Made by a program: the position numbers and the translations under genes. The notes under the pieces were generated by a model. The model was not told the DNA's origin. It searched no databases and saw only the letters and a list, made by a program, of their open reading frames with translations. Shown here in pieces: positions 1-64,000 of a DNA stretch of 64,000 nt (the first letter of the stretch is position 1; the number at the start of each line of letters is the position of its first letter). This stretch comes from Hymenobacter psoromatis (GTDB lineage Bacteria > Bacteroidota > Bacteroidia > Cytophagales > Hymenobacteraceae). The DNA lies in the NCBI GenBank assembly GCA_001596155.1, contig CP014771.1:1116001-1180000 (forward strand). Reading direction: 5' to 3'.

Positions 1-1
1 G

Positions 2-1273
2 GCCAGCAAAGAAATCGGCCCCACGCTCAAGCCGGGTTTGCTGAACCTGCGCGACCTGCGCAACCAGACCGTGCAGGCGCTGGGCTACCCCGATTTTTTC
101 TCGTACCAGGCCAGTGACTACGGCCTCACCCGCGAGGAAATGATGCAGCTCGTGCGCAAGCTCAACGACGAGCTGCGCCCGCTCTACCGCGAGCTGCACA
201 CCTACGCCCGCTACGAATTGGCCAAAAAATACCACGCCAAACAGGTGCCCGACTACCTGCCCGCCTCCTGGCTGCCCAACCGCTGGGGCCAGGACTGGGG
301 CAGCCTGGTGACCGTAAAAGGCATTAACCTCAACGCCGCCATCGCCAAAAAAGGCCCCGAGTGGCCCGTGCGGCAGGCCGAGCGTTTTTACGAAAGCCTG
401 GGCTTCCCGGCGCTGCCGCCCAGCTTCTACGAGAAGAGCAGCCTCTACCCCCTACCCCCCGGCGCGGCCTACAAGAAGAACAACCACGCCTCGGCCTGGC
501 ACATGGACCTGAACCAGGACGTGCGCAGCCTGATGAGTGTGGAGCCCAACACCGAGTGGTACGAAACCACCCACCACGAGCTGGGCCACATCTATTACTA
601 CCTCACTTACACTAACCCCGACGTGCCGCCGCTGCTGCGCCAGGGCGCCAACCGCGCCTACCACGAAGCCATCGGCAGCATGATGGGCCTGGCGGCCCAG
701 CAAAAGCCCTTTTTGGTGGGCCTGGGGCTGGTGGATGCTAAAACCCAGACCGACCAAACCCAGCAGCTGCTGAAGGAGGCGCTGCAATACGTGCCGTTTA
801 TCCCGTTTGCCTCGGGCGTAATGAGCGAGTGGGAAAACGCTTTTTATGCCGAAAACCTGCCCGCCGACCAGCTCAACGCCAAGTGGTGGGCGCTCTGCAA
901 GCAGTATCAGGGCATGGTGCCCCCTACCCCCCGCGGCGAGGAATACCTCGACCCGGCCACCAAAACCCACATCAACGACGACCCCGCGCAGTACTACGAC
1001 TACGCCCTGAGCTACGTGCTGCTGTTTCAGCTGCACGACCACATTGCCCGCCAGATTCTGCACCAGGACCCGCACGCCACCAACTACTACGGCAGCCGCG
1101 AAGTCGGCCGGTTTTTGCAGGATATCATGCGCCCCGGCAGCAGCCGCGACTGGCGCGTGGTGCTGAAAGAAAAGACCGGCGAAGACCTCTCAGCCCGCGC
1201 GATGGTGGATTATTTTCAGCCCCTGATGACCTATCTGCAAGCGCAAAACAAGGGGCGCAACTACACGATGTAA
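2..1273 (+). CDS. M2 family (ACE-like) peptidyl-dipeptidase, 5' truncated
   Basis: Zinc metallopeptidase of the M2 (angiotensin-converting enzyme-like) family, here only its C-terminal 423 residues. The frame is open from base 2, so the true start lies outside the window. The zinc motif HELGH is at bases 575-589 and the downstream glutamate ligand sits in HEAIGS (Glu at 665-667), the spacing of M2 enzymes. M2 peptidases release dipeptides from peptide C-termini and are usually exported in bacteria; the signal peptide would be in the missing part. Family assignment is secure; substrate is unknown. Confidence 0.93.
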   Translation, partial: ASKEIGPTLKPGLLNLRDLRNQTVQALGYPDFFSYQASDYGLTREEMMQLVRKLNDELRPLYRELHTYARYELAKKYHAKQVPDYLPASWLPNRWGQDWGSLVTVKGINLNAAIAKKGPEWPVRQAERFYESLGFPALPPSFYEKSSLYPLPPGAAYKKNNHASAWHMDLNQDVRSLMSVEPNTEWYETTHHELGHIYYYLTYTNPDVPPLLRQGANRAYHEAIGSMMGLAAQQKPFLVGLGLVDAKTQTDQTQQLLKEALQYVPFIPFASGVMSEWENAFYAENLPADQLNAKWWALCKQYQGMVPPTPRGEEYLDPATKTHINDDPAQYYDYALSYVLLFQLHDHIARQILHQDPHATNYYGSREVGRFLQDIMRPGSSRDWRVVLKEKTGEDLSARAMVDYFQPLMTYLQAQNKGRNYTM

Positions 1274-1524
1274 CCGGCTGGTAGCCCGCGCGAATAATAA
1301 ATTCAGCCCAAGTAGCAAGACAAAAGCAATGCGTGGCGAGGCTGATGTTTCTACTTGATTATCAGCCTGCTACGGTCTAGCTATTGGCTACTTACCTACT
1401 TCTACTTTAGCAGGTTAGCGTGTTTTTATCGCAGAAAACACCTGCATTGGAAGCCGTTGCGAGCAGCAGTTTATAGCCTACCAAAGCCAGGGCTTAAAAC
1501 GTGCGGGGAATTTACTGGACCTCT

Positions 1525-2880
1525 TCAATACGTGAATGCCCTACCCCCTACCATCACCTCCTGCGTCTGCGCATCGAAAGTGGCTTTGAGGCCGGTGTGG
1601 GCGGCTGCCGTGGTCATGATGTTGGCGATGGAGTGGCTGTAGCCGGCCTCCACGGGCGCGTGGGGCGGTTGGCGGCTGCGTATGCACTCCATCCAGTTGC
1701 GGATGTGGTTGGAGGTGAGCACGTCGCCGCCGGTATTGGCCGAGGCTACTACGGTTTCGGTGCTGGCCAGGCTGAATTCGGGCAGCAGGTTGGGCGGCAG
1801 GTGCATGGCGTCGGCGAAGGGCTTGGTGAGGCCGCCGGTGGGCGACACGCGGTTGGTATTCAGGTTCAGCTCGCCGCCGTTGGAGTAGTAGATTTCGGCC
1901 GGATGCTCGTCGCCGTTGTCCATGCGCGAGGCAAACGTGACCTGGAAGCCGGTGCTCGGGTCGGCGGCCGGGCCGTAGTCGAACACCGCCGTGATGGTGT
2001 CCCAGTTGCGGCGGCCGTCTTTCCACATGTAGATGCCGCCGTTGGCCACCACGCTGCGCGGGTGGGGTAGGCCCGTAAACCAGTGCACGGTGTCAATCTG
2101 ATGGCTCATCCACTGACCCGGCAGGCCCGACGAGTAGGGCCAGAACAGGCGGTATTCCAGGTATTTGCGCGGGTCGTAGGCTTCGGCAGGGCGGTTCATC
2201 AGGTAGCGTTTCCAGTCCACATCGGCTTCGCGGAGCTGGGCCACCAGTTCGGGGCGGCGCCAGCGGCCGGGCTGGTTCACGTTCCAGGTCAGCTCCACCA
2301 TCGTGATGGGGCCGAATTTGCCCGACTTGATGAACTGTTCGGCAGCCATATAATTGGCCCCGCTGCGGCGCTGCGAGCCGATTTGCACAATCTGCTTCGA
2401 CGCCTTGATGGCCTTGAGGGCGGCCCGGTTGTCGGCCATCGTTTCGGCAAAGGGCTTCTCCACGTAGGCGTCGCAGCCGGCCTGCACGGCCTCGATGGCG
2501 TGCAGCGCGTGCTGAAAATCGGCGGTGCCCACGAACACGGCATCCACGCTTTTGCTGGCGTAGAGCTCGTCGTTGTTGCGGTAGGCAGCCACGGGGTGGC
2601 CGAGCTTTTCCCGCCACAGGGCCACGCCTTCTTCGCGGCGCTTGCTCCAGATATCAGACACCCCTACCACGTCGAAATTCAGCGCTTTATAATGCTGCAA
2701 AAAGCAGGGCATGTGCGTGTTGCGGTGGCGGTCAGAAAAGCCCACTACCCCCACCCGCACCCGGTCATTGGCCCCGATGATGCGTTTGTAGCTGCTGGCC
2801 GACCAGCTCACGCGGGGCAATAAAGCGCCCGCGCCGGCCAGGGCCACTTGTTGAAGAAACTCACGACGGGGCTGCGACAT
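1525..2880 (-). CDS. Gfo/Idh/MocA family oxidoreductase with Tat signal
   Basis: 451-aa NAD(P)-dependent sugar oxidoreductase. The N-terminus carries a twin-arginine signal (RREFLQ, residues 5-10, then a hydrophobic stretch), so it is probably exported folded with its cofactor. The Rossmann start VGVVGF is near residue 43 and the family EKPF motif is at 141-144. It follows the double-DUF1080 gene on the same strand, separated by a hairpin repeat. In characterised Bacteroidota loci, such enzymes oxidise glycosides at C3 and DUF1080 proteins cleave the 3-keto product; that role here is inference from neighbourhood. Confidence 0.9.
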   Translation of the reverse strand: MSQPRREFLQQVALAGAGALLPRVSWSASSYKRIIGANDRVRVGVVGFSDRHRNTHMPCFLQHYKALNFDVVGVSDIWSKRREEGVALWREKLGHPVAAYRNNDELYASKSVDAVFVGTADFQHALHAIEAVQAGCDAYVEKPFAETMADNRAALKAIKASKQIVQIGSQRRSGANYMAAEQFIKSGKFGPITMVELTWNVNQPGRWRRPELVAQLREADVDWKRYLMNRPAEAYDPRKYLEYRLFWPYSSGLPGQWMSHQIDTVHWFTGLPHPRSVVANGGIYMWKDGRRNWDTITAVFDYGPAADPSTGFQVTFASRMDNGDEHPAEIYYSNGGELNLNTNRVSPTGGLTKPFADAMHLPPNLLPEFSLASTETVVASANTGGDVLTSNHIRNWMECIRSRQPPHAPVEAGYSHSIANIMTTAAAHTGLKATFDAQTQEVMVGGRAFTY

Positions 2881-2903
2881 AGCAAAGGGAGATTAAAAAA
2901 AAC

Positions 2904-2987
2904 AGGGTGCGGGGCTTGCCCCCGCTCGGCGTTGCACGATGCGCGCCGGGATTGTTCAACGCCGGGCGGGGGCAAGCCCCGCACCCT
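2904..2987. repeat. Hairpin repeat, family 2
   Basis: A perfect 22-bp inverted repeat (2904-2925 with 2966-2987) separates the DUF1080 gene from the downstream oxidoreductase and reaches its stop codon. The arm contains GCGGGGGCAAGCCCCGCACC, and the same arm recurs singly at 10760-10783. It could attenuate transcription between the two genes or be a passive dispersed repeat. Confidence 0.85.
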
Positions 2988-4368
2988 ACAATTCCTTGAG
3001 CTTGATGCTGCGGAATGACACGCGGTTGCCGTGGTCTTGCAGCAGCAGGTGGCCGGTCGGGGCCTCGCCAAAGTTGGGCCAGATGTGGTATTTGCTCTGG
3101 GCTACCAACTCGCGAAAGGCGGGCGAACCGCGCTCATATTCAAGCACTTTGGCACCGTTGAGGTAGTGCTCGACGTGGTTGTTGGGATAGACCACCACGC
3201 GGCCCACGTTCCACTCGCCGATGGGGTGCACGAAGCGGGCGGGCTTGTCGGCCGTTTTCAGGTCGTAGAGCGAGGCCAGGGTGCGGTCGCCGTCGCGGCC
3301 CAGCTTAGCGTCGGGGTGCAGGGCATCGTCGAGCACCTGATATTCGAGGCCGATGGCCGACATGTCGGTTTTTTCGGCCAGCGTCACAAAGTACTTCACC
3401 CCGCTGTTGGCGCCCGGCGTCAGCTTAAACTCAAAAGACAGGTCAAAGGCCTTGTACTCCGCATTCGTCACGATGTCGCCGCCGTTGGCCGCCTCCTTGC
3501 CTTCGGAGGGCAGCACGCTTATCGTGCCATCGGCAATCTGCCAGCCCTGGGCGGGGAAGGCAGTGCCTTTGGCGCTGCGCCAGCCCTGGCTGGTTTTGCC
3601 ATCAAAGAGCAGCCGCCAGCCGTGCTGCTTCTCGTAGGCATTCAGGTAGTTGGGCACGAAATTGGCCACGTAGATATCGGCCGGAAACGGGCTCGGCTTC
3701 AGGTCTTTGGTCTTGATGCGGATATTCTTGAAATAGACCTGGTGGCCGGCCTGCGCCGCATCGGTTACGGCGTGCACCTGCAAGCCGATGAAGCCTTTGG
3801 GGTCGATGGGGTCCACCACGTAGGCTACGGGCACGCCGTTGACCCAGGTTTTCATCTCGTTGCCGAGGCACTCCACTTTCATGTGGTTGTACTGGCCCAC
3901 TTTGAAGGCCGTTTTGGCCTGCGGGTGCAAATCGAGGGGGTAGAGCCACTGCCGGCGCGCCTCGTCGTAGATGCCGCCCGACCAGCTCCGCGCCGAGGGG
4001 TCGATTTCGACCTGCCGACCGTAAACCTTGCCGGGCGTCGCGGCCGCGTCGAAGTGACTGCGCGTCTGCACGCCCGAGTTGCTGGCCGGGTCGTCAATTT
4101 TGACATCCAGCTCCAGGTCAAAGTCGCCGTATTCCCTTTCCGTGACCAGAAACGTGTTGCCCGAACCAGCCACGCTCGTGCCCACGATGGCCCCGTTTTC
4201 GACCTTGTATTCGGCCGTGCCGCCCAGGCGTTTCCAGCCATTAAGGGTTTTGCCGTCGAAGAGATTTTGCCAGTCATCGGCCACCGGGGCCGGCCGCAGC
4301 TGAAACGAGGTGAGCAGCATCAAAGCCGCGCCGGCGGCCCGCACTACAGTCTGGCGAGAAGAATTCAT
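2986..4368 (-). CDS. Exported double-DUF1080 protein (3-keto-disaccharide hydrolase family)
   Basis: 460-aa protein with two DUF1080 domains in tandem. The first starts at WQNLFDGKTLNGW (residues about 33-45), the second at LLFDGKTSQGW (about 250-262). Start chosen at the ATG at 4368, where a hydrophobic export signal follows (residues 8-21); upstream codons in frame are not protein-like. DUF1080 domains have a jelly-roll fold, and characterised members hydrolyse or eliminate 3-keto-glucosides. Gfo/Idh/MocA oxidoreductase genes lie on both sides, one downstream on the same strand and one divergent, which fits an extracytoplasmic 3-keto-glycoside route. The exact substrate cannot be read from sequence. 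Confidence 0.88.
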   Translation of the reverse strand: MNSSRQTVVRAAGAALMLLTSFQLRPAPVADDWQNLFDGKTLNGWKRLGGTAEYKVENGAIVGTSVAGSGNTFLVTEREYGDFDLELDVKIDDPASNSGVQTRSHFDAAATPGKVYGRQVEIDPSARSWSGGIYDEARRQWLYPLDLHPQAKTAFKVGQYNHMKVECLGNEMKTWVNGVPVAYVVDPIDPKGFIGLQVHAVTDAAQAGHQVYFKNIRIKTKDLKPSPFPADIYVANFVPNYLNAYEKQHGWRLLFDGKTSQGWRSAKGTAFPAQGWQIADGTISVLPSEGKEAANGGDIVTNAEYKAFDLSFEFKLTPGANSGVKYFVTLAEKTDMSAIGLEYQVLDDALHPDAKLGRDGDRTLASLYDLKTADKPARFVHPIGEWNVGRVVVYPNNHVEHYLNGAKVLEYERGSPAFRELVAQSKYHIWPNFGEAPTGHLLLQDHGNRVSFRSIKLKEL

Positions 4369-4500
4369 GGGGGAAGGGGGTAGGCAAACTGTAGTTGAGA
4401 GGCTAAAAGTAAGCGAAGTTGTTTGTATTTTTCGCGAAGTGAATTCATAATTCACTTCTTCACGAACCTAACTTGCCACCGAATTTTTCCACCTCCTCCC

Positions 4501-5655
4501 ATGTCCAAAACCCTGCTTTCGCTCGTCGTGCTGCTCCTGTTGGGGCTGGCCAGCCATTTGGCCACTGCCCAAGCCGCGCCCCCTACCCCCTTGCGGGTGG
4601 GCATCGCCGGCCTCACGCACACCCACGTGCATGGCATTCTGGGCCGGGCCAAGCGCGGCGATATCGTGATTGTGGGCATTGCCGAGCCCAACCGGGAGCT
4701 GGCGCGGCGCTACACGCAGCAGTATGGCCTGAGTATGGACTTGGTGTATAACTCCCTGGAAGAGATGCTGGCCAAGACCAAGCCCGAGGCCGTGACGGCT
4801 TTTGGCAGCATTTATGAGCACCTGGGGGTAGTGCAAGCCTGCGCGCCCAAGGGCATTCACGTGATGGTGGAAAAGCCCCTGGCCGTGAATATGGACCACG
4901 CCCGCCAGATGGCCGCCCTGGCTCAAAAATACCACATTCACCTGCTCACCAACTACGAAACCACCTGGTACGGCTCCAATCGCGAGGCGTATAAGTTGGT
5001 GGACCAGGACCACGCCCTCGGCGATATCCGCAAGCTGGTGGCCCACGATGGGCACCAGGGACCCAAGGAAATCGGGGTGAATAAAGAGTTTCTGGATTGG
5101 CTCACCGACCCGGTGCAGAACGGCGGCGGGGCGCTGCCCGACTTTGGCTGCTACGGCGCCGACCTGATGACCTGGTTTATGCACGGCGAGCGGCCCTTGT
5201 CGGTGACAGCCAGCGCCTTGCATATCAAGCCCGATGTGTACCCCAAGGTGGAAGACGACGTGACCATCCTGCTCACCTACCCCAAAGCCCAGGGCATTAT
5301 TGAGGCGTCGTGGAACTGGCCCTACGCCCGCAAAGACCTCGAAGTGTACGGCCAGACCGGCTCGGTCATCGCCCTCGACCGCGACCACCTGCGCGTGCGG
5401 CGCACCGAAAAAGAGCCCGCTAAAGACGAAACCGTGGCCGCGCCCCCCGCGCCCTACGACGAGCCCTTTGCCTACCTGGCCGCCGTGGTGCGCGGCACCG
5501 CGCCCGAAGACGTGCTCTCCTCGCTCCCCACCAACATGCTGGTAGTCGAGATTCTGGACGCCGCCCGGCAGTCGGCCAAGGAAGGCCGCACGGTGCCGCT
5601 GCCCCGGCAGGGTGGGCCGCAACTCCCGGCCGGGGGTAGCAAAAGCAGCCAATAG
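4501..5655 (+). CDS. Exported Gfo/Idh/MocA family oxidoreductase
   Basis: 384-aa oxidoreductase with a Sec-type signal peptide (hydrophobic residues 5-22, then AQA). The nucleotide-binding start VGIAGLTHTH follows directly and EKPL is near residue 124. Start set at the ATG at 4501 because the signal begins there; the region upstream is the 132-bp divergent intergenic space shared with the DUF1080 gene. With the Tat-exported paralogue at 1525-2880 it could form a dehydrogenase/reductase pair around 3-keto intermediates. A strong hairpin terminator follows at 5692-5749. Confidence 0.88.
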   Translation: MSKTLLSLVVLLLLGLASHLATAQAAPPTPLRVGIAGLTHTHVHGILGRAKRGDIVIVGIAEPNRELARRYTQQYGLSMDLVYNSLEEMLAKTKPEAVTAFGSIYEHLGVVQACAPKGIHVMVEKPLAVNMDHARQMAALAQKYHIHLLTNYETTWYGSNREAYKLVDQDHALGDIRKLVAHDGHQGPKEIGVNKEFLDWLTDPVQNGGGALPDFGCYGADLMTWFMHGERPLSVTASALHIKPDVYPKVEDDVTILLTYPKAQGIIEASWNWPYARKDLEVYGQTGSVIALDRDHLRVRRTEKEPAKDETVAAPPAPYDEPFAYLAAVVRGTAPEDVLSSLPTNMLVVEILDAARQSAKEGRTVPLPRQGGPQLPAGGSKSSQ

Positions 5656-5691
5656 CGCGAGCGGCTTCGTTGCGCTGGTTGGCTGCATTTC

Positions 5692-5749
5692 CTACCCCCT
5701 GTCAAAAGCCTCACTATGATTGCATAGTGAGGCTTTTGACAGGGGGTAG
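5692..5749. terminator. Perfect 27-bp hairpin after oxidoreductase gene
   Basis: A 27-bp perfect stem (5692-5718 with 5723-5749) and a 4-nt loop start 36 bases after the stop codon of the preceding gene. The outer stem contains the CTACCCCC octamer and its complement. There is no long T tract, so the terminator role is inferred from position and strength. Confidence 0.7.
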
Positions 5750-5787
5750 TATTAAAGCTGTTCAGGAAGTCATTAGCCCGTCGTTCC

Positions 5788-5903
5788 GAGCTTGCCGAAC
5801 GTCATTCCGAGCTTGCCGAGGAATCTCGCCCGCGCCGTTCGGGTATCATTCAACGATGCGGGCGAGATTCCTCGGCAAGCTCGGAATGACGTTCGGCAAG
5901 CTC
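5788..5903. repeat. Dispersed hairpin repeat, family 1 (copy 1)
   Basis: Long inverted repeat with about 46-bp arms meeting around a 24-nt centre (core arms 5798-5833 and 5858-5893). The arm contains GAGCTTGCCGAGGAATCTCG. Other copies are at 14599, 33775 and 62041, with a diverged one at 63912. It lies between convergent genes. Confidence 0.9.
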
Positions 5904-5931
5904 AGCTAAACAAGCAGTCGCACAACCTACT

Positions 5932-6810
5932 TTAGCTTTCGAAATAATGCGCCTCCAAATCGGCCAGCAGGCCCGGCTGGGTGGGGTGCCAGCTCAGCCG
6001 CTGCTGCGTGAGGGCGCTGGTAGCGGGCATATCGAGGCCCACGAAGCGGGCCATCCAACCGAAGTGGGCGGCGGCTTCCTCGGGCGTTTTGGAAACGACC
6101 GGCAGGTTCAGGTGGCGGCCAATGACGGCGGCGATGTCGCGCATGGGAATGCCCTCGTCGGCCGCGCCGTGGTAGCTGACCCCGCCTACCCCCTGCTCCA
6201 GCGCCAGCCGGAAAAGGCGGGCCGCATCGAGCCGATGCACGGCGGGCCAGCGGTTATTTCCGTCGCCCACGTAGGCCGCCACGCCCGTTTGGCGGGCAAT
6301 GTCGATGAGGACCGGCACGAAGCCGTGGTCATTGCGGTCGTGGACGGAGGGCGCCAGGCGCACCACCGACGCGCGCACGCCTTTTGCCGCCAGGGCCAGC
6401 GCCGTGGGCTCCGACAAGCGGGGCGAGGTGGGGGCCGGGTCCTCTTCCGTGGCGGCGCGGCCGAGGCTGAAACCCGCCAGCCCACCCGTGACGAGCATAG
6501 GCCGGTCGGAGCCGGCCAGCGCTTCGCCGAGGGCCTGAATGGCGAGCTGGTCCGTTTGGCCGGCGGCCTCATATTCGGCAAAGTTGTGATTATAAGCCAG
6601 GTGGATGACGCCATCGGCGGCGGCCGCGCCGCGGCGCAGGCTGTCGAGGTCGTCGAGCGAGCCCCGATGGGCCTCGGCTCCGGCCGCGATTAGCGCCTGG
6701 GCCGCCTCCTCCGAGCGAGCGAGGCCGAGCACCTGGTGGCCCGCGCCGAGTAATTCCTGCACCACGGCCGAGCCGACAAAACCCGAAGCGCCGGTTACGA
6801 AAACACGCAT
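5932..6810 (-). CDS. NAD(P)-dependent SDR (epimerase/dehydratase-like)
   Basis: 292-aa atypical short-chain dehydrogenase/reductase. The N-terminal TGASGFVG (residues 6-13) is the dinucleotide-binding glycine motif, followed by an acidic/Ser-rich strand and the HLAYNH segment typical of extended or atypical SDRs. There is no signal peptide, so it is cytoplasmic. The AraC-family gene immediately upstream on the same strand may regulate it. A family 1 hairpin follows the stop codon. The substrate cannot be deduced. Confidence 0.85.
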   Translation of the reverse strand: MRVFVTGASGFVGSAVVQELLGAGHQVLGLARSEEAAQALIAAGAEAHRGSLDDLDSLRRGAAAADGVIHLAYNHNFAEYEAAGQTDQLAIQALGEALAGSDRPMLVTGGLAGFSLGRAATEEDPAPTSPRLSEPTALALAAKGVRASVVRLAPSVHDRNDHGFVPVLIDIARQTGVAAYVGDGNNRWPAVHRLDAARLFRLALEQGVGGVSYHGAADEGIPMRDIAAVIGRHLNLPVVSKTPEEAAAHFGWMARFVGLDMPATSALTQQRLSWHPTQPGLLADLEAHYFES

Positions 6811-6919
6811 AGTATGGTCCTTTAAATGAAGTAAGTTAGTACCCTACAAAAGTCCGGCAAGTAGCGGCCAGAAGCATTGCGCGGGTCAAACCATCTGCTG
6901 AAGAAATCAAACAATTTTC

Positions 6920-7849
6920 CTACCCCCGGAAATCGCCCGGCGTCAGGCTGGTGTGGCGCTTGAAGAAGTTGCAGAAGTGCGCCACGTCGGCGAAGCCCAG
7001 GCCGTCGGCAATTTCGGAGACGGTCCAGCTTGTTTGCTTAAGCAGGATTTTGGCTTCCTGCGCCACCCGGCTACTAATCAGGGCCGTGGTGGTGTGGCCG
7101 GTGGTTTCTTTGAGCACCCGGTTGAGGTGGTTGACGTGCACGGCCAGCTGGCCGGCAAAGTCGGTGGCCGTGCGCAGGCGCAGGCGCTGCTGCGGCGATT
7201 CCAGCGGAAACTGCCGCTCCAGCAAGTCGGTGAACCGGGCCGCTACCCGCCCCGATGCCGAGTGCGCGGGCACCAGCGCCGGGGCGGGCTGAAACTTCTG
7301 CACCAGGTGAATGAGCTCCAGCAAGTAGGCGCGCAGCAGGTCGTATTTGTAGGGGTAGTCGGACGCGATTTCCTGGGTCATCTTCTGAAAAATCGACCCA
7401 ATAGCCGCATATTCGGCCTCCGTCACCGGGAACAAGGGGTAAGCGCCGGGTTGAAAAACCGGCAGCTCATCCACCACCGTGCGGCCCCTGGCGGGCAGCA
7501 AAAACCCCTCGGTGAAGAGGCAGAAATAGCCGGTCTGGTCCTGGTCGTGCGGTAGCCAGCGATAGGGCACGCGCGAGGAGGCAAACCACAGGGCGCAATC
7601 GGCCACGTCCACCACCTGGTCGGCAAATTCTATCCGGCTGCGGCCGCGCATGAGGCTGATTTTATAGAACGCCCGCCGGTCGAAGGTCATCGGCGGGCGG
7701 TCGCGGTTGGCCAGCATCAGGTCGGCCACGTTGAAGACGTTGAACAGGCCGACTTCCCGCTGCTGGTCGGTCGGCAGCAGGGTATTTGGGGCGCTGCCGG
7801 CCTCGGGAGCCAGTTTGGCACGCAGCTCGGCGAGCGGGCGAGAAGTCAT
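6920..7849 (-). CDS. AraC family transcriptional regulator
   Basis: 309-aa regulator. The C-terminal quarter has the double helix-turn-helix of AraC/XylS proteins (segment with SEIADGLGFADVAHFCNFFK, then PGDFRG at the very end). The N-terminal part is a cupin-like sensing domain. It lies 109 bp upstream of the SDR gene in the same direction, a common regulator-reductase pairing. A TACCTTTG -7 box lies 20 bp upstream of the ATG. The ligand is unknown. Confidence 0.92.
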   Translation of the reverse strand: MTSRPLAELRAKLAPEAGSAPNTLLPTDQQREVGLFNVFNVADLMLANRDRPPMTFDRRAFYKISLMRGRSRIEFADQVVDVADCALWFASSRVPYRWLPHDQDQTGYFCLFTEGFLLPARGRTVVDELPVFQPGAYPLFPVTEAEYAAIGSIFQKMTQEIASDYPYKYDLLRAYLLELIHLVQKFQPAPALVPAHSASGRVAARFTDLLERQFPLESPQQRLRLRTATDFAGQLAVHVNHLNRVLKETTGHTTTALISSRVAQEAKILLKQTSWTVSEIADGLGFADVAHFCNFFKRHTSLTPGDFRG

Positions 7850-7868
7850 AAGGAATTATTGTAAAAAT

Positions 7869-7876
7869 CAAAGGTA
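7869..7876 (-). promoter_or_regulatory. -7 box of the AraC-family gene
   Basis: TACCTTTG on the minus strand matches the Bacteroidota -7 consensus TAnnTTTG and ends 19 bases before the start codon. No clear -33 TTTG was found at the usual distance. Confidence 0.55.
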
Positions 7877-7941
7877 AAGCCTTCTGCTCTTCCTTAAGAC
7901 CCGTGCCTACCCCTCCCCCACCGCCGCAACGCCGGGGCCAG

Positions 7942-8991
7942 CTAAACCCTAACCGCCAGCTGGCTTTCGGCCTGCGGCACCACTGCGCCGCGCAGCGCCT
8001 CGGCCAGCAGCGCGTAGGAATGCACGCGGGCCTCGTGGCTGAAAATATTGGTAACGGCCATGATTTCAGCCACCTGCGTTTGGTCGATAAAATCCTGGAG
8101 CTCCTGCCGCAGCGTGGCCGGGCCGCCAACGAACGCGTAGGCCAGCATGTGCTCGACCATTTGCTGCTGAGCGGGGCTCCAGAGCGCGGCCATCGACTCG
8201 ACGGGCGGGGGTAGCGGGGCCGGCCGGCCCGACACCACGCCCAGCATAAACTGCTGGAGCGACGTGGACAGCCACTGCGCCTCGGCATCCGTGTCGGCGG
8301 CCACCACGTTGACGCAGGCAATGACGTAGGGCGCGGCCAGCACCGCCGAGGGCCGGAAATTCTGGCGATAAATCTGTAACGCGTCCATCATCTGGGTGGG
8401 CGCGAAGTGGCTGGCAAAGGCGTAGGGCAGGCCCAGGGCCGCCGCCAGGTAAGCGCTGTCGGTGCTCGAACCCAGGATGTAGATAGGAACATCGAGCCCC
8501 TCGCCGGGGATGGCGCGCACGGCGCTGGTGCTGTTGCTGGCCGAGAAATATTGCTGGAGCTGCTGCACATCGCGCGGAAAATCCTGCGGCCCGCCAAAGC
8601 GGCTGCCCCGGATGGCCTGGGCCGTTATCTGGTCGGAGCCGGGGGCGCGGCCCAGGCCCAGGTCGATGCGGCCGGGGTAGAGCGTGGCCAGCGTGCCCAG
8701 CTGCTCGGCCACCACCAGCGGGGCGTGGTTGGGCAGCATAATGCCGCCCGAGCCCACCCGCAGCGTGCTGGTTCCGCCCGCGATGTAGCCAATGAGCACC
8801 ACCGGGGAGGCGCTGGCCACGCTGGCCATGTTGTGGTGCTCGGAAAGCCAGTAGCGGGTGTAGCCCAGCTTTTCTACCTGCCGGGCCAGGTCGAGGCTGT
8901 GGCGGAAGGTATCGGCGGGGGTAGCGCCGGCCACGATGGGGGCTAAATCAAGAACGGAGAAAGCGACAGAAGTAACAGCGGCTGACGACAT
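7942..8991 (-). CDS. LLM class flavin-dependent oxidoreductase (luciferase-like, group 1)
   Basis: 349-aa luciferase-like monooxygenase, MsnO8/group 1 type. Diagnostic segments are [24 protein letters not shown] and [10 protein letters not shown]. Start taken at the ATG at 8991 (MSSAAVTS); in-frame sequence further upstream is not family-like. Such enzymes use FMNH2 and O2 on small organic substrates, but many have unknown targets. It is divergent from the FAD oxidoreductase at 9244, with 252 bp between them in which no motif was recognised. Confidence 0.9.
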
Positions 8992-9243
8992 GGATATGGA
9001 ATAGCAAAGGGCGATAAGGAGTTGGTATAACCCTTTCCGCAGCAAATTGATTGCTTTTTGCCCCACCCCCCGTTAAGCAGCCAAACACCCGCTCTTGGTC
9101 AGGTTTATAAGGAGTGCCGGCTGAGTACCCTCCCGATGCGCCGGCCGCAGCCGGGCATTAACCCGTGCAACACTGGAATGCGCGGCGAATAACCTTTTCC
9201 TACCTGTTGATTTTTTCCTTTGATTTTTTCCTACCCCCTGCTT

Positions 9244-10698
9244 ATGAGCACTCCCACGTATGATGCCGTCGTCGTCGGCTCGGGTCCGAATGGGCTGGCC
9301 GCCGCCATTGTGATGCAGCAGGCGGGCTTGTCGGTGCTGCTGCTCGAAGGCAAGACGGAGCTGGGCGGCGGCCTGCGCACGGCCGAGCTGACGCTGCCCG
9401 GCTTTCGCCACGACATCTGCTCGGCTATTCACCCGCTGGCGGTGGCTTCGCCGTTCTTCCAGACCCTGCCGCTGGCCCAATATGGGCTTGAATACGTGAC
9501 GCCGCCCGTGGCCGCTGCCCACCCTTTTGATGATGGCACGGCCGCCTTTGCAGCCGCTTCGCTCGCCGACTCGGCGCGCAGCCTGGGTCCCGACGACGCG
9601 GCCTACCAACGCCTGCTAGCCCCGCTCATCGAGCGGTGGCCGCGCATTGCGGACGACGTGCTGGCCCCGCTGCACTTCCCCAAGCACCCGCTGGATATGG
9701 CCCGGTTTGGCAGTCTGGCGCTGCTGCCGGCTACCGTGCTGGCCCGGCGCTTTGGGGGCGAAAAAGCTAAGGGGCTGCTGGCCGGCATGGCGGCCCACAC
9801 CATTCAGCCGCTCAGCAACCTAGCTACTTCGGCCGCGGCGCTGGTGCTGCTGGTGGCGGCGCACCGGCGCGGCTGGCCCCTGGCCAAGGGCGGCTCGCAG
9901 TCGCTGGCCGATGCGCTGGTGGCGCACTTCCGGGCGCTGGGCGGCCACGTCGAAACGGGCACCTACGTGCGTTCGCTGGCGCAACTGCCGGCGGCGCGGG
10001 CGGTGCTCCTGGACGTGACGCCCGCCCAGCTGTTGCAGATTGCCGGGCACCAGCTTTCCAGTCTCTACCAGTGGCAGCTGCGGCGCTACCGCTACGGCAT
10101 GGGCGTGTATAAGGTCGATTGGGCGCTGGCCGAACCCATTCCGTTCACGGCCGCCGAGTGCCGCCGCGCGGGCACGGTGCACCTGGGCGGCACGCTGGCC
10201 GAGATTGCCGCTGGCGAGCAGGGCGCATCGCGGGGCCAGCACCCGGCCCGGCCCTTCGTGCTGCTGGCCCAGCAAAGCCAATTTGACCCCACCCGCGCGC
10301 CCGCCGGCCAGCACACCGCCTGGGCCTACTGCCACGTGCCCAACGGCTCGCGCGTGGACATGACGGCCACTATCGAGCGCCAGGTGGAGCGCTTTGCGCC
10401 CGGCTTCCGCGCGCGGATTCTGGCCCGCCACACCTTCGACACCGCCCAGATGGAGGACTACAACCCCAACTACGTGGGCGGCGATATCAACGGCGGCTTG
10501 CTCGATATCGGCCAGCTATTTACCCGGCCGGTGCTGCGGGCGTCGCCCTACCGCACCTCGTTGCGGGGGCTGTATTTGTGCTCGTCGGCGACCCCGCCCG
10601 GCGGGGGCGTGCACGGCATGTGCGGCTACTACGCCGCCCGGCGGGCGCTGCGCGACGTGTTTCGGCTGCCCGCGCCGCCGCTTTACGCAGAACGGTGA
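9244..10698 (+). CDS. FAD-dependent oxidoreductase, phytoene desaturase-like
   Basis: 484-aa flavoprotein of the phytoene dehydrogenase/CrtI-like group. The N-terminus holds the FAD-binding GSGPNGLAAA motif and LGGGLRT; the C-terminus has LYLCSSATPPGGGVHGMCGY, the second FAD-contact region. Start at the ATG at 9244, matching the beginning of the Rossmann strand. A carotenoid or related polyisoprenoid substrate is possible, but no other carotenoid genes are adjacent (a CrtA-like gene is at 33946). Confidence 0.88.
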   Translation: MSTPTYDAVVVGSGPNGLAAAIVMQQAGLSVLLLEGKTELGGGLRTAELTLPGFRHDICSAIHPLAVASPFFQTLPLAQYGLEYVTPPVAAAHPFDDGTAAFAAASLADSARSLGPDDAAYQRLLAPLIERWPRIADDVLAPLHFPKHPLDMARFGSLALLPATVLARRFGGEKAKGLLAGMAAHTIQPLSNLATSAAALVLLVAAHRRGWPLAKGGSQSLADALVAHFRALGGHVETGTYVRSLAQLPAARAVLLDVTPAQLLQIAGHQLSSLYQWQLRRYRYGMGVYKVDWALAEPIPFTAAECRRAGTVHLGGTLAEIAAGEQGASRGQHPARPFVLLAQQSQFDPTRAPAGQHTAWAYCHVPNGSRVDMTATIERQVERFAPGFRARILARHTFDTAQMEDYNPNYVGGDINGGLLDIGQLFTRPVLRASPYRTSLRGLYLCSSATPPGGGVHGMCGYYAARRALRDVFRLPAPPLYAER

Positions 10699-10759
10699 GG
10701 CAAGCTATACTCGTCGCGAAGTGATTTGCAGGAAGGGCGCGCGACTCGTGCCACGACGG

Positions 10760-10783
10760 GCGGGGGCAAGCCCCGCACCCTAC
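10760..10783. repeat. Single arm of hairpin repeat family 2
   Basis: This 24-base segment is identical to the right arm of the inverted repeat at 2966-2987 and two following bases, but has no complete partner nearby. A short pair TCGCGAAGT/ACTTCGCGA flanks it (about 10714 and 10782). Confidence 0.7.
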
Positions 10784-10865
10784 TTCGCGATAAAGCATTT
10801 CGCCGCTGCTGCTAATGCCTGTTTTAGAAGCAGGAATTTATAAGTTAGCGCATAGCGAGGCAGGC

Positions 10866-10873
10866 TACCTTTG
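10866..10873 (+). promoter_or_regulatory. -7 box upstream of coiled-coil protein gene
   Basis: TACCTTTG matches TAnnTTTG and lies 20 bp before the ATG at 10894. No convincing -33 element was found. Confidence 0.55.
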
Positions 10874-10893
10874 CGACTCATTTTTTCCGTTGA

Positions 10894-11430
10894 ATGACTG
10901 CATTTACCGGCCCGCGCGGCCTCGTTTTCTGGTTGGTAGTGCTGCCCGGCGCGGTGCTTGCCCAGGCCCAGCCTGCCCCCGACTCGCCCCTGACCCACCT
11001 GCTGGCCGAGCGCCGGGTGCTCACCGAGCGCTACGCCGCGGCCAATGCCCAGCGCCACGGCTTGTTTGGGCTCAGCAACAAGCCCAGCAAGCAGGACTTG
11101 CAGGCGGTGGTGGATGCCCTGCAAGGCATCGTGGATAAGGATGAGCAGATTGTGGCGGTGCTCAACCAGACCACCCAGCAGGCCCAAACCACTGCCACTA
11201 CCCTCCAGAATACGGGCCGCGACGACCGCAACCTCACTGCCCAGCGTCTCAGTGAGCTGCAAAATGAGCAGTTGAACCAGCAGGAACGCCTGCGCCAGGC
11301 CACCGAGAAGCAGCGCGCCCTGGCAGCCGAGCTGCGCGAAGCCCAGCAGGGCCGCACCGGGCGCGACGCGCTGCTGGTGGCGTTGGCGCTGGCGTGCGGC
11401 GGGCTGTTTTTTTGGCGGCGACGGCGCTAG
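10894..11430 (+). CDS. Exported coiled-coil protein with C-terminal membrane anchor
   Basis: 178-aa protein of unknown function. It has a signal peptide ending near AQAQ (residues about 8-26), a Gln/Glu-rich helical middle with heptad character (about 85-150), and a C-terminal hydrophobic segment followed by WRRRR, which would anchor it in the inner membrane with the coiled coil outside. It has its own -7 box and sits just before the MoxR-vWA cluster on the same strand, but a promoter-like gap separates them. No family recognised. Confidence 0.75.
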   Translation: MTAFTGPRGLVFWLVVLPGAVLAQAQPAPDSPLTHLLAERRVLTERYAAANAQRHGLFGLSNKPSKQDLQAVVDALQGIVDKDEQIVAVLNQTTQQAQTTATTLQNTGRDDRNLTAQRLSELQNEQLNQQERLRQATEKQRALAAELREAQQGRTGRDALLVALALACGGLFFWRRRR

Positions 11431-11490
11431 GCGAGGCCGCGGCAGGCAGTATCTTGGGGGCACTAAAAGCCGTTGACCGCGTTGCTGCGC

Positions 11491-14400
11491 ATGATTTCTT
11501 ACACCGAAGACCAGGCCACGGCGCTCGTGCCCGATGCGGGCACCCTGAAACGCGGCCATGAGCTGGCTGCGCCGGCCAAGTGGGCGGGCCTGGGCCGCAC
11601 CGACACGGCCGCCTGGGGCGAGTGCGCGGGCAGCGGCACCAAGCCCTACCTCACGGGCATCGACCTCATGGTGCCGGCCTTCAAGTGCTCGTGTCCGAGC
11701 CGGGTGTTTCCGTGCAAGCACGGGGCGGGGCTGCTGCTGTTGCTGGCGCGCCAGCCCGAATTGCTACCCCCCGCCGCGCCGCCCACCTGGCTGGCCGAGT
11801 GGCTGGATAAGCGCCAGACCAAGCAGGAAGAACAAGCTGCAAGGCCTGCCGCGGCCCCGGCGCTCAGCGCACCTGCCGCCGACTCCGCCGCGCCACCGGC
11901 CGCGCCCGACAAAGCCCGCCTCAAGCGCGAAGCCCAGCGGCAGGCGCGCATGGCGGCCGGGGCAGCGGACCTGGAAACCTGGCTGCTCGACCTGCTGCGC
12001 ACCGGCTTGGCCGACCTACCCGGCCGGCCCCGCGACTTCTGGGAAACGCCGGTGGCCCGGCTGGTCGATAACCAACTGCCGGGCCTGGCGGCGGTGCTGC
12101 GCGAGCTGGCCGCCTACCCCGGCACCGGGGCCGACTGGGCCAGCCGCCTGCTGGGCCGCCTGGGCGAGCTATACCTGCTGCTGCGCGCCTGGGCCAACCG
12201 CGCCGCCCTACCCCCCGCCGCCCGGCTGGAAGTGGCTCAGCAAGTGGGCATTATTTTGAAAAAAGACGAGCTGCTGGCCGACCCCGCCGCCCTGGCCGTG
12301 GCCGATACCTGGCTGGTGCTGGGCCAGCACACCTGGCCCGAGGACCGCCTCACGGCCCGGCGCAGCTGGCTGCACGGCCAGCACTCGGGGCGGCGGGCGC
12401 TGGTGCTGGAGTTTGCCTTTGGGGGCCAGCCGTTTGCCACGGCGCTGCTGCCGCAGGAACGCTACGCGGGCGAGCTGGTTTTTTACCCTGGTCTGCTGCC
12501 GTTGCGGGCAGTGGCCAGCGCCGGGCTTGCGCGCCGGGCCGATGCGCCGGGCCCGCGCCCTACCCCCCGCAGCTTGGCCGCCATGCTCGATGCCTACGCC
12601 GCGGCCCTGGCCCTGCAGCCCTGGCTGCGCGAGTTTCCGGCCAGCGTGGGGGCCGTGGTGGGGCGCGATGCGGCGGGCGGCTGGCTCCTGCACGACCCCG
12701 AATCGGGCGCGGCCCTGCCGCTGCGGCTGCCCGACGAGCGGCGCGGCTGGCAGCTACTAGCCCGCAGCGGCGGGCAGCCTTTGGCCTTATTTGGCGAGTG
12801 GGATGGCCGCGAGTTTCGGGTGCTCAGCTACTGGCCGGCAATGACTGACGAGGCTTTGGCGGCGACTGGCGAAGAGCCGGAGCCGGCCGCGGCACCAGCG
12901 CCAATAGCCGTTATCCCTACCCCCGCCGCCGAACCTCAAGCCGTCCTACCCCCACCCGCGCCCGCCACCAACCCCTGGCCGGCGCTGCTGCGCGTGGCCC
13001 TGCTGGGCACGCGGCAGACAACCGAGACATTGCCAGAACTCCACTTAGGCGAATTTTCGGCGGCGGCCACCCGCGAGCAGCAGCTGTTGGGCGATGCCGG
13101 CACGCTGGCGCTGATGCGGAAAGCTGGCTTTCAGCCGCTGACTAGCGCCCTACCCCCCGCGGCTCCGCCCGAAGCCTGGCCGCTGCTGGGGCCGACGGGC
13201 CAGGCGCTGCTGCGCCAGCTGCTGAGCCGCCCGCACTACCGGACGCTGCTCAGCAATTATTTAGAGCAACTGGCTCAGCACCAGCGGGTGGTGCCGCCAA
13301 TATTGCTGGCGGAAGTGCTTAGTTGGCTGCAAGACCAATCCTGGGCCGCGCCCTTTGTGGAGGGGGCACTTGGCGCGCGCGGCCAGTGGCTGGCGGCCCA
13401 AAACCCCAACTGGCTCTTTGCCGTGGCGGCGGCGGCCCGGCACGCGCCCACCGAGGCCGACTGGCACACCGGCCCTACCCCCCGTCGCCGGCTGTTCCTC
13501 GAAAAATTGCTGCTCACGGACCCGGCCCGCGCCACCCACTTGCTGGCCGACGCGCTGCCCCAGGAAGCCGCCGCCACGCAGGTGGCCCTGCTGGGCGCGC
13601 TCGATACCCTGCCCCTGGCCGCGCCGCTGCCCGCCGACTTTGCGCCGACGCTGGTGCCCTTGCTGGCCGCGCGCGGCAAAGAGGTGCGCCAGGCCGCCGC
13701 CCGCTGGCTGGCCCGCGTGGCCGACAGCCCCTTGCTGCCCCGCCTGTGGGCTCGCGCCGCGCCGCTGGTGCAGGTGAAGCGCAAGCTGCTGGGCCGCGCC
13801 AAGCTCACCATTTCCCTACCCCCTGCCTGGTCGGCGGAGTGGCAGCGTGACGGCATTGAGCAGCGGACCAGCGACTACGCCGGGGGCGAAAAAGCCGGCC
13901 AGCTGGGCCAGCTGCTGGCGCTGCTGCCGCCCGGCCGCTGGGCCGCCGCCTGGGGCGTGCCGGCCGCCGAGGCCGTGGCGCTGGCGGCGGCGTCCGACTG
14001 GGCGGCCGTGCTGCTGCCGGCCTGGCTGCGCGCCGCCCGCCTGCACCACGACGCCGATTTTGCGCTGGCCCTGCTGCTGCACGAGGCCGGCCAGCCCAGC
14101 CTGCCGCCCAAGTCGCGGCTGCTTGTGGAAGCCTCCTGGGTGCTTTCGCCGGCCCAGAAAACCGCCTGGCTGCTGGCCGCGCTGCCGGCCTCGGCCGCTA
14201 CGCTGCCCGCCAGCAGCGCCTGGGCCAACTGGCTGCCGCTGGCCGGGCAGCCGTGGCCCGCCGCGCTGGGGCAGCGGGCGCTGCCGCTGCTACGCGCGGC
14301 CCTGCGCCAGCCGCCTTCGTGGGCGCCCGAGCAAACGGAGCGCGACGCGGCCGTGCGCAGCCTACTCTTTTCATTGGGCGACAGTCCCGACCCTGATTTG

Positions 14401-14532
14401 CTACCCCTGCTCACCGCTGGCTTAGGCGACTTGGCTGACTTGGAGCCCCGTTTTGCCGACGAGGTAGCCCAGCTGCTGGAGCTGCTGACGTTGCGCCCGC
14501 AACTGGCCGCCAGCCTTGCGGAAGCGGCTTGA
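11491..14532 (+). CDS. SWIM zinc-finger protein with DUF5691-type region
   Basis: About 1013 aa. The N-terminal SWIM zinc finger is explicit: Cys66-x-Cys68-x6-Cys75-x-His77. A Pro/Ala-rich linker follows, then two large Ala/Leu-rich helical regions resembling DUF5691, split by a proline-rich linker near residues 465-495. ATG 11491 chosen; a TTG lies 18 bases upstream. SWIM proteins of this type are encoded next to MoxR ATPase, DUF5682 and vWA genes, as seen here. Probable role: nucleic-acid or protein recognition subunit of that assembly (inference). A family 1 hairpin separates it from the MoxR gene. Confidence 0.82.
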   Translation: MISYTEDQATALVPDAGTLKRGHELAAPAKWAGLGRTDTAAWGECAGSGTKPYLTGIDLMVPAFKCSCPSRVFPCKHGAGLLLLLARQPELLPPAAPPTWLAEWLDKRQTKQEEQAARPAAAPALSAPAADSAAPPAAPDKARLKREAQRQARMAAGAADLETWLLDLLRTGLADLPGRPRDFWETPVARLVDNQLPGLAAVLRELAAYPGTGADWASRLLGRLGELYLLLRAWANRAALPPAARLEVAQQVGIILKKDELLADPAALAVADTWLVLGQHTWPEDRLTARRSWLHGQHSGRRALVLEFAFGGQPFATALLPQERYAGELVFYPGLLPLRAVASAGLARRADAPGPRPTPRSLAAMLDAYAAALALQPWLREFPASVGAVVGRDAAGGWLLHDPESGAALPLRLPDERRGWQLLARSGGQPLALFGEWDGREFRVLSYWPAMTDEALAATGEEPEPAAAPAPIAVIPTPAAEPQAVLPPPAPATNPWPALLRVALLGTRQTTETLPELHLGEFSAAATREQQLLGDAGTLALMRKAGFQPLTSALPPAAPPEAWPLLGPTGQALLRQLLSRPHYRTLLSNYLEQLAQHQRVVPPILLAEVLSWLQDQSWAAPFVEGALGARGQWLAAQNPNWLFAVAAAARHAPTEADWHTGPTPRRRLFLEKLLLTDPARATHLLADALPQEAAATQVALLGALDTLPLAAPLPADFAPTLVPLLAARGKEVRQAAARWLARVADSPLLPRLWARAAPLVQVKRKLLGRAKLTISLPPAWSAEWQRDGIEQRTSDYAGGEKAGQLGQLLALLPPGRWAAAWGVPAAEAVALAAASDWAAVLLPAWLRAARLHHDADFALALLLHEAGQPSLPPKSRLLVEASWVLSPAQKTAWLLAALPASAATLPASSAWANWLPLAGQPWPAALGQRALPLLRAALRQPPSWAPEQTERDAAVRSLLFSLGDSPDPDLLPLLTAGLGDLADLEPRFADEVAQLLELLTLRPQLAASLAEAA

Positions 14533-14598
14533 AATATTTTTATCATACTCACTATCAGATAACAATCAAATAATCCACTCAAAACACCCGAGCAAAGA

Positions 14599-14696
14599 GA
14601 ACGTCATTCCGAGCTTGCCGAGGAATCTCGCTCGCATCGTTCGGGTACCGTTCAGCCATGCGAGCGAGATTCCTCGGCAAGCTCGGAATGACGTTC
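14599..14696. repeat. Dispersed hairpin repeat, family 1 (copy 2)
   Basis: Perfect 39-bp arms (14599-14637 and 14658-14696) around a 20-nt centre, lying between the SWIM gene and the MoxR gene of the same cluster. It may act as a partial terminator or processing site within the cluster. Confidence 0.9.
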
Positions 14697-14735
14697 TTTT
14701 TCTGCTAATTGCTCCTTACTAACTGCTCCTTGAAA

Positions 14736-15815
14736 ATGACTGCCCTCCGACCCCACGCCGAAGAACTATATGCCGAAGAGCTGGCCGCGCTGCGCGCTGA
14801 TGACGACCGCCCCAAGCCGCCGGGCTGGCAGCTGTCGCCCTGGGCGGTGGTCACGTATTTGCTGGGGGGTAGGCTCGACAATGGCTTTGAGATTGAGCCT
14901 AAGTACATTGGTCAGCGGCGGCTGATGGAAATTGCCGTGGCGACCCTGGCCACCGACCGCGCGCTGCTGCTGCTGGGCGTGCCGGGCACGGCCAAAAGCT
15001 GGGTTTCGGAGCACATTGCCGCCGCCATCAGCGGGCACACCAACCTGCTGGTGCAGGGCACCGCCGGCACCGCCGAAGACAGCCTGCGCTACTCCTGGAA
15101 CTACGCGCGCCTGCTGGCCGAGGGGCCGTCGCTGGCCGCGCTGGTGCCCAGCCCGCTCTACCGCGGCATGGCCGAGGGCCAGCTCGTGCGCATCGAGGAG
15201 CTGACCCGCATCCCGTCCGACGTGCAGGATACGCTGCTGACCATGCTCTCCGAAAAAGTGCTGCCGATACCCGAGTTGAGCACCGAGATTCAGGCCACGC
15301 AGGGCTTCAACGTGATAGCCACCGCCAACGACCGCGACCGGGGCGTGAACGAGTTGAGCAGCGCCCTGCGCCGCCGCTTCAACGCCGTGGTGCTGCCCCT
15401 GCCCGCCACCCTGGCCGAGGAAGTGTGGATTGTGCAAACCCGCGTCGAGAAGCAGGGCCGCACCCTCCAGCTGCCCGCCGAAGCGCCCGCCCTGGCCCAG
15501 ATTCAGCGCCTCGTAACCGTGTTTCGGGAGCTGCGCCAGGGCCGCACCGACAACGGCAAAACCAAGCTCAAGAGCCCCAGCGGCACGCTCAGCACCGGCG
15601 AGGCCATCTCGGTGATGAACGCCGGGCAGGCGCTGGCCGCCTACTTCGGCGATGGCACCCTGCGCGCCGCCGACCTGGCCGCCGGCCTCACCGGGGCCGT
15701 CATCAAAGACCCCGCCCCCGACCGCGTGGTATGGCTCGAATACCTCGAAACGGTGGTGAAGGAGCGCGAAGGCTGGCAGGATTTGTATCGGGCGTGCCGG
15801 GAGGTGGTGGAGTAG
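14736..15815 (+). CDS. MoxR-type AAA+ ATPase
   Basis: 359-aa AAA+ ATPase of the MoxR group. Walker A is GVPGTAKS (residues 81-88, Lys87). The Walker B-like segment reads RIEELTR, sensor 1 is VIATAND, and the arginine-finger region is LRRRFN. MoxR ATPases act as chaperone-like motors for vWA-domain partners; the vWA gene at 20521 is the obvious partner. ATG 14736 chosen because upstream in-frame codons are not family-like. Two AT-rich genes follow instead of the DUF5682 gene expected next. Confidence 0.92.
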   Translation: MTALRPHAEELYAEELAALRADDDRPKPPGWQLSPWAVVTYLLGGRLDNGFEIEPKYIGQRRLMEIAVATLATDRALLLLGVPGTAKSWVSEHIAAAISGHTNLLVQGTAGTAEDSLRYSWNYARLLAEGPSLAALVPSPLYRGMAEGQLVRIEELTRIPSDVQDTLLTMLSEKVLPIPELSTEIQATQGFNVIATANDRDRGVNELSSALRRRFNAVVLPLPATLAEEVWIVQTRVEKQGRTLQLPAEAPALAQIQRLVTVFRELRQGRTDNGKTKLKSPSGTLSTGEAISVMNAGQALAAYFGDGTLRAADLAAGLTGAVIKDPAPDRVVWLEYLETVVKEREGWQDLYRACREVVE

Positions 15816-15891
15816 GAAGGTACCACCATATCTACAGAAGCTCCGTACTTTTAGCATAACATTAAACGTACTGAAGCAAACTATCCTACTC

Positions 15892-16455
15892 ATGAGCAAG
15901 CAAGACTTTGACCTCTATTTGCGAAGCACCCCAAATTCCTCAATGCCTAATGTGGATTGGAAAAGCGAGTTAGACTTCTGGCTGAGCCAGTTAGAGGTAC
16001 TTTACTCGAACGTTCAGGGTTGGCTGGAAGATTACATTCTTGAGAAGCAAATCGCTGTCTCTTTCAAAACAGACTTTCTCCAGGAGGATGTTCTTGGTAT
16101 TTACGCAGTACGTCAGCTAGCAATTTATATAAAGGAGCAAGTTATTAAGTTAGAACCTATTGGAACCTACTTAGTTGGTACAAAGGGTAGAGTCGATATT
16201 ACAGGGCCAACTGGCACTGTGCGATTACTGTTGGTTCAAAAAGACGCTCAGTCTCCACGCATTGTTTACCGAAAAAGATTGTATGAATCAGCAGACGATG
16301 AAGCGCGGGATAAAGCTTTTTTTGAAGATAAAGGACTAAATATTGAGGCTGATTGGGTATGGAAGATTAGTACTAATCCACCTCATATACATTTTTTTGA
16401 GCTTAATCAGGAATCATTCCTTGATACTTTACTACGTGTAATTGATGGTCATTAA
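15892..16455 (+). CDS. Hypothetical partner of HEPN protein, AT-rich insert
   Basis: 187-aa protein of unknown family. The sequence is mixed alpha/beta with a central segment ITGPTGTVRLLLVQ and no signal or membrane segment. It overlaps the following HEPN-like gene by 11 nt, implying coupled translation. The pair is visibly AT-richer than the flanking MoxR and DUF5682 genes, contains none of the CTACCCCC octamers common around it, and interrupts an otherwise co-directional cluster. It may be the antitoxin, adaptor or sensor for the HEPN protein, but this is inference only. Confidence 0.7.
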   Translation: MSKQDFDLYLRSTPNSSMPNVDWKSELDFWLSQLEVLYSNVQGWLEDYILEKQIAVSFKTDFLQEDVLGIYAVRQLAIYIKEQVIKLEPIGTYLVGTKGRVDITGPTGTVRLLLVQKDAQSPRIVYRKRLYESADDEARDKAFFEDKGLNIEADWVWKISTNPPHIHFFELNQESFLDTLLRVIDGH

Positions 16456-16978
16456 TAGACAATGGCAACAACTCTCAGTTGAGATAGATATCATTGCGGA
16501 CCAATACAACTATCGCACTGAAGCGTTCAGACTTCTTTTTAGTCAAACGAATCCTGATTATTTCACTAGATTTGGTGCATTCTCTACCGAAGAGATACGG
16601 GGAGTTTATGATGAGCTTACTGCACAGAACGAGCATGATAATGGGTTCCGGCTACTGGCAGCAATTGAAGCAGCCTTTAGAGTTGATTACAAAACCAGAT
16701 GCGTACAAAAGCTGAAGGATAACCTTTCCAAAACTTTTCGCAAGCTTTACCAGGAAAAAGAGAATCAGGTATCACTAACAGATGAATTATTTGAACACTG
16801 GAAAAATAGCAGCCTTGTAAGACCCAGTGCATTATCTGAATTAAAATCGGCTTTCAATTATCGCCATTGGCTAGCACACGGAAGATATTGGACGCCAAAA
16901 TTTGGTCGTAGATACGATTTTTTTACTTTGTACACTTTGGCTAAGGAAATAGAGAGTTTTCCACTTCTAGTTCCTTAG
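16445..16978 (+). CDS. HEPN-like protein with Rx4H motif
   Basis: 177-aa mostly helical protein. Near the C-terminus the segment FNYRHWLAHGR contains Arg140-x4-His145, the RX4-6H signature of HEPN domains, many of which are metal-independent RNases in toxin-antitoxin and defence systems. ATG 16445 chosen (a TTG is 3 bases upstream); it overlaps the upstream gene by 11 nt. The stop codon is 7 bases before the DUF5682 gene, so it is inserted tightly in the cluster. AT-rich composition suggests acquisition. HEPN assignment rests on the motif and helical context, not on a profile search. Confidence 0.68.
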   Translation: MVINRQWQQLSVEIDIIADQYNYRTEAFRLLFSQTNPDYFTRFGAFSTEEIRGVYDELTAQNEHDNGFRLLAAIEAAFRVDYKTRCVQKLKDNLSKTFRKLYQEKENQVSLTDELFEHWKNSSLVRPSALSELKSAFNYRHWLAHGRYWTPKFGRRYDFFTLYTLAKEIESFPLLVP

Positions 16979-16985
16979 CCGTTAA

Positions 16986-19289
16986 ATGATTAGCCCTCCC
17001 ACCGACCTACGCCTATTCGGCATTCGCCACCACGGCCCCGGCAGCGCCGCCAGCCTCGTGGCGGCGCTCGACGCGTTTCGGCCCGATATCGTGCTGCTGG
17101 AGTGTCCCGCCGAGAGCGAGACCGCCCTGGCCACCCTGCGCGACCCGGCGCTGGTGCCGCCGGTGGCGCTGCTGCTGCACAACCCCAAGCAGCCGAGGCA
17201 GGCCACGTTTTTGCCGTTTGCCGAGTTTTCGCCCGAGTGGCAGGCCGTGCGCTGGTGCCAGCGCGAGGGGGCGCACGTGCGCTGCTTCGACCTGCCAATG
17301 GCTATTCGCTTCGCGCAGGAAGAGTTGGTGCCGACGGCGGCTGGCTCGGCAGAGGAAGCGGTTGCGGAGACGGCTTCAGAAGTGGCAGCGGAATCCCTAC
17401 CTCCCGATACTTCTTCCTTCCTCCTGCCCAATTCTCACTTAACCCAGGACCCCGTGGCGTACCTGGCGCGGCTGGCGGGCTACGCCGACCCGGAGCAGTG
17501 GTGGGAAACGCACCTGGAGCACGCGCCCGGCAACGCCGACACGTTTGCCCTGGTGCTGGAACTGATGACGGCCCTGCGCGCCGAATCGCAGCGCCCCGAA
17601 ACCGCCGAAACCCTGCTGCGCGAGGCCTACATGCGCGAAACGCTGCGCGCTACCCTGGCCCAGGGCTACCCCCGCGTGGCGGTGGTGTGCGGGGCCTGGC
17701 ACGCGCCGGTGCTCACGGACCCCGATTTTCAGCAGAAAGAAGACAAAGCCTTACTTAAAGGCCTGAAAAAGGTGCCCGTCGAGGCCACCTGGATTCCGTG
17801 GACCTACGAGCGGCTCTCGACCAGCGCGGGTTACGGGGCGGGTGTGCTGTCGCCGGCCTGGTACGAGCTGCTCTTTACTACCCCCCGCGCCGAGGTCGTG
17901 ACGCAGTGGATGGTGCGCGCCACCCGCCTGCTGCGCGCCCAGGATTTGGAGGCGTCGTCGGCCCACGCCATTGAGGCGGTGCGGCTGGCCACTACGCTGG
18001 CCGCCGTGCGCGGGCTGAGCCTGCCGGGCATTGAGGAGCTGCAGGAAGCGGCCGTGGCGCTGCTGGGCGGCGGCTACGCCGACGGCCTGGCCGTGGTGCG
18101 GCGCGCGCTGGTGCTGGGTGAAAAGCTGGGCGAAGTGCCGCCCGGCCAGCCCGCTACCCCCTTGCAGCAGGACCTGAGCCAGCAGCAGCGCGCCATGCGC
18201 CTCCGGCCCGAGCCGGAGCGCCGGCCGCTGGCCCTCGACCTGCGCCAGGAAACCCACCTGCGGCGCAGCCACCTGCTGCACCGGTTGCGCCTGCTGGCCA
18301 TCCATTGGGGCCGGCCGCAGCGCGTGGCCGGGGGCAAGGCCGGCACTTTCCACGAAGAATGGGAGCTGGAATGGCCGCCCGAAATGGCCCTGGCCGTGCT
18401 CGATGCCGGCCGCTGGGGCAACACCGTGCTGGCCGCCGCCGCAGCCCGCGCCACCGCCCGCGCCGCCGAGGCCCCTACCCTGCCCGCCGTGAGCCAGCTG
18501 CTCGACGAGGCCCTGCGCGCCGACCTGGGGCCGGCCATCGGGGCGCTGGTGGCCCGCCTCGAAACCCTGGCCGCCGACACCCGCGACGTGACGCACCTGC
18601 TCGCCGCCCTACCCCCCCTCGCCCAGGTGATGCGCTACGGCAACGTGCGGCGCACCGATACCGGGCAGGTGGCCCAGGTGGTGGCGCAGCTGGTGCCGCG
18701 CCTGGCCATTGGCCTGCCCGCCGCCTGCATCGGCCTTGACGCCGAAGCGGCCCAGTCTTTACTAGAGCAAATCGAGGCGACCCACGCCGCCATTCGCCTG
18801 CTGGAAGACGCCCGCCACGCCGCCGACTGGTACGCCGCGCTGGCGGCCGTGGGCCGCGGCGCGGCCAGCAACGGCCTGCTGGCCGGTGCCGCCACGCGCC
18901 TGCTGTTCGATGCCCAGCAGGCCACGGCCGACGACACGGCCACCGCGCTGGGCCTGGCGCTGGCCCCCGCCCAGCCCACCGCCTACGCCACCGCCTGGAT
19001 TGCGGGCTTCCTGCGCGGCTCGGGCCTGGTGCTCATTCATCACCGCCCGTTGTTCGACCTGCTCGATACCTGGCTGGGGAGCCTCGCCGAGGAGGTTTTT
19101 CGCGAAATCGTGCCGCTGCTGCGCCGGGCGTTTGCCGAGTTTTCGGCGCCCGAGCGCCGGCAACTGCTGGAGCTGGCCGGGGCCGGGCCGGCCGCGCCAC
19201 GCGCGGCGGCCGAAGCGCTGGCCTTCGACTGGGCGCGCGGCGCGCGGGTGCTGCCCGTGCTGCGCCAATTGGTGGGGGCGTATATTTAG
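16986..19289 (+). CDS. DUF5682 family protein (TIKI/TraB/EreA-like motifs)
   Basis: 767-aa protein. The N-terminal FGIRHHGPGSA and the GAWH at residues 236-239 give two Gx2H motifs (first at 12-15), with Glu39 in VLLECPAE between them. This is the arrangement of the TIKI/TraB/EreA-ChaN superfamily, some members of which are metal-dependent hydrolases. The C-terminal two-thirds is helical, Ala/Leu-rich repeat-like sequence. DUF5682 proteins are standard members of MoxR-vWA clusters. Catalytic activity is inferred from motifs only. Confidence 0.85.
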   Translation: MISPPTDLRLFGIRHHGPGSAASLVAALDAFRPDIVLLECPAESETALATLRDPALVPPVALLLHNPKQPRQATFLPFAEFSPEWQAVRWCQREGAHVRCFDLPMAIRFAQEELVPTAAGSAEEAVAETASEVAAESLPPDTSSFLLPNSHLTQDPVAYLARLAGYADPEQWWETHLEHAPGNADTFALVLELMTALRAESQRPETAETLLREAYMRETLRATLAQGYPRVAVVCGAWHAPVLTDPDFQQKEDKALLKGLKKVPVEATWIPWTYERLSTSAGYGAGVLSPAWYELLFTTPRAEVVTQWMVRATRLLRAQDLEASSAHAIEAVRLATTLAAVRGLSLPGIEELQEAAVALLGGGYADGLAVVRRALVLGEKLGEVPPGQPATPLQQDLSQQQRAMRLRPEPERRPLALDLRQETHLRRSHLLHRLRLLAIHWGRPQRVAGGKAGTFHEEWELEWPPEMALAVLDAGRWGNTVLAAAAARATARAAEAPTLPAVSQLLDEALRADLGPAIGALVARLETLAADTRDVTHLLAALPPLAQVMRYGNVRRTDTGQVAQVVAQLVPRLAIGLPAACIGLDAEAAQSLLEQIEATHAAIRLLEDARHAADWYAALAAVGRGAASNGLLAGAATRLLFDAQQATADDTATALGLALAPAQPTAYATAWIAGFLRGSGLVLIHHRPLFDLLDTWLGSLAEEVFREIVPLLRRAFAEFSAPERRQLLELAGAGPAAPRAAAEALAFDWARGARVLPVLRQLVGAYI

Positions 19290-19307
19290 GCTAGCACTAC
19301 CCCTGCC

Positions 19308-19994
19308 ATGTCCCTGCAAGCCACTTATGATGCCCTGCGCCAAGCGGCTCTACCCCGGTTGGCGCGCGGCGAGGCCGACCTTGACCTGCTGCTTGACTCG
19401 CCCCAGGATACCCGGCGCGGCCTTACGCTGCTGGCCCGGCCGCCAGCGGCCATTGCCGCAGCCCTCGTCGAAATGATGGCCGAATTTCAACTTATCGAGC
19501 CCGCACAGTACTATTATCCACCCGCTGATATCCACCTCACAATTTTATCACTTATTTCTTGTTATCCGAATTTTAAGCTGAGCGAAATTAACCCCATAAG
19601 TTACTGTTCCGCCCTAAGCCGAATTATTCAATTTATTCCTATTTTCAGGCTAACTTATCAGGGACTAACGGCCTCGGCGGGCGGCATTCTGGTGCAGGGC
19701 TTTCCGCAGGGCGATGGGTTAGATGAACTACGCGCGACCGTTAGAAGCTTATTTCAACATACTGATTTACACCATTCTATTGACAAACGTTACCGCATTC
19801 AAACGGCGCATTCGACCATTATTCGCTTTACAAGCCCGCTGCAAAACCCAGCTAAGCTACTGGCAAACCTCCAAAAATACGAGTGTCACTTTTTTGGCGC
19901 TTTTGAGGTAAACAAGCTGGAATTAGTTTATAACGATTGGTACCAGCGCGCCGAAAATACCGTTGTACTGGACGAGTATTTGCTAAGCAGGTAA
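19308..19994 (+). CDS. Putative 2H phosphoesterase-like protein
   Basis: 228-aa protein with two HxT motifs: His76-Leu-Thr78 in DIHLTILSL and His168-Ser-Thr170 in TAHSTIIRF. This pattern and spacing define the 2H phosphoesterase (LigT/2'-5' RNA ligase-like) superfamily, which acts on cyclic or 2'-5' phosphodiesters in RNA and nucleotides. An N-terminal helical extension (1-60) is GC-rich, whereas bases from about 19500 on are AT-richer, suggesting a composite origin. It starts 18 bases after the DUF5682 stop, so is probably cotranscribed. Confidence 0.68.
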   Translation: MSLQATYDALRQAALPRLARGEADLDLLLDSPQDTRRGLTLLARPPAAIAAALVEMMAEFQLIEPAQYYYPPADIHLTILSLISCYPNFKLSEINPISYCSALSRIIQFIPIFRLTYQGLTASAGGILVQGFPQGDGLDELRATVRSLFQHTDLHHSIDKRYRIQTAHSTIIRFTSPLQNPAKLLANLQKYECHFFGAFEVNKLELVYNDWYQRAENTVVLDEYLLSR

Positions 19995-20033
19995 TACCTT
20001 TCAACTCTAACCTTTTATTCTTTTTTTTGTCCT

Positions 20034-20393
20034 ATGTCGTCCACTTATCCTTTTAAAGTCGCCACCGCTAAGTCCGATGCTGACTCGACCCGGCAGTTCG
20101 TCATTTTGGCGGAGGTGAGCGGCCTCGACGATTATTATCAGCTATTCGAAGACTACGGCTACGGCGGCGATGGCCTGTCGTGGCGCGAGCATATCGAGAC
20201 GATTATCGAGGAATTTCAGCCCGAGCTGCTTGACCAATTGGAATTTGCGGAGGAAGATACCACGTTCGTGGCCTACGCCGAAAGCCCCGACGCGGTGCGC
20301 GATTTTATGACCCTGGTGCTGCCGTATTTCGGCGATTTGGGTAAGCTGAAAAAGTATTTCGCGCAGGCCGACCCGGAGGATTTCTTCGCGTAG
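20034..20393 (+). CDS. Imm51-like small acidic protein
   Basis: 119-aa acidic protein. Its pattern (FVILAEVSG..., GYGGDGLSW, then a late FVAYAESPDAV segment and an acidic C-terminus) resembles immunity protein family Imm51, whose members neutralise polymorphic toxins. No toxin of that type was seen here, so it may have been co-opted or the match may be superficial. It lies between the 2H-like gene and the vWA gene and is followed by a 16-bp hairpin. Confidence 0.6.
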   Translation: MSSTYPFKVATAKSDADSTRQFVILAEVSGLDDYYQLFEDYGYGGDGLSWREHIETIIEEFQPELLDQLEFAEEDTTFVAYAESPDAVRDFMTLVLPYFGDLGKLKKYFAQADPEDFFA

Positions 20394-20422
20394 CATCCGC
20401 TGGCCCGCCCGCCAAAATCACC

Positions 20423-20472
20423 GCCGCCGCCAGGACAACACGCCTACCAATGCGTATTGTCCTGGCGGCGGC
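20423..20472. terminator. Hairpin between Imm51-like and vWA genes
   Basis: Perfect 16-bp stem (20423-20438 with 20457-20472) and an 18-nt loop. No strong T tract follows, so it may reduce rather than stop readthrough into the vWA gene. Confidence 0.55.
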
Positions 20473-20520
20473 TGTACTTTAGCCCAGCCACATTTTTGAC
20501 TACCCCTACCCCCGCCGCTC

Positions 20521-21621
20521 ATGGCCAACGCGCCCCGCTGGAAACTGGTACTCGGCGCGGCCGCCGACGCTGATAATAGCATCGAAATGCCCGCCGACTA
20601 CGGCCCGCTCGACCAGGCCCTGACGGCCCTCTACGATGGCGAGCGCCGGGGCGGCCTCGGCGGCTCGGCCCCGCGCGTGAGCCGCTGGCTGGGCGACATC
20701 CGGCAGTATTTTCCGGCCGACGTGGTGGCCGTGATGCAGCAGGACGCGATGGACCGCCTGGGCCTCAAGCAGTTGCTGCTGGAGCCCGAGATACTGCGCA
20801 CCGTGCAGGCCGACGTGCATCTGGTAGCCACCCTGCTTTCGCTGAGCCGCGTGATGCCCGCCAAGGCCAAAGCCACCGCCCGCGAGGTAGTGGCCAAAGT
20901 GGTGCGCGAGCTGGAGCAAAAGCTGGCCCAGCCGCTGCGCCAGGCCGTGCAGGGCGCCCTGAGCCGGTCGGTGCGCAACCCGCGGCCGCGCTACCACGAA
21001 ATTGACTGGGGCGCTACCATTCGGGCCAATTTGAAACATTATCAGCCGGCTTACCGCAGCGTTATTCCGGCGCGGCTGGTGGGCCACGGCCGGCGCGGCC
21101 AGGCCCTAAAGGAAATCGTGCTCTGCCTCGACCAGAGCGGCTCGATGGCCGAATCGGTAGTGTACGGGGGTGTGTTTGGGGCGGTGCTGGCCTCGCTGCG
21201 CGCCGTGAAAACACACTTGGTGGTGTTCGATACGGCCGTGGTAAATCTCACCGAAGAGCTGCGCGACCCGGTGGACCTGCTCTTTGGCGTGCAGCTGGGC
21301 GGTGGCACCGATATTAACCTGGCGCTCAGCTACTGCCAGCAGCTCATCACCCGGCCCGCCGATACGATTCTGGTGCTCGTGACCGACCTCTACGAGGGGG
21401 GTAGCGAAGTGGAGATGGTGAAGCGCGCCACCGCGCTCCAGGCCAGCGGCGTGCAGTTTATCGTGCTGCTGGCCCTGTCTGATGAGGGCGCGCCGAGCTT
21501 CGACCGGCGCGTGGCCGAGCAGCTGGCGGCGCTGGGCATTCCGAGCTTTGCCTGCACGCCGGGCCGGTTCCCGGAGCTAATGGCGGCCGCTATTCAGGGC
21601 CGCAAGATGACGGTGGACTGA
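20521..21621 (+). CDS. vWA domain protein of MoxR-vWA cluster
   Basis: 366-aa protein with a C-terminal von Willebrand factor A domain carrying a full MIDAS: Asp204-x-Ser206-x-Ser208 (DQSGS), Thr263 in GGGTDI and Asp289 in LVTDLYEGG. The N-terminal half is helical. It is the expected client of the MoxR ATPase encoded at 14736 and is the last gene of the cluster, followed by a perfect 30-bp hairpin. Cytoplasmic, with no signal peptide. Confidence 0.92.
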   Translation: MANAPRWKLVLGAAADADNSIEMPADYGPLDQALTALYDGERRGGLGGSAPRVSRWLGDIRQYFPADVVAVMQQDAMDRLGLKQLLLEPEILRTVQADVHLVATLLSLSRVMPAKAKATAREVVAKVVRELEQKLAQPLRQAVQGALSRSVRNPRPRYHEIDWGATIRANLKHYQPAYRSVIPARLVGHGRRGQALKEIVLCLDQSGSMAESVVYGGVFGAVLASLRAVKTHLVVFDTAVVNLTEELRDPVDLLFGVQLGGGTDINLALSYCQQLITRPADTILVLVTDLYEGGSEVEMVKRATALQASGVQFIVLLALSDEGAPSFDRRVAEQLAALGIPSFACTPGRFPELMAAAIQGRKMTVD

Positions 21622-21649
21622 CTAAGCCGGGCAGGGAGTTTTCGGCCTG

Positions 21650-21713
21650 CGAGCGAGCGGCGGGGTAGTAGCGCGAACTTTCCAGTTCGCGCTACTACCC
21701 CGCCGCTCGCTCG
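21650..21713. terminator. Perfect 30-bp hairpin ending the MoxR-vWA cluster (repeat family 3)
   Basis: Stem 21650-21679 with 21684-21713 and TTCC loop. The sequence TAGCGCGAACTTTCCAGTTC at its apex recurs at 58002-58021 in another hairpin, so it is also a dispersed repeat. Confidence 0.75.
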
Positions 21714-21871
21714 ACGTGCCTGGCCAAGAAATCCGACAACCAAAGTTTCTGACTATCAACTTATTGATTAACCCCGGAATGGCCGGGCACTGCTGGATGT
21801 TTTGAATAATGCACGGGAACAGCCACCGTCTCTACCCCCTTTTGAAAGGTCGATGGTGGTGGTGCCGCAGG

Positions 21872-21879
21872 TATCTTTG
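21872..21879 (+). promoter_or_regulatory. -7 box of GH125 gene
   Basis: TATCTTTG matches TAnnTTTG, 25 bp before the ATG at 21905. A TTTG at 21841-21844 is somewhat far (27 bp) for a -33 element. Confidence 0.6.
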
Positions 21880-21904
21880 CCCAGCTTTTTTCGCTGTGCT
21901 ACTT

Positions 21905-23326
21905 ATGAATCGTCGCCTGTTTGTGCGGGATGCGGGCCTGTTGGCCGCTGGCTCCTGCCTCGCCCTACCCCCCTTGCTCGCGGCCACGGTGCCGGCCTTT
22001 CCGGTGGTGCGGCCGGCGGCGGGCCAGCGCCGCTTCCGCAGCCGGGCGGTCGAAAACGCCATCGCCGAGTTTCAACGGAATGTGAAAGACCCGGAGCTGG
22101 GCTGGCTATTTGGCAACTGCTTTCCGAACACCCTGGACACGACCGTGACTTACGCCGAGCGCCAGGACCGGCCCGATACCTACGTCATCACCGGCGACAT
22201 CAACGCCATGTGGCTGCGCGATTCCTCAGCCCAGGTGTGGCCTTATCTCCAGCTCGTGGCCCAGGACGCGGCCCTGCGCCAGTTGGTGGCGGGCGTGATT
22301 AACCGCCAGGCGCAGTGCATTTTGAAGGACCCCTACGCCAACGCGTTTTACAACGACCCGACCAAAGTAAGCGAGTGGAAAGCGGACCACACCGCCATGC
22401 AGCCCGGCATTCACGAGCGCAAGTGGGAGGTTGATTCGCTCTGCTACCCCATCCGGCTGGCGTATCACTACTGGAAAACGACCGGCGACACGCAGCCCTT
22501 CGACGCCGACTGGCGTCGGGCTATCGCGCTGATTGTAAAAACCTTCCGCGAGCAGCAGCGCACGACCAGCCCCGGCCCTTACCACTTCCAGCGCGAAACG
22601 CTGACCTCGGCCGACACCCAGCCGCTGGCCGGCTACGGCTACCCGGTGCGGCCCTGCGGGCTCATTGCCTCGGCTTTCCGGCCCAGCGACGACGCCACGC
22701 TGCTGCCTTTTCTGGTGCCCAGCAACTTCTTCGCCGTGGCCAGCCTGCGCCAGGCCGCGCTCATGCTCTACGACATCTACCACGAGCAGGCCGGCTACGA
22801 CGAGCTGATGGCCTTCGCCGATGAAATCGCGGTGGCCCTGCGCCAGCACGCCGTGGTGACGCACCCCGAGTTTGGGCAAGTGTATGCCTATGAGGTCGAT
22901 GGCTTCGGCGGCCACATTCTGATGGACGATGCCAACGTGCCCAGCCTGCTAGCCCTCCCCTACCTCGGGGCCATTCCCCTCAACGAGCCCATTTACCAAA
23001 ACACGCGCCGGCTGGTGCTATCGGCTGCTAACCCGTTCTTTTTCAAGGGCTCAGCGGCCGAAGGCATCGGCGGGCCGCACGTGGGCCTGGACATGATTTG
23101 GCCCATCGCCATTACCATGCGCGGCCTCACCAGCACCGACGACGCGGAGATAAAAGCCTGCATCCAAACCCTCAAAACCACCCACGCCGGTACCGGCTAT
23201 ATGCACGAGTCGTTCAACAAAGACGACCCGGCCAAGTTCACCCGCGCCTGGTTTGCCTGGGCTAACACGCTCTTCGGTGAGTTTTTGTGGAAGACCTACC
23301 GGGAGCGACCAGAGCTGCTGGGGTAG
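21905..23326 (+). CDS. GH125 family exo-alpha-1,6-mannosidase-like protein
   Basis: 473-aa exported protein of glycoside hydrolase family 125. The family block GDINAMWLRDSSAQVWPY and later WEVDSLCYPIRLAY and GGPHVGLDMIWP are clear. Start at ATG 21905: MNRRLFVRDAG is a twin-arginine-like signal followed by a hydrophobic stretch, which fits the -7 box 25 bp upstream. GH125 enzymes remove alpha-1,6-mannose from non-reducing ends. No SusC/SusD pair is nearby, so it is not part of a recognisable polysaccharide utilisation locus. Confidence 0.92.
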   Translation: MNRRLFVRDAGLLAAGSCLALPPLLAATVPAFPVVRPAAGQRRFRSRAVENAIAEFQRNVKDPELGWLFGNCFPNTLDTTVTYAERQDRPDTYVITGDINAMWLRDSSAQVWPYLQLVAQDAALRQLVAGVINRQAQCILKDPYANAFYNDPTKVSEWKADHTAMQPGIHERKWEVDSLCYPIRLAYHYWKTTGDTQPFDADWRRAIALIVKTFREQQRTTSPGPYHFQRETLTSADTQPLAGYGYPVRPCGLIASAFRPSDDATLLPFLVPSNFFAVASLRQAALMLYDIYHEQAGYDELMAFADEIAVALRQHAVVTHPEFGQVYAYEVDGFGGHILMDDANVPSLLALPYLGAIPLNEPIYQNTRRLVLSAANPFFFKGSAAEGIGGPHVGLDMIWPIAITMRGLTSTDDAEIKACIQTLKTTHAGTGYMHESFNKDDPAKFTRAWFAWANTLFGEFLWKTYRERPELLG

Positions 23327-23402
23327 GCCAGCGTAAGGTAGGCTTCAGCTTGCCGAATGAGGTGTAATTGCCACGCATTTTACCACGTACCCGTTAAACA
23401 AA

Positions 23403-23436
23403 ATCGGGTTGCCTCCCTGGCAGGAAGCAACCCGAT
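23403..23436. terminator. Bidirectional hairpin between convergent genes
   Basis: ATCGGGTTGC (23403-23412) pairs with GCAACCCGAT (23427-23436), between the GH125 gene and the convergent lipoprotein gene. Confidence 0.6.
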
Positions 23437-23463
23437 GAACAGTTGGCGCTAAGCCTTCCGCCC

Positions 23464-24123
23464 TTAGCTCGGCTTTACCGGGGTGTATGGAAATTTCTTG
23501 GAAGCGTTGCGCATCAAGGCATTAACCATGCCTTCGGGCGAGCTGCCCACCGAGCCCGAGGCCACGTAATCGTATTTCCAGAGCAGTTTGCCCGCCGGGC
23601 CGTCGTGAATATTGACCGTGATATTGGCCTGGTTGGTGGCTCCCCAGGCTCCTACCAGCACGCCGAGGGCCACGGCGGCGCCGTCGCTCATGGGCTTGCT
23701 GGTGTGCACGCTGGTCGTCAGCACGGCATCTACCCCCAGCAGTTTGGCCAGGTCCTGGGGCGACAGCGTGCGCATGTCCTCGTCGGTCAGGTTGGCTTTG
23801 CGCAGCATGGAATTGGTCAGGGAAACGTCCTGAAACTGGACCGTGTAGTGCTGCTGCTGCTGGCGGCGCAGCAGCCAGGCATAGATGCGGGACTGAAAAT
23901 CGAGGGCGCTCTGCTGCTGCATCGTGCGCAGCTGCTCGGCGCTCGTGTTGCGGGCCTGGTTGGGCCGCATGCCAATATTGACGCTAGCCGGCAGAATGGC
24001 CACGGTTTTGTGGTTAGGCGCGTAGGTGCGAAAGTCCTGCGCCAGGTAAATGCTCGGCCCGCACGACGAGCACAGCAGGGTTAAGGATAGAACGGCCGCG
24101 AGGCCCAGCGTACGAATGCGCAT
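23464..24123 (-). CDS. Putative lipoprotein of unknown function
   Basis: 219-aa protein with a lipoprotein signal: hydrophobic N-terminus then lipobox-like LCSSC. The body has KTVAILPASV, a strand often seen at the start of GNA1162/CsgG-like outer-membrane-associated lipoproteins, then a Gln-rich helix and a VDAVLTTSV strand. This suggests that fold class, but no firm family is assigned. Convergent with the GH125 gene. Confidence 0.75.
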   Translation of the reverse strand: MRIRTLGLAAVLSLTLLCSSCGPSIYLAQDFRTYAPNHKTVAILPASVNIGMRPNQARNTSAEQLRTMQQQSALDFQSRIYAWLLRRQQQQHYTVQFQDVSLTNSMLRKANLTDEDMRTLSPQDLAKLLGVDAVLTTSVHTSKPMSDGAAVALGVLVGAWGATNQANITVNIHDGPAGKLLWKYDYVASGSVGSSPEGMVNALMRNASKKFPYTPVKPS

Positions 24124-24294
24124 AAAGTGCTAAGTTTTTTTACAGAGAATTGGGAGAGAAAACGTTGGTCGCTCGTTAGCAAAACCGGGGCCACAGGAAA
24201 CTACTCCAATCAAATTCTTGCTTATTTACCAAATATTCTTAGATGATATTCTACTTGTTTCGTTAGCGGCGGACGCTGATGGGGTAGAGCAACG

Positions 24295-24302
24295 TATATT
24301 TG
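24295..24302 (+). promoter_or_regulatory. -7 box of hicAB
   Basis: TATATTTG matches TAnnTTTG and ends 27 bp before the hicA start codon. Confidence 0.55.
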
Positions 24303-24329
24303 GCAACTAAATTTCAGGTGCAGTAGTTT

Positions 24330-24578
24330 ATGGCTCAGCTCGACAAGCTCAAAGTGCGCATTTGTGCGAAGCCTAAGAATTTCACCTGGGATGAGCTGGT
24401 GAAGTTGCTGACCGCTTACGGTTTTGAGGCCCTGACCAAGGGTAGGACGGCCGGTAGTCGGCGGCAGTTTTATAATCCGGCCACGCAGGTGGCTATTAGC
24501 TTGCACAAGCCGCACCCTGGTAACATTCTCAAGGAATACCAGCTCAAGGAAATCATCACCCTATTAGGTATTCGCTAA
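24330..24578 (+). CDS. hicA: HicA-like mRNA interferase toxin, atypical
   Basis: 82-aa dsRBD-fold toxin of the HicA group. The family C-terminal block LHKPHPGN...LKEIITLLG is intact (His59, His62), but the N-terminal GSH position that supplies the catalytic histidine in canonical HicA reads GSRR (42-45). This may be a subfamily using another residue or a weakened toxin. It is followed 17 bp later by the RHH-ending antitoxin, confirming the toxin-antitoxin arrangement. Confidence 0.82.
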   Translation: MAQLDKLKVRICAKPKNFTWDELVKLLTAYGFEALTKGRTAGSRRQFYNPATQVAISLHKPHPGNILKEYQLKEIITLLGIR

Positions 24579-24595
24579 TTTCCCCCTTGCTACTC

Positions 24596-24937
24596 ATGGA
24601 AAACGCGCTCTTCTATAAAGGCTACGTCGGCTCGGTGCAGTACAATGCGACCGACGAGGTTTTTCACGGTAAAATCGCGGCCATTACCGACCTCGTGACG
24701 TTTGAAGCCGACTCTGCCAAGCAGCTGCGCCTGGAATTTGAGCAAGCCGTGGACGACTACCTGGCGCTGTGCGCGGCCGTGGGCAAGGAGCCCAGCAAAA
24801 CCTTTACCGGCAGCTTCAACATACGCATTGGGGCCGAGCTGCACCGCAAGGCAGCGCTGGTTTCAACTAGCCGAGGTATTAGCCTTAATCAGCTGGTGAG
24901 CCAAGCCGTTAGCCAGTTTGTGGCGCAGGCAGAATAG
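24596..24937 (+). CDS. hicB: HicB-like antitoxin
   Basis: 113-aa antitoxin. The N-terminal half is the partly degraded RNase H-like HicB fold (YKGYVGSVQY...FHGKIAAI...VTFEADS) and the C-terminal segment, LHRKAALVSTSRGISLNQLV, is a ribbon-helix-helix DNA-binding domain for autoregulation. ATG 24596 chosen over the upstream TTG/CTG codons because the fold begins there. Confidence 0.88.
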   Translation: MENALFYKGYVGSVQYNATDEVFHGKIAAITDLVTFEADSAKQLRLEFEQAVDDYLALCAAVGKEPSKTFTGSFNIRIGAELHRKAALVSTSRGISLNQLVSQAVSQFVAQAE

Positions 24938-24966
24938 GCGGTAATTTTTCTAATCCCTTGAATTCT

Positions 24967-25236
24967 ATGACTGAAGCTTGGGTATTTCACGGGGCCGGCG
25001 GCCGGTTTACCAGCGGCGTTTTTACTTCGCAGGTGCAAGCCGAAGAATTTATCCATCGCTACCGGCTGACCGGCTGCCTGACCAAATATCCCGTTGGAAT
25101 AAGTGCCTACGATTGGGCCCTGCAAGAGCAATTATTTGAGCCTAAGAAGTCTGAGCACTACGAAGCCGGCTTTATTCAACGCTTCACCACCGCCAGCCAG
25201 GAGCATTATCATTATGACCCTGACGACTTGGGCTGA
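24967..25236 (+). CDS. DUF7710-like small protein
   Basis: 89-aa protein beginning TEAWVFHGAGGRFTSGVF, with LTGCLTKYPVGISAYDWA in the middle, the pattern of DUF7710 proteins. Function unknown. It lies between two toxin-antitoxin pairs in the same orientation and could be a passenger or accessory gene of this island. ATG 24967 selected; a TTG lies 9 bases upstream. Confidence 0.7.
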   Translation: MTEAWVFHGAGGRFTSGVFTSQVQAEEFIHRYRLTGCLTKYPVGISAYDWALQEQLFEPKKSEHYEAGFIQRFTTASQEHYHYDPDDLG

Positions 25237-25288
25237 CATTCAAATATTTGTTACCCCAACTATTTAGTAAATCTACTTGCTATTATAC

Positions 25289-25319
25289 TTCCCAATTTGG
25301 GAATAATTGCGTATCTTTG
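25289..25319 (+). promoter_or_regulatory. higBA operator palindrome and -7 box
   Basis: A perfect 15-base palindrome TTCCCAATTTGGGAA (25289-25303) is followed by a TATCTTTG -7 box (25312-25319), 7 bases before the higB ATG. The palindrome lies where HigA-type antitoxins normally bind to repress their own operon. The very short distance to the ATG suggests a leaderless message. Confidence 0.65.
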
Positions 25320-25326
25320 CCAGCCG

Positions 25327-25620
25327 ATGCGCATTATTAGCAAAGCCCCTCTTCGGAGTTTTTGGGAACGCTACCCGGCAGCCGCCCTACCGCTGCAAGC
25401 CTGGTACAAGGAGACAACCGCCGCCACCTGGGCCACGCCCAACGATGTAAAAGCCCAGCACCGTAACGCCAGCATTATCCCCAGTAGCCGTCTGGTTTTC
25501 AACATCAAAGGCAATGACTTTCGGCTGATTGTAGCGATAAACTACGCGGCGGCCATCGTCTATATCCGCTTCATTGGCACGCACGCCGACTACGATAAAC
25601 TTGACGTCGCCACGATATGA
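25327..25620 (+). CDS. higB: HigB family toxin
   Basis: 97-aa mRNA interferase of the HigB_2 type, with SFWERYPAAALPLQAWYKE, NIKGNDFRLIVAINY and the C-terminal VYIRFIGTHADYDKLD block. It is encoded before its antitoxin, with a 4-nt ATGA overlap, the usual reversed order of higBA. ATG 25327 chosen because it follows the promoter and starts the conserved fold. Confidence 0.9.
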   Translation: MRIISKAPLRSFWERYPAAALPLQAWYKETTAATWATPNDVKAQHRNASIIPSSRLVFNIKGNDFRLIVAINYAAAIVYIRFIGTHADYDKLDVATI

Positions 25621-25976
25621 ACGCTATCAAACCCATTCGCACTGAAGCTGATTACCAGGCCACGCTCGCCCGCGCCGAGGTTATTTTTCAGGCGCAGCCC
25701 GGCGAGCCTGAATTTGACGAGCTGGATATTCTGACGACGTTGATTGAGGCTTATGAGGCCCGCCACTACCCAATCCCGGAGCCCGACCCCATCGAGTACA
25801 TCAAGTATAAGATGGCCGAGCAGGGCCTGCGCCAACGTGACCTGGCCGTGTGGCTGGGCGGCGAAAACCGGGTCAGCGAAATCCTTAACCGCAAACGTAA
25901 GCTCACGGCTAAGATGATGAAGGCGCTGCACGATAACCTGGGGTTGTCGGCGGAAGTGCTGTTGGCTGCGGCGTAG
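25617..25976 (+). CDS. higA: HigA-like antitoxin
   Basis: 119-aa antitoxin with a C-terminal helix-turn-helix (LRQRDLAVWLGGENRVSEIL). The first 75 residues are the acidic toxin-binding region. Start overlaps the higB stop (ATGA). It probably autoregulates through the palindrome at 25289-25303. Confidence 0.9.
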   Translation: MNAIKPIRTEADYQATLARAEVIFQAQPGEPEFDELDILTTLIEAYEARHYPIPEPDPIEYIKYKMAEQGLRQRDLAVWLGGENRVSEILNRKRKLTAKMMKALHDNLGLSAEVLLAAA

Positions 25977-26017
25977 CGGCATTTCTCCTTTATTCGGCCA
26001 CCTATTTCCCCTTTTCG

Positions 26018-28045
26018 TTGTTACCCCTCACAACGAAATCAATCCGCTTTCTTTTGTCAACTGAACTCCCTACCCCCCCCGCCGAGCCTTACGCCATCGA
26101 GCAGGAATTGCGCCGCGTGCAGGCCATGCTTAAGCTGGAGCAACAAGAAGATTTAGAGCAGTTTAAGCTTAAAAATGCTAAGGCCACTGTGCAGGAGCGC
26201 CAAAAGCGCGGGCTGACCTGGTACCCGGTCACGATTACCAAAGAGGACGTGGGCTTCGGCGGCAAGGTGGTGATTGAGCTGGAGCGGCCGGCCGGGCAGC
26301 AGGGGCTGCACTTGTTTCAGGTGGGCAAAAACGCGGCGCTGTTTGGCAACATTCCGGGGCGCTCGGCTACCGACCGGCCGACCCTTAGTGGCGTCATTAC
26401 CAGCGTGCGGCGCAATAAACTGCTGCTGGCCACCACCAAGGAAGACCTGCCCGACTGGGTGCACGAGGGTGGTAAGCTGGGCATCGACCTCACCTTCGAT
26501 GAGGTGAGCTACCGCGAGATGGACTACGCGCTGGGCAAGGTGATGGGCGCTTACGGCGACCGCCTGGCCGACCTGCGCGACATCTTGCTCGGGGCCAAGC
26601 CCGCCCGCTTCCGAGCCGAAAAGGCCGACGATATTTTCTACCCCAGCCCACTCAACGACTCGCAGCTGGCGGCCATCCGGCACGTGATGGCGGCGCAGGA
26701 TGTGGCCATTATTCACGGGCCGCCCGGCACCGGCAAGACGACCACGTTGGTGCAGGCCATTCTGGAAACCATCCGGCGCGAGCGGCGCGTACTGGTGTGC
26801 GCGCCCTCCAACACGGCCGTGGACCTGCTGACCGAAAAGCTGGCCGAGCGCGGCGTCAACGTCATTCGGATGGGTAACCCCTCGCGGGTGTCGGACCTGC
26901 TGCTGGAGCATACGCTCGATGCCCAGGTCATGGCCCACAAGCGCTACGGCGAGTTGCGCTCGATGCGCCAGACGGCCGAGCAGTACCGCGAAGAAGCCAG
27001 CAAGCACACCCGGCAGTTTGGCTGGGAAGAGCGCGAACAGCGCCGCCTGCTGAAGGAAGAAGCCCGCGCCCTGCACCAGGAAGCTGATGGCCTGGAGCGC
27101 TACATCACGGAAGACTTACTCGAACAGGTTCAGGTGATTACCTGCACGCTGGTGGGTGCCAGCAACCGCAATATTCGGCACCTCACCTACGAAACGGTAT
27201 TTATCGACGAGGCCGCCCAGGCCCTGGAGCCAGGCTGCTGGATACCCATCGCCAAGGCGGGCCGCGTGGTGCTGGCCGGCGACCACCAGCAGCTGCCGCC
27301 CACCGTGAAGAGCGAAAAAGCCGCCAAGGAAGGCCTGCGCGAAACGCTGTTCGAGAAGTGCATAACGCGCCAGCCCGCAGCCAGCCGCATGTTGACCGTG
27401 CAGTACCGGATGCACGAGCAGATTATGCAGTTCAGTTCCGAGCAGTTTTACGAGGGTAGGCTGGTGGCCGCGCCCACCGTGGCCCACAGCGGCCTCGATG
27501 CCTACGACATTCGCTTCGCACCCGACCTGCCAGTGGAGTTTCTGGACACGGCCGGCTTTGGCTTTGAAGAGATTACCATCCCCGAGAGCCGTTCCACGGC
27601 TAATCCCGAGGAGGCTGACCTGCTGCTGCGCCGCCTGGCCCAATTGCTGGAACCCTACGACGCACCCGACCACGAAGCCGACCCGCTTAGCATCGGCGTT
27701 ATTGCGCCCTACCGCGCCCAAATCAACTATTTGAAGGACGCGGTGGAGGAAAATGACGAGCTGAGCGGACTCATGCTGCACCGCCAACTGAGCGTGGGCA
27801 CCGTTGATTCATTCCAGGGGCAGGAGCGCGATATTATCGCTATCTCCTTGACGCGCAGCAACTCGCACGGCGAAATCGGCTTCTTATCCGACATTCGGCG
27901 CATGAACGTGGGCATGACGCGGGCGCGCAAAAAGCTGCTGCTCGTGGGCGACTCGTCCACGCTGGGCTCGCATCCTTTTTACAAGGCCTTTCTGGCGTAT
28001 GTGGAGGGGGTAGGCGGCTACCGCACGGCCTGGGAATTGCAGTAA
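26018..28045 (+). CDS. IGHMBP2/Upf1-like SF1 helicase
   Basis: 675-aa superfamily 1 helicase. Motifs in order: Walker A GPPGTGKTTT, Walker B FIDEAAQ, motif III AGDHQQLPP, motif V GTVDSFQGQERD and motif VI VGMTRARKKLL, with a beta-barrel-like N-terminal region typical of Upf1/SMUBP2 proteins. These act 5'-3' on RNA or DNA; bacterial roles are poorly known. No ATG precedes the conserved region; TTG 26018 is used, and the true start could be slightly different. It follows higBA by 41 bp and could be cotranscribed. Confidence 0.85.
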   Translation: MLPLTTKSIRFLLSTELPTPPAEPYAIEQELRRVQAMLKLEQQEDLEQFKLKNAKATVQERQKRGLTWYPVTITKEDVGFGGKVVIELERPAGQQGLHLFQVGKNAALFGNIPGRSATDRPTLSGVITSVRRNKLLLATTKEDLPDWVHEGGKLGIDLTFDEVSYREMDYALGKVMGAYGDRLADLRDILLGAKPARFRAEKADDIFYPSPLNDSQLAAIRHVMAAQDVAIIHGPPGTGKTTTLVQAILETIRRERRVLVCAPSNTAVDLLTEKLAERGVNVIRMGNPSRVSDLLLEHTLDAQVMAHKRYGELRSMRQTAEQYREEASKHTRQFGWEEREQRRLLKEEARALHQEADGLERYITEDLLEQVQVITCTLVGASNRNIRHLTYETVFIDEAAQALEPGCWIPIAKAGRVVLAGDHQQLPPTVKSEKAAKEGLRETLFEKCITRQPAASRMLTVQYRMHEQIMQFSSEQFYEGRLVAAPTVAHSGLDAYDIRFAPDLPVEFLDTAGFGFEEITIPESRSTANPEEADLLLRRLAQLLEPYDAPDHEADPLSIGVIAPYRAQINYLKDAVEENDELSGLMLHRQLSVGTVDSFQGQERDIIAISLTRSNSHGEIGFLSDIRRMNVGMTRARKKLLLVGDSSTLGSHPFYKAFLAYVEGVGGYRTAWELQ

Positions 28046-28072
28046 ATTAGTAGCTGACTGCGTAGTATCAGT

Positions 28073-28140
28073 GAATAAATAGCTGGGGAGTTATCATTGC
28101 GAGACGTGCAAAGCAATGATAACTCCCTAGCTATTTATTC
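28073..28140. terminator. 28-bp hairpin between convergent genes
   Basis: Arms 28073-28100 and 28113-28140 pair with one mismatch around a 12-nt loop, between the helicase and the convergent SMP-30-like gene. It is a likely bidirectional terminator. Confidence 0.7.
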
Positions 28141-28150
28141 ATTTACCCAT

Positions 28151-29293
28151 TTACTCCCCGCGCGGCAGGTCAATCGCCGACTCGGTGTGCGGGGCGTCGG
28201 ACTTCGTGTTCACGAAGTGCTTGTTGGGGTTGTCGTAGTTGGAGATAATCAACTGCCGACCTTTGAGCAGCACCTCGGCGGGCTGGTCGAGGCGGCCACC
28301 CGCGCCGTTGGTATCGCCGTTGCGGGCCAGAATGGTGTGGGCGTTGGTTTTGAGGTCCACCACGTCAATCGAGTTGAGGCGGGCGCTGGTGATGTAGGCC
28401 TTGTCCGTTTTGCGGTCAATCACGAACCCGTCGATGCACGGGATTTTGGGCGCGGCTACGGGCACTACTTCCTGGCTGGCATAGCTGCCATCGGGCTTGA
28501 GCGTGACGCGGTACAGGTTGCCATCGCCAAAGGAGCCGGTGTAAATGCGGCCCTGGCTGTCGTAGTCGATGCCATCGGCCCCGTTATCGACGCCGGTTTC
28601 GTTCACGGTGGTCGTGAACATGGCCAGCACGTGCGGGTCCTTGGTTTTGGGCTTGAGGTGAATGGTGGTGCCGGGCTTCAGCTCGGCCAGCGTGAAATGC
28701 ATAATGGCGCTGCCCTTGTCGTTGTCGGGCAGGTCCCACTGGCTGTCGGTCACGTAGAGGTCGTTGCCCTTCCACACCGTGCCGTTGGCCAGGGCAAAGT
28801 TGTCCACGGCCGTTTCGATGGTGCCGGTGGGCTGGCCGTGCTTCATCAGCACCCGCATCAGGCGCGACTTGAAATTCTTATTGTTTTCGTATTGGTTCTC
28901 AGCGTAATATACATTACCATCGGGACCCATCGCCAGGTCCATCGGGGCGGCGTGCTTGGTGGTGGGCTCCACGGGCAGGTGGCGGAGGAAAGGCTTGTAG
29001 CCATTGGCCGTCAGCTCCACGATGCGGGCCGGATACTGATTATCGGCCATATTGGGGATAGATAGCAGCACCCGGCCATCGGGCAGCAGGGCCAGGCCGT
29101 CGGGCGTGTTCATCGAGTCGGGGAAGGTGGTAATTAGCCGGGGCTTGGCACCCTGGGTGGCGGTATCGGCCAGCTCAATGGCCTTATCGGGGGCCTTCGC
29201 AACATCGGTTTTTTCGGCCGTCTGCTGAGAGCCGCAGCCACCGAGCAGGGTAGCGCCAGCCAGCGCGGCCAGCGGCAGGAAATGAATTTTCAT
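28151..29293 (-). CDS. SMP-30/gluconolactonase-like lipoprotein
   Basis: 380-aa lipoprotein, signal with lipobox LLGGC near residue 20. It is a six-bladed beta-propeller-like protein with repeated PDG segments (NTPDGLALLPDGR, MGPDGNVYYAEN, IDYDSQGRIYTGSFGDGNLY) and calcium/metal-type Asn/Asp positions typical of SMP-30/gluconolactonase/LRE proteins. Start at ATG 29293 where the signal begins. It may be a lactonase or a ligand-binding propeller. Confidence 0.82.
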   Translation of the reverse strand: MKIHFLPLAALAGATLLGGCGSQQTAEKTDVAKAPDKAIELADTATQGAKPRLITTFPDSMNTPDGLALLPDGRVLLSIPNMADNQYPARIVELTANGYKPFLRHLPVEPTTKHAAPMDLAMGPDGNVYYAENQYENNKNFKSRLMRVLMKHGQPTGTIETAVDNFALANGTVWKGNDLYVTDSQWDLPDNDKGSAIMHFTLAELKPGTTIHLKPKTKDPHVLAMFTTTVNETGVDNGADGIDYDSQGRIYTGSFGDGNLYRVTLKPDGSYASQEVVPVAAPKIPCIDGFVIDRKTDKAYITSARLNSIDVVDLKTNAHTILARNGDTNGAGGRLDQPAEVLLKGRQLIISNYDNPNKHFVNTKSDAPHTESAIDLPRGE

Positions 29294-29549
29294 GTGGTTT
29301 TCAAGGAAGTAGGAGTGCCGGTTTACGACCAGGCGCAAACCAGAGTTGTGCGGCCGCACGCCAGTAACGCGCCCTTTTCAGAGGCCGACTTTTTTTGGAG
29401 TATTAGCTCTTCCTTGTTAAAAATATAGGTTTTGACTATCAGTTGATAACTCATCTGAGTGTCCTTGCTTAAGGAAAAATTAAGCCAACCCCGCGGCTTA
29501 AAACCCGTTGGTAAAAATCCATTCCCTTTTCCCTATCCAATCTTTGTTT

Positions 29550-31739
<2,190 letters not shown>

Positions 31740-31761
31740 TAAACTGAGCATCGGATAACCT

Positions 31762-31807
31762 GATTCCCCCGTCGCCCGTTGGGTAAGGCGGGGGAATCTT
31801 GTTTTTT
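31762..31807 (+). terminator. Intrinsic terminator of katE
   Basis: GATTCCCCCG (31762-31771) pairs with CGGGGGAATC (31789-31798), followed by TTGTTTTTT. Confidence 0.85.
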
Positions 31808-31876
31808 ATTTGCGTGAGTTGGCGGCAAAAACCGGCTGGCGGCGCTTTAATCAGTCATTTCCGGTCGCCCTACCCC

Positions 31877-31884
31877 TACCTTTG
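31877..31884 (+). promoter_or_regulatory. -7 box of slyD
   Basis: TACCTTTG matches TAnnTTTG and ends 25 bp before the ATG at 31910. Confidence 0.6.
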
Positions 31885-31909
31885 CCGCCAACATCAACCC
31901 ACCCTTCTT

Positions 31910-32425
31910 ATGGCCGCCATTGCCCAGAACTCCGTCGTTACGCTGACCTACGACCTCTCCGTGACCGACGAAAATCAGCAGAAAGTATTAGTAGAGCAAG
32001 CCGAAGCCGATGAGCCGATGGTGTTCCTGTTCGGCCACAGCGGCTTGCCCGAAGAGTTTGAGAATCAGCTTGATGGCAAGAATGCCGGCGATGATTTCAA
32101 CTTCTCCCTCACGCCCGAGCAGGCCTATGGCGACTACGACGACCAGGCCGTAGTGGAGATTCCGAAGCAGGTATTTGAAATCGATGGCCAGCTTGACGAC
32201 CAGATGCTGCAAGTGGGCAACTACCTGCCGATGGCCGACAACGAAGGCAACCACATGCAGGCCAAAGTAATCGAAATCGGCGACGAGCAGATAAAGATGG
32301 ATTTCAACCACCCGCTGGCCGGCATGGTCATGCACTTCGATGGCAAAGTGCAGGACGTGCGCCCCGCCACCGCCGAGGAGCTGGCCCACGGCCACGCCCA
32401 CGGCGAAGGCGGCCACCAGCACTAA
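31910..32425 (+). CDS. slyD: SlyD-like FKBP peptidyl-prolyl isomerase
   Basis: 171-aa two-domain FKBP: the FKBP core (VVTLTYDLSV..., MVFLFGHSGLPEEFE) is split by an insert-in-flap chaperone domain, and the C-terminus is His-rich (HGHAHGEGGHQH), which binds nickel in SlyD. Start at ATG 31910, supported by the -7 box 25 bp upstream. Assists protein folding and metal handling in the cytoplasm. Confidence 0.93.
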   Translation: MAAIAQNSVVTLTYDLSVTDENQQKVLVEQAEADEPMVFLFGHSGLPEEFENQLDGKNAGDDFNFSLTPEQAYGDYDDQAVVEIPKQVFEIDGQLDDQMLQVGNYLPMADNEGNHMQAKVIEIGDEQIKMDFNHPLAGMVMHFDGKVQDVRPATAEELAHGHAHGEGGHQH

Positions 32426-32451
32426 GCTTCCTTTTTCGCTGGCTTTTTTAC

Positions 32452-32485
32452 GCGGGCCGCACTTGCAACAGCAGGTGCGGCCCGC
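32452..32485. terminator. Hairpin between slyD and acpH
   Basis: GCGGGCCGCAC (32452-32462) pairs with GTGCGGCCCGC (32475-32485) between convergent genes; T-rich sequence occurs on both sides. Confidence 0.75.
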
Positions 32486-32498
32486 TTTGCGTAGGTCC

Positions 32499-33122
32499 CT
32501 ATCCCCCCTCGCCGGGCTGAGCTTCGGCGGCGCGCCGGGCCGCCACGGCGGCCACCAGTTGCGGCCAGAACTCCTGAAAATCAGCCTCATAGTCGGCATA
32601 GTGGCGCACCAGCTCAGTAGTGGCCTGGTCCATGCCCGAGCCGGGGCTGGCGCGGCGACTCAGGCCCAGCAGGGCGCGCCCTACCCCCTCTATTTCGGCG
32701 TAGTGCAGCAGCCAGTCGTGCTGCACCAGGTGCGGAAAAAAGCGCTGCACGGCGGCCGGAAATTCGGCTTGCTGAGTCGCCAGCAGCGCGTAAATACGCT
32801 GGGTAAACCCGGCCAGGTCTTCGCCCGCGAGCGCCCGGAAATGGCGCGCCAGAAAGTGGTCGTAGAACATATCGGCCACCACGCCTGCGTATTTGCCGGC
32901 ACTGGCCGCGCGCAGGCGGGCCGTGCTGCGACGCACCACCGGGTGCTGGTCGGTGAAGGTGTCGATGGCGCGGTGCGCCCCAATGCCGGCCCGCACGGCG
33001 GCCGGGTAGCGCTCGGCCGGCCGGCCGGGCACCGAGTCGGCAATGAGCTGGCCCACGAGCTGGCCCAGGTAGTCGGGCGCGGTGGGTGGGCCAGCCAGAT
33101 AGAGATGAGCCAGGAAGTTCAT
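32499..33122 (-). CDS. acpH: Acyl carrier protein phosphodiesterase
   Basis: 207-aa HD-like hydrolase of the AcpH family. It begins MNFLAHLYLA and contains HRAIDTFTDQHPVV and the KYAGVVADMFYDHFLA block, all hallmarks of ACP phosphodiesterase, which removes phosphopantetheine from ACP. Cytoplasmic. Convergent with slyD. Confidence 0.9.
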   Translation of the reverse strand: MNFLAHLYLAGPPTAPDYLGQLVGQLIADSVPGRPAERYPAAVRAGIGAHRAIDTFTDQHPVVRRSTARLRAASAGKYAGVVADMFYDHFLARHFRALAGEDLAGFTQRIYALLATQQAEFPAAVQRFFPHLVQHDWLLHYAEIEGVGRALLGLSRRASPGSGMDQATTELVRHYADYEADFQEFWPQLVAAVAARRAAEAQPGEGG

Positions 33123-33253
33123 GGCGGCTAAAACGGGGGGTAGGAAGGCCCCGACTTTCCAAACCGGAAAACCAGATGCGGGTTCGGCCGTAAGCTAATG
33201 CCACCGCGGGCCGCCAGCCGGGCCGCGCTAGTTTATCCTAACGTTTCCTTCCC

Positions 33254-33766
33254 ATGTCCGATACGAAAACCCCGGTCACCCACGACCTGAATAAGCTTTT
33301 TGAAAAAATCAAGGATGTGCGCATCGCTATGCTCACCACCTTCGACGAGGAGCACGCCCTGCACAGCCGCCCGATGGCTACTATTAAGCCCGAAGCCGAT
33401 GGTTCGCTGCTGTTCTTTACCGATAAAGACTCGGCTAAAGTCTATGAGGTAAATAAGGATAACAAGGTGAACCTGAGCTACTCCGACCCCAGCGGTAACA
33501 CCTATGCTTCTATCACGGGCCAGGCCAGTACCTACCGCGATGAGGCTAAGATTGCCGAGTTGTGGAGCGAGCCCATGCGTGGCTGGTTCCCGAAAGGCAA
33601 AGAAGACCCCAACATCATGATTCTCAAGGTTGAGATTGACAAGGCTGAGTACTGGGACTCGCCCAGCAGCCTGCTGGTGCAAGCCTACGCCTACGCCCGC
33701 GCCGTAGTAACGGGCGAGCGCAGCAAATCGGACGACGTGAACGAGCACGCCCAGGTGAAGGTGTGA
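33254..33766 (+). CDS. Pyridoxamine 5'-phosphate oxidase family (general stress protein 26-like)
   Basis: 170-aa flavin-binding split-barrel protein. LHSRPMA, LLFFTDKDSAKV and the SYSDPSGNTYASITGQAS strand pattern match the general stress protein 26 group. Likely binds FMN or F420-like cofactors; role in stress protection is family knowledge, not shown here. A family 1 hairpin and then an intrinsic terminator follow. Confidence 0.9.
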   Translation: MSDTKTPVTHDLNKLFEKIKDVRIAMLTTFDEEHALHSRPMATIKPEADGSLLFFTDKDSAKVYEVNKDNKVNLSYSDPSGNTYASITGQASTYRDEAKIAELWSEPMRGWFPKGKEDPNIMILKVEIDKAEYWDSPSSLLVQAYAYARAVVTGERSKSDDVNEHAQVKV

Positions 33767-33774
33767 ATAAAATA

Positions 33775-33872
33775 GAACGTCATTCCGAGCTTGCCGAGGA
33801 ATCTCGCCCGCGCCGTTCGGGCTTTGTTCCACGATGCGGGCGAGATTCCTCGGCAAGCTCGGAATGACGTTC
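33775..33872. repeat. Dispersed hairpin repeat, family 1 (copy 3)
   Basis: Perfect 37-bp arms, 33775-33811 and 33836-33872, starting 8 bases after the preceding stop codon. Confidence 0.9.
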
Positions 33873-33888
33873 AAAATAACGCTAAACT

Positions 33889-33921
33889 AAAAAAGGCCGG
33901 ACGCGATTCCGGCCTTTTTTT
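33889..33921 (+). terminator. Intrinsic terminator
   Basis: AAAAAAGGCCGGA (33889-33901) pairs with TCCGGCCTTTTTT (33908-33920), with a 7-T run at its end. It terminates the stress-protein transcript after the family 1 hairpin. Confidence 0.85.
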
Positions 33922-33945
33922 GCGCCCGCTTGTTTGCCTGCTTGA

Positions 33946-34650
33946 ATGCTTACTACCCTCACTATTATTACCCTGAAGCCCGGCGCGGGGGTGGCCCGCT
34001 GGGCGCTGGCCCAGATGGCCACGGCCCCGCCCCGGCTGCGCCGGGTGGCGGGCCTGCGCTTTTTCCAGCTGCTGGGCAGCGGGGCCGCCAATGGCTTCGG
34101 CTTCTGGCCCAACCTGCGCCGCTACGGCTTTATCGCCACCTGGGACCGGGCCGAAAACGCGGCGGCCTTCTTCGCCGGCCACCCCGTGTGGACCGCTTAT
34201 ACTCAACGCAGCCACGAAACCTGGACCGCCGAGCTGGCCCCCATGCAAGCCCACGGCGCTTGGAACGGCACCAACCCCTTTGCCGATGGCGACCTGACCG
34301 CGCCGGGGGGGGTAGGGCCGGTGGCGGTGCTCACCCGCGCCAGCATCCGGCTGCGGCGGGCACCGCGCTTCTGGCGCTTCATAGAGCCCACGAGCCGGGC
34401 GCTGGCGGGGGCTGAGGGGCTGCGGCTGGCCATCGGGCTGGGCGAATTGCCGCTGGTGCGGCAGGCCACGTTCAGCGTCTGGGACTCGGCGGCGGCCATG
34501 CAGCAGTATGCCTACCGCGACGTGCGGCACCGCGAGGTTATTCAGCTCACACGCAGCGAGGGCTGGTATTCGGAAGAATTATTCGCCCGCTTTCGGGTGC
34601 TCAAAAGCAGTGGCACGGTGGATGGCGTTGACCCGCTGGCGGGGGGGTAG
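33946..34650 (+). CDS. CrtA-like spheroidene monooxygenase family protein
   Basis: 234-aa protein resembling spheroidene monooxygenase (CrtA). Conserved features include FFQLLGSGAANGFGFWPNL, the aromatic VWTAY block, and the C-terminal RSEGWYSEELFARF. CrtA enzymes introduce keto groups in acyclic carotenoids; pigmented Bacteroidota often carry homologues. It is isolated from other carotenoid genes here. Its 3' end overlaps the convergent lipoprotein gene by 50 bp, which may be an artefact of a frameshift in that gene. Confidence 0.82.
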   Translation: MLTTLTIITLKPGAGVARWALAQMATAPPRLRRVAGLRFFQLLGSGAANGFGFWPNLRRYGFIATWDRAENAAAFFAGHPVWTAYTQRSHETWTAELAPMQAHGAWNGTNPFADGDLTAPGGVGPVAVLTRASIRLRRAPRFWRFIEPTSRALAGAEGLRLAIGLGELPLVRQATFSVWDSAAAMQQYAYRDVRHREVIQLTRSEGWYSEELFARFRVLKSSGTVDGVDPLAGG

Positions 34651-36301
34651 GCGCTATCTCTACCCCCCTTATTCTGCCTCTTCGCGGCGGCTGCCCAGCT
34701 GCAAGCGGTACTGGCTGCCGACCCAGGCGGCGGCCAGTACCGCTTGCAGCGGAGCCGGGCACCACGCGCACGGTATGGCTCACCTGCACCAGGTCGTCAG
34801 CCGGGCCGGGGTAAATGGTAAAGCCATCGCCAGCAGCCGGCATCATATCTTCCTGCAAAAACACGTTGCGCCCCGCCCCGCCGTAGAGATGCACCGCGAA
34901 GCCGGGCGCCAGCCGGCCGCGCAGTGTAAACGCATCCTTCCCCCCCAGGCCGTAGATGGACAGCCGCACGGTGCGCCGCACGTCGTAGAGCTGCTCGCCC
35001 AGCAGGCTGTCGGGCCGGGCCGGGCGGCGGGCAAACACGCGCAGGCGCAGCTGGCCCGGCCCCAGGCCCGTGAGCTCGAAGTGCTCAGCGGCATCGGTGC
35101 CGGTTATTACGGCGGCCTCTTGCAGCACCTGGTAGTAGCGGCGGGCAGCGGCGGGCAGCGCGTCGCGGCGCGCGCGCAGGGCGGGCAGCAGCTCGCGGGC
35201 CATGCGGGCGCGCGCCTCGGTGGGCACGGCTTGCAGGGCCTGGGCCAGCACGGCATCGGGCAGGCGGCGGCGCAGCGAGTCGGCCCCGGCCACGAAGGCG
35301 GCCTCGGGCAGCAGGGCCAGGGCGGTGTGGTCGAGGGCGCGGGCGGTGGTGGTGAGCGGGCCCACATCGGCGGGCACGAGGTCGGGGTTGAAGGTCTGGT
35401 AGCGGGGCCGGAACCAGGAAACAACCCGCGTCAGCCACCCGTCATCAAAGCGAAAAAACGCCTGGTCGCGGTCGCGCGGAATGGGCCGAAACACGGGGCC
35501 GCCTACTCCCGCAAATTCGGCCCAGCGCCACTGGTCGGCGCGCCGGCTCCAGTCGCCCACCAGCAGGTCGAGCAGGCGCGCCCGCAGAAAAGCGTGGGGC
35601 GCTACGTGCGCCGTCGGGCTGCCCAGCACCTGGCGCAGCATGTTCTCAGAACCCACGACCCGGCCCGCGCCGCCAAAGCTGATTTCGTGACTCTGGTCGC
35701 GGTCGGGCCGCTCTTCCAATAGATACAGCGCGGGCTGAAACCGCCCGCGCCACTGGCCCAGCGCGGCGTCGGGCAGCAGGTACACCAGGTGCGGATTGGT
35801 GTGAAACACGCCGGCGGCGCGGGCTAGCCGGGCGGCCACGTAGGCCCCGTAGGGCGGGGCGACGCAGGTTTGGTCGCGCAGCACCGGGGCGGCGGCGCGA
35901 GCCAGCCAGCTATCATTTATACTGCGGCTCAGGTCTTTATCAACCGAGCGCAGCACGAAATCGCGGCCATCGGGCGAGCGCAGGCGCAGCGAGTTGGTCT
36001 GGAAGCTGCCGCCTGCCTTGAGGGGCGTGAGGCCCACCGCGCCTAGGCGCAGCACGGGCACCGTGACGGGCGTGGCCCACAGCAGGCGGTAGTGGCGGCC
36101 CCACAGGTGCTGCCACCACCAGCCGCGCCGGGCGTAGTGCGCCCCGGCCGCCACGCGTACCACGCTCGAATCGACGCTGAATACCGGTTCGGCTGCGCCG
36201 GAAACGGGCGTGGCCGGCTCGGCGCAGCCGCCCAGCAGTCCCGCCAGGGCGACCAGCAAGGCCCACCTGGTATTTCCCAGTCCTTTAGTAACTACTAGCA
36301 C
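34601..36301 (-). CDS. Lipoprotein with degenerate kinase-like core
   Basis: 566-aa lipoprotein (GTG start, lipobox LLGGC near residue 25), paralogous and divergent to the gene at 36471. Shared blocks: a GGSFQTNSLRLR strand, FVLRSVDKD (Lys-containing strand), PYGAYVA, HTNPHLVYL, and ARLLDLLVGDW followed by PRDRDQAFF. In the paralogue the catalytic-loop-like segment is DWDRH; here it is DWSRR (around residue 249), so this copy would be inactive if these are kinases. The last 40 or so residues look unnatural; a one-base shift near the inverted repeat at 34698-34750 would give a stop at 34669 and remove the overlap with the CrtA-like gene. Confidence 0.75.
   Translation of the reverse strand: MLVVTKGLGNTRWALLVALAGLLGGCAEPATPVSGAAEPVFSVDSSVVRVAAGAHYARRGWWWQHLWGRHYRLLWATPVTVPVLRLGAVGLTPLKAGGSFQTNSLRLRSPDGRDFVLRSVDKDLSRSINDSWLARAAAPVLRDQTCVAPPYGAYVAARLARAAGVFHTNPHLVYLLPDAALGQWRGRFQPALYLLEERPDRDQSHEISFGGAGRVVGSENMLRQVLGSPTAHVAPHAFLRARLLDLLVGDWSRRADQWRWAEFAGVGGPVFRPIPRDRDQAFFRFDDGWLTRVVSWFRPRYQTFNPDLVPADVGPLTTTARALDHTALALLPEAAFVAGADSLRRRLPDAVLAQALQAVPTEARARMARELLPALRARRDALPAAARRYYQVLQEAAVITGTDAAEHFELTGLGPGQLRLRVFARRPARPDSLLGEQLYDVRRTVRLSIYGLGGKDAFTLRGRLAPGFAVHLYGGAGRNVFLQEDMMPAAGDGFTIYPGPADDLVQVSHTVRVVPGSAASGTGRRLGRQPVPLAAGQPPRRGRIRGVEIAPTPPPAGQRHPPCHCF
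34698..34750. repeat. 18-bp inverted repeat within lipoprotein gene 3' end
   Basis: GCTGCAAGCGGTACTGGC (34698-34715) and its exact complement (34733-34750) lie in the distal part of the lipoprotein gene, where the reading frame seems to shift. Confidence 0.8.
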
Positions 36302-36470
36302 GGATACATCGAAGACAGCCGCTGGCGGCCTTCCTTACTGAATATAATAATAGAGATTAAGAAACGGCCACTCGCCCCCATATAGCGCAGGCCGGGCCAG
36401 TGGGGTTGCCGCCCGTTGGCACTGAAACAGGACTTATCCTTTCCGGTTAAGCTACGTTAGGGAAGTTGGA

Positions 36471-38087
36471 TTGGCTTTTGCCACCTTGCACCCGTTATTC
36501 CGGCCCATCTTGCGCACTGTTATTATACTATTACTTTCCGGGGGGCTGGTGACGGGCCTGAGCGCGGGTTGTGCCCGGCGTCATTTTTTTCAGCCTGATG
36601 CCCGGCTGCCCACCGCAACGGGCCAGCCCCCTCCCCCCCCCGACAGCGTGTGGACCACCGCCGGCCGCCAATACAACCACCACAGCGGGCTCTACAAAGT
36701 TTTTATGGGGCCGCACCACCGGGCGGTGTGGGCAGCGGCGGTGCGGGTGCCGGTGCTGCGCCTGGCTTCGGCCGTGCCCCAGGCGGGGCCGCTCACGGCG
36801 ACCAAGCTGGGCGGCGGTTTCCAGAGCACCAGCCTCACGCTGAAAGCCAGCGATGGCCGGCTTTTCGTTATTCGCTCGCTCGATAAAGACCCGGCCAAAA
36901 TTTTACCAACGTTTTATCAGAAGACCTTTCTGGCCAATGGCTTGCGCGATGGCACTTCGGCCGGCAACCCGTATGGGGCGCTGGTGGTGTCGCCGCTGGC
37001 CCAGCAGCTGGGCGTGCCACACACGCACCCGCGCATTTTGTACGTGCCGCTTGAAGAGAACAACCTGGGCTCGGAGGAGGCTAACGAGCGCCTGCGCGGC
37101 AAGCTGGTGCTGCTGGAAGAAAAATATACCGGCGACGTGGTAGGTTCGCCGCTCGTGCCCGAGGCGCGGAAGTTTATCGACGATGAGGCTATGCGCCAGC
37201 ACCTCTACGCCGACCCGCGCAACCGCCCCGACCAGCCTGCCCTGCTGCGCGCCCGCTTGCTCGATGTGCTCATCGGCGACTGGGACCGCCACTCGGGCCA
37301 GTGGCAGTGGGGCGAGCTGCCCGACCCGCGGCGGCCCGGCGGCCGGGTGTTCGTGGCCGTGCCCAAAGACCGCGACCAAGTGTTCTTCCGCATGTCGGAC
37401 GGGGTAGTGCCGTGGCTGATGACGCGCAAGTTGCTGGTGCGTCACCTCGTCACGTTCAAGCGCCGGTTTCACGACCTGCCGGCCCTCACCGGCCAAGGCC
37501 GCTTCGTGGACCAGCGCGGCCTGAATGCGCTGACCCGGCGCGACTTTATTGCGGCGGGCCGCTTCGTGCAGGCCCGGCTGCCCGACTCCACGCTGGCCCG
37601 CGCCGTGCGCCAGCTGCCGCCCGCCGTGTACGCCCTCGAAGGCCCTACCCTCCTGCGCAACCTGCAAGCCCGCCGCGATGCGCTGCCCGCCGTGGCCGCG
37701 CGCTATTACGCGCTCAAAGCCGAGCGCCCCGTGGTGGCCGGCACCGAGCTGCCCGACCATTTCGCGGTGGCTCGCACCCCCGACTCCACCACCGTGCGCG
37801 TGTATAACCGCACGCTCGGGGCCGACTCGCTCTTCTACCAGCGCACCTTCTACACCCGCGAAACCGAGCGCCTCACTCTCGAAGGCCTGGGCGGCAACGA
37901 CACGTTTGAGCTAACCGGCCACGGACTTAAAATCGTCATCCATGCCGGGGCAGGTGACGACGTGCTGCGCGCCACCTCGCCCCGCCGCCTGCGCTACGAG
38001 CCCGAATCGAACGGCACGCTCAATATTCCCGCTCCGACCAGGAAAAAGGAGCGGTTTGCGAACTACGACCGGCTTACGGATGAGTAA
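36471..38087 (+). CDS. Lipoprotein with FAM20/HipA-like kinase signature
   Basis: 538-aa lipoprotein (lipobox LSAGC). Core segments: GGGFQSTSLTLK, FVIRSLDKDPAK (candidate nucleotide-binding Lys), NPYGALVV, HTHPRILYV, then RARLLDVLIGDWDRHSGQW (Asp270-Trp-Asp272-Arg-His274) and VPKDRDQVFF. DRH plus a second Asp motif resembles the catalytic loop and metal-binding Asp of atypical kinases. The same domain is found in larger Bacteroidota surface proteins. Kinase activity is inference. The start is uncertain: TTG 36471 is the first candidate, with another TTG near the hydrophobic signal. Paired with a degenerate paralogue on the opposite strand. Confidence 0.72.
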   Translation: MAFATLHPLFRPILRTVIILLLSGGLVTGLSAGCARRHFFQPDARLPTATGQPPPPPDSVWTTAGRQYNHHSGLYKVFMGPHHRAVWAAAVRVPVLRLASAVPQAGPLTATKLGGGFQSTSLTLKASDGRLFVIRSLDKDPAKILPTFYQKTFLANGLRDGTSAGNPYGALVVSPLAQQLGVPHTHPRILYVPLEENNLGSEEANERLRGKLVLLEEKYTGDVVGSPLVPEARKFIDDEAMRQHLYADPRNRPDQPALLRARLLDVLIGDWDRHSGQWQWGELPDPRRPGGRVFVAVPKDRDQVFFRMSDGVVPWLMTRKLLVRHLVTFKRRFHDLPALTGQGRFVDQRGLNALTRRDFIAAGRFVQARLPDSTLARAVRQLPPAVYALEGPTLLRNLQARRDALPAVAARYYALKAERPVVAGTELPDHFAVARTPDSTTVRVYNRTLGADSLFYQRTFYTRETERLTLEGLGGNDTFELTGHGLKIVIHAGAGDDVLRATSPRRLRYEPESNGTLNIPAPTRKKERFANYDRLTDE

Positions 38088-38093
38088 TCGTTT

Positions 38094-38195
38094 GTCATTG
38101 CGAGCGTAACGAAGTGGAGCGCGGCAATCTTTCCTAATCGTCGGGATAGTAATCCTAACGTGAAGGAAAGATTGCCGCGCTTCGCTTGCAATGAC
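38094..38195. repeat. Dispersed hairpin repeat, family 4 (copy 1)
   Basis: Imperfect inverted repeat between convergent genes: left arm 38094-38136 and right arm 38163-38195, with GTCATTGCGAG at the outer edge and GCAATCTTTCC inside. A second copy is at 43477-43576. Confidence 0.85.
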
Positions 38196-38203
38196 AGGTT
38201 GCC

Positions 38204-39322
38204 TCACATCTCCGCCAGCATTTCCAGCACCAGGTGCTCGGTGGGCGACAGGGCATCCTGGTCCTTTGGGTCGGCGTCGTGGCGGCGCAGGTACTCGATG
38301 AGGCGGCCCGATTTGAACAGCTCCGTCACCTGTGGATGAATATAGTATTTGGAGCACACCGTGGGCGTGTTGCCCAAGTTGGAAGCCACTTCCTTCGTAG
38401 CCTGGCGGATGGCTTTTTCGGGGGCTAATTCCACGTCGCCGTTGAGCGCGTGCTCGAGGCACTCCACCATTTTTACGGTGCCGCCCCAGGTGCGGAAGTC
38501 TTTGGCCGAGAGCGCGATGCCGGTGTGCTGGTGCAGGTAGTCGTTCACGTGGCCCGACTCCAGCGGGTGGCGCTGGCCATCGGTGCCATAGAACTGAAAC
38601 AGGTGCTGGCCCGGAATCTCCTTGCACTTGCGCACCAGGCCGGCCAGCTTGCGGTCGTGAATGGTGACGTCGTGCGCTACCCCCTTCTTGCCCACGAACG
38701 CGAAGCGCACGTCGCTGCCCTCAATCTGCGCGTGCTTGTCGAGCAGCGTGGTGAGGCCGTAGCTCTTGTTTTTCTTGGCATATTCCTCGTTGCCGATGCG
38801 AATAAACGACTGGTCCATCAGCGTGAGCACCAGCGCTACTACCTTGTCGCGGTCGAGGGCGGGGCGGGCCAGGTCCCGGCGCAGCTGGGCGCGCAGCTCG
38901 CCCAGCTTCTGGCCAAACGCCAGCAGCCGCGAAAACTTGGTGAGCGAGCGGGCCGTGTCCCAGGCCGGATGGTAGCGGTACTGCTTGCGGCCGGCCGCGT
39001 CGTGGCCCGTCACCTGGAGGTGAAAGTTGGGGTTGGGCGCAATCCACACGTCGGTCCACGCCGGCGGAATCACGAAGCTGTGAATGCGGGCCAGCGTTTT
39101 CTCCTCCTCAATTTTATCCCCTTTTGCATTGAAATACACAAAATCGCCTTCGCCGTGGGCCTCGCGGCGCAGGCCGGGGCCGGCGTCGGTGGCGTAGAGC
39201 AGGCCCGCCAGCTCGGCCTGCCGGGCGGGGTCTTTATACAGCTCGTGGGCGGCCAGCTCGTGGAGGGGGGGTAGGCTTTTCTTGCGGGTTTTCGGGCGGG
39301 GCAGGGCGTGGGTAGCGGTCAT
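38204..39322 (-). CDS. Type IB DNA topoisomerase
   Basis: 372-aa poxvirus-like bacterial topoisomerase IB. It has SYGLTTL with the first catalytic Arg region, the KDFRTWGGT motif (second Arg) and the nucleophile Tyr in SKYYIHPQV. It relaxes supercoils through a 3'-phosphotyrosine. The full length of the family is present. Convergent with the kinase-like lipoprotein gene. Confidence 0.95.
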   Translation of the reverse strand: MTATHALPRPKTRKKSLPPLHELAAHELYKDPARQAELAGLLYATDAGPGLRREAHGEGDFVYFNAKGDKIEEEKTLARIHSFVIPPAWTDVWIAPNPNFHLQVTGHDAAGRKQYRYHPAWDTARSLTKFSRLLAFGQKLGELRAQLRRDLARPALDRDKVVALVLTLMDQSFIRIGNEEYAKKNKSYGLTTLLDKHAQIEGSDVRFAFVGKKGVAHDVTIHDRKLAGLVRKCKEIPGQHLFQFYGTDGQRHPLESGHVNDYLHQHTGIALSAKDFRTWGGTVKMVECLEHALNGDVELAPEKAIRQATKEVASNLGNTPTVCSKYYIHPQVTELFKSGRLIEYLRRHDADPKDQDALSPTEHLVLEMLAEM

Positions 39323-39674
39323 GGGAAGAGCGGGGAAAGGTGCCTTCTACGCAAATTTCAGCCGGAGGGAGGTACAGCTTTTTTGGCGGCTACCTGATAT
39401 ATTTACGCAGGGAGTGGAACGTTTCGGACGCTTAAAAAAGGGATGCGCTTACCAGCGCGGCGCATTGTTCGCCACTCGAAAGGTGAAAGGTCAGTTGCTC
39501 AGGTAGCTGACCTTCTTTGCTCGCTTATTGAAGCTATTTGGGGCCCGCTCAGAAAACGGAAATATAGCACGTTAAGGAAAGTGCATCAATAGAAAGGTGA
39601 TTGGCTCGGGTGAAAGGGTAATCGATAGATTTAGTGGCGGTTTTCGGTGGGCGTGAGTTGCTGCTGGTCACCGG
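39323..39674. other. Gene-free stretch carrying left inverted repeat
   Basis: No coding sequence supported. It contains a short hairpin AAGGTCAG/CTGACCTT (39487-39494 and 39507-39514) and the inverted repeat described at 39531-39579. Nothing else was recognised. Confidence 0.6.
39531..39579 (+). repeat. Left copy of long inverted repeat flanking hxlR-qor
   Basis: GAAGCTATTTGGGG followed by CTCAGAAAACGG...CACGTTAAGGAA. The 32-base core 39548-39579 matches the complement of 41259-41291 with one substitution and one indel. The tip GAAGCTATTT also resembles the MITE terminus at 55412. Confidence 0.8.
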
Positions 39675-40046
39675 CTAAGGTACCGGTTCAACTACGGCCG
39701 CAGCCGGGCTCCTTTTGCCGATAATCGTATCGTGGTGCAGGATGCCCCAGGTGCGCATGGCCTGCACTACCTCGTGCAAAGTCCGGCTGTGGTCGGTCAG
39801 CTCGTACTCGACCGTAATCGGCCGGGTGTCGCAAACGGTGCGCTTCACCAGCCGGTTCATTTCCAGTTCCTGAAGCTCTTTGGACAGGATGCGCGGCGAA
39901 ATCTTAATCTCGCGGCTCAACTCCCGAAAGCGCATTTTCTGCTCCATCAGCGCCGTCAGGATGACGAGTTTCCATTTGCCGCTGAGAACTTCGAGGGTAT
40001 CGCGGACGGCCCGGTGGGCGCTCTTGCATTCGGGACGGGTGGGCAT
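39675..40046 (-). CDS. HxlR family transcriptional regulator
   Basis: 123-aa winged-helix regulator. It has the HxlR pattern: an N-terminal Cys (PECKS), VLSGKWKLVILTAL, FRELSREIKISPRILSKEL and LTDHSRTL. Such proteins often sense oxidative or electrophile stress through that Cys and repress a divergent oxidoreductase, which here is the quinone oxidoreductase at 40198. Direct repeats in the intergenic region are candidate operators. Confidence 0.93.
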   Translation of the reverse strand: MPTRPECKSAHRAVRDTLEVLSGKWKLVILTALMEQKMRFRELSREIKISPRILSKELQELEMNRLVKRTVCDTRPITVEYELTDHSRTLHEVVQAMRTWGILHHDTIIGKRSPAAAVVEPVP

Positions 40047-40051
40047 TATGC

Positions 40052-40120
40052 TATCCTTTTGGTAACCGGTATCCTTTTTGTAATTGATAACAAAGGTAGT
40101 TGAGCAGGCCGGTAGCTTTG
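40052..40120. promoter_or_regulatory. Divergent hxlR/qor promoters and candidate operator
   Basis: TACCTTTG on the minus strand (40098-40091) serves hxlR, and TAGCTTTG on the plus strand (40113-40120) serves the oxidoreductase gene. Two direct repeats TATCCTTTT (40052-40060 and 40070-40078) lie in the hxlR leader on either side of GGTAACCGG, a plausible HxlR binding site. Confidence 0.55.
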
Positions 40121-40197
40121 TCCCACTCAGCCAGAAAATTCATCCCGCTGTTCCCGGCGGGTAGCTGGGCTACCCCTCATTCCCCCCCGTCAAGTAC

Positions 40198-41184
40198 ATG
40201 ACTACCCTGCAGCCCAGCGGCATCGTTCGCATCGAACAACCCGGCCCACCCAACGCCTTGCGCTACCAACTGGAAACGCTTCCGCAACCCGGACCGGGCG
40301 AAGTGTTGCTCCACCAAAAAGCCATTGGCGTAAATTTTCTGGATGTTTTCTACCGAAACGGCACGTTCCCGCAGGCGGCCTATCCGGCGCCCATCGGGGT
40401 CGAAGCCGCCGGCCTTATTGCAGGCGTCGGACCCGACGTAACGGCGTTTGCCGTGGGCGACCGGGTGGCTTACCAGACCATGAGCCTGGGTGCTTACGCC
40501 GAAAAAAGGGTGCTGGCAGCCCATGACTTGTTCAAGCTGCCCGCCGACATCTCGTTTGAGCAGGCGGCTGCCGTCCTAGTCAAGGGGCTGACGGCGCACA
40601 TGCTGCTGCATCAAGGCCACGCCATCAAGGCCGGGCAGGTCGTGTTGATTCACGCCATGACCGGGGGAGTGGGCACGTTGTTGAGCGACTGGGCCCGCTC
40701 CTTGGGCGCGACCGTTATTGGAACCGTCGGGAGCGCCGCTAAAAAAGACCTCGCGCGGGGGCGGGGCTTTGCGCACGTCGTCAATTTGCAAGCCGAAGAC
40801 GTGGCGGCCGAAGTGCGGGCGCTCACCCACGGCCAGGGCCTGGACGCGGTGTATGACGGTATCGGGGAATCGACGTTCCAGCAATCCGTTGCGCTGGTAA
40901 AAGAAGGCGGCAGCGCCGTCTTATACGGCTGGTCCTCCGGGATGCCCGTCGTCGACCAGGAGCTACTGGCACAACGAAAGATTCACTTTGTCCGCCCAGC
41001 GCTCAAAAACTACTTGCCCGAACGAGAAAAAATGGACCGGGCGATTGCCGAGGTGTTCGACTTGGTGCGAAGCGGCATCCTGGAAGTGCAAAAACCAACT
41101 GTTTATTCCTTGGCTGATGCGGCCACGGCCCACGCCGACCTCGAAGCCCGAAAAACCACGGGCAGCATCATTCTCCAGCCCTAA
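40198..41184 (+). CDS. Zinc-independent quinone oxidoreductase (MDR family)
   Basis: 328-aa medium-chain dehydrogenase/reductase of the quinone oxidoreductase (QorA) type. Features: GVNFLDVFYRNG, GVEAAGLI, VGDRVAYQ, and the NADPH-binding segment IHAMTGGVGTLLSDWA. There are no structural zinc cysteines. It reduces quinones or other electrophiles with NADPH. It is divergent from HxlR, and the pair lies between inverted repeats. Confidence 0.93.
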   Translation: MTTLQPSGIVRIEQPGPPNALRYQLETLPQPGPGEVLLHQKAIGVNFLDVFYRNGTFPQAAYPAPIGVEAAGLIAGVGPDVTAFAVGDRVAYQTMSLGAYAEKRVLAAHDLFKLPADISFEQAAAVLVKGLTAHMLLHQGHAIKAGQVVLIHAMTGGVGTLLSDWARSLGATVIGTVGSAAKKDLARGRGFAHVVNLQAEDVAAEVRALTHGQGLDAVYDGIGESTFQQSVALVKEGGSAVLYGWSSGMPVVDQELLAQRKIHFVRPALKNYLPEREKMDRAIAEVFDLVRSGILEVQKPTVYSLADAATAHADLEARKTTGSIILQP

Positions 41185-41258
41185 GCATTGGCTGGAGATA
41201 CCGCGATGCAGGGAATCGGTTTTCTTATCAATGGCCCACCTTATTTGGCATCAGCTGA

Positions 41259-41310
41259 TTCCTTAACGTGCTGTATTTTCCGTTTTCTGAGAGGGACCCT
41301 ATTTAGGTAG
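41259..41310 (-). repeat. Right copy of long inverted repeat flanking hxlR-qor
   Basis: Complement of the left repeat at 39531-39579; core 41259-41291 with 31 of 33 aligned positions identical. Both copies point with the same inner side towards the hxlR-qor genes, as terminal inverted repeats do. Confidence 0.8.
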
Positions 41311-41433
41311 GGTAGCTAAGCGCCGTTCGGGCGGGCTGCCGGTTTTTGGCAGAACGAGCGGCGCGCCTGACGAGCGGACAGCCGGCCCAGAAGCTGGCAG
41401 CCCGCCAACAAGCCCACTTCCGCAACAACTTCA
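41296..41433. mobile_element. Degraded MITE-like element, second copy
   Basis: Shares the central sequence GACGAGCGGACAGCCGGCCC and flanking hairpin GCGGGCTGCC/GGCAGCCCGC with the element at 55412-55570. The ends (CTATTTAGG on the left, CACTTCC and ACTTCATT on the right) are eroded versions of the same termini. It occupies most of the 357-bp gap between qor and the App1-like gene. Confidence 0.6.
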
Positions 41434-41541
41434 TTCTCTCAAGGCTATCTGAGGACGTAACGGGTAGCTTTGGTGGCCAGGGTATAAACCCACCCACGAA
41501 ATCAGTGCCCGATAATACCCCGACAGCCGTAGGTTTGTCGG

Positions 41542-42678
41542 ATGGATGCAGGGCAATGGTTAGCCGATGGGTGGGAATGGGTCGATGCGGCCATTACGCG
41601 CGTGGCGGCGCGGCTGGGGCGCCTGCGCCCGCTGCACCTCGACGTGTACCGCAGCTACGGCACGCCGCACCGCTTCTATGTGAAGGGCCGCCTGCTGGCC
41701 GACCGCGGCCTTACCCCCCAAACCAACGCCGACTCGCCGTGGCGCAATTTTCAGGCGATGTACCGGCGCTTCAACAGCCGCGAAATACCAGGGGCCGAGA
41801 TAGTTATCTCCCTATCCCAGCACCTCGACCTACCCGTGACTACCGGCCCCACCGGCTACTTCACGCTGCGCATCGACCCGCCCGCGCTGCCGCCGGCCGT
41901 CGATTATCTGTGGCACCCGGTGCCGGTGCGGCTTAGCCGGCTGCCGCGCCGGTTTCGGGGGCTGCTGGGCCAGGTGGAGGGCACGGCGCAGGTGCTCATT
42001 CCGCCCCCCACGGCCGAGTTTGGGGTGATTTCGGACCTCGATGATACCGTGATTGTGACCCGCGCCACGCACCTGCTGCGCATGTTGCGCACGGTATTGC
42101 TGCGCAATGCCTACTCGCACGAGACGCTGGCGGGGGTAGCAACTTTTTACCAGGCGCTGCTGCGCGGGCAGAGCGGCCGGCCCGACAACCCCTTTTTCTA
42201 CGTTAGCTCCTCGCCCTGGAACCTGTACGACGTGCTCGACGATTTTCTGCGCCTGCAAGGCGTGCCGCCCGGCCCGCTGCTGCTGCGCGAAACGCTGCTC
42301 GGCCGCACACCCGGCTCGGAGGGTCGCACGCCAAAATCGTCGCCCCATCACGGGCATAAGCTCAAGGAAATCAATCAGATACTTGATACGTATCCTGACC
42401 TGACGTTTATCCTGCTCGGCGACAGCGGGCAGCAGGACCCTGACATCTACGCCGAGGTGGTGCGTACGCATCCGGGGCGCATTCGGGTGGTGTATATCCG
42501 CGATGTGGGCGTGCCGGGCCGCGCCACCCGCGTGGTGCCCATCGCCGATGCTCTGCGCCGCGACACGGGCGTGGAGCTGCTGCTGGTGCCCGACTACCTG
42601 GCCGCCGCCACCCACGCCGCCGCTCACGGCCTCATCCTGGCCGAAGGGCTGGAAAAAGTGCGCGCGGAGCACAGCTAA
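41542..42678 (+). CDS. App1-like (DUF2183) phosphatase
   Basis: 378-aa protein with a C-terminal HAD-like App1/DUF2183 domain: DLDDTV is the nucleophile motif, SSSPWNLYD and LLGDSGQQDPDIY are the later conserved motifs. The yeast homologue is a phosphatidate phosphatase. The N-terminal region holds a beta-rich segment. No signal peptide. It is followed 14 bp later by mtgA. Confidence 0.9.
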   Translation: MDAGQWLADGWEWVDAAITRVAARLGRLRPLHLDVYRSYGTPHRFYVKGRLLADRGLTPQTNADSPWRNFQAMYRRFNSREIPGAEIVISLSQHLDLPVTTGPTGYFTLRIDPPALPPAVDYLWHPVPVRLSRLPRRFRGLLGQVEGTAQVLIPPPTAEFGVISDLDDTVIVTRATHLLRMLRTVLLRNAYSHETLAGVATFYQALLRGQSGRPDNPFFYVSSSPWNLYDVLDDFLRLQGVPPGPLLLRETLLGRTPGSEGRTPKSSPHHGHKLKEINQILDTYPDLTFILLGDSGQQDPDIYAEVVRTHPGRIRVVYIRDVGVPGRATRVVPIADALRRDTGVELLLVPDYLAAATHAAAHGLILAEGLEKVRAEHS

Positions 42679-42680
42679 CC

Positions 42681-42688
42681 TACTTTTG
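42681..42688 (+). promoter_or_regulatory. -7 box next to mtgA start
   Basis: TACTTTTG matches TAnnTTTG and ends 4 bases before the GTG at 42693, implying either a leaderless message or use of the ATG at 42738. Confidence 0.5.
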
Positions 42689-42692
42689 CCCC

Positions 42693-43454
42693 GTGGCGCA
42701 GTCTCTTCAAACCCTCCTACCCCCCTGGCGCACGGTGATGCGCGTGGCGCTGCAAACCGGGGCGGCGCTGTTTCTGCTCACCGTGACCTGGGTGCTGCTG
42801 TATCGCTGGCTGGCCCCGCCCGCCACCTGGCTCATGCTCGACCGCCGCGCCCACGCGCCGGTGGGCCTGGGCTACATCGGCATTCAGGCCGACCCGCGCC
42901 ACGCGCACTACGATTTCACTTCGCTCGATGAGGTGTCGCCGAGCGTGCCGCTGGCCGTGGTGGCGGCCGAGGACCAGCGGTTTCTGATTCACCACGGCTT
43001 CGACGTGGATGGCATGTGGCGGGCCGCGCAGTATAACTGGCACCGCGCCGAGGGCAAGCCCGTGCGCGGCGGCTCCACCATCTCGCAGCAGGTGGCCAAA
43101 AACGTGTTTCTCTGGCAGGGCCGCTCCTACGTGCGCAAGGCCGCCGAGGCGTATTTCACGGTGCTCATCGAGCTGCTGTGGAGCAAGCGCCGCATCATGG
43201 AAATGTACCTGAGCGTGGCCGAGATGGGCGACTGCACCTTCGGCGTGGAGGCCGCCAGCCAGCGCTATTTTCATAAGTCGGCCCGCAACCTGAGCGCCCC
43301 GGAGGCCGCGCTGCTGGCCGGCGTGCTGCCCAATCCGCTGCGTTTCCGGGCCGGCCAGCCGGGGCCGCAGGCGCGCGCCAAGCAGCTGCGCGTGCTGCGC
43401 AACATGCGTGCGCTGGGCGGCACCGCCTACGTCGCTACCTTGCTGAACCGCTGA
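42693..43454 (+). CDS. mtgA: Monofunctional biosynthetic peptidoglycan transglycosylase
   Basis: 253-aa GT51 transglycosylase. It has one N-terminal membrane helix (residues about 18-40), the catalytic AAEDQRFLIHHGFD motif, GGSTISQQVAKNVFL and KRRIMEMYLSVAEMG. It polymerises lipid II on the periplasmic face of the inner membrane. GTG 42693 is listed, but the ATG at 42738 is possible because the -7 box lies immediately upstream. Confidence 0.94.
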   Translation: MAQSLQTLLPPWRTVMRVALQTGAALFLLTVTWVLLYRWLAPPATWLMLDRRAHAPVGLGYIGIQADPRHAHYDFTSLDEVSPSVPLAVVAAEDQRFLIHHGFDVDGMWRAAQYNWHRAEGKPVRGGSTISQQVAKNVFLWQGRSYVRKAAEAYFTVLIELLWSKRRIMEMYLSVAEMGDCTFGVEAASQRYFHKSARNLSAPEAALLAGVLPNPLRFRAGQPGPQARAKQLRVLRNMRALGGTAYVATLLNR

Positions 43455-43476
43455 CCGTAGCATAAGCTAATCGCCT

Positions 43477-43576
43477 GTCATTGCGAGCCTGCGAAGCAAT
43501 CTTTCCCTTCCGTTGGGGGTAGTAAACCCAATCATGCGGACAACAAGGAAAGATTGCTTCGCAGGCTCGCAATGAC
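43477..43576. repeat. Dispersed hairpin repeat, family 4 (copy 2)
   Basis: Perfect 30-bp arms 43477-43506 and 43547-43576 (GTCATTGCGAG...CAATCTTTCC) around a 40-nt centre that includes GGGGGTAG. Confidence 0.9.
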
Positions 43577-43609
43577 AACCGGGTTTATTATTCCTCTGCT
43601 TCTACTCTT

Positions 43610-44026
43610 ATGCTCCTGACTTTCGCCCTTGCCTGCGCGCTGACCGCGCTGCCTACCCCCCGCCAAGCCATCGCCCAGGTGCTGACCACCCAAACGGCGG
43701 CCTGGAACCGGGGCGACATTCCCGGATTCATGGCGGGCTACTGGCACTCCGACTCGCTGGTGTTCATTGGCAAAGGCGGCGCTACCTACGGCTGGCAGCC
43801 TACCCTCAACAACTACAAAAAGCACTACCCCAACGCGGCCGAGATGGGTAAGCTCGATTTCAGCCAGCTGCGCATCACGCCGCTGGGCACCGAGGTGGCG
43901 CAGGTGGTGGGCCACTGGCACCTGGCCCGCCACGGCGCGGCCACCGGCGACGCGCAGGGCCAGTTTCTACTGATTTTCAGGCGCTTTGGCGGGCAGTGGG
44001 TCATTGTGGCCGACCATTCGAGCTAG
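43610..44026 (+). CDS. DUF4440/NTF2-like exported protein
   Basis: 138-aa protein with a short hydrophobic signal (residues 1-22) and an NTF2/SnoaL fold pattern: AAWNRGDIPGFMAGYWHSDSL, then WQPTLNNYKKHYP and FRRFGGQWVIVADHSS at the end. DUF4440 proteins are often small periplasmic or steroid-isomerase-like proteins of unknown role. A 24-bp perfect hairpin follows the stop codon. Confidence 0.85.
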   Translation: MLLTFALACALTALPTPRQAIAQVLTTQTAAWNRGDIPGFMAGYWHSDSLVFIGKGGATYGWQPTLNNYKKHYPNAAEMGKLDFSQLRITPLGTEVAQVVGHWHLARHGAATGDAQGQFLLIFRRFGGQWVIVADHSS

Positions 44027-44032
44027 GAGGGG

Positions 44033-44099
44033 GTAGGATAAGCTTTAGCTTGTCCGTCGTTGCACAGCCAGGCGCCGGACAAGCTAAAGCTTATCCTAC
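44033..44099. terminator. 24-bp hairpin after DUF4440 gene
   Basis: Perfect stem 44033-44056 with 44076-44099 and 19-nt loop, beginning 7 bases after the stop codon. Confidence 0.7.
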
Positions 44100-44138
44100 A
44101 TTTACTCGGCATGCCTAACATATTCCGGCGCGCTGGCG

Positions 44139-44146
44139 TATCTTTG
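44139..44146 (+). promoter_or_regulatory. -7 box of 45-aa peptide gene
   Basis: TATCTTTG matches TAnnTTTG, 33 bp before the ATG at 44180. Confidence 0.6.
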
Positions 44147-44179
44147 CGCTGCGTTTTTATTATTTAACCACCAGTTCTC

Positions 44180-44317
44180 ATGAAAAAGACCACTGCCCTA
44201 CCCTCGCTGCTGCTGTTGCTCGGCAGCCTGGGTTCGCTCCGCTACCTGAGGGCGCAGCTGGCTACCCTTAACCTGACCTTCCATCTGCACGGCGAAGAGG
44301 ACCAGTATTACCTCTAG
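44180..44317 (+). CDS. Small exported peptide, 45 aa
   Basis: Short ORF starting MKKTTALPSLLLLLGSLGS, a typical signal-peptide or membrane-segment N-terminus with two lysines, and ending in EEDQYYL. It is supported by a -7 box upstream and a strong intrinsic terminator 33 bases after the stop, so it forms a self-contained unit. No homologue recognised. It could be a cell-envelope micropeptide. Confidence 0.55.
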   Translation: MKKTTALPSLLLLLGSLGSLRYLRAQLATLNLTFHLHGEEDQYYL

Positions 44318-44349
44318 CTGTTCAGGTTTCCCACCATACTGTTGCCCGA

Positions 44350-44374
44350 AGCCCCGCCCCCGGCGGGGCTTTTT
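44350..44374 (+). terminator. Intrinsic terminator of the 45-aa peptide gene
   Basis: AGCCCCGCC (44350-44358) pairs with GGCGGGGCT (44362-44370), CCC loop, then TTTT. Confidence 0.85.
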
Positions 44375-44476
44375 GCGTAAGAAGCCAGCAGTAGTGCCGA
44401 CCTTTGCGGCCGGCACTGCCCATTTCTCACGCTGGGCCGGCTCTGGCGAGCCGGCCGCATTATCCTCATTTTTTCC

Positions 44477-45115
44477 GTGACTCTCGACACCAATCAGCAG
44501 CAGGTCAGCTACATCATTGGCCGCGACCTGGCCCGCAACTTCGCCCAGCAGGGCCTGGAGCTCGACATTGACACCCTGGCCGCCGCCCTCCGGGAAGGCC
44601 TTTCAGGGCAGCCCAGCCGCCTCAGCCAGGAGCAAATGCAAGCCGCTATGCAGCAGCTGCAAGAGCAGCTCGGCGGCGGCGAAGAAGACCAGGACAACGA
44701 CGAAACCCCCAACCCCAACTCGATGAACAACAAAGCCGAAGGCGAAGCTTTCCTCGCCGAAAACCAGAACAAGCCGGGCGTGACTACCCTGCCCAGCGGC
44801 CTCCAGTACGAGGTCCTGACTGAGGGCACCGGCCCCAAGCCTACCCCCCGCTCGTCGGTGACGACGCACTACCACGGCACCCTGATTAACGGCACCGTGT
44901 TCGACAGCAGCTATCAGCGCGGCCAGCCGGCCACGTTCGGCGTAAATCAGGTAATCGCGGGCTGGACAGAGGCACTGCAATTGATGCCCGAAGGCTCGAA
45001 GTGGCGCTTGTACATCCCCTCGGACCTGGCCTACGGCAAGCGCGGCGCGGGCCGCGACATCGGCCCCGACTCGGCGCTGATTTTCGACGTAGAGCTGCTG
45101 AAAGTAAACAACTGA
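44477..45115 (+). CDS. FKBP-type peptidyl-prolyl isomerase (FkpA/Mip-like)
   Basis: 212-aa protein: an N-terminal helical dimerisation domain (ISYIIGRDLA-like segment and Gln-rich helix, residues 1-70), a charged linker, then a C-terminal FKBP domain (SVTTHYHGTLINGTVFDSS, ALQLMPEGSKWRLYIPSDLAYG). No signal peptide is evident, unlike most FkpA proteins. GTG start at 44477. Confidence 0.9.
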   Translation: MTLDTNQQQVSYIIGRDLARNFAQQGLELDIDTLAAALREGLSGQPSRLSQEQMQAAMQQLQEQLGGGEEDQDNDETPNPNSMNNKAEGEAFLAENQNKPGVTTLPSGLQYEVLTEGTGPKPTPRSSVTTHYHGTLINGTVFDSSYQRGQPATFGVNQVIAGWTEALQLMPEGSKWRLYIPSDLAYGKRGAGRDIGPDSALIFDVELLKVNN

Positions 45116-45181
45116 GCCGGGTCGTCGGCCGGGGCGCTGACGGCGCCTACCACCCCGACTACCACGGCCGCACCCGCCTGG

Positions 45182-45817
45182 GTGCGGCACAGTACGGCCG
45201 TGCCTGTGGCTAGCCCGCAGCCGCCTCCCGCTACGCTTGCATCTACTCCGCCATCGGTTGCTCCCGCGCCGGTGGCGGTTTTGGCAGCCGCCGTTATAGA
45301 GGCTGCACCAGCCCTACCCCCTCCGCCCGCGGCCACCGTGGGCAGCACCGATGGCCGCCTCACGCTGACAGCCACTTCGCTCACCGTGCTCGGCCAAACG
45401 TTTGGGTTGCGCGAGCTGGAGCGGGCCGAGGTGCAGCTGGTGCGCTGGCTGCTGTGGTACCTGCTGGGCGGGCTGGGGCTGGCAATTGTGCTGATTCTAT
45501 TTTTGAATAACTGGCTGCGCACCCTGCCCACTATGGCGGGCCTGCTGGCCACCACTCTCATGCTGCTCTACGGCAACCGGGGCACCAACCGGCTGCGGCT
45601 GTGGCTGCTGGGCCGCGAGGCGGTGCATTTTGCGCTGCCCGGCGAGCTGGCCAGCTGGCAGCGGCTGGTGAGCGAAGCGAACCGCCGCGTGGCCCGTGCC
45701 CACGACCAGGCTGCCGCCGAGGCCTCGGCGCTGCTGGCGGCCCTGGCCGCTGAGCAGGCAGCGGCGGCGGCCGAGGAGCCTGCGGCCAGCCCAGCCATTC
45801 CCGACACGCTTGCGTAG
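45182..45817 (+). CDS. Membrane protein of unknown function (DUF6232-like layout)
   Basis: 211-aa protein with a Pro/Ala-rich N-terminus, a small beta-rich segment (GRLTLTATSLTVLGQTFGL), two adjacent membrane helices (about residues 96-136) and an Ala-rich C-terminal helix. The beta part before paired helices resembles DUF6232. GTG start is uncertain; the low-complexity N-terminus could begin elsewhere. It is 66 bp after the FKBP gene and may be cotranscribed. Confidence 0.6.
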   Translation: MRHSTAVPVASPQPPPATLASTPPSVAPAPVAVLAAAVIEAAPALPPPPAATVGSTDGRLTLTATSLTVLGQTFGLRELERAEVQLVRWLLWYLLGGLGLAIVLILFLNNWLRTLPTMAGLLATTLMLLYGNRGTNRLRLWLLGREAVHFALPGELASWQRLVSEANRRVARAHDQAAAEASALLAALAAEQAAAAAEEPAASPAIPDTLA

Positions 45818-45902
45818 GGTTGGCCGTTTTCCTCTCGTATGTTTACCACGTCACCGGGCTTTACTCACTGCTACCTGACCAAGCAATTACTCCGTTATCT
45901 CA

Positions 45903-47873
45903 ATGAGTTCTAAATCCTCGCACACCGCCATTTCCGGGGCTGGACTGCTTATCGCGCTGGGCATTATCTACGGCGACATCGGCACTTCACCGCTCTACGT
46001 GATGTCATCCGTTTTGAAAAGCGGCCGGGTGCCCGATTACATTGACCCGCTACTGGTGCTCGGGGCCATCTCGTGCGTTATCTGGACGCTGACGCTCCAG
46101 ACCACCATTAAGTACGTGATAATCACCCTTAATGCGGACAATAACGGCGAGGGCGGCATTTTCTCGCTCTACGCGCTGGTGCGGCGGCGGGGGGCCTGGC
46201 TTTCGGCGGTGGCCATCATCGGCGGGTCGGCGCTGCTGGCCGACGGCGTGATTACGCCGCCCATCTCGGTGGCCTCGGCCGTGGAGGGCCTGCGGGCCAT
46301 TTACCCCACTATTCCCACGGTGCCCATCGTCATTGGCATCATAGCCGGGCTCTTTTTACTACAAAGCTTTGGCACTCAGATTGTAGGCAAAGCCTTTGGG
46401 CCGATTATGCTCCTGTGGTTCAGTATGCTGGGCATACTGGGCGCGGCATGGGTAGTGCATAACCCTACTATTCTGCGGGCCATTAATCCCTACTATGCCT
46501 ACAAGCTGCTGGTCGATTATCCGAGTGGCTTCTGGCTGCTGGGCTCGGTATTTCTCTGCACCACCGGGGCCGAAGCCCTGTACTCTGACCTGGGGCACTG
46601 CGGCAAGGGCAATATTCGCATTAGCTGGTCTTTTGTAAAGACCACGCTGCTGCTCAATTACTTGGGCCAGGGCGCGTGGCTGCTGGCCCACCAGGGCCAA
46701 ACCATGAGCAAGGGCGCGCTGGCCGACGTGGCCAACCCGTTTTATGCGCTCATGCCGCCGTGGTTTCTGCTTTTCGGCATTGGGCTGGCTACGGTGGCGG
46801 CCGTCATTGCCTCGCAGGCGCTCATCACGGGCTCATTTACGCTGGTTTCCGAGGCTATTCGCCTCAATATGTGGCCTAAGGTGAAGCTCAACTACCCCAC
46901 CGACGTGAAGGGTCAGCTCTTCGTGCCCAGCATGAACCGGCTGCTGCTCCTTGGCTGCATCGGGGTAGTGCTGTTTTTCCGCGAAAGCTCTAATATGGAG
47001 GCGGCCTATGGCTTGGCCATCACCATCACCATGCTCATGACCACGGTGTTGCTAACCGTGTGGCTGCGCAAAGTGCAGCGGGTAGCCCTGCCACTGGTAA
47101 TCTTTTTCGCAGTAACCTATGGCATTATCGAGGGTTCTTTTCTGATTGCCAACCTGGTGAAGTTTCCGCACGGCGGCTGGGTATCGCTGGCCATTGGCTC
47201 GGCGCTGATGACCGTTATGTACGTGTGGTTCAAGGCTTTCTATATTAAACGACGCCTCACCGACTTTGTGAAGATGGAGCCCTACATCGAGCCGCTCAAG
47301 CAGCTCAGCAACGACGACTCGATTGGCAAGTATGCTACCCACCTCGTGTTCCTAACCTCAGCCGAGCGGGCTAGCGAGATTGAGCAGAAAATCATCTACT
47401 CCATCTTCCAGAAACGCCCCAAACGCGCTGATATCTACTGGTTTATCCACGTTGATACCACCGATGAGCCCTACACGATGGAGTACACCGTGACCGAGCT
47501 GGCCCCCGACGACGTGTTCCGCATTAACTTCCGGCTGGGCTTCCGGGTGCAACAGCGCATCAACCTGTTTTTCCGCAAAGTGGTGGAGGACCTGGTGCGC
47601 AATAAGGAGGTAGATATCACCTCGCGCTACGCTTCGCTCAGCAAGCAGCACGTCACGGGCGACTTTCGCTTCGTGGTGCTGGAGAAGTATCTGTCGGTCG
47701 AAAACGACTTCCCTACCCAGGAAAAACTGGTGATGCAGGCCTACTTCTACATCAAGCAGTTCATCTCGGGCGAGGCCCAGTATTTCGGCCTCGACACGTC
47801 GTCGGTGAAGATGGAGAAGGTGCCGCTGGTGATTTCGCCGGTGCGCGAAGTGGCGCTGACGCGGGTGAAGTAG
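45903..47873 (+). CDS. kup: KUP family potassium uptake transporter
   Basis: 656-aa membrane transporter. The signature GIIYGDIGTSPLYV (residues about 20-33) and NADNNGEGGIFSLYAL are diagnostic for Kup. About 12 membrane helices are followed by a C-terminal cytoplasmic domain from about residue 450. It drives K+ uptake, probably with protons. A perfect 19-bp terminator follows. Confidence 0.97.
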   Translation: MSSKSSHTAISGAGLLIALGIIYGDIGTSPLYVMSSVLKSGRVPDYIDPLLVLGAISCVIWTLTLQTTIKYVIITLNADNNGEGGIFSLYALVRRRGAWLSAVAIIGGSALLADGVITPPISVASAVEGLRAIYPTIPTVPIVIGIIAGLFLLQSFGTQIVGKAFGPIMLLWFSMLGILGAAWVVHNPTILRAINPYYAYKLLVDYPSGFWLLGSVFLCTTGAEALYSDLGHCGKGNIRISWSFVKTTLLLNYLGQGAWLLAHQGQTMSKGALADVANPFYALMPPWFLLFGIGLATVAAVIASQALITGSFTLVSEAIRLNMWPKVKLNYPTDVKGQLFVPSMNRLLLLGCIGVVLFFRESSNMEAAYGLAITITMLMTTVLLTVWLRKVQRVALPLVIFFAVTYGIIEGSFLIANLVKFPHGGWVSLAIGSALMTVMYVWFKAFYIKRRLTDFVKMEPYIEPLKQLSNDDSIGKYATHLVFLTSAERASEIEQKIIYSIFQKRPKRADIYWFIHVDTTDEPYTMEYTVTELAPDDVFRINFRLGFRVQQRINLFFRKVVEDLVRNKEVDITSRYASLSKQHVTGDFRFVVLEKYLSVENDFPTQEKLVMQAYFYIKQFISGEAQYFGLDTSSVKMEKVPLVISPVREVALTRVK

Positions 47874-47898
47874 GGGTTAGTTTTTGGTTGCGATGTAG

Positions 47899-47950
47899 TT
47901 CGCCCGCCGGGTACCTCTATCGAGGTACCCGGCGGGCGAAGTTGTTTTTT
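47899..47950 (+). terminator. Terminator of kup
   Basis: Perfect 19-bp stem 47899-47917 with 47922-47940, TATC loop, then GTTGTTTTTT. Confidence 0.85.
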
Positions 47951-47979
47951 GTCTGGAATGACCTACACTATCTTGCGTA

Positions 47980-50586
47980 ATGTTATTTGCTGAATTACCG
48001 GCTACTGTTGTGAAACATTCAGTGGCCAAGCCTATCTATCCATCCGAGAAGCCAAGCTCAGTTGCAGCTACACTCAGCGAGCAATACGCTCGCCAGAATA
48101 CGGGGAGCCACAAAAAGGAGCTAGGGCAATTTTTCACACCAGCATTAATAGGCGAATATCTGGCTGGCTGGGCTACCCCCCCCACTGGCTCAGTAGTAAG
48201 AGTACTGGACCCAGGTTTTGGTATGGGTATGCTTAGTTGTTGTCTCTTGGAGCACTTTGCGACCGTCGCGCCTACGCTCCGGCGTATTGAGTTGGATGCC
48301 TACGACTTAGACAAACAAATTCAACCTTTCGCCCAAATTATCCTAGCGCACTTAACTACGTGGCTGGCTGAGCGCGGCATTGAGTTGGTTGCCCGCTTGC
48401 ACCTAACTGATTTCGTACTGGCTCATGCTCTTGTTTGGCAGTTTCCCTTGTCGCCACCGGCTGTTTACGATGTAGTTATTTCCAATCCACCTTACTTCAA
48501 ACTCGGTCAACACGACCCACGTAATGCGCTGGCTGGTTCAGAGCAAGCACAGCCTAATATGTACGCGTTGTTTGCGGTATTAGCCGCCAAGCTTACCCGG
48601 CCAGGCGGCGAGCTATTGTTTTTGGTGCCCCGTAGCTTTAGTTCCGGGCCATATTTCAGCCGGTTTCGGCGTTTTGCGCTGCAACAGTGGCGCTGGACGC
48701 ACTTTCACCTATTCCATTCGCGGCGGTCAGCCTTTAAGAAGGATGCCGTGCTTCAGGAAACGGTTTTATTTAAGGCGGTGCGCCACGCGGGTGGGGTGCC
48801 CACCTCTGCGGTAGCTGAGTCAGTACTTATCACTGCCTCAACCGGCTTGCACGACCTGGCCGAAGCTACCGTATTTCAGCCCCCGCTCGCGGCCTTACTC
48901 GGTCCCGAACGCCAAGGCAGTCTGCTTTTCTTGCCAACTGATGCCGATGAGTACGCTTTATTGGCTCGTTTTCGCGCCTGGACGCATCGGCTCGTTGACT
49001 TAGGGGTAGGCGTGTCCACCGGGCCAGTCGTTGCGTTTCGGGCGGCCGATTGGCTCCGCGATGAGCCGGCCCCCAATACCTTACCACTATTGTGGATGGA
49101 TAACGTAGCGCCCACGGGCGGACGGCTGCGCTGGCCGATTGCCGCCCGCACCAAGCCGCAGTATTTAGCGGCGGATACGCCACTGGCCCAGCTAGTACCC
49201 AATCGTAACTATGTGCTAATGCGCCGCATCAGCGCTAAAGACGATGCCCGCCGCATTGTAGCCGCGCCTTACCTGGCTGCCAACTGGCCGGCGTCACACG
49301 TAGGACTTGAGAATAAGCTTAACTACCTCTACGCTCGCCGTGGCGACTTAACGCTAGTTCAGGCTATTGGCTTGGCGGCACTACTGAGTAGCCGCCCCTA
49401 CGACCAGTTTTTCCGGCTTTTTAATGGCAATACGCAAGTCAGTGCTACTGAAGCCCGCGAGCTACCAGTACCAGCTTGGCCAGACATTGAAGCATTGGGC
49501 ACGCACGTCCAAGCGCAAGGCTGGGAGGCGGCCGACGAGTTAGTTGAGCAGTTGCTACACATGCCCTACGTTTCTCATCCTCTTCCTGCCAACCTGATGG
49601 CTGAGCCTACTACCCCCTACGAATTACCTACCACTGAGCTGCCAGTTAAAGTCCGCGAAGCACAGGCAATTCTGTCGGCGCTGAGCATGCCAACCGCACA
49701 GCAGAACAAAATTTCGGCTTACACACTACTGGCACTGGCCAGCCTCGGACCAGATGATGCCTGGAGCACTGCCAGCGGCGAAAGCAAACGCATTTCACGC
49801 GGTATCAGCGACTTTATCGCGGCGCGCTATGGGCAAGTCTACAAGGAGAATACCCGCGAAACATTTCGTCGCCAGGTGTTGCATCAATTTGTGCAAGCCG
49901 GTTTAGTAGCCTACAACCCTGACACTCCCAGCCTACCCGTCAACAGTCCAAAGGCTCATTATGCCCTTACGGCCGAAGCCGTCGCGTTGGTACAAGCATA
50001 TGGCACAGCTGGTTGGCCTGCCCAGCTAGGGTCGTTTCACGCGCGGCATGAGGCGCTGACCTCGCAGTACGCAGTTGCGCGCGACCAACAGCGCATTGCC
50101 CTCGCGCTGCCCGATGGCCGAACCGTGGCACTCTCCCCAGGGCTGCATAATGAAGTTCAGCGGGCTGTACTTGAACAGTTTCTTCCTGTCTTTGCGCCTG
50201 GTGCTCAACTACTATACCTCGGCGACACAGAGCACAAGCACCTGTTTGAAGCCACTGATACTTTGCAGCGCCTGCGCATCTCACTAGGTCAGCACAGCAA
50301 GCTACCCGATGTAGTACTGCTCCAGGCCCGCCCCGATGGCAGCGAGTGGCTCTTTCTCATTGAAGTTGTGACCAGCCACGGTCCAGTTTCGCCCAAGCGT
50401 AAGCTAGAGCTGCAGGACATGCTAAAAGACTGCCCCGCCGGCCCAGTTTACGTCACTGCCTTTCCTGATTTTAAGCTATTCAAAAAATATAGTGCTACCC
50501 TGGCTTGGCACACCGAAGTCTGGATTCAGGAAATGCCTGATAACATGATTCATTTTAACGGCGACCGGTTTTTAGGGCCGCGGTGA
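47980..50586 (+). CDS. Single-chain restriction-modification enzyme, PstI/BsuBI-like
   Basis: 868-aa fusion. The N-terminal half is a gamma-type N6-adenine methyltransferase: QFFTP, SAM-binding VLDPGFGMGMLS and catalytic NPPY (169-172). The C-terminal quarter is a BsuBI/PstI-type endonuclease with LPDVVL (Pro776-Asp777) and LIEVVTSHGPV (Glu795), then AWHTEVWI and HFNGDRFLGP, all characteristic of that Pfam family. PstI and BsuBI cut CTGCAG, and their R and M genes are normally separate. Here both activities appear in one polypeptide. The DNA is less GC-rich than neighbours, consistent with transfer. CTGCAG occurs in the window, so protection by methylation would be needed if the specificity is conserved. 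Confidence 0.88.
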   Translation: MLFAELPATVVKHSVAKPIYPSEKPSSVAATLSEQYARQNTGSHKKELGQFFTPALIGEYLAGWATPPTGSVVRVLDPGFGMGMLSCCLLEHFATVAPTLRRIELDAYDLDKQIQPFAQIILAHLTTWLAERGIELVARLHLTDFVLAHALVWQFPLSPPAVYDVVISNPPYFKLGQHDPRNALAGSEQAQPNMYALFAVLAAKLTRPGGELLFLVPRSFSSGPYFSRFRRFALQQWRWTHFHLFHSRRSAFKKDAVLQETVLFKAVRHAGGVPTSAVAESVLITASTGLHDLAEATVFQPPLAALLGPERQGSLLFLPTDADEYALLARFRAWTHRLVDLGVGVSTGPVVAFRAADWLRDEPAPNTLPLLWMDNVAPTGGRLRWPIAARTKPQYLAADTPLAQLVPNRNYVLMRRISAKDDARRIVAAPYLAANWPASHVGLENKLNYLYARRGDLTLVQAIGLAALLSSRPYDQFFRLFNGNTQVSATEARELPVPAWPDIEALGTHVQAQGWEAADELVEQLLHMPYVSHPLPANLMAEPTTPYELPTTELPVKVREAQAILSALSMPTAQQNKISAYTLLALASLGPDDAWSTASGESKRISRGISDFIAARYGQVYKENTRETFRRQVLHQFVQAGLVAYNPDTPSLPVNSPKAHYALTAEAVALVQAYGTAGWPAQLGSFHARHEALTSQYAVARDQQRIALALPDGRTVALSPGLHNEVQRAVLEQFLPVFAPGAQLLYLGDTEHKHLFEATDTLQRLRISLGQHSKLPDVVLLQARPDGSEWLFLIEVVTSHGPVSPKRKLELQDMLKDCPAGPVYVTAFPDFKLFKKYSATLAWHTEVWIQEMPDNMIHFNGDRFLGPR

Positions 50587-50634
50587 GACTGCCCATTTGA
50601 TAAGCAGGTTTATTTTAATCAAGTTACTAGAATC

Positions 50635-50898
50635 ATGTCTCGCAGCCGCATCAAAAACCCGTATTTCGGGTGGACCACTGCCGCTTCGGAGAAGCAGGAT
50701 AAGCGCCAAGCCAATCGCCGACTACGGCGTAATGTACGGGCAGGTAATTGCTACCTGACGCTGCGAGAAGTATCCAATGTGTGGGCTTTTGCTAAGGACG
50801 GTAAACGCTATTTACTGGATTGTCCACATACAAACGCAAATAGCTTCCTACTAAATAAAAGCGCCCCGACCTATTGGCCGGGGCGCTTTCGTTTATGA
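50635..50898 (+). CDS. Small basic conserved protein, C-terminus overlapped by terminator
   Basis: 87-aa basic protein starting MSRSRIKNPYFGWTT and containing REVSNVWAFAKDGKRYL, a small family common beside varied genes in bacteria. The last 14 or so codons read through an intrinsic terminator (50858-50889), so the natural end may be earlier, through a frameshift near 50855, or the C-terminus may be newly acquired. Function unknown. Confidence 0.7.
   Translation: MSRSRIKNPYFGWTTAASEKQDKRQANRRLRRNVRAGNCYLTLREVSNVWAFAKDGKRYLLDCPHTNANSFLLNKSAPTYWPGRFRL
50858..50889. terminator. Terminator hairpin overlapping the end of small basic protein gene
   Basis: AAAGCGCCCCG (50858-50868) pairs with CGGGGCGCTTT (50879-50889), shared by convergent genes. 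Confidence 0.85.
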
Positions 50899-50910
50899 GC
50901 TTCCCTACTC

Positions 50911-52794
50911 CTACTTACCCAGCCACTTAGCCAGCAGCTTCTGCTGCTCGGCCGTAGCCGAGACCACGGGCTGAATCTGGTAGGTGCGGTCGGGGTCGGG
51001 TTGCAGCGTCAGGCTCAGGTCGTGGAGGTAGGCGTTGTGCTTGACCTGCATTTTGACGACCGTGCCGGGCGCGGTGGCGAAGAGCACCTGCTTCACCGCC
51101 TCGTCGGTGGGGGCGGCGCCGTTGAGCTGCATGATTTCGTCGTTCACGTTGAGGCCGCCGTTCCAGGCGGTGCCGTCGCGCTTCACGTAGGTCACGAGGT
51201 AGTGGCCGTTGCGGTTGGTGAGGGTGGCACCCAGGCTGCCGTTGAGGCTGGCGGGCGCGCTGGCGAGGTTCAGGCCCACGTAGCCAAGGGCGGTGGCGTA
51301 GTCGAGGGTGCGGGTGCTGTACACGCAGTTCTGGAAAAAGTCGTCGAAGCGGCGGCCGGCCACCTCGGCCACGGCATCCTGGTATTCCTGGTCGGTGAAG
51401 CCGCGCTTCAGGCCCTGGTAATATTTAGCGTAGAGCAGGCGAAAAACGTCGTCGATATGCTTCTGGCCGTTAGTGGCCTGCACAATCATCAGGTCGAGCA
51501 CCATGCCAATCATCTCGCCCTTGTCGTAGTAGCTGATTTCGGAGTTGCGCGAGTTCTCATCGGGCCGGTAGCCGCGAATCCAGGCGTCGAAGCTCGACAT
51601 GGCGGCGGGCTGGAACTTGTTGCCGGGCTGGTTCTCTACCCCCGTCAGCACGGTCGCCAGCTGGTCGAAGTACTGCTGGGCCGTGTAGAAGCCCGCGCGC
51701 TGGGCAATTTGGTTGGCCATGTACTCGGTCTGCCCCTCGCTCACCCACAGCATGTGCGTGTAGTTCTCCTTGTCGTAGTCAAACGGCCCCAACGCGATGG
51801 GCCGGATGCGCTTCACATTCCAAAGGTGAAAATACTCGTGGGCCACCAGGCGCAGGAAGTTCTTGTAGCCCACTTCCGACGAATACGTGCCCGGCCGCGC
51901 GCCCAGCGTGGTCGAGTAGAGGTGCTCCAGGCCGCCGCCGCCCGCCTCCAGGTGATGCACGATGAAGAGGTAGTGGTCGATAGGATTTTGGCCCACCACG
52001 CGCTGGGCTTCCTCCGTAATCTTCTTCATGTCGGCCAGGAAGCGGGGCTCGTCGGGCAGCGTGAAGGGGCCATACATGGCCATCTGGTGCGGCGTGTTGT
52101 TGGCGGTGAAATTCAGCACCCGCTGGTTGCCGATTTCGATGGGCGAGTCGGCCAGTTCATCGTAATTAGCTGACTGATAGACGAATTTTTGCATGCCCGG
52201 CGCGGCGCGCAACGCCGTGCTCACGGTGGCCCAGCCGGTGGCGGGCTGCACCGTTACCTGGCTGGCCATGTTCTTGGCCGCGGCCGGATACATAAAGATG
52301 CTGCTGCCCAGCGCGAAGCCGTGGTCGGCGTCTATATAGCTGGTGCGCACGCTGATTTCGTAGGCATACACCCCGTAATCGACCCGAAACGTGGCCTGGC
52401 CGGGGTGATACACGCGCCAGGTATTCTTGTCGAGCTTTTCCACACGTAGGGCCTGGCCGCCGGCCGCCTGGGCCTGGAGGCGCTCCACGTGCCGCTCAAA
52501 CTCGCGAATCAGGTACGAGCCCGGCGCCCACACCGGCATTTTGAGGTCGGTATATTCCTGGCCGAAGCCCTGCAAATCCATCCGCACCTCGAAGTAGTGG
52601 GTTTGGGGCGCGGGCATGGCCAGCGTGTAGCGCAGGCTGCCCCCGGTGACGCTTTCGGCGGCGGCCGGGGCGGCAGCAGCGCTGACGCGGTGCTTTATCT
52701 TGGTTTTGACTTTGACTTGGGCGATGGCGGGCCCGGCCGCCAGCAGGCCGGCCACGGCGGCCAGGCGGCAAAAAGCAGTAGTAGATGCGAACAT
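50911..52794 (-). CDS. M61 family glycyl aminopeptidase-like metallopeptidase with PDZ
   Basis: 627-aa exported peptidase. Signal peptide residues 1-26 ending AIAQ. The zinc motif HEYFH and WVSEGQTEY (third ligand Glu) place it in M61, and a PDZ domain occupies the C-terminal 100 residues (NVNDEIMQLNG). Start at ATG 52794 fits the signal. M61 enzymes act on N-terminal Gly/Ala peptides. Convergent with the small basic protein gene. Confidence 0.95.
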   Translation of the reverse strand: MFASTTAFCRLAAVAGLLAAGPAIAQVKVKTKIKHRVSAAAAPAAAESVTGGSLRYTLAMPAPQTHYFEVRMDLQGFGQEYTDLKMPVWAPGSYLIREFERHVERLQAQAAGGQALRVEKLDKNTWRVYHPGQATFRVDYGVYAYEISVRTSYIDADHGFALGSSIFMYPAAAKNMASQVTVQPATGWATVSTALRAAPGMQKFVYQSANYDELADSPIEIGNQRVLNFTANNTPHQMAMYGPFTLPDEPRFLADMKKITEEAQRVVGQNPIDHYLFIVHHLEAGGGGLEHLYSTTLGARPGTYSSEVGYKNFLRLVAHEYFHLWNVKRIRPIALGPFDYDKENYTHMLWVSEGQTEYMANQIAQRAGFYTAQQYFDQLATVLTGVENQPGNKFQPAAMSSFDAWIRGYRPDENSRNSEISYYDKGEMIGMVLDLMIVQATNGQKHIDDVFRLLYAKYYQGLKRGFTDQEYQDAVAEVAGRRFDDFFQNCVYSTRTLDYATALGYVGLNLASAPASLNGSLGATLTNRNGHYLVTYVKRDGTAWNGGLNVNDEIMQLNGAAPTDEAVKQVLFATAPGTVVKMQVKHNAYLHDLSLTLQPDPDRTYQIQPVVSATAEQQKLLAKWLGK

Positions 52795-52913
52795 GCGCGC
52801 AAAGTAAACGCCCCGGCTGGGCCGGGCAGTCAAATTTTTGTCCTCACCCCACGTTAACCTCTACCGGGCACCCGCCGTTAAGCGGGCCAGGCCCCTGGCT
52901 TTACCCTTGCTTT

Positions 52914-53489
52914 ATGCGTAGTATCTGGTTGATTTTTGGCGGCTTACTCATTATTCTGCTGGCGTTTAGGTTCTATCCGCACCAGCCAGCCAAGGCCTTT
53001 GTAGCCAGCCGCCCTACCCCCTCCAATCCCGTCATACTGGTGAGCGAGCGGCGGCCGGCCGCCTCGGCGCGGCCCACGGCCGAGGAGGCGCGCCGCGATA
53101 GCGTGGTGCGTTATGCCATGCGCCAACTGGGTGTTCCGTACCTCTACGCGGGAATTAGCCCAGTCAGCGGCTTCGACTGCTCGGGCTTTGTGTACTTCGT
53201 GTTCGCACATTTTGGCGTGCCTACCCCCCACTCCACGGCCCTGCTCATTGATGTGGGCCAGCCGGTGGCGCGGGCCGACGCCCGGCCCGGCGACATCGTG
53301 GTGTTTACCGGCACGGCACCCACCAGCACCACGCCCGGCCACGCGGGCATCGTGATTTCGGCACGGGGCGAAACGCCGCTGCGCTTCGTGCACGCTTCCT
53401 CGGCCCAGCGCGAGTCGGGCGTGAAAGTCAGCCAAGTCGAAAACTCGGGGTATGAGCGCCGCTTTATGCAAGTGCGGCGGGTGCTTTGA
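52914..53489 (+). CDS. NlpC/P60 family cell-wall peptidase
   Basis: 191-aa protein with an N-terminal membrane anchor or signal (residues 4-18) and an NlpC/P60 domain: Cys in GFDCSGFVYFVF, His in GHAGIVIS, third polar residue in FVHASS. It cleaves gamma-D-glutamyl-diaminopimelate-type bonds in muropeptides. ATG 52914 chosen for the signal. The minus-strand micro-transcription unit converges on its 3' end. Confidence 0.93.
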   Translation: MRSIWLIFGGLLIILLAFRFYPHQPAKAFVASRPTPSNPVILVSERRPAASARPTAEEARRDSVVRYAMRQLGVPYLYAGISPVSGFDCSGFVYFVFAHFGVPTPHSTALLIDVGQPVARADARPGDIVVFTGTAPTSTTPGHAGIVISARGETPLRFVHASSAQRESGVKVSQVENSGYERRFMQVRRVL

Positions 53490-53516
53490 TGAGGGGTAGG
53501 GAGGAGGAATTGAGGT

Positions 53517-53582
53517 AAAAAAACGATACCCGGTTGGCCCACCGCGGAACGCTCACGCGCGCCGTTGGGCCAACCGGGTATC
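53517..53582 (-). terminator. Intrinsic terminator of minus-strand micro-unit
   Basis: On the minus strand, a 17-bp perfect stem (53582-53566 with 53541-53525) is followed by C and seven T residues (plus-strand A run 53517-53523). The T tract is on the minus-strand exit side, so it terminates leftward transcription. Confidence 0.8.
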
Positions 53583-53699
53583 TAATCCTTCAAATCTTAC
53601 CAAGCGGCAGCGCTGGGGTACAGCGCCGGCGTCTTACAGTAAGACCTGTCCAACGAAAGGGACCACGATACCGCGGTGCCCTCCGCCGAGCTGTGTGTT

Positions 53700-53771
53700 T
53701 TAGGCGAGTACGGCGGTGAGGCGTACTACATTGGACAGGCTCGGCAGGATTTGGTTGGGACTACTAGACAT
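53700..53771 (-). CDS. 23-aa micro-ORF with consensus Shine-Dalgarno
   Basis: ATG at 53771, preceded by AAAGGAGGTACAAA, a near-perfect Shine-Dalgarno at ideal spacing, which is exceptional here because almost no other start in the window has one. The peptide begins MSSSPNQILPSL, ends VRLTAVLA and has no Cys. It may be a leader peptide, a type I toxin-like peptide or a signalling peptide. Support comes from promoter, SD and terminator. Confidence 0.6.
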   Translation of the reverse strand: MSSSPNQILPSLSNVVRLTAVLA

Positions 53772-53869
53772 TTTGTACCTCCTTTCTTTATGGTTCCACA
53801 TAACCCCAGACGCGCTTCCCAGCAATTTAGGGCGGCTTGTAAGGGGCCGTAGCACTCGCTACTGAGGGT

Positions 53870-53899
53870 TAAAGTTAATTGCTGGCGCGCAGGTTCAAA
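53870..53899 (-). promoter_or_regulatory. -33/-7 promoter of minus-strand micro-unit
   Basis: On the minus strand, TTTG (53899-53896), an 18-bp spacer and TAACTTTA (53877-53870), one base from TAnnTTTG. This is one of the two best -33/-7 pairs seen in the window. Confidence 0.6.
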
Positions 53900-54116
53900 A
53901 CTTTCGCCAATAATTCTGGGGCTTCGGGCCAGTCTTGTTAGCATTTAACTGATAGTCAAGCTACTTATTTTGCGAGTGGTGCCTGACTAGTCTTTACTTT
54001 TCCGGCTGATGGGCGGCGCGGGCCGCGCTGCACGGCAGAAGTAGGCAGCTAACTTTTCTGGCCGTATAATTGCCCTACCCAATCCATATTTTTCACCACA
54101 CCTTCACATTTTGACG
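53900..54116. other. No gene recognised
   Basis: Intergenic sequence between the micro-unit promoter and the DUF2147 gene. No repeat, RNA or convincing ORF was seen. Confidence 0.5.
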
Positions 54117-54560
54117 ATGTACAAGTATCTGGTCTTTTTTCTAGCTCTTTGGCTCGGTATGGCAGCCCAGCAGGCGCAGGCGCAAACCTCATCGCCGCTG
54201 GGCGTGTGGACCAACGCCGAAAAGAAAGCGACGTTTGAGATTTATAAGTGCGGCGACAAGCTCTGCGGCAAAATCATTACCCTCACCGTGCCCAACGACC
54301 CCAAGACCGGCAAGCCTAAGCTCGACACCGAAAACCCTGACCCTAAGCTGCGTACCCGCCCCCGCCTGGGCCTGGACTTCATGCAGGGCTTCAGCTACGA
54401 CGGCGACAACAAGTGGGACAACGGCAAAATCTACGACCCCGAAACCGGTAAAACCTACTCATGCTACATGAAGATACAATCGGCTAACACGATGGAGGTG
54501 AAGGGCTATATTGGCTTTTCGCTCATCGGCAAATCGCAGACCTGGACGCGGGTGAAATAA
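54117..54560 (+). CDS. DUF2147 exported protein
   Basis: 147-aa protein with signal peptide (hydrophobic residues 5-20, cleavage after AQAQ) and a DUF2147 beta-barrel-like domain: GVWTNAEKKATFEIYKCGD, CGKIITL, then GKIYDPETGKTYSCYM and the C-terminal GFSLIGKSQTWTRV. The domain is lipocalin-like; function is unknown. ATG 54117 preferred over the TTG at 54111. An intrinsic terminator follows. Confidence 0.92.
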   Translation: MYKYLVFFLALWLGMAAQQAQAQTSSPLGVWTNAEKKATFEIYKCGDKLCGKIITLTVPNDPKTGKPKLDTENPDPKLRTRPRLGLDFMQGFSYDGDNKWDNGKIYDPETGKTYSCYMKIQSANTMEVKGYIGFSLIGKSQTWTRVK

Positions 54561-54586
54561 GCCCGACGGCGGCCTCGTTCCCTCTT

Positions 54587-54626
54587 AAAAACAGCGTTTC
54601 TTCCAGCAGGAAGGGACGCTGTTTTT
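54587..54626 (+). terminator. Intrinsic terminator of DUF2147 gene
   Basis: AAAAACAGCGT (54587-54597) pairs with ACGCTGTTTTT (54616-54626), followed by further T. Confidence 0.85.
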
Positions 54627-54702
54627 TGGTCCCTACCCCTCGCCTTTAGGCCCATGCCGCCCGAAACTATTTGCTGAAACCAGTGTTTTTGCCCTGTTCA
54701 GC

Positions 54703-55356
54703 TTGACCGGACTTTCCCTAGTGCTTCAGTTTATTCAACAGCTTTTTCAGCGAGGCGGCGAGGCGGCGGCCGGGTGGCAGCCCGCCGCCGAGCCCACGCC
54801 TTCCCAAGTCCAGCGCCACGTGGCCTGGGTGGAGGAGCGCGTGTACCGCAACTGGCTGGGGCCGTACTTCAAAGTCTATCACCTGCGCAAGGTGGGGATA
54901 AGGAGCCGGCGGGATTTTCGCGTCGATTTGCTGCACGAGGATGGCCGCCAGGGGGCGCTGTTTTTTTATGACCCCAGCATCGGGCCGGGCAACTTTGGGC
55001 ACTTGTTTCAGCTGCTGGGTGAGCGCGTTACGGCCCTGGGCTACCACCGCGCCTGCCACGATAGCCGCCTGCGCCGCCACCAGCAGCTGCGCGAGCACAC
55101 CACCAAGCAGTTTTTCAAGCCCAACCCCACCGACTGCACCGAGAGCGGCCGCTGCGACCAGCGCTACGGCCTCATCACGCTCGACCTGGTGACGGTGAAC
55201 GACCGGCCGCTGTTTATCCGCCTCAGCACCAACCCGGTGCATGAGCCGCACTTCACCAATCCGCAGCCGTTTGAGGCGCTTCTCCAGACCGTATTTGATG
55301 AGCCAATGGCTGACGAAGCCATCGCCCACAAAATAGTGGAGTACTACGAAGAGTAA
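54703..55356 (+). CDS. Conserved hypothetical protein
   Basis: 217-aa cytoplasmic protein of unknown family. It contains FKVYHLRKVGIRSRRDFRVDLLHEDGR, two Cys residues close together (DCTESGRCDQ), and a C-terminal alpha/beta segment. TTG 54703 is listed; the GTG at 54721 is equally possible and no ATG exists near the N-terminus. A weak -7-like TGTTTTTG is at 54684-54691. Confidence 0.65.
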   Translation: MTGLSLVLQFIQQLFQRGGEAAAGWQPAAEPTPSQVQRHVAWVEERVYRNWLGPYFKVYHLRKVGIRSRRDFRVDLLHEDGRQGALFFYDPSIGPGNFGHLFQLLGERVTALGYHRACHDSRLRRHQQLREHTTKQFFKPNPTDCTESGRCDQRYGLITLDLVTVNDRPLFIRLSTNPVHEPHFTNPQPFEALLQTVFDEPMADEAIAHKIVEYYEE

Positions 55357-55411
55357 GGATTACGCATTCCGCTATACTAGCCCAAACCGGCCGGCGTTGG
55401 TTTCAGTAATT

Positions 55412-55570
55412 GAAGCTGTTTAGGAAGTCAGCCGTGTGGCGGGCTGCCGGCTTTTCTGGCGGTTGTCCGCTCGTCGCCAGAATAAGCGGCGCGTCCGACG
55501 AGCGGACAGCCGGCCCAAGAGCCGGCAGCCCGCCGCGAGTGCCGCCTACCTGCACTTCCTAAATAGCTTC
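55412..55570. mobile_element. 159-bp MITE with 18-bp TIRs and ATT duplication
   Basis: Terminal repeats GAAGCTGTTTAGGAAGTC (55412-55429) and the complement 55553-55570 (two mismatches) flank a 15-bp internal stem (55438-55452 with 55520-55534). The flanking trinucleotide ATT is present on both sides (55409-55411 and 55571-55573), a target duplication of ANT type as in ISL2-group IS5 elements. There is no coding capacity. Confidence 0.75.
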
Positions 55571-55690
55571 ATTATCCGATGGGTAACCGACTGAGGCAGA
55601 CTACCTCGGGGCGGTGGCTTTCGGAAAGCCCATTGCCGCACTTATCTTCACCCAGCTGCCCCACACCAGGGGGGTAGTCGGTTTCTTTTT

Positions 55691-57996
55691 ATGATGAAAA
55701 CTTACTACTGCCGGCTGCTGAGTTGGGGTTGCCTTCTGCCACGGGCCGGGCGGCGGGTGCTGGCCGCGCTGCTGCTGGGCCTGCTGGCCGCGCCGGCCGC
55801 GCGGGCTACCCACATCGTGGGCGGCGAGATGGACTTGCAGTACCTGAGCGGCAACACCTACCAGCTCACGATGAACCTGTATTTTGATGCCGTGAATGGT
55901 GCCCCCGGTGCGCTGGATGCCTCGCTGACGGCCGGCATTTTTGATAAAGCGACTAACCGCCAGCTGGCCTCGGTTAACCTGCCGCTTGTCAGCAACACGT
56001 TCGTCAGCTACACCATTCCGGCCTGCGCGATTGGCGCTCTCAGCACCAAAGCCCTCGTGTATCGCAACACCATTGAGCTGCCGCCGGGCACCTACAATGG
56101 CAGCCAGGGCTACTACGCGGCCGTGGAGCGCTGCTGCCGCAATATTTCCATCAGCAATATCGTGGCTCCGCAAGATGCGGCTCAGACCTTCTACCTGGAG
56201 TTTCCGGCCGTGGTGCGGGGCGGGCAAACGTTTCGGGATTCGACGCCGCGCGTGTTTCCGCCGGTGAGCGACTATGCCTGCTTGGGCGAGCTGTTTACCT
56301 ACGATTTTGCCGGCCAGGATGCCGACGGCGACTCGCTGGCCTACGACATGGTGACGCCACTCAACGGCCACGCTACGGCCGTGAATCCTATCCCGAATGT
56401 GAGCAGCGCGCCTTACACGGAGGTAATCTGGCAGAGTGGCCGCAGCCAGGCCAGCCAGATTCCGGGCGCGCCGGCGCTCGGCATTGGGGCGCGCACGGGG
56501 CGGCTCACGGTGCGGCCGTCGGCCACGGGGCTGTTTGTGTTTGGGGTGCGCTGCCAGGAATTTCGCCAGGGCGTGAAGATTGGCGAAACGCGGCGCGACT
56601 TCCAGATTTTCGTCACTACCTGCCCCAAAAACAACCCGCCCAGCCTGCTGCTGCTGCCCAGCCCCAGCGGCAACGTGGCCTACCGGCCGGGCCGCGACAC
56701 GCTGCGCATCGTGCCCGGCGGCGCGCACTGCGTGCGGCTGCGCTTCACCGACCCCGACCCCAACTCGCGCCTCACCCTGAGCCTGCGCAACGTGGACTAT
56801 GCCGGCGCCCTACCCACCTTCACCACGGCCATCGTGGGCACGGTGCGCACGGCCGGCCAGCCCGATACGCTGGTGGCCTCGCTCTGCTTCACCGACTGCG
56901 TGAATACCAGGGGCAAGGTGGCTCACATCGACGTGCTGGTGGCCGATAATGGCTGTTCGCTGCCCAAGCACGATACGGTGCACGTGGCCTTTATTGGGAT
57001 GCCGCCGCCCAACGCGCCCCCTACCCTCACCAGCACGGCCGGCCCTACCCTGCCGCTGCATGTGCGGCCGGGCCAGACGCTGGCCTTCGACCTCATCGGC
57101 ACCGATGTGGAGAGTGACCCCATCCTGTTTACGCTGGGGGGCAGCCCTGGCTTCGCGCCCGCTGCGTTGGGGGCCGTGCTGGTGCCGCAGGCCCAGGTGG
57201 GGCCGGTGCGCCGCGCCCGCTTCACGTGGCCCGTGGACTGCCGGGCCATCACGACCCCGCCGGGGCAGGTGCAGCAGCTGCTTTTCACGGCCAGCTCGAC
57301 CACGCCCTGCGGCGACACGCAGCTTTCGGCCCCGCTCAACATTCCGGTGATTGTGGACTACAGCAACACGCCACCGGTGCTCACCACTTCCCTACCCCCG
57401 CCAACGGCACCGTCGTGCCGCTGATTCGGCTGCCGCTGGGCCAGCCTTATTCGGCCACCCTCGCGGGCTTCGATGCCGACACGGACGTGCTCACGCTGAG
57501 CGCCGCCGGCCAGGGCTTCGACCTGGCGGCGGCGGGAATGCGGTTCGTGGTCGCGGCCAGTCCGGCGGGCCGGGCCAGCGCCACTTTTGAGTGGCTGCCG
57601 GGCTGCGACGCGGCCAGCGTGGTGGGCGGCCAGCCGCAGCCGCTTACCGTCACGTTTCAGTTGCAGGAAGCCACTTGCCGGCCCCAGCCCCAGACCCGCA
57701 CCGTGCGCTTTGAGGTGGTGAACCCCGACAGCTCGGCCTTCACGCCGCCCAATATTATCCTGCCCACCGGCTCCAACCAGGCCAACCGCGTGCTGACTAT
57801 GAGCAACTTGCCAGCCGATTTTTGCGACGCGCGCTTCGCGGGCATTAAGATATTCTCGCGCTGGGGCCGGCTGGTGTATGAGTCGGCCGACCGCAATTTC
57901 AGCTGGGCCGGCGAGGGCACGGCCGGCACGTATTATTACTTATTAACCTACACCACCGGCCGCCGCTACAAGGGCTGGGTAGAAGTAATGCAGTAG
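55691..57996 (+). pseudogene. Exported CHU_C-type protein, frameshifted
   Basis: Large exported surface protein with signal peptide (about residues 22-38, RATHIVGGEM after cleavage), extracellular beta-domain repeats, and a C-terminal gliding-motility/CHU_C domain (FCDARFAGIKIFSRWGRLVYESADRN) that directs type IX secretion. The first frame stops at 57424, but the protein continues in another frame to 57996. Adding one C in the C5 run at 57395-57399, inside a CTACCCCC octamer, restores one 768-aa frame. It could be phase variation, a sequencing error or a real pseudogene. Confidence 0.85.
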
Positions 57997-57997
57997 C

Positions 57998-58109
57998 GCA
58001 GTAGCGCGAACTTTCCAGTTCGTGCGCGAGCAAAGCGAGCAGGCGGCCCTGCGCGGCGTGAACGATACTGCTCGCTTTGCTCACGCGCGAACTGGAAAAT
58101 TCGCGCTGC
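57998..58109. repeat. Imperfect hairpin repeat, family 3 (copy 2)
   Basis: Arms 57998-58041 and 58069-58109 with mismatches. It contains the TAGCGCGAACTTTCCAGTTC sequence found at 21667-21686. Confidence 0.8.
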
Positions 58110-58151
58110 CGCCCGCTTGCTGAACAGCGGGCCGAGCGGCCGGCCTCCTCT

Positions 58152-58165
58152 ACGAAACGTTTCGT
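58152..58165. promoter_or_regulatory. Palindromic operator-like site
   Basis: Perfect 14-bp palindrome ACGAAACGTTTCGT, 57 bp upstream of the S41 peptidase gene. A related half-like sequence CGAAACGTTC occurs at its start codon (58226-58235). It resembles LacI/GalR-type operators. Confidence 0.4.
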
Positions 58166-58222
58166 GCAACCTAGGGCGAAGTGGAGGGCTCTTTCTTATC
58201 CCCTCCGCTTTTTTGCCGTTTG

Positions 58223-59698
58223 ATGCGAAACGTTCTTTTCCTCTTAGCTGGTCTGTTGAGCAGTGGCACCGCTGACGCGCAGGCTTTTGCCCAGCCACCA
58301 GCTGACGCGCCTGTGGTTTATTCCGTGCCGCAGCTGCGAGCGGACCTCACCTTTCTGCGGCAGGCCCTGGAAGAAGTGCATCCCGGCCTCTACTGCTACA
58401 CGCCCAAAGATTCACTCGACCAGGCGTTTGCGCGCGCCGCCGCGCAGCTTACCCAGCCGCTCGATGAGCCGGCGTTCTGGCGCATTCTCCAGCCCCTGGC
58501 GGTGCGGGTGCGGTGCGGGCATACGCGCGTGCAGCATTCGGCCACCTACCGGGCCTGGGCGCGGCGGCAGCCGCACTACTACTTCCCCTTCACCGTCGCG
58601 GTGCGCCAGGACCGCCTGTTCGTGGCGGAAAACCAGAGTGCCGACCCTTCCCTGCGGCCCGGCACCGAGCTGCTGGCCATTGAGGGGCACTCCGCCCGCG
58701 AGGTGCTACCCCGCCTGCGTGCGCTCATCTCGGCCGATGGCTACGGCACTGGCTTTCAGGATAAAGAACTGGAAGCGGGTTTTTTTGATGACTACTACGC
58801 GACGCTCTACGAGGCGAAACCCACCTACCGGCTAACCGTGCGGGATAGCACGGGCCAGGTACGGGAGCTGATTCCCCTACCCCGGCCCGCGCTCTCACTT
58901 GGCGCTAGTGCTGCTAGCCAACCAGTTGCGCCCCTACCTGCCGCGCAGGTAGCCGCCCGCCGATTAGCCCGGCTGCATTCAGTTGAGTACCCGGCCAACT
59001 TACCCGCGACGGCTATTTTACGCCTGCGCAGCTTCGACTACGAAGCCGACTACCAGGCGTTTCACGCGGCCTTTTTTACCGAGCTGGCGCGGCGGCGTAC
59101 GAAGCGATTGGTCATTGATTTACGCGGCAACCCTGGCGGCAGCAATGCCCTGGCGGTGGACCTGCTCAAGTACCTGCTCCCGTCGGCTTTCGTGCTGACT
59201 AAGAGCGCGCGGGCACGGGTAGTACTGCCGTCCTTTATGTCGGCCGATTCCGGCAGCCGCGCGTATTTCGATACGACGCAGGTGCGGCGCTTGCCGGATG
59301 GCACCCTAACGCAAGCCTCGGCGGCGGTGGGCCGGCAGCTGCCTTATCAACAGCACCGGTTTCGGGGGCAGGTGGTGCTGTTAGTCGATGGCGGCACCTT
59401 CTCGGCGGCCTCCAGCTTTGCCGCCAGCCTGCGGGCGCAGCGGCGCGTGCTCATCGTGGGTCAGGAAACGGGCGGGACGGAAGCGGGCCTCAACGGGGGC
59501 GTCATCTCCCGCGTGGAGCTGCCGCAGACGCGGATGGTTTTGCAACTACCTCATTTTCGGCTGCTAACGGCCTGCCGGGCACCGCACCTGGGCCGCGGCG
59601 TGCGGCCCGACGTGGAAGTAGTGCCTACGCCCCGGCAGGCCGCTACCCACGCGGATGCTATTCTGAGTCAGCTTCCCGCGCTGCTGCGTTGCCTATAA
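58223..59698 (+). CDS. Exported S41 family peptidase
   Basis: 491-aa tail-specific-protease-like peptidase. Signal peptide at the N-terminus (hydrophobic residues 3-14, ADAQ). The C-terminal S41 domain has DLRGNPGG, the GGTFSAASSFAASL block containing the nucleophile Ser, and ETGGTEAG. The N-terminal helical region replaces the usual PDZ. ATG 58223 chosen for the signal. It is downstream of a palindromic site that may be an operator. Confidence 0.9.
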   Translation: MRNVLFLLAGLLSSGTADAQAFAQPPADAPVVYSVPQLRADLTFLRQALEEVHPGLYCYTPKDSLDQAFARAAAQLTQPLDEPAFWRILQPLAVRVRCGHTRVQHSATYRAWARRQPHYYFPFTVAVRQDRLFVAENQSADPSLRPGTELLAIEGHSAREVLPRLRALISADGYGTGFQDKELEAGFFDDYYATLYEAKPTYRLTVRDSTGQVRELIPLPRPALSLGASAASQPVAPLPAAQVAARRLARLHSVEYPANLPATAILRLRSFDYEADYQAFHAAFFTELARRRTKRLVIDLRGNPGGSNALAVDLLKYLLPSAFVLTKSARARVVLPSFMSADSGSRAYFDTTQVRRLPDGTLTQASAAVGRQLPYQQHRFRGQVVLLVDGGTFSAASSFAASLRAQRRVLIVGQETGGTEAGLNGGVISRVELPQTRMVLQLPHFRLLTACRAPHLGRGVRPDVEVVPTPRQAATHADAILSQLPALLRCL

Positions 59699-59758
59699 AT
59701 GGGGGGGTAGGGAAAATAGAATCGCCTTTTTCACCGGCAGCGGGGTAATTTCGGCCCC

Positions 59759-61945
59759 GTGAATTATCCCTCCCTACCCCTGCTCTCACCCGTGGCCTGC
59801 CTCGTGGGCGCGGCCCTGCTGCTCACCGTTGCCACCGCCGCGCGGGCACAGGTGGGCCCCGGCACCCAATGGACCAAAGATGGCTACGGCTACTACCAGG
59901 TGCGGCAAGACGAAATCGTGCGGCTCGACGCCCGCAAAGCCGGCCCGCCGGTTGTCCTGCTCAACAAGGAGCAGCTGACGCCCGCCGGAGCCACCGCGCC
60001 GCTGACCGTGCGGCGCTTTTCGCTCTCCGATGATGGTAAGCAGGTGCTGCTCAACACCAATACCCGCAAGGTGTGGCGCTACGACACCCGCGGCGACTAC
60101 TGGGTTTATAATCTGACTACCAGGCAGCTAGCCCAGCTGGGCCACGGCCGGCCCGAGTCGTCGCTGATGTTTGCCAAGTTCGCGCCCGATGGCCGCAAGG
60201 TAGCCTACGTGAGCGAGCACAACCTGTACGTGGAAAACCTGGCCGACCACGCCATTACCCAGCTCACCCAGGACGGCACCGACCGGCTTATCAACGGCAC
60301 GTTTGATTGGGTGTACGAGGAGGAGCTGGATTGCCGCGACGGCTTCCGGTGGAGCCCCGACGGGCAACGCCTCGCCTACTGGCAGCTCGACGCTACTAAG
60401 ACGCGCAACTACCTGATGCTGAACACCACTGCCCAGCTCTACCCCTACACCGTGGCCGTGGAGTACCCGGTGGTGGGCGAAGACCCCAGCCGCTGCCGCG
60501 TGGGCGTGGTGCCGGTGGCCGGCGGCCCTACCAGGTGGATGGACATCCCCGGCGACGCCGTGCAGCACTACCTGCCCCGCATGGAGTGGGCCGACAACGG
60601 CGAGCTGATACTCCAGCAACTCAACCGCCGCCAGAATGAGAGCAACATCATCGTGGCCAATGCCGCGACCGGCGCGGCCCGGCCCATTTTCAGCGAAACC
60701 GACAAGGCCTGGATTGACGCCAAGGACGGGGCCGTGGGCTGGAACTGGGTCGATAAGGGCAAGAGCTTCGTGTGGAGCAGCGAGAAGGACGGCTGGCGCC
60801 ACCTCTACGCCATCGACCGCGCGGGCCACGAGCGGCTGCTGACGCCCGGCAGCTACGACGTAATCAGTGTGGAGAATATTGACGAGGCCGGGGGCAAAAT
60901 CTACTTCATGGCCTCGCCCACCAACGCCACTCAAACCTACCTCTACCAGGTGCCGCTGAAGGGCGGCAAAGCCACCCGCGTGACGCCCGCCAACGAAGCC
61001 GGCACCAACAGCTACGACATTTCGCCCAACGGCAAAATTGCGCTCCACACCTACTCCAGCGCCGCCAGCTATCCGGCGACCGACGTGGTGAGCCTACCCG
61101 CCCACCAGCGCCTGAGCAGCGGCGAAGCCCCCGCGCCGGCCCGCGCCATGAAGCTGCCCAAAACCGAGTTTTTCCAGGTGAAAACGGCCGATGGCGTGAC
61201 CCTCGACGGCTGGATGGTGAAGCCCACCAACTTCGACCCCAGCAAGAAATACCCCATCGTATTTTACGTGTATGGCGAACCGGCCAGCCAAACGGTGGTG
61301 GACCGCTTCGGCACGGGCGCTAACCGCCTCTACCAGGGCAACATGGCCGACGATGGCTACATCTATGCCTCGCTCGACAACCGGGGCGCGCCCGCCCCGC
61401 GCGGCCGCGAGTTCCGCAAGGCCATCTACCACAATATCGGTTCGCTCAACATCCGTGACCAGGCGCTGGGCGCGAAGGAAGTGCTCAAAAACAGCTTCGT
61501 CGATACCAGCCGCGTGGCGGTGTGGGGCTGGAGCGGCGGCGGCTCCAGCACGCTCAACCTGTTATTCCAGTACCCGCAGATTTACAAGACGGGCATCTCC
61601 ATCGCGGCCGTGGATAATCAGCTTAATTACGACAACATTTACCAGGAGCGCTACATGGGCCTGCTGCCCGAGGACCGGCGTTTTTTCGTGGATAACTCGC
61701 CGCTGGCCCACGCCAAAGACCTACGCGGCAACCTGCTGCTCATCCACGGCACCGGCGACGATAACGTGCACTACAACAACGCCGAGCAAATGATAAACGA
61801 GTTGGTGAAGGACGGCAAAACCTTCCAAATGATGTCATACCCCAACCGCACCCACAGCATCTCGGAGGGCGAGGGCACCAGCCGCCACCTCAGCGCCACT
61901 TATACCAAATTTCTCAAGGAAAACTGCCCGCCCGGCGGCCGCTAA
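59759..61945 (+). CDS. Dipeptidyl peptidase IV-like S9 serine peptidase
   Basis: 728-aa exported peptidase. N-terminal signal (AARAQ), an eight-bladed DPPIV-type propeller, with EEELDCRDGFRWSPDG holding the double-Glu motif that binds the N-terminal amine, and the alpha/beta hydrolase domain with Ser592 (GWSGGG), Asp667 (GTGDDNVH) and His699 (RTHSI). It removes X-Pro dipeptides. GTG start is 5 bases after TAATTTCG, a -7-like sequence. Confidence 0.95.
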   Translation: MNYPSLPLLSPVACLVGAALLLTVATAARAQVGPGTQWTKDGYGYYQVRQDEIVRLDARKAGPPVVLLNKEQLTPAGATAPLTVRRFSLSDDGKQVLLNTNTRKVWRYDTRGDYWVYNLTTRQLAQLGHGRPESSLMFAKFAPDGRKVAYVSEHNLYVENLADHAITQLTQDGTDRLINGTFDWVYEEELDCRDGFRWSPDGQRLAYWQLDATKTRNYLMLNTTAQLYPYTVAVEYPVVGEDPSRCRVGVVPVAGGPTRWMDIPGDAVQHYLPRMEWADNGELILQQLNRRQNESNIIVANAATGAARPIFSETDKAWIDAKDGAVGWNWVDKGKSFVWSSEKDGWRHLYAIDRAGHERLLTPGSYDVISVENIDEAGGKIYFMASPTNATQTYLYQVPLKGGKATRVTPANEAGTNSYDISPNGKIALHTYSSAASYPATDVVSLPAHQRLSSGEAPAPARAMKLPKTEFFQVKTADGVTLDGWMVKPTNFDPSKKYPIVFYVYGEPASQTVVDRFGTGANRLYQGNMADDGYIYASLDNRGAPAPRGREFRKAIYHNIGSLNIRDQALGAKEVLKNSFVDTSRVAVWGWSGGGSSTLNLLFQYPQIYKTGISIAAVDNQLNYDNIYQERYMGLLPEDRRFFVDNSPLAHAKDLRGNLLLIHGTGDDNVHYNNAEQMINELVKDGKTFQMMSYPNRTHSISEGEGTSRHLSATYTKFLKENCPPGGR

Positions 61946-61964
61946 ATGTCGGTTGGCTTCAGCC

Positions 61965-62016
61965 AAAAGGGAGGGGGTAGGGAACGCAAGTCTGCGTTCC
62001 CTACCCCCTCCCTTTT
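61965..62016 (+). terminator. 24-bp perfect hairpin after S9 gene
   Basis: Stem 61965-61988 with 61993-62016, 4-nt loop, containing CTACCCCC on one side and its complement on the other; 20 bases after the stop codon. Confidence 0.75.
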
Positions 62017-62040
62017 GCCCCAAGCCGGTCGATGGCGCGA

Positions 62041-62144
62041 ACAGAACGTCATTCCGAGCTTGCCGAGGAATCTCGCCCGCATCGTTCGGGCCTCGTCCAG
62101 CGATGCGAGCGAGATTCCTCGGCAAGCTCGGAATGACGTTCTGT
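62041..62144. repeat. Dispersed hairpin repeat, family 1 (copy 4)
   Basis: 44-bp arms 62041-62084 and 62101-62144 with one mismatch, between convergent genes. Confidence 0.9.
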
Positions 62145-62163
62145 TCGTCTTCTGAAAACAGCT

Positions 62164-62820
62164 CTAATACAGGAACAAAAACATGCCGAACAACCCCAGC
62201 CACAGCACGTCGATGAAGTGCCAGTAGGTGAGCAGCGCCCGCAGCTGGCGCAGGTGATAGGGGTTGCGGATGAAGACGAGCGTGCGCACGCTGTCGCGGC
62301 TGGCGTGCAGGGTGCGCAGCATATTCACCAGCAAAAAGATGAGTCCTGCCACGATATGGGCCACGTGCAGCCCCGAAATAACATAGACGAACGTGCCGCT
62401 GCGCTCACCCGTGAACAGCACGCCCTGCTGCACGAGCTCGCGCCAGCCCTGCACCTGCAAGCCGCTAAAAATGCAGCCCAGCAGCAGCGTGGCACCCAGG
62501 CAGCGCACCAGGGCGTTGAGGTCGTCGGCGCGGTACAGGCGCGGGGCCTGCGCCAAAACGTAGGACGACACCAGCAGCACGATGGTGCTCAGCGAAAAGT
62601 AGCGCGGAAACGGGTGCAGCCCGGTTGGCACGCCGCTTTGGGCCCTGGAAGCCACGTACATAGCCACCAGCGTCACAAACAGCATCGTGATGCCCACGAG
62701 CGCCAGGTAGAGCAACATGAGCAGCGGCGGCAAGCGCTCGATGCGGCTAAAAGCCGAGTCGCCGGCCGAGCGGCGGCCAGTGCCGGGAGGAAGATTGCGG
62801 TCGTCGCGGGGGACTTGCAC
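62164..62820 (-). CDS. Heme-copper oxidase subunit III
   Basis: 218-aa membrane protein with five or so helices, the layout of cytochrome oxidase subunit III. The segment GLHVAHIVAGLIF contains the conserved His, and HLRQLRALLTYWHFIDVLWLGLF is the last helix block. It assembles with subunits I and II, not present in this window. GTG start at 62820. Confidence 0.88.
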   Translation of the reverse strand: MQVPRDDRNLPPGTGRRSAGDSAFSRIERLPPLLMLLYLALVGITMLFVTLVAMYVASRAQSGVPTGLHPFPRYFSLSTIVLLVSSYVLAQAPRLYRADDLNALVRCLGATLLLGCIFSGLQVQGWRELVQQGVLFTGERSGTFVYVISGLHVAHIVAGLIFLLVNMLRTLHASRDSVRTLVFIRNPYHLRQLRALLTYWHFIDVLWLGLFGMFLFLY

Positions 62821-62897
62821 GGGGAAACGGATTACGACAAGAGGAACTGCTGGTTTAAGGCGAAAGGGAAGATTTTTGTTCGGCCAAAGGCGGAAGC

Positions 62898-63245
62898 TTA
62901 CTTAAAAAAAGAGCCGATTTTACCCAGCACCGCATTCAGCGTAATCTTGGGGCCGCTGCGGTCGGGCAGGCCGAAGGTGACGTACGTTTTGCCGGCCACC
63001 CGCAGGTCGAGCACCAGGCCCAGGCGGCGGGCCAGGTGGTGAATCTGCGCCAGCGGGTCGGGACCGGGCTTTTTGGGTGGCTTAGGCGTGCCCGGCGGCT
63101 GGGGCGGGCCGCTCGTAATCAGATCGAGCACCTGCTGGCTGGGCACGTTGAGGATGAGGTAAGAGCCCGCCGCCGCTAGCTGAATTTCGTGCCCGCCCGG
63201 CCAAGTAAGCGTCAGCCGGGCTTCTACCTCAATGGCGCTAGCCAC
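62898..63245 (-). CDS. Hypothetical protein, translationally coupled
   Basis: 115-aa protein of unknown family. GTG start at 63245 overlaps the stop of the upstream gene (GTGGCTAG), implying coupled translation. The N-terminal half is beta-rich (EVEARLTLTWPGGHEIQL), then a Pro-rich linker, then a basic C-terminal part ending GKIGSFFK. It may pair with the product of 63238-63492. Confidence 0.65.
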   Translation of the reverse strand: MASAIEVEARLTLTWPGGHEIQLAAAGSYLILNVPSQQVLDLITSGPPQPPGTPKPPKKPGPDPLAQIHHLARRLGLVLDLRVAGKTYVTFGLPDRSGPKITLNAVLGKIGSFFK

Positions 63246-63492
63246 GCGGCGCGTTGGGGTCGGGCAGGGGCGATACGATGGGCGCGGCGCTGGCCACCGG
63301 CGCTTCGCTGCGGGTGCGGATGCGCAGCGCGCCGTTGAGCTTCCAAGTGGCGGGCAGGCCGGCGGGGTTGGCCTGGTTGGGCACTTGCAGCTCAACCTGG
63401 TCAAAATTCAGGTTCAATTCGACGCCGCCCGAGAGCTTGGTGAGCAGCGAGGCGGCAGTGTCGGCCCAGGAAGTGGCGGATTGGTCAGGCAT
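63238..63492 (-). CDS. Hypothetical protein, first of a coupled pair
   Basis: 84-aa protein beginning MPDQSATSWADTAASLL with an alternating hydrophobic middle (VELNLNFDQVELQVPN) suggesting beta strands. Function unknown; followed by the overlapping gene at 62898-63245. Confidence 0.65.
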   Translation of the reverse strand: MPDQSATSWADTAASLLTKLSGGVELNLNFDQVELQVPNQANPAGLPATWKLNGALRIRTRSEAPVASAAPIVSPLPDPNAPRG

Positions 63493-63582
63493 ATTCTTTT
63501 GGAGTTAGAGTTAGGGTTCCTGGTTCCTAATTCGAACGTCAACTAGGAACCAGAAACCAGAAACGAAACTAGCGGGCCAGGG

Positions 63583-63611
63583 TTGCCGTTGGGCCGGCGG
63601 GTGTATTTTTG
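63583..63611 (+). promoter_or_regulatory. -33/-7 promoter
   Basis: TTG (63583-63585), an 18-bp spacer and TATTTTTG (63604-63611), 35 bp upstream of the ATG at 63647. Confidence 0.6.
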
Positions 63612-63646
63612 CCGCAGTTACTTGACTTTGCCGTTTTCCTTCGCTC

Positions 63647-63880
63647 ATGAAATTCTTCCTCTGGTTCGCCGCCGCTACCATCCTCTTCCTGCTCGTTGCC
63701 CGCTTCAAGCCCCAGGCCCCGGCCGAGCCCATCATCCCCACCGGCGCTAAAGAGGCTCAGGGCCGCACGGGTGAGGAAAATGCGCCGCCCGCCCGCACCG
63801 AGCAGCAAGGTGAGCGCGACGCCCAGAAAGCTGGCAGCACCTACGTGCTGCCCGGCCTGCGCTTATCGAGCGTAGCATAA
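63647..63880 (+). CDS. Small membrane-anchored hypothetical protein
   Basis: 77-aa protein with one N-terminal membrane helix (residues 3-18, MKFFLWFAAATILFLLVARF) and a hydrophilic Glu/Ala-rich remainder. It has a good -33/-7 promoter upstream. Function unknown. Confidence 0.7.
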   Translation: MKFFLWFAAATILFLLVARFKPQAPAEPIIPTGAKEAQGRTGEENAPPARTEQQGERDAQKAGSTYVLPGLRLSSVA

Positions 63881-63911
63881 GGTTTTTTCGATTTCGGATT
63901 ACAATAGAACG

Positions 63912-64000
63912 TCATGCTGAGCCTGCCGAAGCATCTCGCTCGAATCGTTGGGCAACTATCCTAACGATTCGAGCGAGATGCTTCGGCAAGCTCAGCATGA
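63912..64000. repeat. Hairpin repeat related to family 1, cut by window end
   Basis: Arms 63912-63949 and 63963-64000 with one mismatch. The arm reads TCATGCTGAGCCTGCCGAAG, a diverged version of family 1 (GCTGAG/GAAGC in place of CCGAG/GGAAT), and continues past the window. Confidence 0.8.

Follow-up and report, generated by a model that had tools for sequence, protein, structure and literature searches.

A free-standing Hymenobacter RNA gene with an extended Shine-Dalgarno sequence and a conserved mini-ORF: a candidate switch worked by ribosomes

Extended SD sequences and short-ORF RNAs

Bacteroidia keep the anti-Shine-Dalgarno (anti-SD) sequence of 16S rRNA yet hardly use SD sequences, and the purpose of this has been explained only in part, autoregulation of rpsU being one answer. 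In the work of McNutt et al. (2023, PMC9976891), the 16S tail of Bacteroidia is described as normally held by bS21, bS18 and bS6, F. johnsoniae ribosomes without bS21 are found to favour the extended SD of the rpsU mRNA, and the anti-SD pairing of rpsU mRNA is given as -14 to -21. The same work indicates that SD control is apparently limited to rpsU in Flavobacteriales and that the rpsU criteria hold in about 20% of Cytophagales, mainly Cyclobacteriaceae; the screen apparently worked from annotated genes, and an ORF of 23 codons could therefore fall outside it (PMC9976891).

The window, that is, the whole stretch of 64,000 nucleotides of Hymenobacter psoromatis DNA analysed here, contains an RNA gene whose SD is long, as is that of F. 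johnsoniae rpsU (9-13 bp, PMC9976891), and pairs with the 16S tail over 11 bp at -17.7 kcal/mol (RNAduplex), in a phylum that hardly uses SDs; here, however, it belongs to a free-standing structured RNA with a 23-codon ORF that does not encode bS21. In this Hymenobacter genome, where rpsU has no SD, the only full 11-nt partner of the anti-SD with a start codon is this conserved mini-ORF RNA. SgrS/SgrT, RNAIII and other dual-function sRNAs are likewise free-standing and structured and have a short ORF that looks translated, whereas in our RNA the ORF is a strand of the main helix and the SD is of a type ignored by the usual ribosomes. As in leader peptide attenuators, the movement of a ribosome on the short ORF would alter the RNA fold, but there is no co-directional downstream gene in the window, the ORF has no run of codons for the same amino acid, and the terminator is separate from the ORF helix.

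Full-text searches of an open-access library listed no description of this RNA, and none of the 4227 models of Rfam release 15 matched it in the window at E <= 1. On 14 loci no Rfam model reached its gathering score, the weak overlaps in the RNA region of L098 being GcvB (24.9 of 42 bits, E 0.18) and BSnc120 (27.1 of 114 bits, E 0.043), and ARAGORN reported no tmRNA in the window. The RNA is best filed as a new family that combines an extended SD with a short-ORF RNA, unlike any described system known to us; it has been kept throughout one entire Cytophagales family, is absent from Rfam, and can be searched for by covariance model.

The RNA gene, its SD and its distribution

The earlier note had proposed that positions 53516-53899 of the minus strand hold a self-contained unit of promoter, SD, 23-codon ORF, hairpins and a 17-bp stem with T7, and this unit is real, with every element in place; it would give a structured RNA of roughly 350 nt. 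From 5' to 3' the order is promoter, P1, P2, the stretch UAAAGAAAGGAGGUACAAAAUG, ORF, internal hairpins, 3' box and terminator (Table 1). One of its neighbours is divergent (54111-54560, +); the other, a convergent gene at 52785-53489 (+), we take from its sequence to be NlpC/P60-like. The fold of 53516-53863 has an energy of -158.1 kcal/mol (z = -7.5), and none of 100 shuffles was as stable. A generic terminator scan did not report the terminator of the RNA, because such a scan allows loops of up to 8 nt and this one has 24; the stem was instead identified by direct reading. TTTTGAACC and TAACTTTA in the promoter region, from which the RNA would be transcribed, are kept across Hymenobacter; the flavobacterial -7 box is reported as TAnnTTTG (PMC9723704).

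Table 1 Features of the RNA gene, in positions of the window
Feature	Position	Strand	Details and basis
Putative promoter	53870..53899	-	TTTG 53899-53896, 18 nt, TAACTTTA 53877-53870; read directly
P1, 5' hairpin GUAGC-GAGU-GCUAC	53849..53862	-	Counted alignment, 51 sequences
P2, stem-loop with conserved apical CCCUAA...GCUGGG	53804..53846	-	Counted alignment, 51 sequences
Extended SD AGAAAGGAGGU (AGAAAGGAGGT in DNA)	53787-53777	-	Complements 16S tail ACCUCCUUUCU; 5 nt before ATG
Mini-ORF MSSSPNQILPSLSNVVRLTAVLA, 23 codons and stop	53771-53700	-	Start ATG 53771
P7a 5' arm AGUCC (codons 4-5)	53758..53762	-	Partner 53588-53584
P7b 5' arm (codons 8-11)	53739..53750	-	Partner 53605-53594
P3 5' arm and P4 hairpin within the ORF	53708..53738	-	Paired cells counted
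P3 3' arm CGUUGGACAGG	53645..53655	-	Counted alignment
3' box GCUUGGUAAGAU-UUGAA-GGAUU, which pairs with codons 4-11 of the ORF	53584..53605	-	Pairing and covariation
Predicted intrinsic terminator	53516..53582	-	Perfect 17-bp stem 53582-53566/53541-53525, T7 53523-53517; read directly

The 16S gene, its 3' end read in L063, ends in GGATCACCTCCTTTCT. The anti-SD pairing of the RNA is stronger than the -13 kcal/mol required of bS21-controlled extended-SD genes, the energy being calculated here with RNAduplex and there with free_scan (PMC9976891). The rpsU gene of the window genome, located elsewhere (C3:3743265), has no SD, and the 11 nt before its start pair with the 16S tail at -2.7 kcal/mol. 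The 8-mer AAAGGAGG alone proves nothing, because it occurs once in the window and 1.75 times would be expected by chance. The 5.45-Mb genome has five copies of the 11-mer: three of these are rRNA 3' ends on the opposite strand, another (C3:3219020) has no start codon at SD distance, and the copy in this RNA is the only exact one that has. The earlier remark that a strong SD is out of keeping with the other starts therefore holds true genome-wide for the full 11-mer.

Since GAAAGGAGGT was demanded of the alignment sequences, SD conservation was judged from the loci found by blastn or model, where the exact 11-mer with a start codon is present in 133 of 145, a count that includes redundant loci (several per genome) as well as the unverified L100, which looks like the beginning of a longer gene. 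Exceptions in otherwise good members are L098, L104 and L106, with one or two changes or a shorter match (10 nt in L098, a changed 5' part in L104 and L106), and two relatives found by the models have a weakened SD, namely L108 (AGAAAGGGGGT, GTG start) and L110 (AGAAAGGTG). The start codon follows GGAGGU by 3-5 nt and is GTG in 14 of 143 sequences and otherwise ATG; in single-sequence folds the SD is moderately open (49% unpaired, 69-70th percentile). Conservation of SD, ATG and stems among relatives had been named in the earlier note as one of the points on which its proposal would stand or fall, and the comparison bears it out, the start and the stems being kept across several families and the SD in nearly all relatives.

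Some smaller observations concern the same region. In L110 (1578-1602), the ORF, 3' box and terminator are kept beside the shrunken SD, for which a sequencing or assembly fault is possible because this genome is 75% complete. In Rufibacter-type genomes (L054, L107, L173, L217 and relatives), the mini-ORF starts with GTG and the full SD is kept. At about 53798-53801, some 10-15 nt before the SD, an AUGU outside the assigned helices does not vary among 28 aligned sequences, and in some genera a CUUAUG at this place might form pairs with CAUAAG of the P2 loop. The upstream AUG in the conserved UAUGU was dropped as the start of a second ORF, the frames differing between species by eye.

The 384-bp stretch was matched in 120 of 120 Hymenobacter genomes, more than chance would give, with a single match in 118; another genome (G056) is matched twice, equally well, within a single contig, and the additional match of the window genome is only its own terminator read backwards. 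R1, a sequence model of the SD-ORF block built from 28 sequences, had a single match in each of 55 of the 291 genomes of the order; in the class it matched 11 of 395. Among the 55 are all 45 sampled genomes of the Hymenobacter family, a count that follows from the non-matches, listed by kinship, including no family member. Four R1 matches are unverified, L101, L102 and L112 showing no credible RNA and L100 being the locus described above, so 3 of the 11 class matches and 1 of the 55 order matches may be due to chance. R2, a second model with structure, was built from 23 sequences, none of Hymenobacter type, and recovers the Hymenobacter locus of the window at full length as the sole match in that genome. 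It matched 51 of 291 genomes of the order, once per genome, and 8 of 395 in the class, comprising four Hymenobacter and four genomes outside the order (families f23 and f51) with full-length but weaker matches; these R2 counts are lower bounds, because three genomes of a sister genus (G345, G358, G375) found by R1 and blastn were missed. In the phylum sample, 3 of 178 genomes were matched, these being the three Hymenobacter genomes that it contained.

A scan of named genomes with the exact pattern returned at least 120 stretches, and the 80 matches listed include Hymenobacter, Pontibacter, Rufibacter, Sabulibacter, Adhaeribacter, Nafulsella, Rhodocytophaga, Chryseolinea, Chryseosolibacter, Parachryseolinea, Pseudochryseolinea, Ohtaekwangia, Dawidia and several metagenome bins, as well as one Cyclobacterium match, whose position at the extreme end of its stretch makes it impossible to judge. 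No phage copy with the exact pattern was present in IMG/VR. Across 148 loci, the flanking genes are common within the Hymenobacter family and different in other families.

Helices and the mini-ORF

For the mixed group, little came of RNAalifold when it was run on plain MAFFT alignments, and the helices were therefore counted by name, as paired cells, against alignments with one side slid. Identical sequences were merged, and two loci with the box AGGATG (L018, L144) and those with too short flanks were left out; the counted Hymenobacter-type alignment comprises 51 of 95 distinct sequences. In these 51 sequences 93.1% of cells are paired versus at most 44.0% after sliding (covariation 0.145 versus at most 0.047), and in 23 non-Hymenobacter sequences 88.9% versus at most 54.0% (0.155 versus at most 0.058), although the derivation of the structure from these sequences favours it over its slid versions. 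Two-sided cells in the 51-sequence set number 109, compared with 38.9 in shuffles (0 of 500 as high), and there is no excess either of pairs with two-sided change (12 versus 10.0; 59 of 500 shuffles as high) or of further pair types (35 versus 35.7; 362 of 500).

The single helices in this set are paired in 100% (P1), 85.7% (P2), 88.2% (P3) and 96.5% (P4) of cells, with two-sided changes in 2 of 5 pairs of P1 and 6 of 14 pairs of P2, and with CG:24 AU:22 UA:5 at pair col158-172 of P4. In P7a, the AGUCC of codons 4-5 pairs with GGAUU; this helix is invariant in the 51 sequences, shows G-U to A-U elsewhere, and says little alone because it hardly varies. In P7b, codons 8-11 pair with GCUUGGUAAGAU, just upstream of GGAUU, and its 12 positions are paired in 82-100% of cells over 80 distinct sequences of all groups, with exchanges that include C-G/U-A/U-G and C-G/U-A/A-U. 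Cognate arms pair better than non-cognate arms with at least 8 of 24 differences (mean -21.5 versus -15.4 kcal/mol), and the cognate arm is often not the top one (median rank 19 of 83), since many arms differ very little from one another. In P7, the ORF thus supplies one of the two strands of the helix closing the 3' domain. A likeness of GGATTAGATACCC to the 790 loop of 16S rRNA was dismissed, as it does not persist beyond the genus group.

The length of the mini-ORF lies between 18 and 23 codons in 90 of 90 distinct sequences: 23 in 45 of Hymenobacter type, 18-23 in 38 others and 19-22 in a far set of 7 hand-picked from verified matches. Outside these 90, the ORFs of L108 and L110 have 22 and 20 codons by eye. 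In the Hymenobacter-type and other sets, a stop codon closes frame +2 within its first three codons in all 83 sequences, and frame +1 is broken ahead of codon 18 in 29 of 45 and 32 of 38, respectively. The N-terminus of the predicted peptide, MS(S)SPKQIL or close to it, is largely kept across families, and its codons are mostly fixed at the wobble positions too, while the C-terminal half varies. Within the genus, codons 10, 13, 15, 16, 20 and 23 vary only synonymously and third positions take 45 of 87 changes; a tree-based synonymous excess was not significant (31 of 87 versus 30.5% expected, p = 0.18). By eye, the peptides are variable, mostly polar and not markedly hydrophobic. The constraint on an open frame that is looked for in dual-function sRNAs was thus found in 90 of 90 sequences, with p = 0.18 in the synonymous test, and because this constant frame goes with a variable C-terminal half, translation rather than its product looks constrained. 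Selection would act less on the peptide than on the translation of some 20 codons.

Proposed mechanism and rival explanations

We propose, tentatively, that this free-standing RNA gene with its own promoter and terminator acts as a switch that is operated by ribosomes whose anti-SD tail is exposed, a reading that we consider quite possible but would not call probable. Because its SD is of a kind that these bacteria normally ignore, a special ribosome form may read the mini-gene, and since bS21, bS18 and bS6 normally hold the tail (PMC9976891), 30S subunits with an exposed tail would be those that lack bS21 or are immature. The extended SD would select such subunits by their exposed 16S 3' tail, and the initiating ribosome would strip the 5' strand, from codon 4 onward, from the long helix closing the 3' domain, with the ORF length setting the extent of the helix opened. 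The released 3' strand (GGUAAGAUUU...GGAUU in Hymenobacter), which lies beside the terminator, might then act in trans or alter RNA stability, and the RNA would remain closed when no suitable ribosome is available. This is the simplest account of the features taken together. The comparison shows the gene unit with its conservation and helices, the constant open frame and the SD match, and from these we infer transcription, translation, the ribosome state sensed and the output. Support also comes from the recovery of the locus by R2, from an anti-SD pairing far stronger than that before rpsU and from neighbours that change between families; against the switch count the relatives with an altered SD, the synonymous excess that is not significant, the only moderate openness of the SD, the result that pairing with rpsU mRNA does not exceed shuffles, the absence of a tie to the rpsU SD and the three genomes missed by R2. 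The stronger version, in which the RNA represents a new class of switch sensing the ribosome state, with the mini-ORF read by exposed-tail 30S alone and its reading opening the RNA and freeing a trans-acting strand, seems doubtful to us. If true, the RNA would give lineages with an SD-less rpsU a dedicated extended-SD output of another kind than rpsU. The locus makes it directly testable whether specialised ribosomes have an RNA output beyond their own protein gene.

An alternative that we hold to be unlikely is a short mRNA for a functional micropeptide (MSSPKQILS...), the fold merely regulating its own translation. The largely conserved N-terminus, the constant ORF length and the share of changes at third positions speak for it; however, the C-terminal half is unconserved between families, the synonymous excess is not significant, and the N-terminal codons are mostly wobble-fixed, with codons 4-5 and 8-11 pairing with the 3' box. 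Rather improbable is a decoy that holds exposed-tail 30S subunits on the start site with structure right behind it, the ORF just keeping the start functional. Such a trap would account for the 11-nt SD with AUG and for P7a beginning 9 nt past the A of AUG, but it does not need a constant frame of 18-23 codons, and the SD is weakened in two relatives. It is distinctly improbable that the RNA is a base-pairing or protein-binding structured RNA with P1 and P2 as the active part, in which translation only modulates its lifetime: P1 and P2 are conserved with covariation, but the 51 Hymenobacter-type sequences have 17 invariant positions in the first 66 nt versus 56 in 77-162, the SD-ORF block, the SD having been required in picking these sequences.

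That the RNA provides a leader peptide or attenuator controlling a gene beyond it, or encodes a type I toxin, appears highly improbable. Mini-ORF, hairpins and terminator are present as such systems would have them, and in nine loci of other families among those shown, the nearest downstream ORF (called mechanically, at least 90 aa) is co-directional at 247-682 nt. Against this, the gene that follows at the present locus is convergent, two convergent families account for the nearest downstream ORF in 88 of 148 loci, and the neighbours change between families, which makes a classical leader peptide unlikely at this locus. The type I toxin is unsupported, the peptides being mostly polar by eye and differing between families beyond the first 9-10 residues, and nothing except the open frame favours a signalling peptide. 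Of the three suggestions in the earlier note, then, a translation-controlled sRNA fits best, and the interpretation given in that note is supported in part.

The idea that the RNA substitutes for a missing rpsU SD was rejected, as there is no anticorrelation in 30 genomes: a clear rpsU SD was seen in 2 of 19 genomes with the RNA versus 0 of 11 without it, the latter being the first non-matches listed rather than a random choice. In 17 genomes, pairing between the RNA and the rpsU mRNA was no better than in mononucleotide shuffles (z -1.3 to +1.7). Three genomes of family f23 (G730, G693, G673) have 2-3 bS21 genes each, and in two of them the best-scoring bS21 copy, the one examined, has a 6-9-nt SD.

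Two further repeats were noted. In a sister genus, a palindrome lies directly 3' of the RNA gene (L051:1862-1947), and microRNA models match it, some on both strands. In the window, a long inverted repeat with the ends GAAGCTGTTTAGGAAGT and ACTTCCTAAATAGCTTC lies between two genes at 55408-55573; it gives sub-threshold Rfam microRNA matches and is perhaps a miniature mobile element.
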